Source: Candidatus Ventrenecus stercoripullorum
GTDB taxonomy: Bacteria; Bacillota_I; Bacilli_A; RF39; UBA660
DNA length: 46,865 nt
Direction of reading: 5' to 3'
Assembly (NCBI GenBank): GCA_018712835.1
Contig: DVGF01000062.1
Location: 1-46,865, forward strand
In this document: piece by piece, positions 1-46,865 of the stretch
How positions within the stretch are numbered: position 1 is the first letter of the stretch
Layout: every line of letters starts with the position of its first letter
The notes under the pieces: model-generated
What the model was told of the DNA's origin: nothing
What the model saw: only the letters and a program-made list of their open reading frames with translations
Database searches by the model: none
Program-made: the position numbers and the translations under genes

Positions 1-50
1 TCTTCTGTTAGTATCTTTATTACTTTTTCCTTGTTTAATGTTCTTATCAT
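1..50 (-). CDS. 5' end of an unknown gene leaving the window
   Basis: A minus-strand reading frame starts at ATG (position 50, reading down) and is open to the window edge, giving 16 codons beginning MIRTLNKEKVIKIL. A GGTGG Shine-Dalgarno-like stretch lies about 8 bases upstream, and a strong promoter (TTGAAA at 113-108, 17-base spacer, TATAAT at 90-85) points into it. The fragment is too short to name. Its promoter and ribosome site make it likely to be a real gene divergent from the PFOR gene. Confidence 0.5.
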   Translation of the reverse strand, partial: MIRTLNKEKVIKILTE

Positions 51-84
51 TTTAAAACCACCGTATTCCTTATTCTCTATTTCA

Positions 85-113
85 ATTATATAGGAATTGG
101 TGGTTTATTTCAA
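85..113 (-). promoter_or_regulatory. Sigma-A-type promoter for the left-edge gene
   Basis: Minus strand: -35 TTGAAA (113-108), 17-base spacer, -10 TATAAT (90-85). Predicted start near position 78, about 28 bases before the ATG at 50. Confidence 0.6.
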
Positions 114-162
114 ATTTTGCGAATTGAAGAATAAAGGTAAAGACTTTTCGTTAGAAATTTGG

Positions 163-168
163 TACAAT
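163..168 (+). promoter_or_regulatory. -10 element for the PFOR gene
   Basis: TACAAT at 163-168 with only a weak -35 around 140-146. It would start transcription near 175, leaving a leader of about 18 bases that contains AGGATG just before the GTG start at 193. This supports the shorter PFOR start. Confidence 0.4.
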
Positions 169-192
169 TATTGCAGAATAGGATGTGAAAAT

Positions 193-3100
193 GTGAGAAA
201 AATTGTGGATGGAAATACAGCGTGTTCTTCCGTTGCTTATTTGTTTAGTGAGGTTGCTACGATTTATCCGATTACTCCATCTAGTCCAATGGCCAGTAAT
301 ATTGATGCAATGAGTAGTAAAGAGCATTATAATTTGTTTCATGATAAAGTGCATGTTACGGAAATGCAAAGTGAAGCTGGGGCTGCTGGAGCGATGCACG
401 GAGCTTTAATGGCTGGTTCTTTGGCTAGTACTTTTACTGCAAGTCAGGGATTACTTTTAATGATCCCTAATATGTATAAGATTGCTGGTGAATGTTTGCC
501 TGGTGTTATTCATGTGGCTGCTCGTACGGTTGCAACTCATGCTTTGTCTATTTTTGGGGACCACTCTGACGTTTATGCGGCTCGTAGTACTGGCTTTTGT
601 ATGCTTGCTAGTTCTAATGTGGAACAAGCTTATCATTTAGCTGCTGTTGCGCATTTGTCAGCGATTAAAGGTTCTTTACCATTTTTGCATTTCTTTGATG
701 GGTTTCGGACAAGTCATGAACTCAATACAATTGAACCTATTAGTGAGTCAGCTTTGATGTCACTTATTGATAAGAAAAAGTTACAAGAGTTTAAAGATAG
801 GTCTTTAAATGTTGGAAAGTCTGTTCAGTATGGTATGAGTGAGACGGAAGATATTTATTTTCAAAGTGTTGAAGCAAGAAGTGAGCTCTATGAGGAAATG
901 CCTGATATTGTGAATGATTACATGGAGAAGATTAATGAACTTGCTGGAACGAATTATACACCATTTAATTATTATGGAGCAGATAATGCACGAAATGTCA
1001 TTGTAGCGATGGGTTCTGTGTGTGACACGATTAAATTGGTTGTTGATAGTGAGATAAAAAAAGGTAACCCTATTGGAATGATTGAAGTTCATTTGTATCG
1101 ACCTTTTAGTGAAAAATATTTTTTAAGTGTTTTACCTAAGACAGTAGAATGTTTGGCTGTTCTTGATAGAACAAAGGAACAGGGTAGCGGAGAACCATTA
1201 TATTTGGACGTTGTGAATGTTTTAAAGAATACCAATATTCAAGTTGTTGGTGGTCGTTATGGTTTGTCTTCTAAAAATACTACGCCTGATATGATTTATG
1301 CTGTTTATAAAATGTTAGAGGAAAGTCCTAAGAATAATTTTACGATTGGTATTTGTGATGATGTGAATCACACTAGTTTGGATATAACTCCTTATCCTAT
1401 TGATTTAAACGTGAAAGAACTTTTAATTTATGGGTTTGGCTCTGATGGGATGGTGTCTGCTAGTAAAGATATCATGCATATTATGGGCGAGAATGAATAC
1501 GTCCAAGGCTATTTTGAATACGACTCTAAGAAAAGTGGGGGAGTAACAGTTAGTCATTTACGAATTGGGCCAGAAAAAATTGAGGCTCCTTATTATGTGA
1601 CGGATGCTGATTTAACGGTAGTTACGAAAGATGAGTATTTTGAGAAGTATTCTATTTTGGAAAAAGCAAAGGAAAACAGTATTTTGCTTATCAATACTCA
1701 TGATGATAAAAAGTGTTTAGAGAAAATGTCTCTTAGTGATTTGAATATTATTGCTCAGAAGAATTTGAGAGTTTTAACGATTGATGCTGATGACATTGCT
1801 TTAAAACATCATTTGCCTGGTAAGATTAGTAAGATTATGGAAGTTGTGATACTTAGTTTATTAGGGGTAACGGATGCTTTAGAAAAGTTAAATAAATCTA
1901 TTGTAGAACAATTTCTTACTAAGGGAGAAGATGTTGTTAAAAATAATCAAGAAGCAATTAAAGATGCGACTAGTATGGTTCGTAAATTGGCTATTGTTTC
2001 TTCTGATAAGCCTTTAAAGGAAAGGATACCAAAAACTGTTATTGAGAAAATGAATGCAAGACTTGGGGGAGAAGTTTCTGTAGCAGAAGTAAAAGATTAC
2101 CGGGCTGGAGCATTTCCTGGAGGTCTTACGGCATCAGAAAAAAGGCGTGTTTCTGGCTTAGTTTCTAAATGGATACCTGAAAATTGTATTCAATGTGGTA
2201 TGTGTTCGTTTGTCTGTCCTCATGCTGTCATTCGTCCATTCTTAATTAAAGAAGAGAAAGGGTTAGTTGCTTTAGGAGCCGCTAGTTATCATTATATTAT
2301 TAGTGTATCAGAGGCTGATTGTACTGGTTGTGGCTTATGTGTTAAAGTATGTCCTGGTAAGATGGGTAAGAAAGCTCTTACTTTAGGTAGTTATGACGAG
2401 GAAAAGCAAAAGGAAAGCGATCAGTATTTTACATCTTATGAAAATCCAAAAGTTTTTCCGAAGTATACGATTAAAGGTAGTCAATTAGAAAAACCAAGAT
2501 TTGAATTTTCGGGAGCTTGTGCTGGTTGCGGAGAAACTGCTTATATTAAGTTGTTAACTCAGTTATTTGGTGATGAAATTGTTATTGCTAATGCGACCGG
2601 TTGTTCATCTATTTATGGTGGTAGTGCACCATCTACGCCGTATACTATTCCGTGGGCAAATAGTTTATTTGAAGATAATGCTGAGTTTGCTTATGGTATG
2701 TATTTGTCTTATAAAAATAAACGGCTTAGAATTCTTGAAGTTATGGATCAAAGTAAAAATTCTGTTTCTAGTGATGTAGCAGAGTTGTATCAAGAATATT
2801 TGGATAATCAAGATAATTTTGAAAAAACAAAAGAAATTGAAGAAAAACTTAGTCAAAGTGTTATTCCTAATGAACTTAAAGATTTACTTTCTTATATTCC
2901 ATTCCGAACTGTTTGGGCTATTGGTGGAGATGGCTGGGCTTATGATATTGGTTTTGGTGGAATTGATCATGTTTTATCCAGTGAAGAAAATATTAAGGTG
3001 TTAGTTTTAGATACAGAAGTATACTCTAATACGGGTGGTCAAATGAGTAAATCTAGTCATATTGGGGCAGTTGCTGAGTTTGCTGATTTAGGGAAACGTT

Positions 3101-3540
3101 CTCATAAGAAAGATTTATTCCGGATTGCTATGAGTTATCCTAATTGTTATGTAGCTAGTGTTTCTTTAGGGGCTAATATGATGCAGACTTTGAAAGTATT
3201 TAAAGAAGCAAGTGAACATAAAGGTCCAAGTATTATTATTGCTTATGCTCCTTGTATTGAACATGGAATAAAGGGCGGGATGAGTTGTACGAATGAAGAG
3301 CAAAAATTAGCAGTAGATGTAGGATATACGATTTTGATGCGTTATAAACCAGAAGAAGAGAAATTATATATCGACTCAAAAACTCCTGATTTTTCAAGAT
3401 ATCATGAATTTTTGGAAAGAGAAGTTCGTTATAGGGCATTGTCTATGAAAGATAGTGATTTAGCTAAAGAGTTGTTAGAAGAAAATAGAAATGCTGCGAT
3501 GAAAAGATATCATTATTATGAAAATTTGGGGAAAGAATAA
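193..3540 (+). CDS. nifJ: Pyruvate:ferredoxin (flavodoxin) oxidoreductase
   Basis: Single-chain PFOR, about 1,115 aa (family usually near 1,170). It oxidatively decarboxylates pyruvate to acetyl-CoA and CO2 in the cytoplasm and passes electrons to ferredoxin, the standard anaerobic route. The N-terminal domain has the IYPITPSSPMA motif. Two 4Fe-4S ferredoxin motifs follow (CIQCGMCSFVCPHA, then CTGCGLCVKVCPGK), then the proximal-cluster CAGCGET, the thiamine-diphosphate site GDGWAYDIGFGG and NTGGQMSK. The frame is open from 97, but homology begins at the GTG at 193 (VRKIVDGNTA). That start has AGGATG upstream and sits after a -10 element, so 193 is preferred. The gene is monocistronic, with a terminator directly after the stop. 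The family assignment is certain. Confidence 0.97.
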   Translation: MRKIVDGNTACSSVAYLFSEVATIYPITPSSPMASNIDAMSSKEHYNLFHDKVHVTEMQSEAGAAGAMHGALMAGSLASTFTASQGLLLMIPNMYKIAGECLPGVIHVAARTVATHALSIFGDHSDVYAARSTGFCMLASSNVEQAYHLAAVAHLSAIKGSLPFLHFFDGFRTSHELNTIEPISESALMSLIDKKKLQEFKDRSLNVGKSVQYGMSETEDIYFQSVEARSELYEEMPDIVNDYMEKINELAGTNYTPFNYYGADNARNVIVAMGSVCDTIKLVVDSEIKKGNPIGMIEVHLYRPFSEKYFLSVLPKTVECLAVLDRTKEQGSGEPLYLDVVNVLKNTNIQVVGGRYGLSSKNTTPDMIYAVYKMLEESPKNNFTIGICDDVNHTSLDITPYPIDLNVKELLIYGFGSDGMVSASKDIMHIMGENEYVQGYFEYDSKKSGGVTVSHLRIGPEKIEAPYYVTDADLTVVTKDEYFEKYSILEKAKENSILLINTHDDKKCLEKMSLSDLNIIAQKNLRVLTIDADDIALKHHLPGKISKIMEVVILSLLGVTDALEKLNKSIVEQFLTKGEDVVKNNQEAIKDATSMVRKLAIVSSDKPLKERIPKTVIEKMNARLGGEVSVAEVKDYRAGAFPGGLTASEKRRVSGLVSKWIPENCIQCGMCSFVCPHAVIRPFLIKEEKGLVALGAASYHYIISVSEADCTGCGLCVKVCPGKMGKKALTLGSYDEEKQKESDQYFTSYENPKVFPKYTIKGSQLEKPRFEFSGACAGCGETAYIKLLTQLFGDEIVIANATGCSSIYGGSAPSTPYTIPWANSLFEDNAEFAYGMYLSYKNKRLRILEVMDQSKNSVSSDVAELYQEYLDNQDNFEKTKEIEEKLSQSVIPNELKDLLSYIPFRTVWAIGGDGWAYDIGFGGIDHVLSSEENIKVLVLDTEVYSNTGGQMSKSSHIGAVAEFADLGKRSHKKDLFRIAMSYPNCYVASVSLGANMMQTLKVFKEASEHKGPSIIIAYAPCIEHGIKGGMSCTNEEQKLAVDVGYTILMRYKPEEEKLYIDSKTPDFSRYHEFLEREVRYRALSMKDSDLAKELLEENRNAAMKRYHYYENLGKE

Positions 3541-3541
3541 G

Positions 3542-3568
3542 GAAAAAGTTTTATGCTTTTTCTTTTTT
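3542..3568 (+). terminator. Intrinsic terminator after PFOR
   Basis: Stem GAAAAAG (3542-3548) and CTTTTTC (3556-3562), 7-base loop, followed by six T. It begins two bases after the nifJ stop. Confidence 0.8.
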
Positions 3569-3599
3569 GTGTTATACTATGTTCGGGAGTGAAGTGAAT

Positions 3600-4193
3600 A
3601 TGAAATTTTTAAAATACTTTTTTGTTGTATTATGTACTAGTTTTCTTTTTATGGGAAATGTTTTTGCTGCAGTTGAGTCTGAAACATTGAGTGAAGTTTG
3701 TGAAAGTGAAGATCTTACTTGTGACTTTACGGAAAAAGATACCAGTGGTAACAGAAACATTTATGTTTTCCGAGGAGATGGATGTAGTTATTGTCAAAGA
3801 CTTTTAACTTATTTAGCAAGTATTTATGACGATTATAGTGATGAGGTTAATATCGTGATTTATGAAGTTACTGGCAATCGTGATAATATGAATTTATATG
3901 AAGATGTTGCTGCTAAGTTTGGAGATGAAGTACAAGGATATCCATATATGGTAATTGGAGAAGAAGTCTTTAACGGATATACTTCTAGTTATGATAGTGA
4001 TATTGTGGCTGCTATTGAAGATTTGATTAGTGCAGAAACTCCTTATGATGTTGTAGAAGAAGTAAATAGTGGAAATACAGATGTTGTAGAAGAAGAGTCT
4101 AATTCTACTGCAGTTGTTATTACTTTCATTTTTGCAGCAGTTGTGATTGTCCTAGTATTTATGGGATATCGCTTAAAAAATATTAAAAAATAA
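3600..4193 (+). CDS. Membrane-anchored extracytoplasmic thioredoxin-like protein
   Basis: Protein of 197 aa with an N-terminal signal/anchor (MKFLKYFFVVLCTSFLFMG, then AVES), a thioredoxin-like domain with the redox motif CSYC at about residues 57-60, a cis-proline region (QGYPYMVIGEE), and one C-terminal membrane helix followed by a basic tail (RLKNIKK). It is probably exported and tethered by its C-terminus, acting in disulfide chemistry outside the cell. The start is ATG 3600 (GGGAGTG ribosome site); the frame opens at 3567 but that is inside the promoter region (TATACT near 3573). A CcdA-TlpA fusion at 31838-33028 could supply electrons to it; that link is inference. Confidence 0.75.
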   Translation: MKFLKYFFVVLCTSFLFMGNVFAAVESETLSEVCESEDLTCDFTEKDTSGNRNIYVFRGDGCSYCQRLLTYLASIYDDYSDEVNIVIYEVTGNRDNMNLYEDVAAKFGDEVQGYPYMVIGEEVFNGYTSSYDSDIVAAIEDLISAETPYDVVEEVNSGNTDVVEEESNSTAVVITFIFAAVVIVLVFMGYRLKNIKK

Positions 4194-4215
4194 ACATGAA
4201 ATTTCCCTTAAAATG

Positions 4216-4224
4216 TGGTATAAT
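4216..4224 (+). promoter_or_regulatory. Extended -10 promoter for the CarD-like gene
   Basis: TGGTATAAT: a consensus TATAAT (4219-4224) with the extended -10 TG. No good -35 is seen. The start is expected near 4231, upstream of the hairpin at 4242-4277. Confidence 0.6.
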
Positions 4225-4241
4225 ACTATTACAACGAGTAG

Positions 4242-4277
4242 CTATTCAATGCGTAAAACCGGTTGAATAGTTTTTTT
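4242..4277 (+). promoter_or_regulatory. Terminator-like hairpin in the CarD leader
   Basis: CTATTCAA (4242-4249) pairs with TTGAATAG (4263-4270) and is followed by seven T. It has the form of an intrinsic terminator but lies between the apparent promoter (4219-4224) and the GTG start at 4298. It could be an attenuator for the CarD-like gene, or simply the terminator of the upstream thioredoxin gene with imperfect readthrough. Confidence 0.55.
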
Positions 4278-4297
4278 GTATCATGGGAGGGTTTATA

Positions 4298-4783
4298 GTG
4301 AAAAATGTTGGTGATTATATTGTATATCAAAAAGATGTTTGTAAGATTGTTGATCGAAAAGAAAATGCTTTTTCTCATCTAGATTGTTATTCTTTAATTC
4401 CTGTTCGAGATGAAAGTTTAAAATTAAGTGTGCCGGTTACAAATTCGAATATTCGTGATTTAATGAGTCAAGAAGATATAGAAAATCTTATTGTAGAAAT
4501 ACCTTCGATACCGCTTATTGATTTGGATGATAAGCAATTAGAAAATGAATATAAAAGATTACTTAGTTTAGGAACGCCTAAAGATTTAATTCAAATTATT
4601 CGGACGACCTACATGAGAAATCAAAAAAGAATTGAACATAATAAAAAAACGAGTGATAAAGATAGTCGTTATTTTGAATTAGCAGAGACATATCTTTATT
4701 ATGAAATTGCTACGGTTATGGGTATGAGTTTTGAAGAAGCTAAGGAATATGTTTTTCAAAAAGTTCATAATGAAATTTCATAA
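4298..4783 (+). CDS. CarD/CdnL/TRCF-type transcription regulator
   Basis: Protein of 161 aa. The N-terminus (KNVGDYIVYQKDVCKIVDR, with SYSLIPV-like strands following) has the form of the CarD/CdnL RNA-polymerase-interacting domain, and the helical C-terminal half contains an acidic/basic pattern (ELAETYLYYEIATVMGMSF) typical of this family. Such proteins bind the RNA polymerase beta subunit and stabilise open promoter complexes. The start chosen is GTG 4298, eight bases after GGGAGGG; an ATG at 4283 overlaps that ribosome site. Its leader contains a terminator-like hairpin, which suggests regulated expression. Confidence 0.75.
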   Translation: MKNVGDYIVYQKDVCKIVDRKENAFSHLDCYSLIPVRDESLKLSVPVTNSNIRDLMSQEDIENLIVEIPSIPLIDLDDKQLENEYKRLLSLGTPKDLIQIIRTTYMRNQKRIEHNKKTSDKDSRYFELAETYLYYEIATVMGMSFEEAKEYVFQKVHNEIS

Positions 4784-4786
4784 GTT

Positions 4787-4815
4787 TTGACATGCTATTT
4801 TGTTTTTTGTATAAT
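4787..4815 (+). promoter_or_regulatory. Near-consensus sigma-A promoter
   Basis: TTGACA (4787-4792), 17-base spacer, TATAAT (4810-4815). It drives the gene starting at 4844. A short hairpin (TCCCT/AGGGGA, 4819-4836) right at the expected transcript start overlaps the ribosome site AGAGGGGA. Confidence 0.85.
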
Positions 4816-4843
4816 AATTCCCTGTAAAAGAGGGGATTTTTCT

Positions 4844-5713
4844 ATGAATCTAACAAAGTTATTTGAAAAAGAAATGGCGGAGTTACAAATATATGAGCCT
4901 TTTGAGATTGCTAGGTATTTCTATATTAGAACTGGTCAATTATTTGAATATCATCCTTTTTATAGTTATCTTGATCAAGAAAAGCAGGATTGTATTAATA
5001 AAGAAAGAAAAGATATTTTTTGTATTCAAGATTTTTATGTTACTTGTTTTAGTTGGTCACAGCTTTATGTAGATTTATTAGCATATTTTGGGATTTATGC
5101 GGAACAGGTTTCTAGTGTACATCATTGTTTTGTTTTGATTCCATTAGACGATATGTACATACAGGCTGATTTGATGGCTCAATCTTTTGATTTTTATCGA
5201 ACTAAGTTATGGTTAAATACAAGGGACTATACTAGTAAGATGGCTGATTTTAAGTTGCAATTATGGGAGGCTGATCATAAAATTATGGCTCGTTATTCTA
5301 TTCGGATGGAAGCAGTTTTATCCATGATAAGAAAAGAACTAGCGAGTTATAGTCACAATGATGATGAATTGCTTTCTAATTCTTTTGAAGCGATCTCTTG
5401 TCTTTTGAAATATCATTCTTTTGGTCATGTTACTGGTAAGAAGTTTTTGCGTAAAACAGCGGATTATTTTGCAGATAATTTGTATTCTGAATATGGTGGA
5501 TTGGGTACTTTTTATGATATTTCCAATCAACAAAGAATTGATATTTTTAGCTACTATAGGCCTAGTGATGTGACAAAGCAAGAGCTTTATCGTTTTGATA
5601 TTAGTGAAGATGGGACAATGAAGCTTGTGCGAACGAATAAAAAAGAAATAAGCGATTATTATCATACAATGAATACAGATCAGGGAGATTATTTTAGATC
5701 TATTATTTATTAA
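4844..5713 (+). CDS. Unknown protein, possible transglutaminase-like fold
   Basis: Protein of 289 aa with no certain family. The middle has a spacing reminiscent of the transglutaminase/papain-like core: a Cys in VTCFSWSQ (about residue 68) at the head of a helix, His in SVHHCFVLI (about 93/94) and Asp in YIQADLM (about 109), with strands between. No signal peptide or membrane helix is seen, so it is probably cytoplasmic. The start at ATG 4844 is fixed by the promoter at 4787-4815 and AGAGGGGA; the upstream extension to 4787 overlaps the promoter. Enzymatic activity is inference only; the C-terminal 170 residues are unrecognised. Confidence 0.55.
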   Translation: MNLTKLFEKEMAELQIYEPFEIARYFYIRTGQLFEYHPFYSYLDQEKQDCINKERKDIFCIQDFYVTCFSWSQLYVDLLAYFGIYAEQVSSVHHCFVLIPLDDMYIQADLMAQSFDFYRTKLWLNTRDYTSKMADFKLQLWEADHKIMARYSIRMEAVLSMIRKELASYSHNDDELLSNSFEAISCLLKYHSFGHVTGKKFLRKTADYFADNLYSEYGGLGTFYDISNQQRIDIFSYYRPSDVTKQELYRFDISEDGTMKLVRTNKKEISDYYHTMNTDQGDYFRSIIY

Positions 5714-5740
5714 TTCCCAATAATTACCGTTCATTTGTTC

Positions 5741-5769
5741 GTGACATTTTTATCGAACTATTGTATACT
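5741..5769 (+). promoter_or_regulatory. Promoter of the radical SAM/DUF4130/chaperonin operon
   Basis: GTGACA (5741-5746), 17-base spacer, TATACT (5764-5769). The predicted start is near 5776, so the leader is very short and the ATG at 5788 rather than 5761 must be used. Confidence 0.65.
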
Positions 5770-5787
5770 ATTATTGGTGATGATTTG

Positions 5788-7002
5788 ATGACATTAAAAG
5801 AGAAACTTGAAATCTTAGCCGACAGCGCTAAGTATGATGCATCTTGTTCTTCTAGTGGGAGTGCAAGGCAAAATAAAGGTGGAGTAGGGAATACTTCGAT
5901 TTCGGGGATTTGTCATTCTTTTTCTAGTGATGGAAGGTGTATTTCTTTACTTAAAATTTTGATGACAAATTGTTGTATTTTTGATTGTAAATATTGTGTG
6001 AATCGCAGGAGTAATCATGTCAAGAGGGCAATGTTTACTCCTTTAGAGATTGCTAGTTTGACAATGAATTTTTATAAAAGAAATTATATTGAAGGTTTGT
6101 TTTTGTCTTCGGGAATTATTAGAGACCCTGATTATACGATGGAGAAAATGATAGAAGCGATTTCTTTGTTACGTTATAAGTATCATTTTCATGGTTATAT
6201 TCATGCAAAAGTAATACCGGGTGTCAGCCCTATTTTAGTACAGAAATTAGGAAGTTTAGTAGACCGGTTAAGTGCTAATATTGAGCTTCCGACGGAGAAT
6301 GGTCTTAAGCTTCTTGCTCCGGATAAGAACAGTGATAAAGTGATAAGCATTATGAAGTTTGTACGTGAAAAGCGAAGTAAACAGTTTACACCTGCTGGAC
6401 AAAGTACTCAGATGATTATTGGGGCAACGGGTGAAAGTGATTATGATATTATGTCCTGTAGCAATCATCTTTATCAAAAATATCAATTAAAAAGAGTGTT
6501 TTATTCGGCCTATATTTCGGTTAATAAAGATAAGATGTTACCTAGTTTGAAAGTGCCACCTTTAAAAAGGGAGAATCGTCTTTATCAAGCGGATTTTCTT
6601 TTAAGATTTTATCCGTTTCAAGTGGATGATTTGTTGACACGTGAAAATCCTAATTTTAATGTTTTAGTAGATCCTAAGGCGGATTGGGCTTTGAGGCATT
6701 TGAATGAATTTCCAAAAGAAATTAATAAAGCATCTTATTATGAATTGTTGAAGGTTCCTGGAATTGGTCCGACATCGGCTAAAAAAATTGTTTCTTCACG
6801 ACGTTATTTTACTATTCATTTTTCTGATTTGAAAAAGATGGGGATTTCTTTGAAAAGAGCTAAGTATTTTATTTTGTGTGATGGTAAATATTTTGCAAAT
6901 CCTTCTTGTTTTCAAAAAGATTTTATTACTCATAATTTGGTTTTAGAAGATAGGAGTGGGAGTAGTTCTATGGCTACTCAGTTAAGTTTGTTTCATGAAT
7001 AA
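5788..7002 (+). CDS. Putative DNA modification/repair radical SAM protein (TIGR03916 type)
   Basis: Protein of 404 aa. After a Cys/Ser-rich N-terminus (DASCSSSGSARQNKGG) comes the radical SAM cluster motif CIFDCKYC (C-x3-C-x2-C), a TIM-barrel region (GLFLSSGII, NIELPTENGLKLLAPDK), and a C-terminal helix-hairpin-helix (ASYYELLKVPGIGPTSAKK) that suggests DNA contact. This order matches the family annotated as a radical SAM protein linked to a UDG-like partner, whose reaction is not established. The next gene starts 8 bases before its stop and is the usual partner (DUF4130). The start is set by the promoter at 5741-5769. The family is confident; the biochemical role is unknown. Confidence 0.88.
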   Translation: MTLKEKLEILADSAKYDASCSSSGSARQNKGGVGNTSISGICHSFSSDGRCISLLKILMTNCCIFDCKYCVNRRSNHVKRAMFTPLEIASLTMNFYKRNYIEGLFLSSGIIRDPDYTMEKMIEAISLLRYKYHFHGYIHAKVIPGVSPILVQKLGSLVDRLSANIELPTENGLKLLAPDKNSDKVISIMKFVREKRSKQFTPAGQSTQMIIGATGESDYDIMSCSNHLYQKYQLKRVFYSAYISVNKDKMLPSLKVPPLKRENRLYQADFLLRFYPFQVDDLLTRENPNFNVLVDPKADWALRHLNEFPKEINKASYYELLKVPGIGPTSAKKIVSSRRYFTIHFSDLKKMGISLKRAKYFILCDGKYFANPSCFQKDFITHNLVLEDRSGSSSMATQLSLFHE

Positions 7003-7741
7003 TAGTGAGTCAACTTATTTATATGACGGGACATGGGATGGGCTTTTGACACTTATTTTTTGGCTTTTTTCAAAACGAATAAAACCTTTTGGGATAAAAG
7101 TGGAAGAACAGTATGAAGAAAACTTGCTTTATCCAGCCATTAAGCCAATGATTGCTAGTGATTTTTCTTTTTCTAGAAAGAAGGTTTCCAATAATATATG
7201 GCGTATTCTTTTTCTTGTTTTTTTAACAGAGGAAAGTGATAAGGAATTAGTGATTTATTATGTTTTATTGAATGATTTTAAATATGGTAATGAGGTTATT
7301 TTTAGACGGAATTTGAATTGTGTAAATAAAGCATTAAAGTATTCTAGAAAAGTATCTCATGAAGCACATAAGTGGAAAGGTTTTTTACGGTTTTCTAAAA
7401 TGAAAGGAAATATTTATTATGCTAAGTTTCATGCTGATGTGAATATTTTGGGGATTTTGGCAAATCATTTTGTGAAGCGACTGGCTAATGAATATTGGGT
7501 AATTCAGGATGTTGGAAGAAATATTTTATGTTTGTATGATAAACGGGAAGTCACTTTTTGTTATGGAGAGGATATTCATTTGCAAATTCATAAAGATGAG
7601 GATGAAAGGGAAATGGAGGAGTTATGGCGCGTCTTTTTTCAGACAATTGCGATTAAAGAACGAAAGAATTTACGATGTCAGCAGAGTTTTATGCCTAAAA
7701 AGTATTGGCAAGATATGTTAGAAATGGAGGATATGGTATGA
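6995..7741 (+). CDS. DUF4130 (TIGR03915) DNA-metabolism protein
   Basis: Protein of 248 aa. It begins with the typical YDGTWDGLLTLIF, and has the EAHKWKGFLRFSKM block, YYAKFHADVNILGILANHF, and the C-terminal LWRVFFQTIAIKERKN with MPKKYW. These are the hallmarks of the DUF4130 family that travels with the radical SAM protein just upstream; in other genomes it can be fused to a UDG-like domain, which is absent here. Its start overlaps the upstream stop by 8 bases and its own TGA overlaps the next ATG (ATGA), so the three genes are translationally coupled. It is thought to act on DNA but the reaction is unknown. Confidence 0.85.
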   Translation: MNNSESTYLYDGTWDGLLTLIFWLFSKRIKPFGIKVEEQYEENLLYPAIKPMIASDFSFSRKKVSNNIWRILFLVFLTEESDKELVIYYVLLNDFKYGNEVIFRRNLNCVNKALKYSRKVSHEAHKWKGFLRFSKMKGNIYYAKFHADVNILGILANHFVKRLANEYWVIQDVGRNILCLYDKREVTFCYGEDIHLQIHKDEDEREMEELWRVFFQTIAIKERKNLRCQQSFMPKKYWQDMLEMEDMV

Positions 7742-9219
7742 GAACTGTTTTAAGTGGCGATTCTTTGCAGAAAAAGATTTTAGAAAGTATTCATTTGTTG
7801 TGTGGAACTGTGAAAGACTCTTTAGGGCCAATGGGTCGGAATGTGCTTATTAATGTATCAGATAGAGAGCCTTTTATTACGAATGATGGTGTGACGATTG
7901 CTGAGAATATTACGAGTGATGATATAGTGGTACAGACTATTTTAGAGATTTTAAAGGAAGCTTCTTTGAAAACGAATGAGGTTGTAGGTGATGGGACTAC
8001 TACAACATTAGTATTGTTGGAAGCTATTTTAAAGGAAAGTTATGAACAGAATGTAGATAGTCTTTTTGTGAAGGAAGAATTAGAGAAGTCTTTGCCTTTT
8101 GTTTTGGAACGGATTGCTAAGTTACAAAGAAAGCCTAGAAAAAGAGATTATCGTTTCATTGCAACCGTTGCGGCTAATCATAGTGATATTGGTAATATTG
8201 CTAGTGAAGTATTTTTAAGTATAAAGAGAAGACAATGTATTTTTTTAGAAGAAAGTAAGACAGAGAATACTTATTTTGAAAAAATGAATGGTTATTCTTT
8301 GAATGTAAAAATTTCAGAAGAATACTTTTTTGATCAAAATTTTTTTGAACTCAATTGTTGTCACGTGGTTTATCTTGATTATAAAATAGAGAGGCTGGAA
8401 GATATTTCTTATTATATTAATCAGAGTGTCGAATATCATGATAATTATATTCTTTTATGTGAAGGATATAGTCGAGATGTATTGGAAGGACTTGTGGACT
8501 TATTTGAGAGCCAACAATGTTTTATTGTGATTGCTGAGTGGCTTATGTATCATAATTTGCAGGATGAAATTATGGAAGATATTCATTCTTTAGAAGAACA
8601 TGATATGATTTCTAAGGTAAATATTACTCCTTCTACTATTTTGCTTTATAGTTCTAAAAATCCAAAGAAACGCCGAGATATTTTGTTGAAACGTTATGAG
8701 GAAGTAGAAGAAGAGTATCAAAAAGAATTATTATTACATAGAATAGCAATGCTTGACCATGGTTTTGCTACAATTTATGTTGGTGGTGTTACTACAACAG
8801 AAAAGCGGGAAAAATTAATGCGTTTTGAAGATGCTTTATGGGCACTTGAGAGGGCACAATCTGGGATAGTTCCTGGGGGAGGAATTTGTTTTTATCAAAT
8901 TAGTGAGAGTTTAAAAGAAGATGGTATCGGAAATAAAATTTTAAAGAAGGCTTTGTGTACTCCTCTTTATCAAATTTTGGAAAACGCTAATATATCGAAG
9001 GAAGATATTGTTTATAAATTAGCAGAAGAGCGTTATGAGGTATTATATAATGTTAAGACTCGTTCTTTTGAGTCTATCTATGAAACGGGTATTATTGAAC
9101 CTTTAGAGGTTGTGACTTATGCTTTAAAAAATGCTGTGTCGATTGCTTGTATGATACTTTCTATTAATCATTTGGTAATTAATGATTTTCAAGAAAAAAG
9201 TAAGAATTATGAAATGTAA
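7738..9219 (+). CDS. Highly divergent group I chaperonin (GroEL-like)
   Basis: Protein of 493 aa, colinear with GroEL (about 540). The ATPase core is kept: SLGPMGRNV, TNDGVTIAE (Asp50, equivalent to GroEL D52), GDGTTTT (Asp85, D87), RFEDALWAL (Asp365, D398), GIVPGGG, and a C-terminal GIIEPLEVVTYALKNAVSIA block. The apical, substrate-binding region (about residues 175-340) is shortened and unlike GroEL: the APGFG motif and the DRGYLSPYF segment are missing. The GGM tail is absent and there is no groES next to it. The start is ATG 7738, overlapping the upstream TGA by four bases, so it is co-translated with the radical SAM/DUF4130 pair. It may be a client-specific chaperonin for that pair; this is inference. 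Confidence 0.85.
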   Translation: MRTVLSGDSLQKKILESIHLLCGTVKDSLGPMGRNVLINVSDREPFITNDGVTIAENITSDDIVVQTILEILKEASLKTNEVVGDGTTTTLVLLEAILKESYEQNVDSLFVKEELEKSLPFVLERIAKLQRKPRKRDYRFIATVAANHSDIGNIASEVFLSIKRRQCIFLEESKTENTYFEKMNGYSLNVKISEEYFFDQNFFELNCCHVVYLDYKIERLEDISYYINQSVEYHDNYILLCEGYSRDVLEGLVDLFESQQCFIVIAEWLMYHNLQDEIMEDIHSLEEHDMISKVNITPSTILLYSSKNPKKRRDILLKRYEEVEEEYQKELLLHRIAMLDHGFATIYVGGVTTTEKREKLMRFEDALWALERAQSGIVPGGGICFYQISESLKEDGIGNKILKKALCTPLYQILENANISKEDIVYKLAEERYEVLYNVKTRSFESIYETGIIEPLEVVTYALKNAVSIACMILSINHLVINDFQEKSKNYEM

Positions 9220-9250
9220 AAAAGGTAGCTTGTTATGGCTAACCTTTTTT
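9218..9250 (+). terminator. Intrinsic terminator after the chaperonin gene
   Basis: AAAAAAGGTAGC (9218-9229) pairs with GCTA-A-CCTTTTTT (9238-9250, one bulged A), ending in six T. It overlaps the stop codon and can work in both directions. Confidence 0.8.
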
Positions 9251-9322
9251 AAAATAAAGTTTTTTCTATATCTATTGTAATTTGGTTTGGTAAGTACTAT
9301 TTTTAAGGAGCGAGCACTTTAA

Positions 9323-9463
9323 ATACAAAAAATTTTTTTTAAATCTTTAAAAAATTCAATTAAATTGACTTTTCGATTTAGTTATTGGATAAAAGAGGAA
9401 GATAGGGAATATTTATTTTATAAACCTTATATGATGCGTACTTTAGAACAATCTTTTCGTTAA
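9323..9463 (+). other. Possible small-gene remnant
   Basis: A stop-free stretch ends at TAA 9461-9463 and reads ...FSYWIKEEDREYLFYKP..., which looks like real protein. No ATG/GTG start lies in frame (TTG at 9365 is possible), and an AAGGAG site at 9305-9310 is followed by a poly-A/poly-T tract in the wrong frame. It may be a decayed gene or a short gene with a frame change near 9330-9352. The rest of 9251-9480 shows nothing recognisable. Confidence 0.25.
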
Positions 9464-9474
9464 TATTATTTTAT

Positions 9475-9508
9475 AAAAAAAGTCTACTTCCAAATTATGA
9501 AGTAGATT
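9475..9508 (-). terminator. Terminator for tRNA-Thr (also readable in plus)
   Basis: AGTCTACTTC (9481-9490) pairs with GAAGTAGATT (9499-9508). On the minus strand it is followed by a run of T (the A run before 9481), suiting termination of the minus-strand tRNA transcript. Confidence 0.6.
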
Positions 9509-9518
9509 TTCTATCTTT

Positions 9519-9538
9519 CTCGAATTATTCGAGTTTTT
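9519..9538 (+). terminator. Short plus-strand hairpin with T run
   Basis: CTCGAA (9519-9524), 3-base loop, TTCGAG (9528-9533), then TTTTT. Probably a plus-strand terminator insulating the tRNA gene. Confidence 0.5.
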
Positions 9539-9545
9539 AACAATC

Positions 9546-9621
9546 TGGTGCTGGAAACAGGACTCGAACCTGCGACCTACGCGTTACGAGGGCGTTGCTC
9601 TACCAACTGAGCTAATCCAGC
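9546..9621 (-). tRNA. tRNA-Thr (anticodon CGT)
   Basis: Minus-strand cloverleaf of 76 bases including an encoded CCA (plus-strand TGG at 9546-9548). The D arm is GCTC/GAGC, the anticodon loop CTCGTAA (anticodon CGT, reads ACG), and the T loop TTCGAGT between GCAGG and CCTGT. Two pairs are imperfect: the last acceptor pair (T-T) and the anticodon-stem pair next to the loop (C-C). Identity rests on the anticodon and on close similarity to bacterial tRNA-Thr. Confidence 0.9.
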
Positions 9622-9631
9622 AACAAGAACA

Positions 9632-9637
9632 TTATAA
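9632..9637 (-). promoter_or_regulatory. -10 element for tRNA-Thr
   Basis: Minus-strand TATAAT (9637-9632) about 10 bases upstream of the mature tRNA 5' end. A TTGACA at 9671-9666 is too far away to be its normal -35. Confidence 0.4.
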
Positions 9638-9678
9638 TATAAAAATGAAAAAAGTTCTATATTTTTGTCAAAAAAAAG

Positions 9679-9706
9679 TTGATATTTCATATATTTATGG
9701 TATAAT
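9679..9706 (+). promoter_or_regulatory. Promoter of tRNA-Gly
   Basis: TTGATA (9679-9684), 16-base spacer, TATAAT (9701-9706); transcript start expected near 9713, 13 bases before the tRNA. Confidence 0.7.
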
Positions 9707-9725
9707 TAATCATGTCAAGTGAAAT

Positions 9726-9799
9726 GCAGATGTAGTTTAATGGTAGAACTTCAGCCTTCCAAGCTGACCACGTGGGTTCGATTCCCATCATCTGCTCCA
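9726..9799 (+). tRNA. tRNA-Gly (anticodon TCC)
   Basis: Cloverleaf of 74 bases with encoded CCA. The acceptor stem GCAGATG/CATCTGC pairs perfectly, the anticodon stem is TCAGC/GCTGA around CTTCCAA (anticodon TCC, reads GGA), and the T loop is TTCGATT. It has its own promoter and terminator. Confidence 0.95.
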
Positions 9800-9840
9800 T
9801 TGAGTTTGAAAGTCGCACATTTGGCGATTACTATATAAAG

Positions 9841-9875
9841 AAAAGTTCATAGTATTTGATGCTATGGACTTTTTT
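9841..9875 (+). terminator. Terminator after tRNA-Gly
   Basis: AAAAGTTCATAG (9841-9852) pairs with CTATGGACTTTT (9862-9873, one G-T pair), with T run to 9875. Confidence 0.75.
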
Positions 9876-9891
9876 CATATTCAAAGGAGAG

Positions 9892-9930
9892 ATGGATATT
9901 TATAAAACAGTAAAAACTTTATGTTATTAA
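9892..9930 (+). other. 12-codon reading frame with a good ribosome site
   Basis: CAAAGGAGAG directly precedes ATG at 9892, which opens only 12 codons (MDIYKTVKTLCY, stop TAA at 9928-9930). It looks like the beginning of a gene cut off where the accessory island starts (the island's first gene ends at 9933). A leader peptide is an alternative. Confidence 0.3.
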
Positions 9931-9932
9931 CA

Positions 9933-11378
9933 TTATTTATAAGTAACTTTAAGATATTCATCATAGTTTTTTTGACCACATTTTACATTTTTTATATATT
10001 CATAATTATCTTTTTTTACTTTATCATATTTATCAATTATATAATTTTCTAAAATATTTATATTGAAATCATTATTAATAATTAGTCTAATATTGCCACA
10101 ATCAGCAGAGGTAGCGGGCTCCGTATCAAAAGAAGAAAAATTATATTTTTTTATATCTTCAAAGCTAACAACAATATAATTTTCCCTGCCTCTTAGTTTG
10201 GTTCTTAATAACTCTCCAAATAGTAAAATTGAAAAATTATTATTTGAATTTATAACACATCTAACATCACTTACATCTTTTCCATTTTTTAATAAAACTT
10301 TTTTTACATCGTTAAACATCTTTAATTCTGCATTATTAAAAATCGTGTTATTAGCTAATTTCACATCTATTTCATTGGTTTCTTGGTTATTTGTACCTAC
10401 ATTCTTAAGTTCATCAGATATAAGATCATAAAAAACATTTTCGGACATTATTTCAATATCATAGCCGTTTAATTTCATTTGTTCTGCTTTTAATAATTTA
10501 GAACTTTTCTTACCTCTTAAAATAGGGTTATAATCATTATTGCCTAGTATCAAACAATTTGTTTTTTGAGTAACTCTATCTTCACAAAATCCACCTAAAT
10601 CAGCTATAATCTGCATAGCATCTTTTCTTAAAATTCTTTCTAAGGTACCAGTAATAGCAACATTTTTCTTATAAAAGAAATTATCCTCATCAAACTGTTT
10701 ATTATGTGCTACTATATCACTTGCTTTAAAGCCACTATGAGTTGTTTTAAAAGAATTGGCAAAATTTTCTATAGTTCCAAATTTTTTTAATACTTGCGAC
10801 TTTAATTCTTTAAATACTTCATTAGTTATTTCACAATCTTTTAAACTACGGTGAGAACCATCTGTATCAATTTCATAATATTCTGCTAAATCTTTTAATC
10901 TATGATGTTTTAACTCTTTTAAAATTCCTCTTCCTAACCTTAAAGTATCTATAAAATCATTTGATAAGCCTTTTTTATAATTATTATTTATTAAGTTATC
11001 ATATACAAAGTTTATATCAAAATTTATATTATGGCCAATTAAAATATCATCACCAATAAATTCAAGGAATTTAGGTAATATTTCTTTAATATTCGGCGCA
11101 TCAGAAACCATCTCATTAGTGATTCCAGTTAGTTCAGCGATGAATTCATCAATAGGTGATGTTGGTTTTATCAAAAATGAAAATTGATCTATAATTTTAT
11201 TATTTCTGATTTTTAATGCACCTATCTCAATTATTTCATCGTATTTTGGATCTAATCCTGTAGTTTCAATATCAAAAACCGTATAATTATCCGGAAAAGC
11301 CAACAAGCTTTGTCCTTTATTCTTTCTAATTACTGATTCTTTTTTTGAATCGAATTTTATTCCTATTTCTATGTTCAT
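9933..11378 (-). CDS. DnaQ-like 3'-5' exonuclease with BRCT domain
   Basis: Protein of 481 aa. Residues from about 30 to 200 form a DEDDh exonuclease: VFDIETTGLDP (Exo I), LIGHNINFDINFVYDNL (Exo II) and HRSLKDCEIT (Exo III with the catalytic His). A BRCT domain follows at about 235-310 (KKNVAITGTLERILRKDA, ADLGGF, VTQKTNCLILG). The C-terminal 150 residues are unrecognised. DnaQ-BRCT proteins resemble PolC-type/epsilon proofreading nucleases used in repair. The start is ATG 11378, with AAAGGAAA inside the end of the upstream gene; the longer frame to 11429 overlaps that gene. It forms an operon with the Schlafen/AlbA gene in an accessory island, so a role in mobile-element maintenance or defence is possible but not shown. 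Confidence 0.85.
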   Translation of the reverse strand: MNIEIGIKFDSKKESVIRKNKGQSLLAFPDNYTVFDIETTGLDPKYDEIIEIGALKIRNNKIIDQFSFLIKPTSPIDEFIAELTGITNEMVSDAPNIKEILPKFLEFIGDDILIGHNINFDINFVYDNLINNNYKKGLSNDFIDTLRLGRGILKELKHHRLKDLAEYYEIDTDGSHRSLKDCEITNEVFKELKSQVLKKFGTIENFANSFKTTHSGFKASDIVAHNKQFDEDNFFYKKNVAITGTLERILRKDAMQIIADLGGFCEDRVTQKTNCLILGNNDYNPILRGKKSSKLLKAEQMKLNGYDIEIMSENVFYDLISDELKNVGTNNQETNEIDVKLANNTIFNNAELKMFNDVKKVLLKNGKDVSDVRCVINSNNNFSILLFGELLRTKLRGRENYIVVSFEDIKKYNFSSFDTEPATSADCGNIRLIINNDFNINILENYIIDKYDKVKKDNYEYIKNVKCGQKNYDEYLKVTYK

Positions 11379-11382
11379 AAAA

Positions 11383-12720
11383 TTATTTCCTTTCCATAAC
11401 AATCCACTTACCGTTTTTATCAGCACCAACTCTTTTTATATAATTGTTTTCAACCAAAAATTTTATATGATTTCTAATTGTTCTTGATGTTACGCCTAAC
11501 AGATTAGACATTTCTTCTTGAGTAATACTAGGCCTGTCTTCTATTAAACCAATAATTCCTTCTTGAACTTTTGTTAGAATAATATCAGGATATGAAATTT
11601 TTTCTATTCTTTTGTTAGAATTCTCATAATCAAATTCATTTTGATTATATTTAATACTTACTCTTATAAAATGTGGAAAGAAATGGTAAATACTTTTATC
11701 ATATTTTTTTAATATTCTTCTTATACCAGTTCCTAAATGTTCAACAAGTTCTAAGTCGTGAAATACTCGCATAAGTTCTGGATTTTTAGGTGCAGAATAT
11801 CCTTCTAAAAATTCTTCTTCAGTAAATTCACTTTGTATCCCACCAAATGAGGATATTTCTATTCTATCACTAAAAAATTCAAATTTAGGTGGATATTCAT
11901 TAGACCAATCATTATGAACTATAGCATTTACAATAACCTCTCTAACAGCATTATAATCATACATTTGTTGTTCAATTCTTTTTGGGTATGTTATTTTAGC
12001 ATATACTTTATTCTCTGTTCTAAACTTTTCTAGTACTCTATAAGTTGCTTTGACTAAAGAGCAATCACCAAATTCATAATATTCTTCTATTTCATCAACA
12101 TCATCACCAACATATTTGGCAACTTTAATTGAAACTCTATTATTATCTGCTAAAAGATATGCAACATAATTATATTTGCCATCTCTTGTAAAAAAGCCTA
12201 ATTGTCTTTCAAAATTATCGCCAACTTCAAAACCTTTTTCGGCATAATATATTTTTAAGTCAGTAAAAGTTAAATCTTGTCTTGGAGAAACAATATTTTT
12301 TAAAGAGTTTTTTGTTCTTTCTCTAAACATCTTATTTATTAAATGTTCATCCATTTTTTCATTGGAACTACCAACCCTAATAAAACAACTATCTGGAGTC
12401 ATTCCCATTCCTTTTATATGATATGGAGTTTCATATCCTTTTGCTATTATTATCTTTAAATATTTTTTGTCTTCTTTTGTAAGCACTTCTAAGTCAAATA
12501 ATCCTAAAACAGATGGTTCAATATTTGAAATTATTATATCTTTTATTTTTCGTTGAAATAAATCCAAATTATTTTTTAATCCAACTACATTACCATTATC
12601 ATCAACACCAATATAGATATTACCACCATCTTTATTTAAAAAGGCTATAACTGTTTCTTCTAAGTCATCTACTAATTTAACTTTAAATTCTGTTCTTGAG
12701 TCTTCTATGGCTTCTATCAT
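11383..12720 (-). CDS. Schlafen/AlbA_2-domain ATP-binding regulator
   Basis: Protein of 445 aa. The N-terminal AlbA_2 domain (EFKVKLVDDLEETVIAFLN, then GGNIYIGVDDNG) is followed by the family's C-terminal ATP-binding-like region (NAVREVIVNAIVHNDW, DRIEISSFGG, LVEHLGTGIRRI). A winged-helix DNA-binding module ends it (TQEEMSNLLGVTSRTIRNHI). Proteins of this type are annotated as ATP-binding or RecG-like helicase-domain transcription regulators and are common on mobile DNA. The start at 12720 has GGAGGTG upstream; the longer frame to 12753 lacks a ribosome site. Three direct TTTCCTAGTAA repeats lie just upstream, a likely binding site for this or a related regulator. It is co-transcribed with the DnaQ-BRCT gene 4 bases downstream. 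Confidence 0.85.
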   Translation of the reverse strand: MIEAIEDSRTEFKVKLVDDLEETVIAFLNKDGGNIYIGVDDNGNVVGLKNNLDLFQRKIKDIIISNIEPSVLGLFDLEVLTKEDKKYLKIIIAKGYETPYHIKGMGMTPDSCFIRVGSSNEKMDEHLINKMFRERTKNSLKNIVSPRQDLTFTDLKIYYAEKGFEVGDNFERQLGFFTRDGKYNYVAYLLADNNRVSIKVAKYVGDDVDEIEEYYEFGDCSLVKATYRVLEKFRTENKVYAKITYPKRIEQQMYDYNAVREVIVNAIVHNDWSNEYPPKFEFFSDRIEISSFGGIQSEFTEEEFLEGYSAPKNPELMRVFHDLELVEHLGTGIRRILKKYDKSIYHFFPHFIRVSIKYNQNEFDYENSNKRIEKISYPDIILTKVQEGIIGLIEDRPSITQEEMSNLLGVTSRTIRNHIKFLVENNYIKRVGADKNGKWIVMERK

Positions 12721-12759
12721 TTTTACACCTCCAATTATTGTCAAATTAATCATATCATA

Positions 12760-12793
12760 TTTCCTAGTAATTTCCTAGTAAATTTCCTAGTAA
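12760..12793. repeat. Three tandem TTTCCTAGTAA repeats (candidate operator)
   Basis: Perfect 11-base copies at 12760-12770, 12771-12781 and 12783-12793 (periods 11 and 12, about one helical turn). They lie 40-73 bases upstream of the Schlafen/AlbA start, over its likely promoter, and 21 bases from the insertion-sequence end. Confidence 0.8.
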
Positions 12794-12814
12794 TTTTATT
12801 AATAAAATTTACAT

Positions 12815-12839
12815 GGGTGTAAAAAATTTTCCGGGGCAA
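12815..12839 (+). repeat. Left terminal inverted repeat of the IS
   Basis: 25 bases starting GGGTGTAAAAAATTTT and ending CCGGGGCAA. It matches the reverse complement of 14274-14298 with one or two differences in the A/T tract. Confidence 0.85.
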
Positions 12840-12887
12840 TTTAATATAATATCATGCTATACTATCTTTATAGAATAGAGGTAATAT

Positions 12888-13130
12888 ATGAAAAATAGAA
12901 GTTTTAATTTAGATAAAAAATTTGCTGATTTACTTCAAGACAACTCTTTAGATATTAACACAATAGAAGATTTAGCCCTCAATAGTATAAATGAGTATAA
13001 ACAGTATGTTCATCAACACATTGAAGAGCTTTTACAAACAATGGTTGATGAACATAAATTGATAGTTAAAAAAAACAAGAATGGAAAAATCGTGGATATA
13101 ATCTCCGTAACAAAGGAAAAGAAAAAATAG
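12888..13130 (+). CDS. ISLre2-family transposase, N-terminal part
   Basis: 80 codons (MKNRSFNLDKKFADLLQ ... VTKEKKK) preceded by GAGGTAATAT. It corresponds to the N-terminus of the single-ORF ISLre2 transposase. It ends with AAA AAA TAG at 13122-13130; the rest of the transposase continues without a stop in the -1 frame. The change lies in a run of six A, so it is either a programmed slip, a real one-base deletion, or a sequencing error. Confidence 0.7.
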   Translation: MKNRSFNLDKKFADLLQDNSLDINTIEDLALNSINEYKQYVHQHIEELLQTMVDEHKLIVKKNKNGKIVDIISVTKEKKK

Positions 13131-13171
13131 AATTTACCTTAATTACTGGAAAGATTACAATATATCGAACT

Positions 13172-14251
13172 GTGTTACAAATAGTTGGTGATATTGATTT
13201 AGAAAAATATAATTTAAAAAGTAAATTAATCATACCTTTAGATGAATATCTAGGAATAGATAAATTACCATTTAAAGTATCATTAAAAATGATGATGGAA
13301 ATTGCTTTTTGGGGTCAAAATCAACCATCATTTCAAAAAGCAAGCGAGATTATTTATAGAGTATATGGCATTAAAATATCCTATGTTACTGTAATGAATA
13401 TAACTAAATATGTTGGTAAATTAGTTTATAATTATAACTATAATATAGCATTAAATATTTGGAATAACCGTGCTAATATGGATATTTCTATAGCTAAGAA
13501 AAAAGGCACACTATATATTCAAGCAGATGGTGCCGCAGTAAATACAAGAATAGAAGATGAAAATGGTTCTACTTGGAAAGAAAATAAATTAGGTATTTTC
13601 TTTTCGGATGATGATATGTATAAAAGAAAAGATAAATCTAATATTATAAATCATAAAGAATATGTTTCTTATATTGGTAATGTTGAGACTTTTAAAATAT
13701 TGGTGTTTGCTAAAGCAGTAGAATTAAAATACTGGAAATATGAGAGCATTGTATTTATATCAGATGGTGCAACTTGGCTTAGGAATTTGATAGAAGAACT
13801 ATTTCCTGAAGCAATTCAAATACTAGATAAGTTTCATTTAATTGAAAATATATATGATTATGGAAAATATATTTTTAATGAAGACATGAAAAAAACAGAA
13901 AAATTTAAAGATAAGATAATAGGATATTGTTATTCTCGAGAATATAATTTGATTGTAAAAGAACTAAAGAAATACAAAGATGTAACAATACCTAAGACAG
14001 TTTGTAATTTGCCAGTTTATTTAGAAAACAACAAAAATAAAATAGATTATTCTACTTATGAACATAATGGCTGGTTTGTAGGTAGTGGTGCTATAGAAAG
14101 TTCTAATAAAACTGTAATACAACTCAGATTAAAACAAGCTGGTATGAGATGGAGTGTGGATGGTGCTAACTATATGATTGCATTAAGATGCATGTGGGAA
14201 AGCGATCATTGGAATGAAATAGAAAAAATAGTGACTGATTATCTTTATTAG
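13172..14251 (+). CDS. ISLre2/UPF0236-family transposase, main part
   Basis: 359 codons from GTG 13172, but protein-like sequence continues upstream in this frame to about 13124 (IEFTLITGKITIYRT), joining the N-terminal part by a -1 shift. It has the DDE-type catalytic pattern of the family: LYIQADGAAVN, VFISDGATWLRN with KFHLIENI, and VGSGAIESSNK, plus the conserved QAGMRWS. It moves the surrounding element. Whether it is active depends on the frame change at 13122-13130. Confidence 0.85.
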   Translation: MLQIVGDIDLEKYNLKSKLIIPLDEYLGIDKLPFKVSLKMMMEIAFWGQNQPSFQKASEIIYRVYGIKISYVTVMNITKYVGKLVYNYNYNIALNIWNNRANMDISIAKKKGTLYIQADGAAVNTRIEDENGSTWKENKLGIFFSDDDMYKRKDKSNIINHKEYVSYIGNVETFKILVFAKAVELKYWKYESIVFISDGATWLRNLIEELFPEAIQILDKFHLIENIYDYGKYIFNEDMKKTEKFKDKIIGYCYSREYNLIVKELKKYKDVTIPKTVCNLPVYLENNKNKIDYSTYEHNGWFVGSGAIESSNKTVIQLRLKQAGMRWSVDGANYMIALRCMWESDHWNEIEKIVTDYLY

Positions 14252-14270
14252 TAGTAGTCACTATTTTTTT
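14223..14270 (+). terminator. Terminator at the transposase end
   Basis: 14-base stem AAAAAATAGTGACT (14223-14236) with AGTCACTATTTTTT (14256-14269), spanning the transposase stop codon and ending in T. Confidence 0.75.
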
Positions 14271-14273
14271 ATT

Positions 14274-14298
14274 TTGCCCCGGAAATTTTTTTACACCC
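14274..14298 (-). repeat. Right terminal inverted repeat of the IS
   Basis: TTGCCCCGGAAA ... TTACACCC, complementary to the left end at 12815-12839. Confidence 0.85.
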
Positions 14299-14408
14299 AG
14301 TTACTTTTTTGGTGTAAAGTCTTTCATTTTTAAATGGTAAATATTATAGACATTAATTTTTTTGTTTTGTTATGTAAAGTTATAAGTTTATTCTATATCT
14401 TATTTTAT

Positions 14409-15308
14409 TTAATAATTGCTCTTTTTAGAAAATGTTAATAAATGGTTTATAAAGTTATTACAACTCGTACTTAATATATTATTTTTTAAAGTAATAATAC
14501 CGTATGAAATTTTAGGTGTTTTAGGAATTGTTTCAATGATGAATAACTCTTTATTTTCTAATTCTTTTTCTATATATAATTTTGTTATATATCCTATACC
14601 GTAGCCAATTTTTGTGAAATCACTTAATAAGGATGAACTACCAATATTTAATTTTGAATCAATTTCTAAATTATTTTCTTTGAAAAATTTTTTTACACTG
14701 GAGTAGGAATTAGATGGCTTTTTTTGAAGTAGTATTGGGTATTTTGTTAAATCTAGTAAGGTAATTGGTTGTTTTATCTTATCATAGAGTTCTTTATTGG
14801 CTACAAATTCATAAGAAGAATCACCAAGTTTTATAAAATTTAAATCTTTACTTAAATCGTTTGGTAATTTACAAATGATTAAATCAAGTAATCCGTCTTG
14901 TAATAGTTTTATATTGTCTTTTGTTGTATCTGTATTAATTTCTATTTTTATATTGGGATATTTTTTATAAAAAGTATTGATATAATCCATTAATAATCTT
15001 ACTAATGTAGTACTGATTCCGATTCTTATGGTTCCACAGTTGTTGTCTCTACAAATTTTTATTTCGTTTTCGATATTGTCTATTGTTGTTATTGCTTTTT
15101 TAATTTCTAAAAATAGTTTTTGACCTATGGGAGTTAGAGTCACGCCTTTTCTAGTTCTGTTAAATAGGATGACACCTAAGTCATCTTCTAAATTTTTTAT
15201 ATGTTTGGTTACTGCAGGTTGCGATATGTTTAGTTCTTCACTTGCTTTTGTTATGTTTTGGTTTATTGCTACTGTATAAAAGATTCTATATAACTCCATA
15301 TTTATCAT
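14409..15308 (-). CDS. LysR-family transcription regulator
   Basis: About 299 aa. The N-terminal winged helix (MELYRIFYTVAINQNITKASEELNISQPAVT) is typical of LysR, and a substrate-binding domain follows (GTIRIGISTTLVRLLMDYI, LLDLIICKLP). The ATG at 15308 is preferred (GGTGAG five bases upstream); GTG 15317 and ATG 15299 are alternatives. It is divergent from the alarmone hydrolase at 15416, with two AACTT...AAGTT dyads between them. By family habit it should repress itself and may control the divergent gene. The effector is unknown. Confidence 0.9.
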   Translation of the reverse strand: MINMELYRIFYTVAINQNITKASEELNISQPAVTKHIKNLEDDLGVILFNRTRKGVTLTPIGQKLFLEIKKAITTIDNIENEIKICRDNNCGTIRIGISTTLVRLLMDYINTFYKKYPNIKIEINTDTTKDNIKLLQDGLLDLIICKLPNDLSKDLNFIKLGDSSYEFVANKELYDKIKQPITLLDLTKYPILLQKKPSNSYSSVKKFFKENNLEIDSKLNIGSSSLLSDFTKIGYGIGYITKLYIEKELENKELFIIETIPKTPKISYGIITLKNNILSTSCNNFINHLLTFSKKSNY

Positions 15309-15333
15309 ATAACTCACCGTATTTATTATATCA

Positions 15334-15377
15334 TAACTTAAAGTTATTGGGTGTATATAAAACTTATATTTTAAGTT
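15334..15377. promoter_or_regulatory. Two LysR-type dyads between divergent genes
   Basis: TAACTTAAAGTTA (15334-15346) and AACTTATATTTTAAGTT (15361-15377, T-N11-A type). Their centres are about 29 bases apart, between the LysR gene and the hydrolase gene. Confidence 0.6.
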
Positions 15378-15415
15378 ATTTTTTTGGTGATTTACAATAA
15401 GCTTGGAGGTAGTAT

Positions 15416-16108
15416 ATGGAGAAGGAAAGAAGAAAATATTTATTAGAAGGAGGAGATAAAGAGCAATATTCTCATTTGGTTAACAATTATGATATGGATT
15501 TGCCAAAGCAGATAGATGAGGATAAGCCATATCATGTAGTAGTGTCTTATCATAAAATGCAGGATGCCTATTATTTTGCTAAGAAAAAACATGAAGGACA
15601 ACTTAGAAAGGATGGAAGAGCTTATATTACTCATCCAATCAAGGTTGCTGAACTTGTTAGAAAATATTTTTCTAGTGTTTCTCATGTTGATGAGCTTGTT
15701 GCTGCGGCTTATTTACATGATACGGTTGAAGATACTGACACTACAATCGAAGAAATTCAAGAAAAGTTTGGTAATTATGTTGCTTATTTAGTGAAAGGTG
15801 TTACGAATGATAATCAGATGAAACATACGATGGGCAAAACAAACTATTTATGTAATAAAATGTTACATATGGATGAAGATGTTTTAAATTTAAAATTATG
15901 TGACCGACTTGCGAATGTTTTGGATTTAAGAGAAGCAAGTCCTGAATTTATAGAAAAATATGAATTGGAAACTATTGTTATTATTAATTATTTATTGATG
16001 AATGCAAAGTTGACTGATACTCAAAGAGAAATTATAAAAATAATTCATGAGGAAATTAATCGTTTAAGAAAAGAGGAAATTTTAAAGTTAATCAAGATGT
16101 ATTCTTAG
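15416..16108 (+). CDS. Small alarmone hydrolase (HD-type (p)ppGpp hydrolase)
   Basis: Protein of 230 aa, the length of stand-alone MESH1/SAH enzymes. It has the Rel-type HD hydrolase signature: DAYYFAKKKHEGQLRKDGRAYITHP, AAAYLHDTVEDTDTT with the metal-binding HD, FGNYVAYLVKGVT, and LKLCDRLANVLDL. It lacks the synthetase, TGS and ACT domains of long Rel proteins. It is expected to remove the 3' diphosphate from (p)ppGpp; the family can also act on other nucleotides. The start has GGAGG upstream. It sits divergent from a LysR gene with shared operator-like dyads. A stand-alone alarmone synthetase is at 39271. Confidence 0.85.
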   Translation: MEKERRKYLLEGGDKEQYSHLVNNYDMDLPKQIDEDKPYHVVVSYHKMQDAYYFAKKKHEGQLRKDGRAYITHPIKVAELVRKYFSSVSHVDELVAAAYLHDTVEDTDTTIEEIQEKFGNYVAYLVKGVTNDNQMKHTMGKTNYLCNKMLHMDEDVLNLKLCDRLANVLDLREASPEFIEKYELETIVIINYLLMNAKLTDTQREIIKIIHEEINRLRKEEILKLIKMYS

Positions 16109-16114
16109 AGTGTT

Positions 16115-16639
16115 TTAGTATTTGTTTGAGTTGTCAGTGAGTAGATGTAATTTATTGTATTTTTTTAACGCTTTTAAAGTTTCTTCTTTGGAATGTATTT
16201 CTATAAAGATTGCCGAATGAGAAAAATTCTTTGGTAATACACTGATGGTATTTTTGTTGATAATAATGTGTTCTATGGCATCCCAATATAATTTTGTGGA
16301 TGTCATATTTTTGCGTGTATTTTCTATTCCAGTTTCATCAATTTTGATGATAGAGTTTTGTTGTTTCATGTATTCTCTTAATTTGTATTTTGCCTCTACT
16401 AGTAAATAGATATAGATAATGAGTAGGAGAAAGGCTACGACTGAAATGGCATATAGTTTAGGAATAAATAAGAAGGATATAAATAGTATGAAAATAAGTA
16501 TTAAATATAAAGTAAATACTTTTGTTAGAGAATGTACTTTGGTTTTAGGATTTTTTTTGAATATGTAATAATTACTTGATATATACATGATTTCTTCATA
16601 ATATTTTTGATTTTTTTCTTCTTGGCTTTTAAATGTCAT
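16115..16639 (-). CDS. YcxB-like membrane protein
   Basis: Protein of 174 aa with two adjacent membrane helices at about residues 40-82, then a YcxB-like cytoplasmic domain (IIKIDETGIENTRKNMTS, LYWDAIEHIIINKNTISVLP). The role of the family is unknown. GGAAGTGAT precedes the start. It is convergent with the alarmone hydrolase, with six bases between the stops. Confidence 0.7.
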   Translation of the reverse strand: MTFKSQEEKNQKYYEEIMYISSNYYIFKKNPKTKVHSLTKVFTLYLILIFILFISFLFIPKLYAISVVAFLLLIIYIYLLVEAKYKLREYMKQQNSIIKIDETGIENTRKNMTSTKLYWDAIEHIIINKNTISVLPKNFSHSAIFIEIHSKEETLKALKKYNKLHLLTDNSNKY

Positions 16640-16744
16640 AGTATCACTTCCTTAATATGATTATAACATAGTAATAAATACTTTTTTATGTTTTCTGTGT
16701 TATTGTTTTGTTTTTGTGTTAATATATTAGGTAGGTGATTTTTC

Positions 16745-17539
16745 TTGAATATTTATAGAGGTTTGAATGATATTATTCACTATATTGAAACACATTTAGA
16801 AGAAAAGATTGATTATACTATTCTTGCTCGTTTTTTAGGAGTAAATGTATACACAATGCAAAGGCTTTTTTCGCTGATGACAGGACTTTCTGTAACTGAA
16901 TATATTCGTAAAAGAAGATTGTCTAATGCTGGATATGACTTATATGAAAAGAATGAAAGGATTATTGATATTGCTTTGAAGTATCAATATGAAAATGCGA
17001 CTTCTTTTTCTCGGGCATTTTTTAAATTTCATGGAATTAAACCAAGTTTAGTGAATAAGGAGACGAAACTTAAAAATTTTCCTAGAATTGTTTTTCCAGA
17101 AGAAATGCATTTTGTTACGGAGCTTGATTATGAAATAGTTACTTTAGACGCTATGAAATTGTATGGAGTTTTTACGAAAACCAGTAATAGTACTATTATG
17201 AGGGATGCTCCTATCTTTTTTTCAAAGACTGAAACGAAGTATTTTAGGGAATGTGGTAATATACTTTATGGAATGATTACTTATGACACTTTACGGGCGG
17301 AGTCACAACGGTATTATTGTTTGTATGATAAGAAACTATCTTCTTTTGAAGAAATAGATATTCCTCAGAGTAAGTGGCTTTGTTTTCGAATTTTTTCGCA
17401 GGATCCTTTAGAAATTCAAGAAATGTCTCAACGGTTTTATAAAGAATTTTTACCGTCTTGTAAATATAATTTAAAGGAATTACCAGAACTCGAGTATTAT
17501 CATGATGATGTCACTGATTTTTTAGTAGCGATTTATTAA
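16745..17539 (+). CDS. AraC-family transcription regulator
   Basis: Protein of 264 aa starting at TTG 16745 (GGTGAT eight bases upstream). Two helix-turn-helix motifs form the N-terminal AraC domain (LARFLGVNVYTMQRLFSLMTG and IIDIALKYQYENATSFSRAF, FHGIKPS). The C-terminal half (residues about 115-264) resembles GyrI-like/AraC effector-binding domains. It has its own terminator. The ligand and targets cannot be read from the sequence. Confidence 0.85.
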   Translation: MNIYRGLNDIIHYIETHLEEKIDYTILARFLGVNVYTMQRLFSLMTGLSVTEYIRKRRLSNAGYDLYEKNERIIDIALKYQYENATSFSRAFFKFHGIKPSLVNKETKLKNFPRIVFPEEMHFVTELDYEIVTLDAMKLYGVFTKTSNSTIMRDAPIFFSKTETKYFRECGNILYGMITYDTLRAESQRYYCLYDKKLSSFEEIDIPQSKWLCFRIFSQDPLEIQEMSQRFYKEFLPSCKYNLKELPELEYYHDDVTDFLVAIY

Positions 17540-17574
17540 CTGACAAATATGGTTTATAAAAAGTCAGTTTTTTT
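17538..17574 (+). terminator. Terminator after the AraC gene
   Basis: AACTGAC (17538-17544) pairs with GTCAGTT (17563-17569), followed by T to 17574. Confidence 0.75.
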
Positions 17575-17612
17575 CTTTTGTTTTTTCTTATACTGATTAT
17601 GAGGTTTTGTAT

Positions 17613-19460
17613 ATGAAATTTTGTTTTGAAATATTTTTTTCTAAGAAATTAGTGACAACGGAAGAGTGGCAAGAGTTTATTCAGGCTATTTCTTTTTATA
17701 ATGGGACTTTTAGAAAATGGAAATTATGGGTTGTACTTGATCAAAATCAGTTGCGGTACTTTGTGCAGACTCGTCGTTTTTTACCGGTTACGATTTGTTC
17801 TCTTAATTCTTTTGTATTAAAACGCACTTCTATGTTTCCGTTAAAATATTATAAACATACTTTGATTGGAAATTTAAAAATAGGTAATAACTTTATTGAC
17901 TTGATACAATCTTGTGAGACATTTCATAAAGGAAAATTTTGTTATTTGGAATTTATTTTTCAAAAAGTGAATCAAGAAAAAGTTTTGAGCAGTACTTATT
18001 ATTATTTAGAAAAACATCAATTCGTCAATCGATATAAAATTCTTTTTCGAGCTCCTGCAGATATTTTAGCAGTTGATTTTATGAAAAACCAACTCTTTTT
18101 CTTAAAAGGAGTGCCTAAATACTTGGAAATGAAACAATCTTTGGATTTATTACAAAATAGTAGTCAAAATGCTCTTTTAAAAGTAGATCCTTTTCCTTAT
18201 CGACAAGGTGATTTGTATTTAAGTCAGTTTTCTTTTTCGTTTGATAAGCATTCTTTGATTTTGGGTTCTTCTGGATGTGGAAAGTCCAAATTTATTAGTT
18301 TATTTATTAAAAATATTTTGGAACATCCTGAACTTGCTTCTAAATATAAATTTGTTGTGATTGACCCTCATGCTTCTTTGGAAAGTGATATTGGAGGGCT
18401 TGGAACGACTATTGATTTTTTAAGTCCTCAATCAAGTATTGATTTATTTATCTCTCATAGTGAAGATATTCTTGCTGATACAGAACTCATGTTAGATTTA
18501 ATGCATTCTTTATTGGTCGACCAATTTTGTTCAAAACTAGAAAGAGTGTTAAGACATTCCATTTATTTGCTTTTATTTAATCAATCGTTTTGTTTTCAAA
18601 ATTTAAGAAAGCTTCTTTTGGACTTAGAATATCGTAATCAGTTGATACAAATGAGAAAATGTGATTTACCAAGTAGTGTGTTAGATTTTTTTCTTACAGA
18701 GTTTCAGGAAATAAAGTCAAAGTCTTATGGAGAAGCTATTTCACCAATTATAGGATTTTTGGATGAAATGGAATTAGTCCCAGCATTCTCTTATGAAGGA
18801 AGAGAAGATGATTTAAAGACTGTGTTAGAGAAAGAGTCTTTGACGTTGTTTTCTTTAAATCGAATGAAATTAGGTAGTCATGTAATAAAGACGATTGCAG
18901 GCTTAATTATGAATCAATTATTTCAATTGGTTCAACAAAAGTTTATATCACAGCATATTGTTTTTATTATTGATGAAGTTTCTGTGATTGAAACGCCAGT
19001 TCTTTCTAAATTTTTGTCGGAAGCTCGTAAGTATGGTGTGTCTTTAATTTTTGCTGGACAATATTTTAATCAGATTTCTAAAGATTTAAAGGATTCTATT
19101 TTTGCTAATGTGATTCATTATTATTTGTTTCGGTTATCTCGTATTGACGCGAATGAATTTGTTGATGCTTTGGGAATGAAGATACCTTTGGATAATTCTC
19201 GAGAAAAAAAGATAGAGATGCTGACTGGATTACAAAATAGGGAATGTATTGTAAGGTTGGAAGCACAGGGAAAACTTTTTTCTCCTTTTAAGGGAGTTAC
19301 TTTGGATTATGTTAGTGTTCCTAGAAAAGTGGAGAAAGTAGAGCAGTCTATTATTTCTTTTCCTTCGTCTAAACAATCTATTACAACATTTCAAATTGAT
19401 GCCGATGTATCTTTGCATGACATTTTAGTATCTAATTCTACAAGTAGGAAAGAGGTGTAG
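17613..19460 (+). CDS. HerA/VirB4-like P-loop ATPase
   Basis: Protein of about 615 aa. The N-terminal 200 residues are unrecognised. An FtsK/HerA/VirB4-superfamily ATPase follows: Walker A LGSSGCGKSKF at about 217-226, KFVVIDPHASL strand, Walker B VFIIDEVSVIE at about 450, and SLIFAGQYFNQISKDLKDSIF with the sensor-like Gln. No membrane helix is evident, unlike most conjugation coupling proteins. It should pump or translocate DNA or protein using ATP; the substrate is unknown. The start ATG 17613 follows GAGG; a TTG six bases earlier is possible. It heads an operon with the Cys-rich protein (two bases after its stop), an unknown protein and a uracil-DNA glycosylase. Confidence 0.75.
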   Translation: MKFCFEIFFSKKLVTTEEWQEFIQAISFYNGTFRKWKLWVVLDQNQLRYFVQTRRFLPVTICSLNSFVLKRTSMFPLKYYKHTLIGNLKIGNNFIDLIQSCETFHKGKFCYLEFIFQKVNQEKVLSSTYYYLEKHQFVNRYKILFRAPADILAVDFMKNQLFFLKGVPKYLEMKQSLDLLQNSSQNALLKVDPFPYRQGDLYLSQFSFSFDKHSLILGSSGCGKSKFISLFIKNILEHPELASKYKFVVIDPHASLESDIGGLGTTIDFLSPQSSIDLFISHSEDILADTELMLDLMHSLLVDQFCSKLERVLRHSIYLLLFNQSFCFQNLRKLLLDLEYRNQLIQMRKCDLPSSVLDFFLTEFQEIKSKSYGEAISPIIGFLDEMELVPAFSYEGREDDLKTVLEKESLTLFSLNRMKLGSHVIKTIAGLIMNQLFQLVQQKFISQHIVFIIDEVSVIETPVLSKFLSEARKYGVSLIFAGQYFNQISKDLKDSIFANVIHYYLFRLSRIDANEFVDALGMKIPLDNSREKKIEMLTGLQNRECIVRLEAQGKLFSPFKGVTLDYVSVPRKVEKVEQSIISFPSSKQSITTFQIDADVSLHDILVSNSTSRKEV

Positions 19461-19462
19461 TT

Positions 19463-20161
19463 GTGAACGATACTATTGCATTAGAAATCGTAAATAAAAT
19501 ATTTCAAAGTGTTTTTGAAAGCAATAATCTGTTTTCGCTTGATGTTTTATTAGAGAAATTTGCTTTTGATATTAAACTTCCTAAAAGGGTTATAGATTCT
19601 ACAACAAATGAAGTTACATGGGCAGATTCCGTTCATAGTGGTTTATTTATTAAGAATGAAAATATGCTTCAACGTGATAAGAATATTGGTTGGATGTTAC
19701 CAAAGCGGGAAATTTATAAATTACAAGAGATTATCGATATATGGAATACGATAAATTATACTACTACAGAAAGAGTATATGATTCTCTAGGTGTTATGCA
19801 AAGTGATACCATTTATCGATGTATTAATGTGTATCGCTCTACTGATTGCAGAGATTCTAGGAATATTGTTTATTGTGATTCTTGTGGAAATTCGGAATAC
19901 TTACTTGCTTCTCAAAGGTCAGGAAACTGTAACTATTGTATACGAACAGATGATTCTAGGGATTGTAGCAATAGTTATAATGTGATTTGTTCTAATAAGA
20001 TTAGTCATTCTTTTTTTATTCAGGATTGTTCTGATTTGTATGAATGTATGTTTTGTTCTCATATTTCTTCTAAACGGTTTTGTATTGCGAATATGCAGTT
20101 TGAAGAGGAGGAATACTATGCAATAAAAAAAGCAATTATTGAATGGATTTTAACTTCTTAA
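19463..20161 (+). CDS. Cysteine-rich repeat protein
   Basis: Protein of 232 aa from GTG 19463 (GAGGTG upstream). The first 110 residues are ordinary. Residues about 113-215 hold twelve Cys in short irregular repeats with Ser, Asn and Asp (CRDSRNIVYCDSC, CNYC, DCSNSYNVIC), then CMFCSHISSKRFCIANMQF and EEEEYY. That closing pattern resembles the Cys-rich segment of uncharacterised proteins with a C-x-x-C ... KKYCI-NKQY-KEEY signature. The repeats suggest a beta-helix or metal-bound stack. It is translated almost without gap after the HerA-like ATPase, which suggests a joint complex. The function is unknown. Confidence 0.65.
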   Translation: MNDTIALEIVNKIFQSVFESNNLFSLDVLLEKFAFDIKLPKRVIDSTTNEVTWADSVHSGLFIKNENMLQRDKNIGWMLPKREIYKLQEIIDIWNTINYTTTERVYDSLGVMQSDTIYRCINVYRSTDCRDSRNIVYCDSCGNSEYLLASQRSGNCNYCIRTDDSRDCSNSYNVICSNKISHSFFIQDCSDLYECMFCSHISSKRFCIANMQFEEEEYYAIKKAIIEWILTS

Positions 20162-20244
20162 TTGATTAGTTTATTATTGCTATTTCTTTTATTTTCTTTT
20201 AGAATAATTGATGTAGGGAAAATTAGTATTTATTGGAGGTTTGT

Positions 20245-20946
20245 ATGGAAAATAATTTAGTTAAAAAATATCGATTTCAACGTATTGAAGAAGTTCAGCC
20301 AATCATTACTAGAATGATAATGCGTATGGATATTTTTGAACAAAAAATGATATATCATTCTATTAAAAGCTTTTTAGTTTATGCAGGTTTTTCTCAATTT
20401 GTTGCAGATTCTATGATGGTAGAAAAAATGATTGACGATACGGTTGATTTTCTTGTTGAAAAAGGTTGGTTTTATCAAAATGGGTTCTATTATATAAAAA
20501 ATAGGGATTTGAAAATGTCTAATTTTAAACATAGAAAGAAACTTCAAACGTTTTTGACTAATGATAATATTTTACCTCTTATTTTAGCAAATTTAAAAGA
20601 ACAGGGAATTCCTTTTATAGATGATTCTTTCTTAAAATCTGTGTTACAAAGTTATTATAATTCTGAATATTGTAAGATATATCAAGCTGATTTGTTTTCT
20701 GAGAATATTACTGAAAAATGGAATTATTTTCTTCAAATGTCTATTTTATGTGGATTTCTTTCTACTAATAAAATTAATGTAGATGAAAAAAAGAGATTTA
20801 TTATGATTCGTGAAGAAGATATTTCGTTTATTTTAGAATTTTATTCACAGCAAGTGCTAGAGGTTGTGCAAGATTTATTATCGCGTATGATACCTGTACA
20901 GCTTCGATTTGAAAAAAAAGAAAAGAACAATTTTGAAGAGGTTTAA
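20245..20946 (+). CDS. Unknown protein of the ATPase/UDG operon
   Basis: Protein of 233 aa, unrecognised. It is mostly helical, rich in Lys, Glu and aromatic residues, with no membrane segment or Cys cluster. Features seen are RMIMRMDIFEQKMIYHSIK near the N-terminus, a central GWFYQNGFYYIKN hairpin that could be a winged-helix wing, and a charged C-terminus. The start is ATG 20245 with GGAGG upstream; the frame extends to a TTG at 20233 that lies inside that site. It is ten bases from the uracil-DNA glycosylase gene, so the two are probably co-expressed. Confidence 0.6.
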   Translation: MENNLVKKYRFQRIEEVQPIITRMIMRMDIFEQKMIYHSIKSFLVYAGFSQFVADSMMVEKMIDDTVDFLVEKGWFYQNGFYYIKNRDLKMSNFKHRKKLQTFLTNDNILPLILANLKEQGIPFIDDSFLKSVLQSYYNSEYCKIYQADLFSENITEKWNYFLQMSILCGFLSTNKINVDEKKRFIMIREEDISFILEFYSQQVLEVVQDLLSRMIPVQLRFEKKEKNNFEEV

Positions 20947-20955
20947 TATTATAAT

Positions 20956-21534
20956 ATGAATGAGGAAGTTTATAAGCTGTTGCAAAATGTTGATAAGAGT
21001 GTTCATAAGTGTACTTTGTGTCATGGTTTGGTAGAAAAATTTCCTAATACAGATACTGTGTTTTTAGGTAGAAATAATGATATTGTGTTAGTAGGGGAAG
21101 CTCCGGCTAATAACGGTTGGCGTAAGAGTCATCTGTTGTGGCGTGACGAGTCAGGGAAAATGCTTCCTAGTGGGGTAGTATTACAAAAGCTTTTTGATAT
21201 TATTGATAAAAATATTTTGGAAACGACTTTTTTGGAGGCTGTGAAATGTTATCCTTTGGATCGAAAATATTTGAAGGTTTGCTCTCTTCATTGTAAAGAA
21301 TTTATGATGGCTCAGTTAGAGATTTTAAATCCTAAACTTATTATTACTTTGGGAGAATTTCCTACTAGAACTTTGCTAGATTTTTCTTTTAAAAGATTTT
21401 CTGATGTTGTTGGGAATGTCTATGAGGTTGGGAAGTATCTGGTGTTACCAATTTATCACCCTAGTCCTATTTCTCCAAAAAGTTATAAAGGGAATGAGCC
21501 TATTTTTGAAAAAATAAAGAATGAATTATTATGA
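20956..21534 (+). CDS. Uracil-DNA glycosylase superfamily protein (family 4-like, 4Fe-4S)
   Basis: Protein of 192 aa. It has motif I VLVGEAPANNGW (residues about 44-55), the region NPKLIITLGEFPTRTLL, and motif II LPIYHPSP. Cys19, Cys22, Cys98 and Cys113 have the spacing of the 4Fe-4S ligands of family 4 enzymes. Family 4 UDG removes uracil from DNA. Motif I here lacks the usual acidic GEGPGEEED, having Asn-Asn instead, so the substrate may differ. It is the last gene of the ATPase operon and ends at a terminator. Confidence 0.85.
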   Translation: MNEEVYKLLQNVDKSVHKCTLCHGLVEKFPNTDTVFLGRNNDIVLVGEAPANNGWRKSHLLWRDESGKMLPSGVVLQKLFDIIDKNILETTFLEAVKCYPLDRKYLKVCSLHCKEFMMAQLEILNPKLIITLGEFPTRTLLDFSFKRFSDVVGNVYEVGKYLVLPIYHPSPISPKSYKGNEPIFEKIKNELL

Positions 21535-21563
21535 AAAAATCCTATTGTTTGATAGGATTTTTT
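21534..21563 (+). terminator. Bidirectional terminator between the UDG operon and the GNAT gene
   Basis: AAAAAATCCTAT (21534-21545) pairs with ATAGGATTTTTT (21552-21563). It serves the plus-strand operon and the minus-strand gene ending at 21570. Confidence 0.8.
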
Positions 21564-21569
21564 TCGATA

Positions 21570-22061
21570 TTAAAGTAGTAAATATTTTCTGTTAGTAAAT
21601 GGTCTTGTACCTACTAGGTTTCCACCGAGATGTTTGTAGAATTCATTGGCGTTGGTATTTTCTTCTAAGCAGGAGATTATCATAGTTTTAAAATTCATCT
21701 TTTGTAACTCTTGAACTGCTTTGTTAAACAGTATTTTTCCGTAACCTTGATGTTTTACTTCTTCTAATAAGTAGATTGCTTTTATTTCGCCTATATTCGG
21801 AAAGTTTTTATCTAAAGAAATTTCTATGGATAGATTCCCTACAGGTTTGTTATTTACTTTTAATAGAAAACATTTTTTTGCTTCATTTTGAAGTTGTGCT
21901 TTTTGTCTTTCTACAGATTTTTGAATTTTTTCTTCTGTATTGATTAAGTCTAGAAATTCGTCATTTACAATTCCTTTATATGTTTCTTTCCAAGCAAATG
22001 CATTTGTACGAACATATTCTTCTATATTATTTTCGTTTAGTGTTTCAATGGTATAATTCAT
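21570..22061 (-). CDS. GNAT-family N-acetyltransferase
   Basis: Protein of 163 aa with the acetyl-CoA site in EVKHQGYGKILFNKAV (variant of Q/R-x-x-G-x-G/A), the preceding IKAIYLLEEV strand, and a late NANEFYKHLGGNLVG. It should acetylate a small amine or protein; the substrate is not evident. Start ATG 22061 follows AAGGAGG; the longer frame to 22094 overlaps the upstream phosphodiesterase gene. Likely co-transcribed with that gene. Confidence 0.85.
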   Translation of the reverse strand: MNYTIETLNENNIEEYVRTNAFAWKETYKGIVNDEFLDLINTEEKIQKSVERQKAQLQNEAKKCFLLKVNNKPVGNLSIEISLDKNFPNIGEIKAIYLLEEVKHQGYGKILFNKAVQELQKMNFKTMIISCLEENTNANEFYKHLGGNLVGTRPFTNRKYLLL

Positions 22062-22074
22062 TTTTTCCTCCTTT

Positions 22075-23205
22075 TTAATAGTAATTGTTAGCATTTTCTT
22101 TGGCTGTTTTGTCTATTATGATTAATGGAATATAGATTTCGTCTTCTGTATAACCTGCATGAAGTGAATAGAGTTCTGTGTCGCCATCTGTTAGTATGGC
22201 TTTATTTGTCTTGGCAATTGATAGATAATCTCCCAAAGCATTTTTGAAGAGAGGATTTTCTATCCCATCACCAAATAGTTTACTGCTAATTACTTCTTCT
22301 TTAGAATATAGGTCAAAGTCGTTTTTAAATGTTTCTTTAAATTTTTTTTCAAATTCTTTTTGCAACTCTTTTTTGACTTTGAAAGATGTTGCGCGTGGTT
22401 CGATAGAAGTAGTTCTTTCTAGCATATTTAGTAGTTCTGGGTAGTCTTTTAAATAAAGGTTTTCTGTTTTAATGTGTCCATGATCAGCAACAATAAAAAT
22501 TATAGTATCATCTAGTTTTTTGGAAAGTTCTTCTATTTTGTTGTTTCTTGTTTTTATGAGTTCTTTGGCTTCTTTACTATCAGGCCCTAGGTCATGCATT
22601 GTATGGTCTGGTTCATCATCATACGCATAAATGTATTTTTTTCCTTCTTTTTGGCATTCCTTTTCAATGATGGAAATCATCTCATCTAAGTCTTTGTACT
22701 TTGTATCTTTAAATGGAAATAAAGATATTGCATGATATTTGTTTTGCTCATTTATTTCATCAACAATTGTTTTAGGACTTAAATATTCTTTTTTTACTTC
22801 ATGATATTTTGCACTAGGGGTTCCTGTTTCTTTGTTTATACCGGTGTATAATTCTACGGTTTCGTCAATGGGACTTAAATACATATTCCAACCAAGATAA
22901 CCGTGTTCTATAGGATTTAGTCCTGTTTGCATAGAGGTTGTAGCTGCGGTTGTTGTGGCTGGAAATACTGTAGTTATTTCTTTGTATTTGTGTTTTATTA
23001 AAAAGTCACTTTTTGATAACGTCCGGTCTAATATTCTGGAACCCATACCATCAAATAGTATGACCACTACATTTTTTGGCTGTTTTTCTTCTAATAATTT
23101 ATCTATGTAATCTAGTGTATTGTGTTTATAGTCTAATTCAAAATATTTTCTTATGGAACACGCTAGATTCGTTAAGCATTCTTTATAATTATTTTTTACT
23201 AACAT
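22075..23205 (-). CDS. Alkaline-phosphatase-superfamily phosphodiesterase
   Basis: Protein of 376 aa, type I phosphodiesterase/nucleotide pyrophosphatase-like. It begins its domain with NVVVILFDGMGSRILD (metal-binding Asp), has the nucleophile in TVFPATTTAATTSMQTG, then DEPDHTMHDLG and FIVADHGHIKT (metal ligands), and a final YSLHAGYTEDEIYIPLII with the His ligand. It hydrolyses phosphoester or phosphoanhydride bonds. No signal peptide is seen, so it is probably cytoplasmic. AAGGAAAGAG precedes the start. Confidence 0.85.
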   Translation of the reverse strand: MLVKNNYKECLTNLACSIRKYFELDYKHNTLDYIDKLLEEKQPKNVVVILFDGMGSRILDRTLSKSDFLIKHKYKEITTVFPATTTAATTSMQTGLNPIEHGYLGWNMYLSPIDETVELYTGINKETGTPSAKYHEVKKEYLSPKTIVDEINEQNKYHAISLFPFKDTKYKDLDEMISIIEKECQKEGKKYIYAYDDEPDHTMHDLGPDSKEAKELIKTRNNKIEELSKKLDDTIIFIVADHGHIKTENLYLKDYPELLNMLERTTSIEPRATSFKVKKELQKEFEKKFKETFKNDFDLYSKEEVISSKLFGDGIENPLFKNALGDYLSIAKTNKAILTDGDTELYSLHAGYTEDEIYIPLIIIDKTAKENANNYY

Positions 23206-23226
23206 ACTCTTTCCTTCTTTCTGTTT

Positions 23227-24229
23227 TTATTGTGGTGTAGATAGATTTTCTGTTAAACTTTCTATATATTGTTTTGTTGTCTCTCTATTTGTGTTGTCTA
23301 CTATATATTTAGCAAATTCTTTGTAATTTCCTTTGTTTTTTATTAAAGCAAAGAAAGTGTCTTTGTCAAAGCGGTTTATGTTATCCATTTGTTCTTGTAA
23401 AGAACATTTTAATTTTTTGTGAGGATGAATTTTGTATTTCTTTTTTGTTTCTTTTCCACTTAAAATTGTTTGCTTTTCAGGATTATCGAGATAGGCTAAT
23501 AAATCTGTGTAGTAGATGTGGTCTAATATTAGTAGTAACCGGTGAAATTTCCATGGTAGATGATATTTTTTATAAGCTTTTTTATATAATTTTTTTAATT
23601 GTTTTAATCCTTCATTCTTTTGATATTGATAGTTTATTGTTACAAAGAATGTTTTAGGAACATTTAATAAGATAGATAATTTGCTAAGTAAGTTGTCATA
23701 CATTTCATAGTTATGAAGAGAAGAAAGTATAGTGCTTCCTTTTTGCATCGTAATTCTTCTGATGGTATTTTTTTGTTTTCAAATTGAACATGGTGTATTC
23801 TTTGATAAACTATTTCAGCAAAATATTGTGTTTGAGCTTCTAGTATTAATCGCCCTAGGTTGCCTTTTTGATTGATGCCGGTTCTATCATTTTTTCTATT
23901 TGTTTGTGCTGCATGATGAATTTCGTGATAAATCATAATTTCTTTTAAAGACTCTTTTAGGTTTTGTCTAATATATATTGTTTTTGTTTTGGGTTCTTGA
24001 AATTCTTTAGCATCTGTTCCATACTTTTTTGCTAGGCGATGGGAGTTGTTGTAAAATTCAATTTTACTTGCATAGTATAAGACATTATCGATTAGTTCTT
24101 CTAATGTTATGTTTTAGGAATTACTTTTTCTATTGTGGCTACATAAAAGTAATTTGTAAAATACGTTAGAGTTCTATCATCGATGTCATTCTTTTTTTGT
24201 TGTATTATTTTTTTTATTTGTTCGTACAT
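23227..24229 (-). pseudogene. HExxH metallopeptidase-like gene with two frameshifts
   Basis: Three minus-strand frames together read as one protein of about 330 aa. They are MYEQIKKIIQQKKNDID (from ATG 24229), then ITLEELIDNV up to the zinc motif MIYHEIHHAAQTN and a likely third ligand in LEAQTQYFAE, then GSTILSSLHNYEMYDNLL to the stop at 23227. The first break is at the T4 run 24112-24115 and the second at the T5 run 23740-23744. In both cases one extra A on the coding strand restores the frame. The family is an unnamed gluzincin-like peptidase. It is either a recent pseudogene or the result of homopolymer sequencing errors. Confidence 0.75.
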
Positions 24230-24247
24230 AATCGTATTCTTTCTATT

Positions 24248-25135
24248 TTATTTTTTCTCTTGTTCGCAATGTTTGTAATATTCTTCTACAGTGATATTTG
24301 ATTTTGGTTTTTTATATTCATATAAACATAAGTTGTTTTTGTTATAGTTGTTTTTTAATTCATCAAGAATAAATTTTTCTTTTACATCTAATAGTAGTTC
24401 TTCTAATGAAGGGTATTCATGTATTCCTTTCCATTTCTCCCATGCATGTTCAAACCAGTAGTACTTGTTGTTTTTTTGATAGGTCAGAAATGTATGAGTT
24501 GGACATTTGTCGTTATCATAATGGACGATGAAATAAGTTTTTATATTTTGATATCCTTTAAAATAGTATCTTTCTAATTCTACTTGATCCCAACATACAC
24601 CAATTTTATTTTCTATTACTTCTTGTGGAGATTGTAATCTATATTTTCTAGAAAACGTTTCATCAATTGTTAAGTGTTTCTTTTTTTCGTCGTCCACCCA
24701 TCCATATTCTATTTGTTCTAGAAATGTCATAATTTCTTTTTCGGTATAGTAGTTCCATATACTGAGTGAGCCTGTTGCTTTTATAGGAAGTATTGGAGTA
24801 ATGTTATCTAATACCCATGCGTATCGTTCTTCCCTGTAATCCCCACAGATGTATTCTTGATGGCTCTTTTCTTTTATATTCTCTACATATTCTTTTGTCA
24901 TATAAATACAATCTACTAGGTTACATTTGCAGATAATGTTTCCAAAATTTAAAGGAGTGTTTTCTATTAAAGTAAAAAGTTCGGTATTGTCTTTCCAATT
25001 TTTTGGTATTTTTGTGGAACTTGCATGGATATAAAGCTCTCCTCGGTAATCCGTTTTCCAACTTCTGGTTTCAATCCACTTTTTCTTTTCTTTAATTAAC
25101 GTTGCATATGGCTCTGTTAAACTTAGTACTTTCAT
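24248..25135 (-). CDS. ASCH domain fused to a transglutaminase-like domain
   Basis: Protein of 295 aa. Residues 1-130 are an ASCH domain (MKVLSLTEPYATLIKEKKKWIETRSW, YRGELYIHAS, and a closing PIKATGSLSIWNY). Residues about 165-260 resemble a transglutaminase/papain-like core with Cys in KIGVCWDQVELER, His in PTHTFLTY, and an acidic residue in YYWFEHAWEKWKGIHEY. ASCH domains bind RNA or nucleic-acid modifications, so the fusion could act on an RNA- or nucleotide-linked protein target; this is inference. A TGTATAAT promoter and GGTGA ribosome site precede it. A stand-alone ASCH protein is at 31170. Confidence 0.7.
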   Translation of the reverse strand: MKVLSLTEPYATLIKEKKKWIETRSWKTDYRGELYIHASSTKIPKNWKDNTELFTLIENTPLNFGNIICKCNLVDCIYMTKEYVENIKEKSHQEYICGDYREERYAWVLDNITPILPIKATGSLSIWNYYTEKEIMTFLEQIEYGWVDDEKKKHLTIDETFSRKYRLQSPQEVIENKIGVCWDQVELERYYFKGYQNIKTYFIVHYDNDKCPTHTFLTYQKNNKYYWFEHAWEKWKGIHEYPSLEELLLDVKEKFILDELKNNYNKNNLCLYEYKKPKSNITVEEYYKHCEQEKK

Positions 25136-25187
25136 AAAATCACCATAATTTTATTATACATGATTTTTTTTATTTATAAAGACTCTG

Positions 25188-25907
25188 TTACCAGTTATGT
25201 GAGGAATAAATGACTTCGTTTGTTTTTTGGTTGATGGCTCCTAGTAAAAATATTCCATGATTGCAGTAGCCTGAATTGTCACATTCTCCATCGATAAGAT
25301 AAATTATAAAGTCGTTAATATTTGAGGTTGTTAAGGAATTAAATATATTTTGGTCTAGTAGTCCATTATTTTCAGTATATTCGTTTAGAGTACCTATCCA
25401 GATTGCTTTTTCTTTTAAGGCGCTTTCTAAGTCTTTTAAATGTGATGCTTGGTAGTAGAGTTCTATTATGGATGCTCCTTGTAAAAAGCCTGGGTTATAC
25501 TCAAATTTTATATTCGTGGCATCTTCTGGTATTTCTTTTGGAAAAACTTCTAAAAGGTAGTCATCTGAAACATAGTGAGAATAGTATTTTGGATTTGTTA
25601 TTGGATGTGTTGCTGTAAGACCAGCCGTGATAAAAATGGCGAAGAAAAGATAAAAGGGTAGAGCAAGCGTTAGTAAAACGTTTAGTATGAATGTTATGTC
25701 TTTGATATATTGTTTATGATCTAGTTTATATCTTAGTATTGTTACTAGTAAAAATAGTAGACAGGGAAAGATTCCTATGAAAATGATTAATAAGCGTAAG
25801 TACCAAGGAATTCCTATTCCGGTGCATAAAAACGGAATGCTTATCATAAAGCATAAGATTGTTAGAATGAAGGAGTATTTACTTTTTAAAAACAATTTTT
25901 TTAGCAT
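25188..25907 (-). CDS. Unknown membrane protein
   Basis: Protein of 239 aa. Three hydrophobic helices lie at about residues 12-32, 37-60 and 73-96. The remaining 140 residues are probably extracytoplasmic and contain CDNSGYCNHG, a possible disulfide pair. An extended -10 promoter (TGATATAAT) and AAAGAGG ribosome site precede it. No family recognised. Confidence 0.6.
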   Translation of the reverse strand: MLKKLFLKSKYSFILTILCFMISIPFLCTGIGIPWYLRLLIIFIGIFPCLLFLLVTILRYKLDHKQYIKDITFILNVLLTLALPFYLFFAIFITAGLTATHPITNPKYYSHYVSDDYLLEVFPKEIPEDATNIKFEYNPGFLQGASIIELYYQASHLKDLESALKEKAIWIGTLNEYTENNGLLDQNIFNSLTTSNINDFIIYLIDGECDNSGYCNHGIFLLGAINQKTNEVIYSSHNW

Positions 25908-26004
25908 GATAACCTCTTTTATATTTTTATTATATCATGGTTTTGGAAGTTACAGTTGCTTTCTTTTTGTTTTCTCGTTACAATAGATGTCAAATGGAGG
26001 CATT

Positions 26005-26721
26005 ATGAAATATAAGAAGTTGATTTTTTATTTAGATGGGACTTTAGTAAGTGATAGAGAGTCCATGAAATATGCTTTTTGTTGCGTATTAAAAGAATTA
26101 GGAATTACACCTTCTAAGAATTTGGCTTTAGAATGGTTAAAGTTTGATGATGCTTATTGGCATGAAATTGAAAGTGGAAGAACCGTATTTCCAGAATATG
26201 TGCAAACAAAGGAAGATAGAAGAGTTTATGCTCAGGCGATGAGATTTGTTTTATTTTTTGAAAGTTTTCCTATATCTTTTGAACAAGCCATTCATTTCAA
26301 TGATGTTTATTGTGAAAATTTAGGAATGAATATTGTACCGATTTTAGGTGCAGAAGAAGTACTTTGTTTTTTAAAAGAAAACTATGAAATTTATATTGCA
26401 ACAAATGGCCCTAGAAGGTCAGCTTTAAAAAAATTAGAGAATGCAAATTTATCTTCTTATATTTCTGGTGTTTTATCAAGTGAAGATGCGGGTATTACAA
26501 AGCCTTCTAAAATTTTCTTTGACTCTTTATTTCAAATGATGCAGTATCCTCATAAAGAAGAAGCACTTATGATAGGAGATGGTATTACTACTGATATTTT
26601 AGGGGGTATGCAGTATGGAATTGATACTTGTTTGTTTAATCCTAACAACAATCAAATTCCTATAGATTGCAAACCAACTATGAGTGTTCAAAGTTTACTA
26701 GAATTAAAAAGAAAATTATAG
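26005..26721 (+). CDS. HAD-superfamily protein with substituted nucleophile
   Basis: Protein of 238 aa of the YjjG/PGP-like HAD type. Motif II (IYIATNGP), motif III (GITKPSKIFF) and motif IV (MIGDGITTDILGG) are normal. Motif I reads LIFYLDGTL where the family has F-D-L-D-G-T: the nucleophilic Asp is Tyr9 (codon TAT at 26029-26031, one base from GAT). The other motif I Asp is kept. Without the nucleophile, phosphatase activity is unlikely, so it may be inactive or a binding protein. The start is ATG 26005 with GGAGG upstream; the frame opens at 25987. It is followed 36 bases later by an unknown gene. Confidence 0.85.
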   Translation: MKYKKLIFYLDGTLVSDRESMKYAFCCVLKELGITPSKNLALEWLKFDDAYWHEIESGRTVFPEYVQTKEDRRVYAQAMRFVLFFESFPISFEQAIHFNDVYCENLGMNIVPILGAEEVLCFLKENYEIYIATNGPRRSALKKLENANLSSYISGVLSSEDAGITKPSKIFFDSLFQMMQYPHKEEALMIGDGITTDILGGMQYGIDTCLFNPNNNQIPIDCKPTMSVQSLLELKRKL

Positions 26722-26757
26722 TTTATAAGAGCTTAAAAAAAAAGGGAGGTTATATTT

Positions 26758-27702
26758 ATGAATTCTTTTGTATATCGTTTTTACATGCGGGATGAAATGA
26801 TTTTAAAAACGGTTATTTTTGCTTCGGCATTTGGTTTGGTGATTGATTCTTTTAAAACAGCGGATGAACAAGGGAATTTCCCTTATCGTATTCGTTTTTA
26901 TCATGGAAATAATATTGTTGGATATATGGATTGTCAATGCGATGATTTTTCATATTTTAATGTAGGCAAAAAATATCCCTTTGTTTTATTTACGCCGGTT
27001 GGGAATATTACTGGGTATTATTCTAGTTATAGTCACGAAAACTCTTTTATTTATCAATTAGATCTTTACCACCCAGAAGAAGTGGATATCGTTAGTGGCC
27101 ATTTTCATATTGCTCGCAAGAAATCGTTAGCTTTTTTTGAAGATGAAGAAGTTAATTATTTTATTGGTACATATGCTAATGCATTTAAAAATGGAGAAAG
27201 AGTAGTTGATTTGTCTACTAATTACTGTGTTAGTCAACAAGCACTTTCTATAAGAGATTATCGTAGCTTTGAAGAAATTACATATGGATATTATGGGGAT
27301 TTTTATATTTATCATAGGAAGATAGAAAATCGTGAAGAGAAAATTTTATCAAAGATAGCAATCTCTAACCAAAGATATCCTGATTGTGATGGCTCATTTA
27401 CTTTTGTTGATACTAATAAAGGGTATTCTATTCACAATATGCGTGATAAGAAAGGAAATATTTTATTTGACGTTATTCATGCGGAAATTAAGAAACATGA
27501 TCCTTGTTTTTTTGAAACTTTGAATCGTGTAAGAGATGCTGTTACTTTTCCTGTTTATGGTGGAAATATTTCTTTATATGATCGATTTATTCATTTATCT
27601 TTTGAAAATAATGAGGAACTTTTTTCTATTTTCCAGGATTGTGAAGTAAAAGCATTGAAAAAAGAAAATCCGCTTGTTCGTAAGTATCAACATAGGAAAT
27701 AA
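26758..27702 (+). CDS. Unknown protein
   Basis: Protein of 314 aa, strongly beta-rich with many Tyr and Phe, no signal peptide and no membrane helix. Stretches such as PYRIRFYHGNNIVGYMDCQC, GNITGYYSSYSHENSFIYQL and YPDCDGSFTFVDTNKGYSIH suggest repeated sheets, but no family is recognised. A strong GGGAGG ribosome site precedes the start. It follows the HAD gene and the two may be co-transcribed. Confidence 0.55.
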   Translation: MNSFVYRFYMRDEMILKTVIFASAFGLVIDSFKTADEQGNFPYRIRFYHGNNIVGYMDCQCDDFSYFNVGKKYPFVLFTPVGNITGYYSSYSHENSFIYQLDLYHPEEVDIVSGHFHIARKKSLAFFEDEEVNYFIGTYANAFKNGERVVDLSTNYCVSQQALSIRDYRSFEEITYGYYGDFYIYHRKIENREEKILSKIAISNQRYPDCDGSFTFVDTNKGYSIHNMRDKKGNILFDVIHAEIKKHDPCFFETLNRVRDAVTFPVYGGNISLYDRFIHLSFENNEELFSIFQDCEVKALKKENPLVRKYQHRK

Positions 27703-27716
27703 ATTGTTTATATCAT

Positions 27717-27741
27717 AAAAAAAGAAAACTTATAGGTTTTC
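27717..27741 (-). terminator. Terminator of the minus-strand Ppx/PurA-like/UDG operon
   Basis: On the minus strand, GAAAAC and GTTTTC (27741-27736 and 27729-27724) form a stem followed by seven T. It overlaps the UDG-like gene's stop. Confidence 0.65.
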
Positions 27742-28449
27742 CCAAATTCTTTGGTATTGTTTTAGTTGCGTTTCTCCCTTTATTTGAGCAGTTGGATGGT
27801 ATAAGGGGATGATGGTAATATCTTGTAGAGCTATGATTGGAGAAGTTTCTATTGTTTTGGATAAGTTTTTTTCTATTTTAAAATGATAAATTTCTGATAA
27901 TGATAAAAGAGGATAGTAACCTAGTGTTACAATGATTTTCGGATTTACTATTTCTATTTGTTTTTTTAAAAAACAAGAACAATTTTTTGTTGATTTGTTT
28001 AAATCAATATTGTTGCCACGATAAGTTGTACCGGTTCTTGCACACATAATTGCGTTTGTAATAAAAAGAGAATTTAATATAGTTTCATCTATTTTTATAT
28101 TGTAATCCTTAGCAGAAAGAATTAAATATTTTGTTAACATTTTTTTGGTTAAGCTAGGCTCGGTGTCTATTAAATTTTGCCAGTGTTTTTCTGTGGGATT
28201 TTTTTGATATTCCGTGTGTAATTTTTGCATGTCTATATATGGACCCCAATCTTGCCCAATGACAAAAATTTTTGCATCTAGTCTGTGAAACCAATCGGTC
28301 CACATAGAGGGAATAGCTTGGCAAAATTCTTGATTTTTGTAAATGTTTATTAAAGAGCAATTGCTTCCATTTTTCTTTTTTAATGATAGGCATTTTTGGC
28401 AGTTAGATAGTTCTTTTAGTAAATTTTTGAATTTTTCTTCTTTGTTCAT
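27730..28449 (-). CDS. Second uracil-DNA glycosylase superfamily protein
   Basis: Protein of 239 aa. An N-terminal NCQKC pair (Cys17, Cys20) and later Cys in NAIMC and KNCSC could hold an iron-sulfur cluster. Motif I is KIFVIGQDWGPYID, the central strand NPKIIVTLGYYPLL, and motif II IIPLYHPTAQ. In motif I Gln-Asp replaces the Gly-Glu of family 4/5 enzymes, so activity may differ from uracil excision. It is the last gene of a three-gene operon with a PurA-like ligase (13 bases upstream) and a Ppx/GppA-like protein. AAGGAAA precedes the start. Confidence 0.8.
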   Translation of the reverse strand: MNKEEKFKNLLKELSNCQKCLSLKKKNGSNCSLINIYKNQEFCQAIPSMWTDWFHRLDAKIFVIGQDWGPYIDMQKLHTEYQKNPTEKHWQNLIDTEPSLTKKMLTKYLILSAKDYNIKIDETILNSLFITNAIMCARTGTTYRGNNIDLNKSTKNCSCFLKKQIEIVNPKIIVTLGYYPLLSLSEIYHFKIEKNLSKTIETSPIIALQDITIIPLYHPTAQIKGETQLKQYQRIWENL

Positions 28450-28462
28450 ATTTTTTCCTTTT

Positions 28463-29824
28463 TTATTTTATTAGCGGTTTTTTTAATATACGTTCCATAT
28501 TTTTTGGGCCTGTTCCAAGAGCTGCGATTTCTACTTGGGTGTTTCTCTCTAACCAATCAAAATATTCTCTTAAATATCGATTAAAGTAGTAATTTTCAAA
28601 GTTTCCTTTTTCTCCTTTATATTCTAGGCCTAAATGTTGGAAAAAATTTAAATATAAAACGTATGGATTATTGATTTGACAATTTAATTTTAGTTTTTTA
28701 ATATCTAAATCAAAGATTCTTCTTTCCATTTTTGTTACAGTTGTTTGTTCTGATTGATCGATAATGGTATTTGGTGGGAAATCTTTATCAAACATAGGAA
28801 GTTCTATTAGTCTTGTTTGATATTCTTGAATTTTTCTTGCTTTATACATTAAGCGTTCTAGCTCTAGTGCTTCTAGGAGAGTGATTTCATCTATTTTTAT
28901 TGATTTATAATTGTCTCCAAAAGTTTGTTTTAAGTATATTTCTGGGCAATGGCTCAGTAGTTTTTTTATCTTTTTAATTTTTAAAAAACTATTATAACAG
29001 TCGACGATACTACGATGAGGATATCCTCCATATAATGTGGCAATGTTAATTTCTGTCCATGTTAGTTCATCGCCATTCCCATAATTTCCAGAATAAATAA
29101 ATTCTCCCGAAGACGTAATATTGCTAATTCTAATCGGAAATGGTCGTATCACCATTATTGTCTCTAGTAATCTTTCTGCAGCAATTCCAGAGTCTGCAAG
29201 TAATTGCATAGTGGAAACTTCACGGCAAGTTGTGTTTGGGTAGTGTCCACTGTGGTTGATATCTAAGTCACATCCTTGGGCGCCTTCTAATATTACATAT
29301 TCATTAGGATTTTCTAAGTGTTGATATAATCTTTCATGCCATTCGTTGTTAGAACAAACTACAGCATTTTTATAAGTTTGAAAGAACTCTAAATTTTTTT
29401 CTTTCATAATTTTTTCACAAGTAACAGCATTGCCACCTTTAAATGTTGAACCAGTTTTAATATGTTCTTTTTCGTATTGTTTGTGGCGACTTTCGATTAA
29501 TGGGACCATTTCATGGACATAAATTTTTCTGTCTTTTAAGTATTTTTGGGCTTGTTCATATTCTGCTTGAAACACGGTCATGTCGATGGCGGAACCTGGA
29601 CCAATAAATAGTTCCGTTTCAGGATTTACGATTGAAACAGGAATATTTCTAAATACTGTAGCATTGCCATTTTCGTCAACAAAAGTGTGTCCAGCATTTG
29701 GCATACAGTTTGTTACTGCAGCACCTAATTTTATATTTTTGTCTGTTGCTATTTCGCCAACTACTTTGGCTTTTCCACAGCTACCAGCAGCCCCATCAAT
29801 GACAGCTATTACATTTTTATTCAT
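28463..29824 (-). CDS. PurA-superfamily ligase with PurZ-like active-site changes
   Basis: Protein of 453 aa related to adenylosuccinate synthetase (about 430). Kept: the N-terminal P-loop-like GSCGKAK, PNAGHTF (His46, equivalent to PurA His41), the ILEGAQGCDLDINHSGHYP block, and the C-terminal AALGTGPKNME. Changed: the catalytic Asp13 of PurA (GDEGKGK) is Ser15; the aspartate-binding loop TTGRxRRxGW reads TLYGGYPHRS; the guanine-binding T/NKxD appears as YLNFF at about residues 390-394, after an extra insert of roughly 100 residues. Phage PurZ enzymes, which make the 2-aminoadenine precursor, also lose the catalytic Asp and the GTP specificity. GGGGG precedes the start. The product is unknown. 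Confidence 0.8.
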   Translation of the reverse strand: MNKNVIAVIDGAAGSCGKAKVVGEIATDKNIKLGAAVTNCMPNAGHTFVDENGNATVFRNIPVSIVNPETELFIGPGSAIDMTVFQAEYEQAQKYLKDRKIYVHEMVPLIESRHKQYEKEHIKTGSTFKGGNAVTCEKIMKEKNLEFFQTYKNAVVCSNNEWHERLYQHLENPNEYVILEGAQGCDLDINHSGHYPNTTCREVSTMQLLADSGIAAERLLETIMVIRPFPIRISNITSSGEFIYSGNYGNGDELTWTEINIATLYGGYPHRSIVDCYNSFLKIKKIKKLLSHCPEIYLKQTFGDNYKSIKIDEITLLEALELERLMYKARKIQEYQTRLIELPMFDKDFPPNTIIDQSEQTTVTKMERRIFDLDIKKLKLNCQINNPYVLYLNFFQHLGLEYKGEKGNFENYYFNRYLREYFDWLERNTQVEIAALGTGPKNMERILKKPLIK

Positions 29825-29843
29825 AATTTCCCCCTAAAAGTTT

Positions 29844-30734
29844 TTATAAATCGTTGATGACTCCATTAATTAAATTTAAATCTGATGGAATAATCCAATT
29901 TGCGTTAGCTAATTTAAATAACACTAAAGGAATGATAGCGCCACTTCTTGCACCATCCATCCATTTTGGATTTCCAGGCATTAATTTGTATAACTCCTCT
30001 AAAGAAATATCGTAGAATACTTTTTCTGTTCCTTTTATATAGTCTTCTAAACTTAGCATGTATTTATGTATGTTATCGTGAAATAATGTGTTTTCTATTA
30101 AGTTAAATCCTGTTAGTAATTCGAAACGTTCTTCGCCACCTGTAAATATTGCACAGTCATAATCGGTATCTAAGTTTAAAGAGGCACATTTTTCTTTAAT
30201 GAAGTTTTCCATTTCTTCTATAGTGTTACCACTGTAAGGATTGTTTACTTTGTCAAAATTATTTAGTAAGTCTGCCACTCCAATTTTTAAATTTTTGGTA
30301 TCGGTAATTTTATTTTGATAAAATGTTACTAATTCTGTTGTTTTCCCACCCATATTAATAATTAATACTTTTTTTCCATTGTAATCGTTATCCATTGCTT
30401 TTCCTAAATAGTAGTTTTCAATACCGTGAGAAATAATATTAAAATGTAAGTCAAATTTATCATTAAATAGTTTTACTAGTTCTTGTTTTTTAGAAAGAGA
30501 AAGTTCTCTAAATATTCCGGTTACATAGATATGAGTATTTTCGTATTTTAAATTGTACGTTTCTTTTAAATGTGTAAAGTAATCACATAATTCTTGCAAG
30601 TTTTCTTCACTGATGCCTTTTTCTTTGTCAAAATTGTTTTTAAAATAAATAGAATGTTCTTCTAATAATGTTAGTTCTTTGTCGTATTCATAAACTTTAA
30701 TTGTTGATGAACCTAAATCAATATAGTATTCCAT
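29844..30734 (-). CDS. Ppx/GppA-like (ASKHA fold) phosphatase homologue
   Basis: Protein of 296 aa, the length of short Ppx/GppA proteins. It has phosphate-1 YYIDLGSSTIKVYEY, the helix region THIYVTGIFRELSLSKKQE (Ppx has T-S-A-x-R-x-A here), phosphate-2 INMGGKTTELVTF (Ppx GGGSTE), and CAIFTGGEERF. Ppx/GppA enzymes hydrolyse polyphosphate or pppGpp; the changed motifs leave the substrate open. Start ATG 30734 follows AGGAG; the frame extends three codons upstream. It is first in a minus-strand operon with the PurA-like ligase and the UDG-like protein. Confidence 0.75.
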   Translation of the reverse strand: MEYYIDLGSSTIKVYEYDKELTLLEEHSIYFKNNFDKEKGISEENLQELCDYFTHLKETYNLKYENTHIYVTGIFRELSLSKKQELVKLFNDKFDLHFNIISHGIENYYLGKAMDNDYNGKKVLIINMGGKTTELVTFYQNKITDTKNLKIGVADLLNNFDKVNNPYSGNTIEEMENFIKEKCASLNLDTDYDCAIFTGGEERFELLTGFNLIENTLFHDNIHKYMLSLEDYIKGTEKVFYDISLEELYKLMPGNPKWMDGARSGAIIPLVLFKLANANWIIPSDLNLINGVINDL

Positions 30735-30783
30735 AGTAATCACTCCTAGTAGTATTGTAACGCATTTCTATTTTTTTGAATAG

Positions 30784-31102
30784 TTATTTTTTTATTTGCT
30801 CTTTTAGAAAGTTTTTTCTTACTTCGATGATGTTTATGTTTGTAATGTCTATGTCTTTGTTTTGATATGTTTCTTTTAAGTAAGTCATGAAGTTTTTTTC
30901 TAAAGCGTTTTCGTCTTTGATTTTAAATTTATTTGTTATTGTATTGTGGAATTGTTTCGGTGTAGTTAATAGTTAGTTCTGGTGATGAAAACATGAGTCT
31001 TATCGTATCAGAACTTAGTGTAAATCTTTCTAGGTGATGTTCTTTAAAAAAGTGGTTTTTCCACATCCCATGGCTCCTCTTAAAATAATTAGTTTTCGCA
31101 TA
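30784..31102 (-). pseudogene. Decayed polynucleotide kinase/ATPase gene
   Basis: Starts MRKLIILRGAMGCGKTTFLK (Walker A GAMGCGKT) with a GGAAGTGA ribosome site, then stops early. One extra base in the A/T run near 31043-31051 restores EHHLERFTLSSDTIRLMFSS and ELTINYTETIPQYNNK, typical of the kinase domain of T4-PNK/RNA-ligase-like repair proteins. The remainder (IKDENALEKNFMTYLKETYQ to the stop at 30784) looks like the C-terminal tail, so most of the gene has been deleted. It is non-functional. Confidence 0.75.
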
Positions 31103-31140
31103 ACAATCACTTCCGTTTCCTTGGGTTTATTGTAACGAAA

Positions 31141-31171
31141 AAATGAAGAACCCTCAAGTGTTTCTTCATTT
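31141..31171 (-). terminator. Terminator after the small ASCH gene
   Basis: AAATGAAGAA (31141-31150) pairs with TTCTTCATTT (31162-31171). On the minus strand a T run follows. Confidence 0.75.
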
Positions 31172-31580
31172 ATAAAGATGTTTTTATTTTAATCTTGTCA
31201 TTATAGTTCCATAAGCCTAATTGGCCATTGATGTAGATAGGCTCGATTGTCTGGATATTTTCTAGTTTAAATCCATAATGATTATTTTCTTGATTATTTA
31301 TTTGATTTTCATAAACGATAGACTTTTTCTTTTTTAGCATAGTTTTTGCTTCTTCGTTTATTTTTACGCAATCTGTTAAGTCTGCGATACCTAGAATGCA
31401 ACCGGTAGGATATTCTAAATGAAATTGTTCATATTTTTTTATGGCGTTTTTGTCTATTCCTTTACCTGCATGAATTAGTATGGGACCACGATAGTTTGTC
31501 TTCCATGTGCGAAATTCATATTCTTTTAATCCTGCGATGATTAAAGAGGCAAAGGGTTGCTTGATTGTTATTACTTTCAT
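31170..31580 (-). CDS. ASCH-domain protein
   Basis: Protein of 136 aa consisting of a single ASCH domain: MKVITIKQPFASLIIAGLKEYEFRTW, then YRGPILIHAGKGIDKN, and closing INGQLGLWNY. ASCH is a PUA-like fold; some members bind RNA, and YqfB-type members hydrolyse N4-acetylcytidine. It has no other domain, unlike the fusion at 24248-25135. A 220-base leader with several hairpins separates it from a strong promoter (31836-31808), so RNA-level control is possible. Confidence 0.85.
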   Translation of the reverse strand: MKVITIKQPFASLIIAGLKEYEFRTWKTNYRGPILIHAGKGIDKNAIKKYEQFHLEYPTGCILGIADLTDCVKINEEAKTMLKKKKSIVYENQINNQENNHYGFKLENIQTIEPIYINGQLGLWNYNDKIKIKTSL

Positions 31581-31689
31581 AGTATCACTTTCTTTTATAT
31601 TTTGCTTTATTTTTCATTGATTTGTTAATTACATCTTTAATCCTTATTATTTTCCTTTTATTGTTTTTACTATTTATAGTATTAATATA

Positions 31690-31805
31690 AAAGCAATCCA
31701 CCTAACTCAGCAATGATTTAGGTGGAGACGAAAAAATTCGGCAACACTCAACATGCGAAAATTAAGTGTTCCTTTTTTATTTTATTCAAGGTGTCCTTGA
31801 TATAT
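31690..31805 (-). promoter_or_regulatory. Structured leader upstream of the ASCH gene (candidate riboregulator)
   Basis: On the minus strand, going towards the ASCH gene, the predicted leader carries CAAGG-ACA-CCTTG (31800-31788), AACACTTAA/TTGAGTGTT (31772-31732 region), CCGAA/TTCG, and CCACCTAA/TTAGGTGG (31721-31698 region). Read on the plus strand, the same segment forms a hairpin, a linker and a second hairpin followed by CCTTTTTT, like a roughly 90-base sRNA with terminator. Which strand is expressed cannot be decided here. No known riboswitch class is recognised. Confidence 0.45.
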
Positions 31806-31807
31806 TC

Positions 31808-31836
31808 ATAGTATCATAAGATGCGCTTTTTTTCAA
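31808..31836 (-). promoter_or_regulatory. Promoter for the ASCH leader
   Basis: Minus strand TTGAAA (31836-31831), 17-base spacer, TACTAT (31813-31808), just after the ccdA-tlpA stop. Confidence 0.6.
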
Positions 31837-31837
31837 G

Positions 31838-33028
31838 TTATTCTTCTGTATATTCTTTGATATAGTTTTCTAAATCTTCGTAGCTTACTGCACCTGGTAT
31901 TTTTATTTTTACTTCGTTGTTATCAATAATAAATGTATTTGGGAATGATGATATTCCATATTTTTTGAAGTATTCTTTAGACTCGTCAATTAATACAGGG
32001 AAACTGTAGTTATTTTCTTCAATATACTTTTTAATTTCTTCGGTGCTTGAGTTACTTAATTCAGGACTTATTAAAGTGAGTAAAATAACATCGTCTTGAT
32101 AGGTATTATATATTTTTTCGATATCTTTTAATTCTTCTTTACAAATTGTACAAGACATAGACCAGAAATTTAAGATGACTGTTTTGTCTTTGTAATCTTC
32201 TAAAGTATAAGTGTTACCAAAAATATCTTTTAAGGTAAAAGCGGGTGGAGTTGTAAGATTGACTGACTCAATGGTTGAAGAACAATTTGACATTCCGTTT
32301 TCATCAATTGTACAACTAGAAATTTCTTTTTCAGGGATAGCTTTTATTCCATTATATATTAGTATTCCACCAATGATTATTAATAAAGCACCGCCTACTT
32401 TGATTAAGTTAGATAGAGCTTTTTGATGTTTTTTTAATAAGTTTAGAGCTTCATTTGTAAATAATCCAAGAATTAGAAAAGGAATGATAAACCCTAATGC
32501 GTACAAGAAGACATATAAGTTACCTATTATCATACTTTCAACGCTTCCAGCCATCATAAGAACAGATGAGAGGGCAGGACCAACGCATGGTGTCCATGCA
32601 AAACTAAATAAAAATCCTAATAGAAAAGCAAAGAATGGGTTTATTTTTTTGATGTTTAAGTTTACATTCATTTTTCTTTCTTTTTGTAAGAATTTTATTT
32701 TAATGAGCCCCATTTGAAAAAATCCTAAAATGATGATAATGATACCACATATGATTAATAAGATATGTTTGATATTTTGAAAGAATAGTCCTAATGCAGT
32801 AAAAGATAATCCTAGAATAAAGAAAGATGCAGATATTCCAAGGATAAAGAAAAATGTATGAAAGAGAGTAGTGCTTCTTTTATAGTATATAGTGCCATCT
32901 TTGTTCACCTTTTTTGCACTTCCTGCTAAATAACTCATATATAAAGGAAGGATTGGAATAATGCATGGTGAAAAAAATGAAATAATTCCTTCTAGAAATA
33001 CTGTAATAAATTGAAAACTTTCTAACAT
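31838..33028 (-). CDS. CcdA-like membrane protein fused to a TlpA-like thioredoxin
   Basis: Protein of 396 aa. Residues 1-235 are a six-helix CcdA/DsbD transmembrane domain with conserved SFFSPCIIPILPLYMSYLAG and FSFAWTPCVGPALS, the two Cys that carry electrons across the membrane. Residues about 260-396 are an extracytoplasmic TlpA/ResA-like domain with the redox motif FWSMSCTICKEEL and cis-Pro in GISSFPNTFII. The fusion passes reducing power from cytoplasmic thioredoxin to extracytoplasmic targets, possibly including the protein at 3600-4193. GGAGGTAC precedes the start. The domain calls are firm. Confidence 0.93.
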   Translation of the reverse strand: MLESFQFITVFLEGIISFFSPCIIPILPLYMSYLAGSAKKVNKDGTIYYKRSTTLFHTFFFILGISASFFILGLSFTALGLFFQNIKHILLIICGIIIIILGFFQMGLIKIKFLQKERKMNVNLNIKKINPFFAFLLGFLFSFAWTPCVGPALSSVLMMAGSVESMIIGNLYVFLYALGFIIPFLILGLFTNEALNLLKKHQKALSNLIKVGGALLIIIGGILIYNGIKAIPEKEISSCTIDENGMSNCSSTIESVNLTTPPAFTLKDIFGNTYTLEDYKDKTVILNFWSMSCTICKEELKDIEKIYNTYQDDVILLTLISPELSNSSTEEIKKYIEENNYSFPVLIDESKEYFKKYGISSFPNTFIIDNNEVKIKIPGAVSYEDLENYIKEYTEE

Positions 33029-33096
33029 TAATGTACCTCCTAATGCCTAGGGTATTTTATCAAATTTTTTAGTATTTGAAAAGATGTTTTTAGGGC

Positions 33097-33125
33097 TTGT
33101 CAGTGTTTTTGCAAATTGATATAAT
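33097..33125 (+). promoter_or_regulatory. Promoter of tex
   Basis: TTGTCA (33097-33102), 17-base spacer, TATAAT (33120-33125). Confidence 0.8.
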
Positions 33126-33153
33126 CTTTGGGTATGGAAAGTAGGATTTAAAT

Positions 33154-35274
33154 ATGAATAATAAAGAAGTTTTAGCAAAAAATTTAGGAATTAAAGTGTC
33201 ACAGGTGGAGGCTGTATTGTCTTTACTTAGTGAAGGGGCTACCATTCCTTTTATTGCCCGTTATAGGAAGGAAGCTACGGGTTCTTTGGATGAGGAAGTT
33301 ATTCGATCTATTGAAAAAGAGTATACTTATTTAGAGAATTTGTTAAAAAGAAAAGAAGATGTCATTCGGTTGATTGAAGAAAAAGATATGATGACGGATG
33401 AGTTAAGGGCTTCTATTCTTGCTTGTGAGAAGCTTTCTGATGTCGAAGATTTGTATCGACCATTTAAAGAAAAGAAAAAAACAAAGGCTAGTGAAGCAAT
33501 TAAAATGGGACTAGAGCCACTTGCTAAGAAAATGATGAGTTTTCCTACGAATGGTAGTATGGAGGTTTTGGCAAGTGGTTTTTCTTGTGACGTAGAAAAA
33601 GCGATTGAAGGAGCAAAATACATTATTGCAGAATGGATTAGTGATAATGCTTATTATCGTAAATATATTAAAAGAGAGATATGGAACCATGGTTTTTTCA
33701 CGAGTAAAATTAAGAAAAATGCGGTAGATGAGAAGCATGTTTATCAAATGTATTATGATTTTAGTGAAGCAATTCGGTATGCGAAACATTATAGGGTTTT
33801 GGCAATGAACCGTGGGGAAAAGGAAGGAATTTTATCGGTTTCTTTGGATTTTGATAAAGAGCATATTTTAGAATATTTGGAAAGTAAGATTATTAAAAAT
33901 CCTAATTCTTTTGTTTGTAATGATGTTGTTGAAGCAATTAAGGACTCTTTAAAAAGACTTATTTATCCTAGTGTCGAAAGGGAAATTCGAGCTGATTTAA
34001 CGGAGAATGCAGAAAATAAAGCAATTTTGACTTTTCAAGATAATTTGGAACATTTACTTATGACAAAGCCTGTCAAAGATAAGGTGGTTCTTGGTTTTGA
34101 CCCAGCATTTCGTACGGGGTGTAAGCTTGCTGTGTTAAATCCATATGGAAATGTGTTAGAAATTGCTACGATTTATCCGCATGAACCTAAGAATGAGAAA
34201 GAAAAGAGTAAAGAAGTGTTAAAATCTTTGATAGAGAAGTATGGCGTACAAATTATCGCGATTGGTAATGGAACTGCTTCTCGGGAGAGTGAAGCTTTCG
34301 TAGCTGATGCGATTAGTGGAACTCCTGTGTTATATAATTTAGTTAGTGAGGCAGGAGCAAGTGTTTATTCTGCAAGTCCATTGGCTATTAAGGAATTTCC
34401 TGATTTAACGGTAGAAAAAAGAAGTGCGATTTCGATTGGTCGAAGAGTTCAAGATCCTTTATCAGAACTTGTAAAAATTGACCCGAAAAGTATTGGCGTT
34501 GGCGAGTATCAACACGATGTGAACCAGAAAGAACTGGCTGAAGCTTTAGGATTTACTGTTTCTAAAATTGTCAATGAAATTGGTGTTAATATTAATACAG
34601 CAAGTAGTAGTATTTTAAGTTATATTTCAGGACTTACTAAAAAAACGATTGATAGTATTTTGAAATTCCGGGAGAAAAAGCCTTTTGTTTCTCGAGAAGA
34701 AGTAAAGAGTTTAGCTGGATTTAGTGATAAAGTGTATGAACAATCTATTGGGTTTTTGAGAATTGTGGATGGAGAAAATCCTTTGGATAAAACAAGAATT
34801 CACCCTGAAAGTTATGCACTTGCTACTGCTTTATTAGGGGAGTTAAATTTAGATATTCATGATTTAGGAAGTGAAAAGTTTACATCTGTTTTAAGTCAAG
34901 TAGATGTTTCTGATATGTCAAAGAAACTTGCTACGGATGTTTATACTTTACAAGATATTATTGATGAGTTAAATCATCCGGGACAAGATTATCGTGATAA
35001 GTTAGATGATATTGTTTTAAAGAGTGATGTTTTAACCATTGATGATTTAAAACTTGGTATGGAATTAAAAGGTACGGTTCGTAATGTGACAAGTTTTGGA
35101 GCTTTTGTTGACATAGGATTGCATGATGATGGACTTGTTCATATTTCTAAAATGAGTAAACAATATGTCAAGAACCCGAACGATGTTGTCAGTGTTGGAG
35201 ATATTGTTACAGTTTATGTTTGTGGAATTGATAAAGAGAAAGAAAAAGTACAGTTATCGATGGTGAAAGAATAA
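33154..35274 (+). CDS. tex: Tex-family S1 RNA-binding protein
   Basis: Protein of 706 aa, full length. The order is a helical Tex N-domain (SLLSEGATIPFIARYRKEATG), YqgF/RNase H-like domain (VLGFDPAFRTGCKLAVL, AIGNGTASRE), helix-hairpin-helix domains (YQHDVNQKELAEAL, SREEVKSLAGFSDK), and a C-terminal S1 domain (GMELKGTVRNVTSFGAFVDIG, DGLVHISKM). Tex is a conserved cytoplasmic nucleic-acid-binding protein linked to transcription. It is monocistronic with its own promoter and terminator. Confidence 0.97.
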   Translation: MNNKEVLAKNLGIKVSQVEAVLSLLSEGATIPFIARYRKEATGSLDEEVIRSIEKEYTYLENLLKRKEDVIRLIEEKDMMTDELRASILACEKLSDVEDLYRPFKEKKKTKASEAIKMGLEPLAKKMMSFPTNGSMEVLASGFSCDVEKAIEGAKYIIAEWISDNAYYRKYIKREIWNHGFFTSKIKKNAVDEKHVYQMYYDFSEAIRYAKHYRVLAMNRGEKEGILSVSLDFDKEHILEYLESKIIKNPNSFVCNDVVEAIKDSLKRLIYPSVEREIRADLTENAENKAILTFQDNLEHLLMTKPVKDKVVLGFDPAFRTGCKLAVLNPYGNVLEIATIYPHEPKNEKEKSKEVLKSLIEKYGVQIIAIGNGTASRESEAFVADAISGTPVLYNLVSEAGASVYSASPLAIKEFPDLTVEKRSAISIGRRVQDPLSELVKIDPKSIGVGEYQHDVNQKELAEALGFTVSKIVNEIGVNINTASSSILSYISGLTKKTIDSILKFREKKPFVSREEVKSLAGFSDKVYEQSIGFLRIVDGENPLDKTRIHPESYALATALLGELNLDIHDLGSEKFTSVLSQVDVSDMSKKLATDVYTLQDIIDELNHPGQDYRDKLDDIVLKSDVLTIDDLKLGMELKGTVRNVTSFGAFVDIGLHDDGLVHISKMSKQYVKNPNDVVSVGDIVTVYVCGIDKEKEKVQLSMVKE

Positions 35275-35312
35275 AAAAGGCACTGGCTTTTAAAAATTCA
35301 GTGCTTTTTTCT
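35273..35312 (+). terminator. Terminator after tex
   Basis: AAAAAAGGCACTG (35273-35285) with CAGTGCTTTTTT (35299-35310). Confidence 0.8.
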
Positions 35313-35408
35313 TTTGAAATATTGTTTTATCTCTTAATGGGACGGTTACTTTACCTTTTATTTTTCTAAAAAAAAGGGTATAATAAATGAATAAGTGGAG
35401 GTGGCATT

Positions 35409-37223
35409 ATGTGCGGGATTGCTGGTTTTGTAGGCAAAGAGAAAAATATGAAGAAAACACTTAAAAATATGACTGATCGAATTAAACATAGAGGGCCAGA
35501 TGCCGAAGGACTTTTTGTTCGAGGAAATGTTGCTTTGGGTCAAAGAAGACTTTCCATTATCGATATTTCTGGTGGTAAACAACCGATGTTTAGTAAAGAT
35601 GAAAATTTGGTGGTTGTCTTTAATGGTGAGATTTATAATTATAAAGAATTAAAAAGTGAACTTAAAGATTATCCTTGGCAAACAAATAGTGATACGGAAG
35701 TACTACTTGCTGGATATGAAAAATGGGGTCGTGATTTACCAAAGCATTTAAGAGGAATGTTTGCTTTTGCTTTATACGATATTAAAAATAAAACGCTTTT
35801 CTGTGCAAGGGACCCTTTTGGTATTAAACCTTTCTATTATTATCAAAATGATGGAACTTTTCTGTTTGCATCTGAGATTAAAGCGTTTTTAGACCATCCT
35901 AAGTTTGAGAAGAAGTTTAATGAGTCTATTTTATCGGCTTATTTGTCTTTTAGTTTTACGCCAACGACAGAAACGTTTTTTGAAGGTGTGAGGCGACTTG
36001 ATGCAGGATATTCTTTAACACTTCAAGATGGAGAAGTTACGCTTGAGCGTTATTATGAGTTAAAGTTTCCAATTGAACATAAGGAATATAAGAAGGTTGT
36101 TAAAGATATTTCTAATGTTATGCAAGATAGTGTAGAACATCATATGATTAGTGATGTAGAAGTTGGTTCTTTCTTATCGAGTGGGATTGACTCTTCTTAT
36201 TTGGTATCTTTAGCAAAACCAGATAAAACTTATACGGTTGGGTATGATATTCCGCGTTATAATGAAATTGATTATGCTGAGGATTTGGCTAGCAAGTTAG
36301 GAATTAAGAATGTTAGTAAGAAAATTACGAAAGAAGAGTACATGAAAATTTTGGATAAGATCATGTATCATATGGATGAACCTGCTAGTGATCCGGCCAT
36401 CGTGGCTCTTTACTTTGTGGCAAATTTAGCAAGTAAGGATGTCAAGGTTGTGTTGTCTGGAGAAGGTGCAGATGAGTTCTTCGGTGGATATAATTATTAT
36501 CGTGAAGAAGTAGATTATTCTTTCTATAATAAGATACCGTTTTTTATTCGTCATGCGATTTCAAAAGTGTGTTCTTTATTACCACCTGTTCGAGGCATTA
36601 ACTTTTTAGTTCGTCGTGGGGAAAGACTTGAAGATAGTTATATTGGTGTTAATAAGGTATGGACAAAGAAAGAAGTGAAAAAGTTATTAAAAGTTCCAGT
36701 AACTATTCAAAATAAAGAGATTACAAAGCCTGTTTTTGAAGAATTCCGTGGTCAAAGTAATATTGTAAAAATGCAAGCCATTGATATTAATTTTTGGCTT
36801 ATGAAAGATATTTTACAGAAAGCAGACCGTATGACTATGGCTAATTCTTTGGAAGGAAGAGTGCCATTTGTGGATAAAGAAGTGTTTTCTGTAGCGTCTT
36901 CGTTACCTCTTGATTATAAAGTGACTAAGGAGAATACAAAAGTTGCTTTAAGAGAAGCTGCGAAGAAAGTTATTCCGAATGAGTCTTATAAAAAGAAAAA
37001 ATTAGGTTTTCCAGTTCCAATTCGTGATTGGATGAAGGAAGAAGATGTTTACTTGGAAATTCAAAAAACGTTTTTAAGTAAACCAGCACAGAAATATTTT
37101 AATACAAAGATGCTTTTAAAAATGCTTGAAGACCATAAGAATGGGAAGAAAGATAATTATCGTAAAGTATGGAATGTTTATTGTTTCTTAAAATGGTATC
37201 AAGTATTCTTTGTGAAAATGTAG
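35409..37223 (+). CDS. asnB: Asparagine synthetase (glutamine-hydrolysing)
   Basis: Protein of 604 aa, normal length. After Met removal Cys2 (MCGIAGFVG) is the glutaminase nucleophile; HRGPDAEG and FNGEIYNYKEL follow. The synthetase half has the ATP-pyrophosphatase loop SFLSSGIDSS, VLSGEGADEFFGGY and DRMTMANSLEGRVPFVD. It makes asparagine from aspartate, glutamine and ATP. GGAGGTGG precedes the start and TATAAT (35379-35384) lies upstream. Confidence 0.95.
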   Translation: MCGIAGFVGKEKNMKKTLKNMTDRIKHRGPDAEGLFVRGNVALGQRRLSIIDISGGKQPMFSKDENLVVVFNGEIYNYKELKSELKDYPWQTNSDTEVLLAGYEKWGRDLPKHLRGMFAFALYDIKNKTLFCARDPFGIKPFYYYQNDGTFLFASEIKAFLDHPKFEKKFNESILSAYLSFSFTPTTETFFEGVRRLDAGYSLTLQDGEVTLERYYELKFPIEHKEYKKVVKDISNVMQDSVEHHMISDVEVGSFLSSGIDSSYLVSLAKPDKTYTVGYDIPRYNEIDYAEDLASKLGIKNVSKKITKEEYMKILDKIMYHMDEPASDPAIVALYFVANLASKDVKVVLSGEGADEFFGGYNYYREEVDYSFYNKIPFFIRHAISKVCSLLPPVRGINFLVRRGERLEDSYIGVNKVWTKKEVKKLLKVPVTIQNKEITKPVFEEFRGQSNIVKMQAIDINFWLMKDILQKADRMTMANSLEGRVPFVDKEVFSVASSLPLDYKVTKENTKVALREAAKKVIPNESYKKKKLGFPVPIRDWMKEEDVYLEIQKTFLSKPAQKYFNTKMLLKMLEDHKNGKKDNYRKVWNVYCFLKWYQVFFVKM

Positions 37224-37293
37224 GAAATATAGTCTCTCATGATTATATTTTCATTTTTTTCTTTACGCGAAATAAAATAGAAAGAGGGATGTT

Positions 37294-37896
37294 ATGAAGA
37301 AAAATTTACTTGTGGTAGGGTCTGTTATTTGTTTTGTTTGTTTCTTGGTTCTTGCCATTTTGGTTACGATGGGAAGTACTACACCTTTTGATACTTTTGT
37401 GTATCAAGGAATTCAAACTATTCGTATTCCTGAATTTTGGAAGTTTATTACTCATCTAGGAAGTTTTGAAGTTATTGTTTTGTTTCTTGTTTTTATTGCT
37501 ATTTTCTGGCGTCAGAAAAGAAATAGTCTTTTTTTGATACTTTGTATGGTGATGGAGGCAGCTTTGAATTTTGGATTAAAGTTTATTTTTCAAAGACCAC
37601 GACCTAGTGTGTTACATCTTGTAGAAGAAAGTGGATATTCTTTTCCAAGTGGACATGCGATGACTATTACGACATTTGGGCTTCTTCTTATTTTTTTCTT
37701 ATGGCAAAGTAAGCTTAGTAAGAGTAAGAAAATACTTGGAAGTATCTTTCTTGGTCTTTTAATTCTTTTGGTTTGTTTGAGCCGGGTATATCTAGGAGTT
37801 CATTATGCCAGTGATATTTTGGCTGGTTTCTTATTAGGAAGTGCCTTTTCTTTGTTTTGTTATTATTTTTATCTTCACCAAAAAAAGTTGTCTTAA
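37294..37896 (+). CDS. PAP2-family membrane phosphatase
   Basis: Protein of 200 aa with five or six membrane helices and the complete phosphatidic-acid-phosphatase signature: KFIFQRPRPS, SYSFPSGHAMT, and SRVYLGVHYASDILAG, with the catalytic His residues. It probably dephosphorylates a lipid such as phosphatidate or undecaprenyl diphosphate at the membrane. Its stop overlaps that of the convergent CmpB-like gene inside a terminator loop. Confidence 0.93.
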   Translation: MKKNLLVVGSVICFVCFLVLAILVTMGSTTPFDTFVYQGIQTIRIPEFWKFITHLGSFEVIVLFLVFIAIFWRQKRNSLFLILCMVMEAALNFGLKFIFQRPRPSVLHLVEESGYSFPSGHAMTITTFGLLLIFFLWQSKLSKSKKILGSIFLGLLILLVCLSRVYLGVHYASDILAGFLLGSAFSLFCYYFYLHQKKLS

Positions 37897-37917
37897 CGTT
37901 GACAACTTTCTTTTTTT
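37884..37917. terminator. Shared bidirectional terminator with both stop codons in the loop
   Basis: AAAGTTGTC (37884-37892) pairs with GACAACTTTC (37901-37910), then seven T. The loop holds TTAA, giving the plus stop at 37894-37896 and the minus stop at 37895-37893. Confidence 0.8.
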
Positions 37918-38570
37918 GTTTTCTTTTTCTTTGTTTTGTTCCATGTTTGTATTTTTAAGTGGGGGAAAGCATCCATAATTCTTTTTTCTAAACGCATTTT
38001 AGAAGTTTGAATTTGTTTTTTGACTAGTTTTTTAATTCTTTCTGTATCATCTCTTGGGATTATTTGTTTTTGTTCGATATTCTTGCATAAGTTTTTGAAT
38101 GTATTCATCATTTTAAAGGAAATAATCGTGTCAATGAGTAACCCAATTACTAATATACTTGCTAAGACGATAGTAAATGTTTCATTCCAAGAATTGAAAA
38201 GATTTAGGAAAAATGGATTTGCTGCATACATTAGAAACATTCCAAATATTCCGAATGGAACCATGGTTTCTAAACAGATACGACCATTAATGTTGAATTT
38301 TTTGTTTGAATAATCCCACCATCTAGTATGGAACAATTTTTCTAAATAGAAACTTGTGAAATATTCCAAAATAGAACAGAGTAGAATAATCATGATAAAT
38401 AGAACAAGTGGATCATTTAGATATTTTTGTAGTAAAAGTTGCATTAATAGGGTTCCCCATCCATAGATAGGGCAATAAGGCCCGATTAAGAAGCCACGAT
38501 TGATGAATTTATGGTCACTTATTAATTTACAAATTACTTCTAAACACCATCCTAAAAAGGAATAAGTCAT
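37893..38570 (-). CDS. CmpB-like (putative ABC transporter permease) membrane protein
   Basis: Protein of 225 aa from the only in-frame ATG (38570). The family signature YSFLGWCLEVI, NRGFLIGPYCPIYGWG is at the very N-terminus, followed by further membrane helices and a basic cytoplasmic tail. Protein-like sequence (VAIYCLLF) continues upstream without a standard start, while a strong ribosome site (GGGTGAAG, 38618-38611) leads to ATG 38599, which is out of frame by one base. The true N-terminus is therefore about ten residues longer, or disrupted. Despite the family name no transported substrate is known. Confidence 0.8.
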   Translation of the reverse strand: MTYSFLGWCLEVICKLISDHKFINRGFLIGPYCPIYGWGTLLMQLLLQKYLNDPLVLFIMIILLCSILEYFTSFYLEKLFHTRWWDYSNKKFNINGRICLETMVPFGIFGMFLMYAANPFFLNLFNSWNETFTIVLASILVIGLLIDTIISFKMMNTFKNLCKNIEQKQIIPRDDTERIKKLVKKQIQTSKMRLEKRIMDAFPHLKIQTWNKTKKKKTKKESCQR

Positions 38571-38624
38571 AAATAATAAACAATATATTGCTACTACATG
38601 TATTATATTTCTTCACCCATTCTT

Positions 38625-38653
38625 ATTATAGAATCTTGTCAACATCTTGTCAA
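38625..38653 (-). promoter_or_regulatory. Promoter of the CmpB-like gene over a tandem repeat
   Basis: Minus strand TTGACA (38653-38648), 17-base spacer, TATAAT (38630-38625). The direct repeat ATCTTGTCAAC occurs twice in tandem (38633-38643 and 38644-38654), duplicating the -35. Confidence 0.7.
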
Positions 38654-38691
38654 CAGACTATCTTTTGATGATTTTTTTTGCTTGTTTCTTG

Positions 38692-38697
38692 TATAAT
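38692..38697 (+). promoter_or_regulatory. -10 element for the YtxH gene
   Basis: TATAAT at 38692-38697, 25 bases before the ATG at 38722; no convincing -35. Confidence 0.5.
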
Positions 38698-38721
38698 AAA
38701 TATAGAAAGGCAGGTTATAAT

Positions 38722-39147
38722 ATGGGTAAAAAAGGAAAAACTGTTGCAGCAATTCTTGGAGGTGCAGCGATTGGAGCAGGATTAGGAATTTTATTTGCTC
38801 CGAAAAGTGGAAAGGAAACACGTGCTGAATTAAAAGCAAAAATGGATGATTTAATTTCAAAAGCTAAAGAAATTGATATGGATGATGTCAGAGCATATGT
38901 TGTGCAAAAGACAGAAGAAATTGAAGCTGCTTTAAAAGATTTAGATAAAGAAAAGGTTCTTAAAATTGCTAAGAAAAAAGCAAAAGACATTCAAAAAGCA
39001 GCGACTGATTTAGTGAACTATGTCAAAGAAAAGGGAGAACCAGTTTTAACGGATGCGGCTGAAGCTGTTCGTTTAAAAGCTATTGATGTTACAAAGAACG
39101 TATTAGAAAAATTAGAAAACCCAAAAACTGCAACAAAGGAAGCTTAA
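38722..39147 (+). CDS. YtxH-domain protein
   Basis: Protein of 141 aa. It opens with a Gly/Ala-rich hydrophobic segment (VAAILGGAAIGAGLGILFAP) followed by KSGKETRAEL, the YtxH signature, then a long Lys/Glu/Ala helix. Such proteins are small membrane-associated, stress-linked proteins of unknown action. The ATG at 38722 is preferred because the family motif starts there and AAAGGCAGG precedes it; the frame extends to 38647 through the promoter. A terminator follows. Confidence 0.85.
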   Translation: MGKKGKTVAAILGGAAIGAGLGILFAPKSGKETRAELKAKMDDLISKAKEIDMDDVRAYVVQKTEEIEAALKDLDKEKVLKIAKKKAKDIQKAATDLVNYVKEKGEPVLTDAAEAVRLKAIDVTKNVLEKLENPKTATKEA

Positions 39148-39172
39148 AGATCTTTCAAAGAGGTCTTTTTTT
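39146..39172 (+). terminator. Terminator after the YtxH gene
   Basis: AAAGATC pairs with GGTCTTT (one wobble), followed by T. Confidence 0.6.
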
Positions 39173-39270
39173 CTTTTTTTAGAGAAATTTGCAAATAGAA
39201 AACATTTGTGGTATAATCTTTTTTATGAAGTGGTACGTTTGTATTACTTTTTTTTCTTAAAGGAGAGATT

Positions 39271-39900
39271 TTGTTAAATATGAATTTAACTCAGTATTAT
39301 AAATATGAGTACGCAAAGGATATGCTTGAAAGTGAGTTGCGTATTTTAATCAAGGAATTTGAAAGAAAACATGGGTATACACCAGTAGAACATTTAAAGT
39401 CAAGAATGAAATCTAGTGAAAGCATTTCTCGTAAATTAATAAAAAAAGGATATGAAGTTACTGAGGAAAATGCTTATAAATATATTGACGATATTGTGGG
39501 GGTTCGAATTGTTGTGTCTTTTTTAAGTGATGTGTATGACGTTGTTTCTTTAATTGCAAGTTCTACTAATTTGCTTGTTAAGGAAAGAAAGGATTATATT
39601 CGAAGTCCAAAGTCTTCGGGGTATTCTAGTTATCATTTAAAGGTTTTAGTGCCTGTTTATTTACAAGATTATGTGGAATATGTACCAGCGGAAATTCAAG
39701 TCAGAACTGTTGCGATGGATTTCTGGGCTAGTTTGGACCATAAAATTCGTTATAAATTCCAAGAGGAAATTCCTTCTGAAGTGCAAGCAAATATGCAAGA
39801 TTATGCATTGGATATTCAGGAACTTGACCGTAAAATGTATGAGATTAATAAAATTATGAGTAAGTATGAGAAAGATTTGAATGAAAAAGAAAATCATTAG
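39271..39900 (+). CDS. Small alarmone synthetase (RelQ/YjbM-like)
   Basis: Protein of 209 aa. It contains the RelA_SpoT synthetase motifs HLKSRMKSSESISRKL, DDIVGVRIVVSFLSDVYDV, RKDYIRSPKSSGYSSYHL, and PAEIQVRTVAMDFWASLDHKIRYK, with no hydrolase domain. It should make (p)ppGpp from ATP and GDP/GTP. The C-terminal helix (LDRKMYEINKIMSKYEKD) fits the tetramer-forming SAS proteins. The start is TTG 39271 (AAAGGAGAGA well spaced); ATG 39280 is an alternative. It is 14 bases upstream of mutY, so the two may be co-transcribed. Confidence 0.9.
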   Translation: MLNMNLTQYYKYEYAKDMLESELRILIKEFERKHGYTPVEHLKSRMKSSESISRKLIKKGYEVTEENAYKYIDDIVGVRIVVSFLSDVYDVVSLIASSTNLLVKERKDYIRSPKSSGYSSYHLKVLVPVYLQDYVEYVPAEIQVRTVAMDFWASLDHKIRYKFQEEIPSEVQANMQDYALDIQELDRKMYEINKIMSKYEKDLNEKENH

Positions 39901-39914
39901 AAAAGGGTAGTATT

Positions 39915-40940
39915 ATGAGGCAGCAAGATATAGAAAACCTTGTTTTGTGGTATCAAAAAAATAAACGAGATTTGCCATGGAGACATACGAAAGATGCTTA
40001 TAAAATTTGGATTTCTGAAATTATGTTACAGCAAACGAGGGTCGAAGCAGTGAAGCGTTATTATGAAGTATTTCTTAAATCTTTGCCTACTGTGTATGAC
40101 TTGGCTCAAGTTAGTGATGATGAACTATTGAAGCTTTGGGAAGGGCTAGGGTATTATAGTCGGGCTCGTAATTTGAAGAAATGTGCGTGTGAGTTAGTTC
40201 GAAGTTATCAAGGGGTTCTTCCTGATGATGAAAAGGAACTTCTTTCGTTGCCTGGTATTGGGGAGTATACGGCAGGAGCGATTTTGTCGATTGCTTATTT
40301 AAAACCTGTCCCGGCGATTGATGGGAATGTCATGCGTGTGTTATCGCGGGTTTATGAAGATGAGAGGGATATGTTAAATTCGCAAGTTCGTAAGGAATAT
40401 AGTGAAATTTTGAGAAAATTTATCAAAAAGTATCCTCCAGATGATTTTACACAGAGTTTTATAGAACTTGGGGCGGTGGTTTGTGTGCCGAATGGAACTC
40501 CTTTATGTGAAGAATGTCCTCTTAAAAGGTGTTGCAAGGCTCATCGTCATCATAAGGAGTTTCTTTATCCGGTGAAAAGTGCGAAGAAGCCACGGAAAAT
40601 AATTTCAAAAACTGTTTTTGTTTTTGAGTATTGTGGACGTTATTCTATTTTGAAAAAAGAGGAAGGATTACTTTCTGGTACGTATGAATTTCCTAATGTT
40701 GATGAAAAAATGTGTCAAGATGATGTCAAAAAGTATTTGGCTCAACAAGGGTGTTCTTTTTCTAAAATTGTATTTCTTGGTGAATTTAAACATATTTTTT
40801 CTCATTTGGAATGGCATATGAATGCTTATGTCATCTCTCTTCAAAAGCCTTTTAAGGATTATTTATATGTTGGATTAGAAGAAATAAAGATGAATTATTC
40901 TATTCCATCTGCTTTTCAGAAAATCTTAGAGAAAATCTAG
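39915..40940 (+). CDS. mutY: A/G-specific adenine glycosylase
   Basis: Protein of 341 aa, normal length. The catalytic domain has ISEIMLQQTRVEAV (catalytic Glu), LPGIGEYTAGAILS (helix-hairpin-helix), AIDGNVMRVLSR (catalytic Asp), and a 4Fe-4S loop with Cys in VCVPNGTPLCEECPLKRC. A C-terminal Nudix-like domain (YPVKSAKKPRK onwards; HIFSHLEWHM) recognises 8-oxoG. It removes adenine paired with 8-oxoguanine. It follows the alarmone synthetase with a 14-base gap. Confidence 0.95.
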   Translation: MRQQDIENLVLWYQKNKRDLPWRHTKDAYKIWISEIMLQQTRVEAVKRYYEVFLKSLPTVYDLAQVSDDELLKLWEGLGYYSRARNLKKCACELVRSYQGVLPDDEKELLSLPGIGEYTAGAILSIAYLKPVPAIDGNVMRVLSRVYEDERDMLNSQVRKEYSEILRKFIKKYPPDDFTQSFIELGAVVCVPNGTPLCEECPLKRCCKAHRHHKEFLYPVKSAKKPRKIISKTVFVFEYCGRYSILKKEEGLLSGTYEFPNVDEKMCQDDVKKYLAQQGCSFSKIVFLGEFKHIFSHLEWHMNAYVISLQKPFKDYLYVGLEEIKMNYSIPSAFQKILEKI

Positions 40941-40957
40941 TAAAGAATAGATTTTTT
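40932..40957 (+). terminator. Terminator after mutY
   Basis: AAAATCTA (40932-40939) pairs with TAGATTTT (40948-40955), followed by T. Confidence 0.75.
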
Positions 40958-40991
40958 TGGTATACTTTTGTACATGTAAAGGAATGATGTT

Positions 40992-41618
40992 ATGCAGGCT
41001 TGGATTGTTGAAATTATGAACCAATTTGGTTATTTGGGAATTTTTTTGTTGATTGCTATTGAAAATATATTTCCACCAATTCCATCTGAAGTAATTTTAC
41101 TCTTCGGTGGATTTATGTCTACTTATACTAATATGCATATTGTAGGAATTATTATTGCTTCAACTTTAGGTTCTCTTGTTGGGGCTTATGCTTTGTATTT
41201 TATTGGTAAAATTTTTAACAAGGAACGTTTAAAGAAAATTGTTCGTGGTAAAATTGGTAAAGTTCTAAGGCTCAAGGAAAAAGATATTGATATGGCGGAC
41301 GAATGGTTTGATAAAAAGGGAAATAAAACCGTATTTTTTTGCCGGTTTATTCCAATTGTTCGTAGTTTGATTTCTATCCCTGCTGGTATGAGTGAAATGC
41401 CTCTTGGGAAGTTTACTTTGTATACGGTGGTAGGATCTCTTATTTGGAATACGGTTTTATCGATTGCAGGTCAAACTGTTGGTGCCAATTGGGAATCGAT
41501 ACTAGCTATTTTTGAACAATATTCTCATATTGCTGCGATTGTACTTGTTATTCTTGGTGTTGGTGCGATCGTATGGTTTTATAGTAAGAAAAGAACGAAA
41601 AAGTCAAAAACAAAATAG
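40992..41618 (+). CDS. DedA-family membrane protein
   Basis: Protein of 208 aa with the family's N-terminal FGYLGIFLLIAIENIFPPIP, the GSLVGAYALYFIGK segment, and FFCRFIPIVRSLISIPAGM, plus about five membrane helices. DedA proteins are linked to membrane homeostasis and to flipping of lipid carriers. AAAGGAATG precedes the start. It is followed by a bidirectional terminator. Confidence 0.93.
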   Translation: MQAWIVEIMNQFGYLGIFLLIAIENIFPPIPSEVILLFGGFMSTYTNMHIVGIIIASTLGSLVGAYALYFIGKIFNKERLKKIVRGKIGKVLRLKEKDIDMADEWFDKKGNKTVFFCRFIPIVRSLISIPAGMSEMPLGKFTLYTVVGSLIWNTVLSIAGQTVGANWESILAIFEQYSHIAAIVLVILGVGAIVWFYSKKRTKKSKTK

Positions 41619-41639
41619 GAAAGTGAATCCTATTTTTTT
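41612..41639. terminator. Bidirectional terminator between the DedA and peptidase genes
   Basis: AAAATAGG (41612-41619) with CCTATTTT (41629-41636) then T; overlaps the DedA stop. Confidence 0.7.
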
Positions 41640-42292
41640 AATGTGTTTTTGTGATTGATTTCTTCGCAGATTGTTGGCAGTAGATTTTCTTGTACGTCTT
41701 TTTTATCTAATATGTTTAATAAAAATTCTTGACCGTATTTTTGTAATAAGTAAGTTACTAAAGTTCTGTAAGTATTGTAACCAACTTTTTGATTTGTGAT
41801 ATCTTCTATATTGCAAGTTGTTTCTAATGGTAAATGATCGTATTGATGGGTTATAGTCGTAGCAAGTCCTTCAATAAACCAAAGAGTACTTCCTTCTGTT
41901 AAAGGCATATTAATTTTTATTCGATGCAAAAAATGGGCGTATTCATGAAGCAGGCGAAGCATTAGTTTTTCTAAATTGTCATTTTCATGGCCAGTCCCTT
42001 TTTTCTGCTCTTTTAAATTTAGAGCTCGAATAGTATTTATACCATGAATTCTTTTAAAAAATGCCACGATATAAGAAGATGAACCTATATTATATATTAC
42101 ACAGTCATTTCTAAATTGATTATAGTCATTATAAAGAATGATTTGAGGCTTGTCTTTGGTATCTAGATTTTCCAATTTAAAAAAGTTTGTTAGTTCGGGA
42201 ATCCGTTCTGTTAAAAAATTTATTATTTCTGGAATGTAATCTAAATCATCTTTGGTATAGTAGATATCAAAATTTTTAGAATAGAAAGTCAT
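41630..42292 (-). CDS. HExxH-type (peptidase MA-like) metallopeptidase
   Basis: Protein of 220 aa. The zinc motif is LMLRLLHEYAHFLHR, with the third ligand probably Glu in LWFIEGLATTITHQY, the gluzincin arrangement. The N-terminal part resembles the peptidase MA-like fold (FDIYYTKDDLDYIPEIINFL). No signal peptide is seen, so it is probably cytoplasmic. Start ATG 42292 follows GGTGTGA; the frame runs to 42322. The substrate is unknown. Confidence 0.75.
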   Translation of the reverse strand: MTFYSKNFDIYYTKDDLDYIPEIINFLTERIPELTNFFKLENLDTKDKPQIILYNDYNQFRNDCVIYNIGSSSYIVAFFKRIHGINTIRALNLKEQKKGTGHENDNLEKLMLRLLHEYAHFLHRIKINMPLTEGSTLWFIEGLATTITHQYDHLPLETTCNIEDITNQKVGYNTYRTLVTYLLQKYGQEFLLNILDKKDVQENLLPTICEEINHKNTLKK

Positions 42293-42398
42293 ATTGTTCA
42301 CACCTTTTCTATATTGTAGCAAAATTTTTTGTAAATTCGTATTTTTCTAGCTATTTCTATGTAAATAGAGTAAAATTTATTTATGTGAAGGAGTTGTT

Positions 42399-42809
42399 AT
42401 GAAAAAAGTTGTTATTGCCGGAAGTGCTAAATTACAAGAAAAAATAAATGGTTGGAAAAATTACTTTGAACATAAAGGTTTTGAAGTTTTAGATTATCCT
42501 GTGGTAATTGATGAACAGTATTTTATGGAAATATATTCTGAATTTCATAAAAAATTCTTTGAAAATATTATGAAAACCGATTATTTGTTTGTCATGAATG
42601 AAGATAAGAATTTCATCAAAGGATATATTGGAGCTGAGACTTTTGCAGAAATGGGATTTGCTGTGACACAGAAATTGCTTTATGATAAGCCTATTGTAGT
42701 AGTACTTTATCAAAAACCTTCTGAAAGTGTATTTTCTTATGATGAAGTTTGTTTATGGCATAGTCTTGGGTGGATATCTTTTTTAGAGGAGGTAGAGCAT
42801 GAATTATAG
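42399..42809 (+). CDS. Nucleoside 2-deoxyribosyltransferase-like protein
   Basis: Protein of 136 aa with a Rossmann-like beginning (KKVVIAGSAKLQEKINGW, FEVLDYPVVID), a middle strand DYLFVMNEDKNFIKGYIG, and GAETFAEMGFAVTQ, in the style of the nucleoside 2-deoxyribosyltransferase/DUF4406 group where a Glu in the G-x-x-T-x-x-E-x-G motif is catalytic. It may act on N-glycosidic bonds of nucleosides. AAGGAG precedes the start. Its end overlaps the Nudix reading frame by 11 bases, and an HD nucleotidase follows. Confidence 0.65.
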   Translation: MKKVVIAGSAKLQEKINGWKNYFEHKGFEVLDYPVVIDEQYFMEIYSEFHKKFFENIMKTDYLFVMNEDKNFIKGYIGAETFAEMGFAVTQKLLYDKPIVVVLYQKPSESVFSYDEVCLWHSLGWISFLEEVEHEL

Positions 42810-43362
42810 AAAAGAAATAGAACAGTATGTTCCTTTTAATTAACAAGAGGTTTGTGATAAAGAGCAATTTTTAAAATTTATAGATACTTTTGATGATGTA
42901 TTAACTAGGGAAAATATTTTTGGACATCTTACCGCTTCTGCTTTTGTTGTAAATAAAGAAAGAAATAAGATGTTAGTTGTTTATCATATTATTAATGATG
43001 GCTGGATTTATCCTGGAGGACACGTGGATGGTGAGACAGATTTTTTAAGTGTTGCTGTCCGAGAAGTTAAAGAAGAAACTGGGTTAGAGGTTCGAGTATT
43101 AAATCCTTCTATTTTTTCTCTTTCTTCTGCTCCTGTAAAAGGGCATGTTAAAAGGGGAAAATATGTTTCAGCTCATTTGCATTTTGATATTATTTATTTG
43201 ATGGAAGCAGATGATACTTTGCCTTTAAAATATCGTGAAGATGAATCGAAAGGTGTTAAATGGGTAACGTTTGATGAGGCAACAGATAAAAGTATGTGTG
43301 ATTTTATAAGACCTATTCATAAAAAGTTAATTCAGAAGCTGCAAGAAAATGATTATTTATAG
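42799..43362 (+). pseudogene. Nudix hydrolase interrupted by an in-frame TAA
   Basis: The frame starts at ATG 42799 after GAGGAGG, reads MNYRKEIEQYVPFN, meets TAA at 42841-42843, and continues in the same frame (QEVCDKEQFLKFIDTFDDV) to the stop at 43362. The catalytic Nudix box is intact: GGHVDGETDFLSVAVREV then KEETGL. The next in-frame start is ATG 42970, inside the domain. A single substitution (for example GAA to TAA) explains the break. It is a recent pseudogene unless the stop is read through or is a sequencing error. The intact protein would have been 187 aa. Confidence 0.8.
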
Positions 43363-43372
43363 GAGTAGTTAT

Positions 43373-44002
43373 ATGGAAAACAAAATACAAAATATTATGC
43401 AATTTTATACTATGTGTGTAAAACTTAAAAATACTATTCGAACTGGACCTTTGGTTTGGAATATAAAAAGAGAACGTGTAGAAAGTGTCGCGGAACATAT
43501 TTATGGAACTCAAATGCTTGCGATTGCTATTTATTATCAGTTTTCTTATTCGTTAGATTTGAAAAAAATAATTTTTATGTTAGCTATTCATGAGTTGGAA
43601 GAGATTTTAATTGGAGATTATGCTTTTTATCAAATTTCTAGGGAAGAAAAATTAATACAAGGAAAAGATGCTGTAGAACATATTTTAAAAGATTTTGTTG
43701 ATAAAGAAGAAATTGTAAATCTTTTAGATGAGTTCAATGAACGAGTAACAAAAGAAGCTAAGTTTGCTCATCGTTGTGATAAATTAGAATGTGATTTGCA
43801 AATTAAGTTGTATGAACAAGAAGGTTGTTTTGATTTGATGCATCAAGAGAATAATCCTCTTATAAATGACTCTTATGTAAAAGGATTATTAGAGAGTGAG
43901 AAAAGTTTAGCAAATGCTTGGATAGAATTTGATAGAAAAGAGTATGAGGAAGACCCTAATTTTCTTGTGATTATTGATTATTTAAAGAAACATGAAATAT
44001 AA
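43373..44002 (+). CDS. HD-domain nucleotidase (YfbR/5'-deoxynucleotidase-like)
   Basis: Protein of 209 aa. The YfbR-like HD pattern is RVESVAEHIYGTQMLAIAI (first His), AIHELEEILIGD (here H-E in place of the usual H-D), and KFAHRCDKLECDLQ (last Asp). YfbR removes phosphate from dNMPs. Start ATG 43373 follows GGAG; the frame opens at 43349 inside the Nudix gene. It is the last of three nucleotide-related genes (42399-44002). Confidence 0.8.
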   Translation: MENKIQNIMQFYTMCVKLKNTIRTGPLVWNIKRERVESVAEHIYGTQMLAIAIYYQFSYSLDLKKIIFMLAIHELEEILIGDYAFYQISREEKLIQGKDAVEHILKDFVDKEEIVNLLDEFNERVTKEAKFAHRCDKLECDLQIKLYEQEGCFDLMHQENNPLINDSYVKGLLESEKSLANAWIEFDRKEYEEDPNFLVIIDYLKKHEI

Positions 44003-44088
44003 ATTGTTTAAGATAAGGTTGTAGCATATAAATATGAATGCTAGGAGCTTTTTGTAATCTTTTATAGGATAAAAAAATTTTGTTTAAA

Positions 44089-44114
44089 AAAAGTACCCTA
44101 GAGAATGGGTACTA
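44089..44114 (-). terminator. Terminator of the two-gene unknown operon
   Basis: AGTACCC/GGGTACT hairpin spanning the stop at 44112-44114; on the minus strand it is followed by a T run. Confidence 0.75.
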
Positions 44115-44594
44115 AAATTTGGCTTCATATATATTGGAGCTTTTCTTTTTTACTAAATTTAACATAACACTTGGTATTTTTTCTTCTTTTTGGGTACGGT
44201 CTATATCCTTTTCTTCTGCTTGGTATGATATTCCATTGTAATGTATGTTGTATAAAATATTTAAAAAATCATAAGAAGATGTTAGTCTGGCAGCGATTTG
44301 TTTTCTTAATGAAGAAACATTAGATGGCAGAAAAAGAATTCCTGTTCGAAAAGAAGAATTTTGTTTAGATGTATCCATAAAAACGATATTTCCTTCTAGT
44401 GCTATTTTAATGGATATTAAATTTCTGCTATTTTGATACAAATCTTTTACAGTTACTGTTTCAAACTTTTTTTGTGATAAATATTCTTCCCAGTATTCTA
44501 GATGATTTTGATAATTAGGATTTTGGGGTATGATGTCAATGGCTTTGATTAAAGGTTTTGTATTGTGAATTATAAAAATTTTAATGTCGGCCAT
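44112..44594 (-). CDS. Unknown protein
   Basis: Protein of 160 aa, unrecognised. It starts with a short hydrophobic strand (MADIKIFIIHNTKPLIKA), has a mixed middle, and ends basic (VKKKSSNIYEAKF). There is no signal peptide or catalytic motif. Its start overlaps the end of the upstream gene by 14 bases, so the two are co-translated. Confidence 0.5.
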   Translation of the reverse strand: MADIKIFIIHNTKPLIKAIDIIPQNPNYQNHLEYWEEYLSQKKFETVTVKDLYQNSRNLISIKIALEGNIVFMDTSKQNSSFRTGILFLPSNVSSLRKQIAARLTSSYDFLNILYNIHYNGISYQAEEKDIDRTQKEEKIPSVMLNLVKKKSSNIYEAKF

Positions 44595-45144
44595 ATTCCT
44601 GTCTTCTGTCTAAAAAGTTTTTTACTGCAACTGCTCCATTTTCAAAGTAGGTGACTTTGATATTTTTTTCTAAATCTTGATATTCTTTTACTTCAATTGT
44701 TTTAAAATAATTGATATAAGCATCTAATACTTTTAATGCTTCAATTTGTGATTCTGTAGGGTTTTCTGGAATTAGCAATTGTCCATGAATTCCATGTAAA
44801 AAGAATGTTGGTCCCTCATATGTAGTGGTGTTGTTAAAGATAATATCGCCTTCTTTTAAAAAATCGTAAATTGGTGCGAAGATATTTCCTTGTAATACTT
44901 TTTCTTTTAAATCTGTTCTGTCAGGAAAAAAGTTTTCTATTAATTTTGTGATATATTGGCGATGTTCCATACATTTTTCCTCTTTGCCAAAGATAGAAAT
45001 CATTTTTTCGTCGTTGCTTAAATCAGAATATAAGATGGTTCCATCTGGACGAATTAGAACAAATTTTGGGTGAGTTTTTCGGTTTTCGGTGGTCCCTATT
45101 TCTTTTGTGTAATCATTTTGATTCATAAAATCTATCATTTGCAT
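44581..45144 (-). CDS. Unknown protein
   Basis: Protein of 187 aa, unrecognised. It contains FVLIRPDGTILYSDLSNDE near the N-terminus and FFLHGIHGQLLIPENPTESQ, followed by helices (ALKVLDAYINYFKTIEV). It is probably cytoplasmic. GGAGGTAA precedes ATG 45144. It overlaps the next gene (44112-44594) and shares its terminator. Confidence 0.5.
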   Translation of the reverse strand: MQMIDFMNQNDYTKEIGTTENRKTHPKFVLIRPDGTILYSDLSNDEKMISIFGKEEKCMEHRQYITKLIENFFPDRTDLKEKVLQGNIFAPIYDFLKEGDIIFNNTTTYEGPTFFLHGIHGQLLIPENPTESQIEALKVLDAYINYFKTIEVKEYQDLEKNIKVTYFENGAVAVKNFLDRRQEYGRH

Positions 45145-45477
45145 AAAATTACCTCCATTTGTTGATATTATAGCATTTATTTTTTTGATATGAAATACCT
45201 TGTTTGTTTTATGATAAATTTTATTTTAACTACTTTTATTGACTTAGTTAAATATAGTTTAGAGATAATTCTAACCTATTTTAAGTATTTTTGTATACAG
45301 TATAGTATTATTAATGGCGGTTAATTAAATGCGATTTATTCTTTGAATCTTTTAAATTTTGTGCATGGTATTTAAGTGCTTAAAACAAAGTGTATTTTTA
45401 GGTAGATTAAGAAGAACTTTTTCATTGTTCTTTTTTTTGATATAATTTATATATCATAGAGAGTTAGGAGTAAAGCT
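45145..45477. other. Intergenic region without a gene
   Basis: About 330 bases, very AT-rich. No reading frame with a ribosome site is seen. It contains the minus-strand start region of the unknown pair, a hairpin-plus-T-run at 45412-45438 and a TATAAT at about 45440-45445 that drives the ABC transporter gene. Confidence 0.5.
45412..45438 (+). terminator. Terminator-like hairpin upstream of the ABC transporter
   Basis: AAGAAC (45412-45417) pairs with GTTCTT (45427-45432), then T to 45438, directly before the -10 TATAAT. Confidence 0.55.
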
Positions 45478-46767
45478 ATGGAGTATCTAAAAGAAGTTTA
45501 TCAAGATTTTAAAGTTGTTCCTGTAAAAAAATTTATGACTTTTTTGTTCTTTTTGACTTGTTGTTTGGGGTATGTTGTTATGGCTTTGTTTCCTTATTTT
45601 TCAAGTCAAATTATTCAGTATGCTACAGATTTAAATAAACTTGCTTATACTTATACTTTTTATCTGGGAATTTCTTATGTTGCTTATGAAGTTATTTGGT
45701 ATTTTAATTATTATATTTATAGTTTTTTACAGACCTATTATAGTGATACTATTCACAAAAAAATATTTCATAAAATATATAGTTCATCAAGAAAAATTAC
45801 AAAGTCTATAGATCAAGGTAAGATACTAAGCCTAGTTGGAGATGATATTCCTTGTTTTTGTTATTTAATCGATTCTATCACGGTTTATTTATCGACAATT
45901 ATTATGATTCTTGTTACTTTGATTTTGGTATTTAAAGCACACTTTTTATTTGGACTTATTATTGTAATTTCTTTAGTGATTTATTTTATTTTTATGAAGA
46001 AAAATATGGATTTATTTTCAAAGTATTATATTGAACAGAAAAAGCATAATGACATTACAAATTCTGTTTATGTAGAAGAGTTAAATGCTTTAAAAGAAAT
46101 AAAGACATTACCAATTAAAGAAAAATTTTTCAAAAAGTTGAAAACAAAGTTAAATCGATATTCTAAAGCTTATTTTAAGAAAAGGACTTATTTTGTTCGA
46201 TATGAAAATACTAGTACAATTATACCTGGGTACACTAAGGTTATTCTTTATTTGATTTTACTTGTTTTTATGATAAATTTTCATGCTTCTATTGCGTTAG
46301 TTATTTTAATTATTGGGTATTATGACCAATTAACGGAGAGTTTAACAGATTTAGTATCTTCTTATAGAGAGATTAGAGAGTATCATATTTCTGTTAAAAG
46401 AGTGAATGAAATTTTAAATTATGAAGATGATTTGGGAAATATGTTTGGTAAGTTTCGAAATGATTTTATATACGGTTCTATTGTTTTTAAACATGTAAGT
46501 TATCAATATAATTCTAAAGATGTTTTTGATAATGTTAGTTTTGAAATTAAACCTAATACTTTGAATGTTATTATTGGGCCTTCGGGTAGTGGAAAAACAA
46601 CGTTGTTTGATTTGTTATTAAGATTTTATCCTGTGAGTAGTGGAGAAATATTTTTAGATGGAGTAAATATTTATGAATATAGCGATAGTATTTATGCTTC
46701 TAATATTACTTTGGTAAAACAAAATCCGTTTATTTATAATAAATTCAAACATACAGTGTATGTTTGA
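45478..46767 (+). CDS. ABC exporter (permease-ATPase fusion), truncated
   Basis: 429 codons instead of the usual 570-600. The N-terminal membrane domain (about residues 15-290, several long helices) and the first part of the ATPase are present: GSIVFKHVSYQYNSKDVFD, Walker A IIGPSGSGKTTLF, and the Q-loop ITLVKQNPFIYN. It then ends with KFKHTVYV and a stop, so the signature motif, Walker B and H-loop are missing. The break coincides with a 29-base palindrome (46742-46770) and with GC-richer DNA. The start (TAGGAG upstream) is clear. The product cannot hydrolyse ATP normally; it is a gene cut by an insertion or rearrangement. Confidence 0.85.
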   Translation: MEYLKEVYQDFKVVPVKKFMTFLFFLTCCLGYVVMALFPYFSSQIIQYATDLNKLAYTYTFYLGISYVAYEVIWYFNYYIYSFLQTYYSDTIHKKIFHKIYSSSRKITKSIDQGKILSLVGDDIPCFCYLIDSITVYLSTIIMILVTLILVFKAHFLFGLIIVISLVIYFIFMKKNMDLFSKYYIEQKKHNDITNSVYVEELNALKEIKTLPIKEKFFKKLKTKLNRYSKAYFKKRTYFVRYENTSTIIPGYTKVILYLILLVFMINFHASIALVILIIGYYDQLTESLTDLVSSYREIREYHISVKRVNEILNYEDDLGNMFGKFRNDFIYGSIVFKHVSYQYNSKDVFDNVSFEIKPNTLNVIIGPSGSGKTTLFDLLLRFYPVSSGEIFLDGVNIYEYSDSIYASNITLVKQNPFIYNKFKHTVYV

Positions 46768-46770
46768 ATT
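46742..46770. repeat. 29-base palindrome at the transporter break
   Basis: AATTCAAACATAC (46742-46754), 3-base loop AGT, GTATGTTTGAATT (46758-46770): a perfect 13-base stem containing the new stop codon. Confidence 0.8.
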
Positions 46771-46865
46771 CTAGGGCATTTCCCCGCTGCTTGCAGCGTA
46801 AGGCCGAACGTAGTATGATATACGGAGTGAGGGCGATGTCCATGGATTACAGTGAATACCTATAT
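46771..46865. mobile_element. Edge of a foreign, GC-richer segment
   Basis: The last 95 bases are visibly GC-richer than the rest of the window, include a second small hairpin (CGCTG-CTTG-CAGCG) and run off the right edge. An ATG at about 46842 with GGAGTGAGGG upstream opens a frame MDYSEYLY. This suggests the left end of an inserted element such as an IS200/IS605-type unit or a group II intron, but no family can be named from this fragment. Confidence 0.35.

Follow-up and report, generated by a model that had tools for sequence, protein, structure and literature searches.

Results

Organization of the locus

The window, a stretch of 46,865 nucleotides, contains an operon of three minus-strand open reading frames that encode, in order, a Ppx/GppA-like protein, a PurZ-like protein and a UDG-superfamily protein, separated by gaps of 19 and 13 nt (Table 1). 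An earlier note on this DNA had given this order, these coordinates and these three families correctly, with gaps of about 20 and 13 nt, and had placed a ribosome-site-led start upstream; indeed, AGGAG precedes the ATG of the Ppx-like frame at 30734, and a GTG nine bases further upstream is a less likely start. The terminator that it had proposed is present as an 8-bp A/U-rich hairpin with a T run overlapping the UDG stop codon, but it is weak and was not among the matches of a terminator pattern scan. A promoter scan of the sequence found no more sites than in shuffles. For gene pairs with measurable divergence, dN/dS is 0.06–0.26 for PurZ, Ppx and UDG; because of these values and because the Ppx–PurZ pair recurs in 30 other loci, we regard the three genes as real, and the PurZ genes are under purifying selection. 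The genomes compared, including the window's own (G000, 82%), are incomplete MAGs.

Table 1. Features of the operon, of its upstream neighbors and of the related locus in genome G017 (window positions unless a locus is named)
Feature	Position	Strand	Evidence and remarks
Terminator-like hairpin and T run after UDG, weak	27717..27743	-	-5.5 kcal/mol, z -1.1
UDG-superfamily gene, 239 aa	27730..28449	-	PF03167, UDG_fam4; RBS AAAGGA
PurZ-like succino-purine nucleotide synthetase, 453 aa	28463..29824	-	NF038379 E 7e-52, PF00709; RBS AGGGGG
Insertion of ~90 residues (~265-355) between 2'-position loop and Asp-binding loop of PurZ-like protein	28760..29032	-	alignment
Active-site motif GAAGSCGKAK, Ser15 at PurA catalytic Asp13 position	29765..29794	-	alignment with phage PurZ and family PurA
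Ppx/GppA-like gene (ASKHA-fold), divergent, operon gene 1, 296 aa	29844..30734	-	PF02541, TIGR03706 48.8 bits
Pnkp-like kinase-phosphatase-RNA ligase remnant	30784..31101	-	frameshift, ~1.85-kb internal deletion; 727-aa gene intact in G017
ASCH-domain gene upstream of operon	31170..31580	-	PF04266; 96% identical protein at same place in G017
Ppx-HhH-like fusion and upstream intact Pnkp-like kinase-phosphatase-ligase gene of G017	L094 (G017:C11:13000-24000) 3736-5415, 5462-7645	-	

Elsewhere in the window, a second ASCH-domain gene with a further weak transglutaminase-like (DUF553) match flanks the region (24248-25135, minus), and both ASCH genes match PHROG 3193 (function unknown). Another UDG-superfamily gene (20956-21534, plus, 192 aa) is also present, and a 314-aa protein that has no Pfam match and is 97% identical in G017 is encoded convergently with the operon (26758-27702, plus).

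The middle gene encodes a PurZ-type protein

PurZ, an enzyme that couples aspartate to a guanine nucleotide, is known in phages in which 2-aminoadenine takes the place of adenine; a few archaeal sequences also belong to it. Among NCBIfam models, the middle protein scores 176 bits with PurZ, below the curated cut-off of 300 bits for NF038379, compared with 125 bits for archaeal-type PurA and 78 bits for bacterial PurA; its PF00709 (Adenylsucc_synt) score is 77 bits. The catalytic Asp13 of PurA is not present in the window protein, which has Ser15 there instead, and this Ser is invariant in an alignment of 24 PurZ-like members. In PurA, Asp13 reaches 99% conservation, and its replacement by Ser distinguishes the PurZ group (PMC12884076). 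Along with Ser15, the bacterial proteins conserve the TTVTK loop, R368/R369, G125-S126 and R232-I233; the counterparts in S-2L PurZ are S23, R280, G130/S131 and R240/V241 (PMC8342488). Val241 of S-2L PurZ, at the I233 position, is placed to block the 2'-OH (PMC8342488), and by analogy the larger Ile would be compatible with a preference for deoxyribose.

The closest solved relatives by sequence are the S-2L and phiVC8 PurZ proteins, and the best structural match of an AlphaFold2 model (mean pLDDT 86) is phiVC8 PurZ (6tnh; TM by target 0.81). In the phylogenetic tree, PurZ and PurA split with support of 100/100, and on the PurZ side of that split 16 bacterial sequences form a single clade (100/100); long branches leave the order inside PurZ uncertain. 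Thus, by its residues, fold and position in the tree the middle protein is a PurZ rather than an ordinary PurA, with which it shares the fold of the adenylosuccinate synthetase superfamily but neither the catalytic Asp nor a place in the PurA branch. With phage PurZ (phiVC8 DgsS, S-2L) and PurZ0 (Archimedes) it has in common the Ser for Asp13, NAGHT, the TTVTK-x-x-RR loop and the fold (TM by target 0.78–0.82), at about 30–34% identity over the N-terminal 60%. In contrast to these proteins, the bacterial one is chromosomal, belongs to a separate clade, has a Ppx partner and occurs without a Z-cluster or host PurB. It also differs by the ~90-residue insertion, which is confidently modeled, is found in most bacterial members and is absent from phage PurZ and from a sister group (L077/L079/L080).

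PurZ genes on bacterial chromosomes

A scan of 84,980 species genomes yielded 58 PurZ loci, 57 of them from records titled Bacilli, Bacillales, Erysipelotrichales, Firmicutes, Tenericutes or related taxa; the hosts are mainly small gut Bacilli. Within the family to which the window belongs, PurZ is patchy and present in 5 of 88 members, counting a fragment (G015) and a broken copy (G062). The PurZ group has been surveyed before, with prokaryotes sampled at two sequences per phylum; that set comprises 147 sequences from phages and four from archaea, with none from bacteria (PMC12884076). The viral contigs scanned with the PurZ-like protein contained no relative, and the open-licence literature yielded no relevant report on bacterial PurZ, on PurA with Ppx or on PurA with phage defense. 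Where PurZ stands alone, its surroundings are housekeeping genes (metK, prfB and rplQ neighborhoods). DatZ, MazZ, DpoZ, DutZ and DmtZ were not found among the PurZ neighbors examined by Pfam, and none is recurrent in the 58 loci.

Rhizobial plasmids (L207 5461-7753, L209 5461-7753, L208 5995-8057) carry PurZ-like genes in which the catalytic position is Ser. One type encodes a fusion with a P-loop domain and overlaps with a DUF7002 gene; another overlaps with a dCTP-deaminase-like gene. Near some PurZ loci (L026, L076, L005 and L048) there are recurrent collagen-like proteins with GPTGPTG repeats.

The Ppx/GppA-like partner

The Ppx-like protein exceeds the PF02541 cut-off of 27 bits (32.1 bits), and its TIGR03706 score lies below the cut-off of that model. 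It belongs to a distinct subfamily, hereafter the special Ppx, whose members are mostly 73–83% identical to one another and 26–34% identical to ordinary Ppx of the same genomes. With Ppx/GppA phosphatases (TIGR03706; Helicobacter pylori GppA, 6pc0) it shares the profile over nearly the whole length and both catalytic Glu. It differs from them at the canonical DIGGGSTE, which is NMGGKTTE within the motif ..IINMGGKTTEL.., invariant in an alignment of 33 members. The acidic residues of the Ppx/GppA active site are two Glu and one Asp; in all 33 proteins Asn stands at the metal-binding Asp. A phage search with the Ppx gave no match.

The special Ppx lies 17–24 nt upstream of PurZ in 30 of the 58 loci, 52 of which have more than 1 kb of upstream sequence. 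Pairwise protein distances of the two partners correlate (mirror-tree r 0.85; 0 of 2000 permutations). Flanking genes beyond the two rarely repeat, and the two genes therefore travel or persist together. The conserved unit is the Ppx–PurZ pair, and the three-gene operon that the earlier note had put forward as a combination does not hold as a conserved system, since a UDG of this type lies near PurZ in only two loci. That note had set the scattering of homologues without their partners as evidence against it, and here the outcome is divided: 30 loci have the tandem, whereas 17 of the 23 genomes in which PurZ is not in tandem have no special Ppx at all, so that the Ppx is not obligatory. Some relatives have the special Ppx and no PurZ.

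Near-absence of PurB and the status of PurA

PurB (TIGR00928), the host lyase that would release fumarate from the PurZ product, is absent from G000 and from all members of the window's family but one; among 50 PurZ genomes it is above the cut-off in one and absent from 49. Of 35 genomes searched, all of them PurZ carriers except G017, 33 have no member of the wider Lyase_1 superfamily (PF00206), and the controls for the lyase searches were positive in 14 of 14 cases. The phage route from dGMP through succino-dZMP to dZMP by way of host PurB is therefore probably unavailable. However, six family members (G019, G024, G026, G042, G043 and G048) have a full-length canonical purA and no recognizable purB; a lyase that escapes recognition is thus possible, and the argument about the end product may fail.

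No canonical purA was found in G000 or in the family's other PurZ-type genomes. The earlier note had asked whether the middle gene makes up for a missing purA: the absence stands, but it is normal in the family, as about 80 of 88 members have no full-length purA and nearly all of these have no PurZ either. With PurB missing as well, the PurZ-like gene is not a PurA replacement.

UDG and other base glycosidases

The window UDG scores 42.1 bits with PF03167 (cut-off 24.3). With family-4 UDGs and UdgX it shares the UDG fold profile and, in a 14-member alignment of its subfamily, four Cys of the type found in Fe-S family-4 enzymes. It differs from them in motif A, which is an invariant GQDWGP instead of GEAPG, and in a score far below the curated family-4 cut-off (34 bits of 125). 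The Asp of GQDWGP is as in family 1 UDG, and motif B is YHPTAQ. A phage search with the UDG gave one weak match, SPR.

UDGs of the window type occur near PurZ in 2 of 59 loci, adjoining in the window and one gene away in L074, and UDG genes in PurZ genomes lie mostly elsewhere than PurZ. True relatives of the window UDG are present in 10 of 50 PurZ genomes versus 4 of 83 PurZ-less family members (p 0.008, uncorrected). A different UDG-superfamily gene is found directly 3' of PurZ in L049 and near PurZ in L073 and L074. A 253-aa protein family, C13, which is not in the window operon, adjoins the UDG in L074, L150 and L154 and lies near PurZ in L046, L055, L073 and L074; in L074 both UDG and C13 are upstream of PurZ. 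C13 has an HhH-GPD fold, and its best structural match is the queuosine-5'-phosphate N-glycosidase Qng1/DUF2419 (Z 14.1 versus 11.5 for endonuclease III; 13% identity). It occurs in 16 of 50 PurZ genomes versus about 3 of 82 PurZ-less family members (p 1e-5, uncorrected for phylogeny and genome size). HAM1, NUDIX, ASCH and other UDG genes recur near PurZ, with 19 matches in 715 kb versus 2 in 534 kb of arbitrary stretches, a count that is biased because the seeds came partly from the same loci.

Clusters of small genes for nucleotide cleaning (HAM1, NUDIX, UDG, hypoxanthine glycosylase, ASCH, C13) are also seen in reduced Bacilli (L151, L153, L161, L217 and L223). Elsewhere in the window's genome, a broken C13 copy lies beside a YjjX-type NTP phosphatase-like gene (G000:C31:11860-12339; L216 4879-5337).

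The corresponding locus of G017 is 96–98% identical to the window in DNA, with a 257-aa HhH-glycosylase-like gene in the place of PurZ, from the Ppx stop to the ribosome site of the UDG. The Ppx stop is lost, so that Ppx and the HhH-like gene form a single 559-aa frame. The 257-aa part, identified as an HhH glycosylase by weak MutY-type matches, has four Cys at its C-terminus and is 49% identical to a protein that adjoins C13 in L152. Repair genes for nucleic acids and nucleotide genes are swapped in and out of the locus as cassettes.

Discussion

Several readings of the operon compete. Were the PurZ-like protein a divergent ordinary PurA making adenylosuccinate for AMP synthesis, its membership in PF00709 and the lack of any other purA in G000 and the other PurZ-type genomes of the family would be accounted for; the invariant Ser at the catalytic Asp, the fully supported position on the PurZ side of the tree and the missing PurB make this very improbable, and relatives that mostly do without either gene leave no vacancy to fill. 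PurZ homology and the residue analogy favoring a deoxyribonucleotide might instead point to 2-aminoadenine (Z) nucleotides or Z-DNA in the style of the phage Z-cluster, which we consider improbable given that nearby genes of the DatZ, MazZ or DpoZ type and a PurB-type lyase were not found. An anti-phage module could trap dGMP as a dead-end nucleotide, or plant an odd base to be excised by the glycosylase; such a product is plausible, the distribution is patchy, and the plasmid-borne rhizobial relatives have P-loop, DUF7002 or dCTP-deaminase-like neighbors. We nevertheless judge it unlikely, as PADLOC gave no match above noise to known anti-phage systems (weak matches for UDG and ASCH), lone PurZ genes under purifying selection sit in housekeeping neighborhoods, and the scanned viral contigs contained no relative; the degradation of nucleotides during phage attack suggested in the earlier note thus finds no support.

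The rarity of the UDG near PurZ and its usual position elsewhere in PurZ genomes fit a real two-gene Ppx–PurZ unit with an unrelated cassette landed behind it, a reading to which we give almost an even chance. Against it, genes of several different glycosidase families turn up repeatedly in the vicinity of PurZ or elsewhere in PurZ genomes, and in G017 such a gene, fused to Ppx, takes the place of PurZ. That the UDG acts in the PurZ pathway is conceivable, though we doubt it. The earlier proposal that an unusual purine nucleotide is made fits the PurZ evidence, whereas removal of the matching base from DNA is hinted at only by the recurrent glycosidase neighbors.

We read the operon as a step that uses up (d)GMP in an accessory network for nucleotide handling, its substrate and end product being predictions. 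Most likely, the PurZ-like synthetase would use a nucleoside triphosphate to join L-aspartate to the 6-position of GMP or dGMP, the latter by residue analogy, yielding N6-succino-2-amino-(deoxy)adenylate; (d)GMP and aspartate are the probable substrates. The product, which is likely to bypass conversion by PurB to 2-aminoadenine, may be an end product, may act as a guanine nucleotide sink or may be cut by an unrecognized lyase. The Ppx/GppA-like partner could hydrolyze or sense a phosphorylated guanine nucleotide and would therefore supply or control the substrate of PurZ, a role we propose tentatively given the Asn at its metal-binding position. The UDG-like protein would be a modular add-on from the base-glycosidase pool of these genomes, and its task may be to clear nucleotides or DNA of unwanted bases. 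Leaving the UDG aside, the core account, PurZ chemistry without PurB and with Ppx as a functional partner, seems to us somewhat short of probable.

What is new is that PurZ also exists as a conserved clade in bacterial chromosomes, often with a Ppx/GppA-like protein beside it. Its presence with the Ppx-like protein in hosts that lack the lyase implies an undescribed nucleotide or an undescribed lyase. More speculatively, and in our estimate unlikely, this lineage might make, without PurB, a finished nucleotide that is N6-succino-2-amino-(deoxy)adenylate or derived from it. Such a nucleotide could serve as a signal, a DNA or RNA base precursor or a guanine sink, and would be handled by a dedicated Ppx-like enzyme and base glycosidases. 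Furthermore, the existence of a PurZ clade on bacterial chromosomes bears on the origin of phage PurZ.
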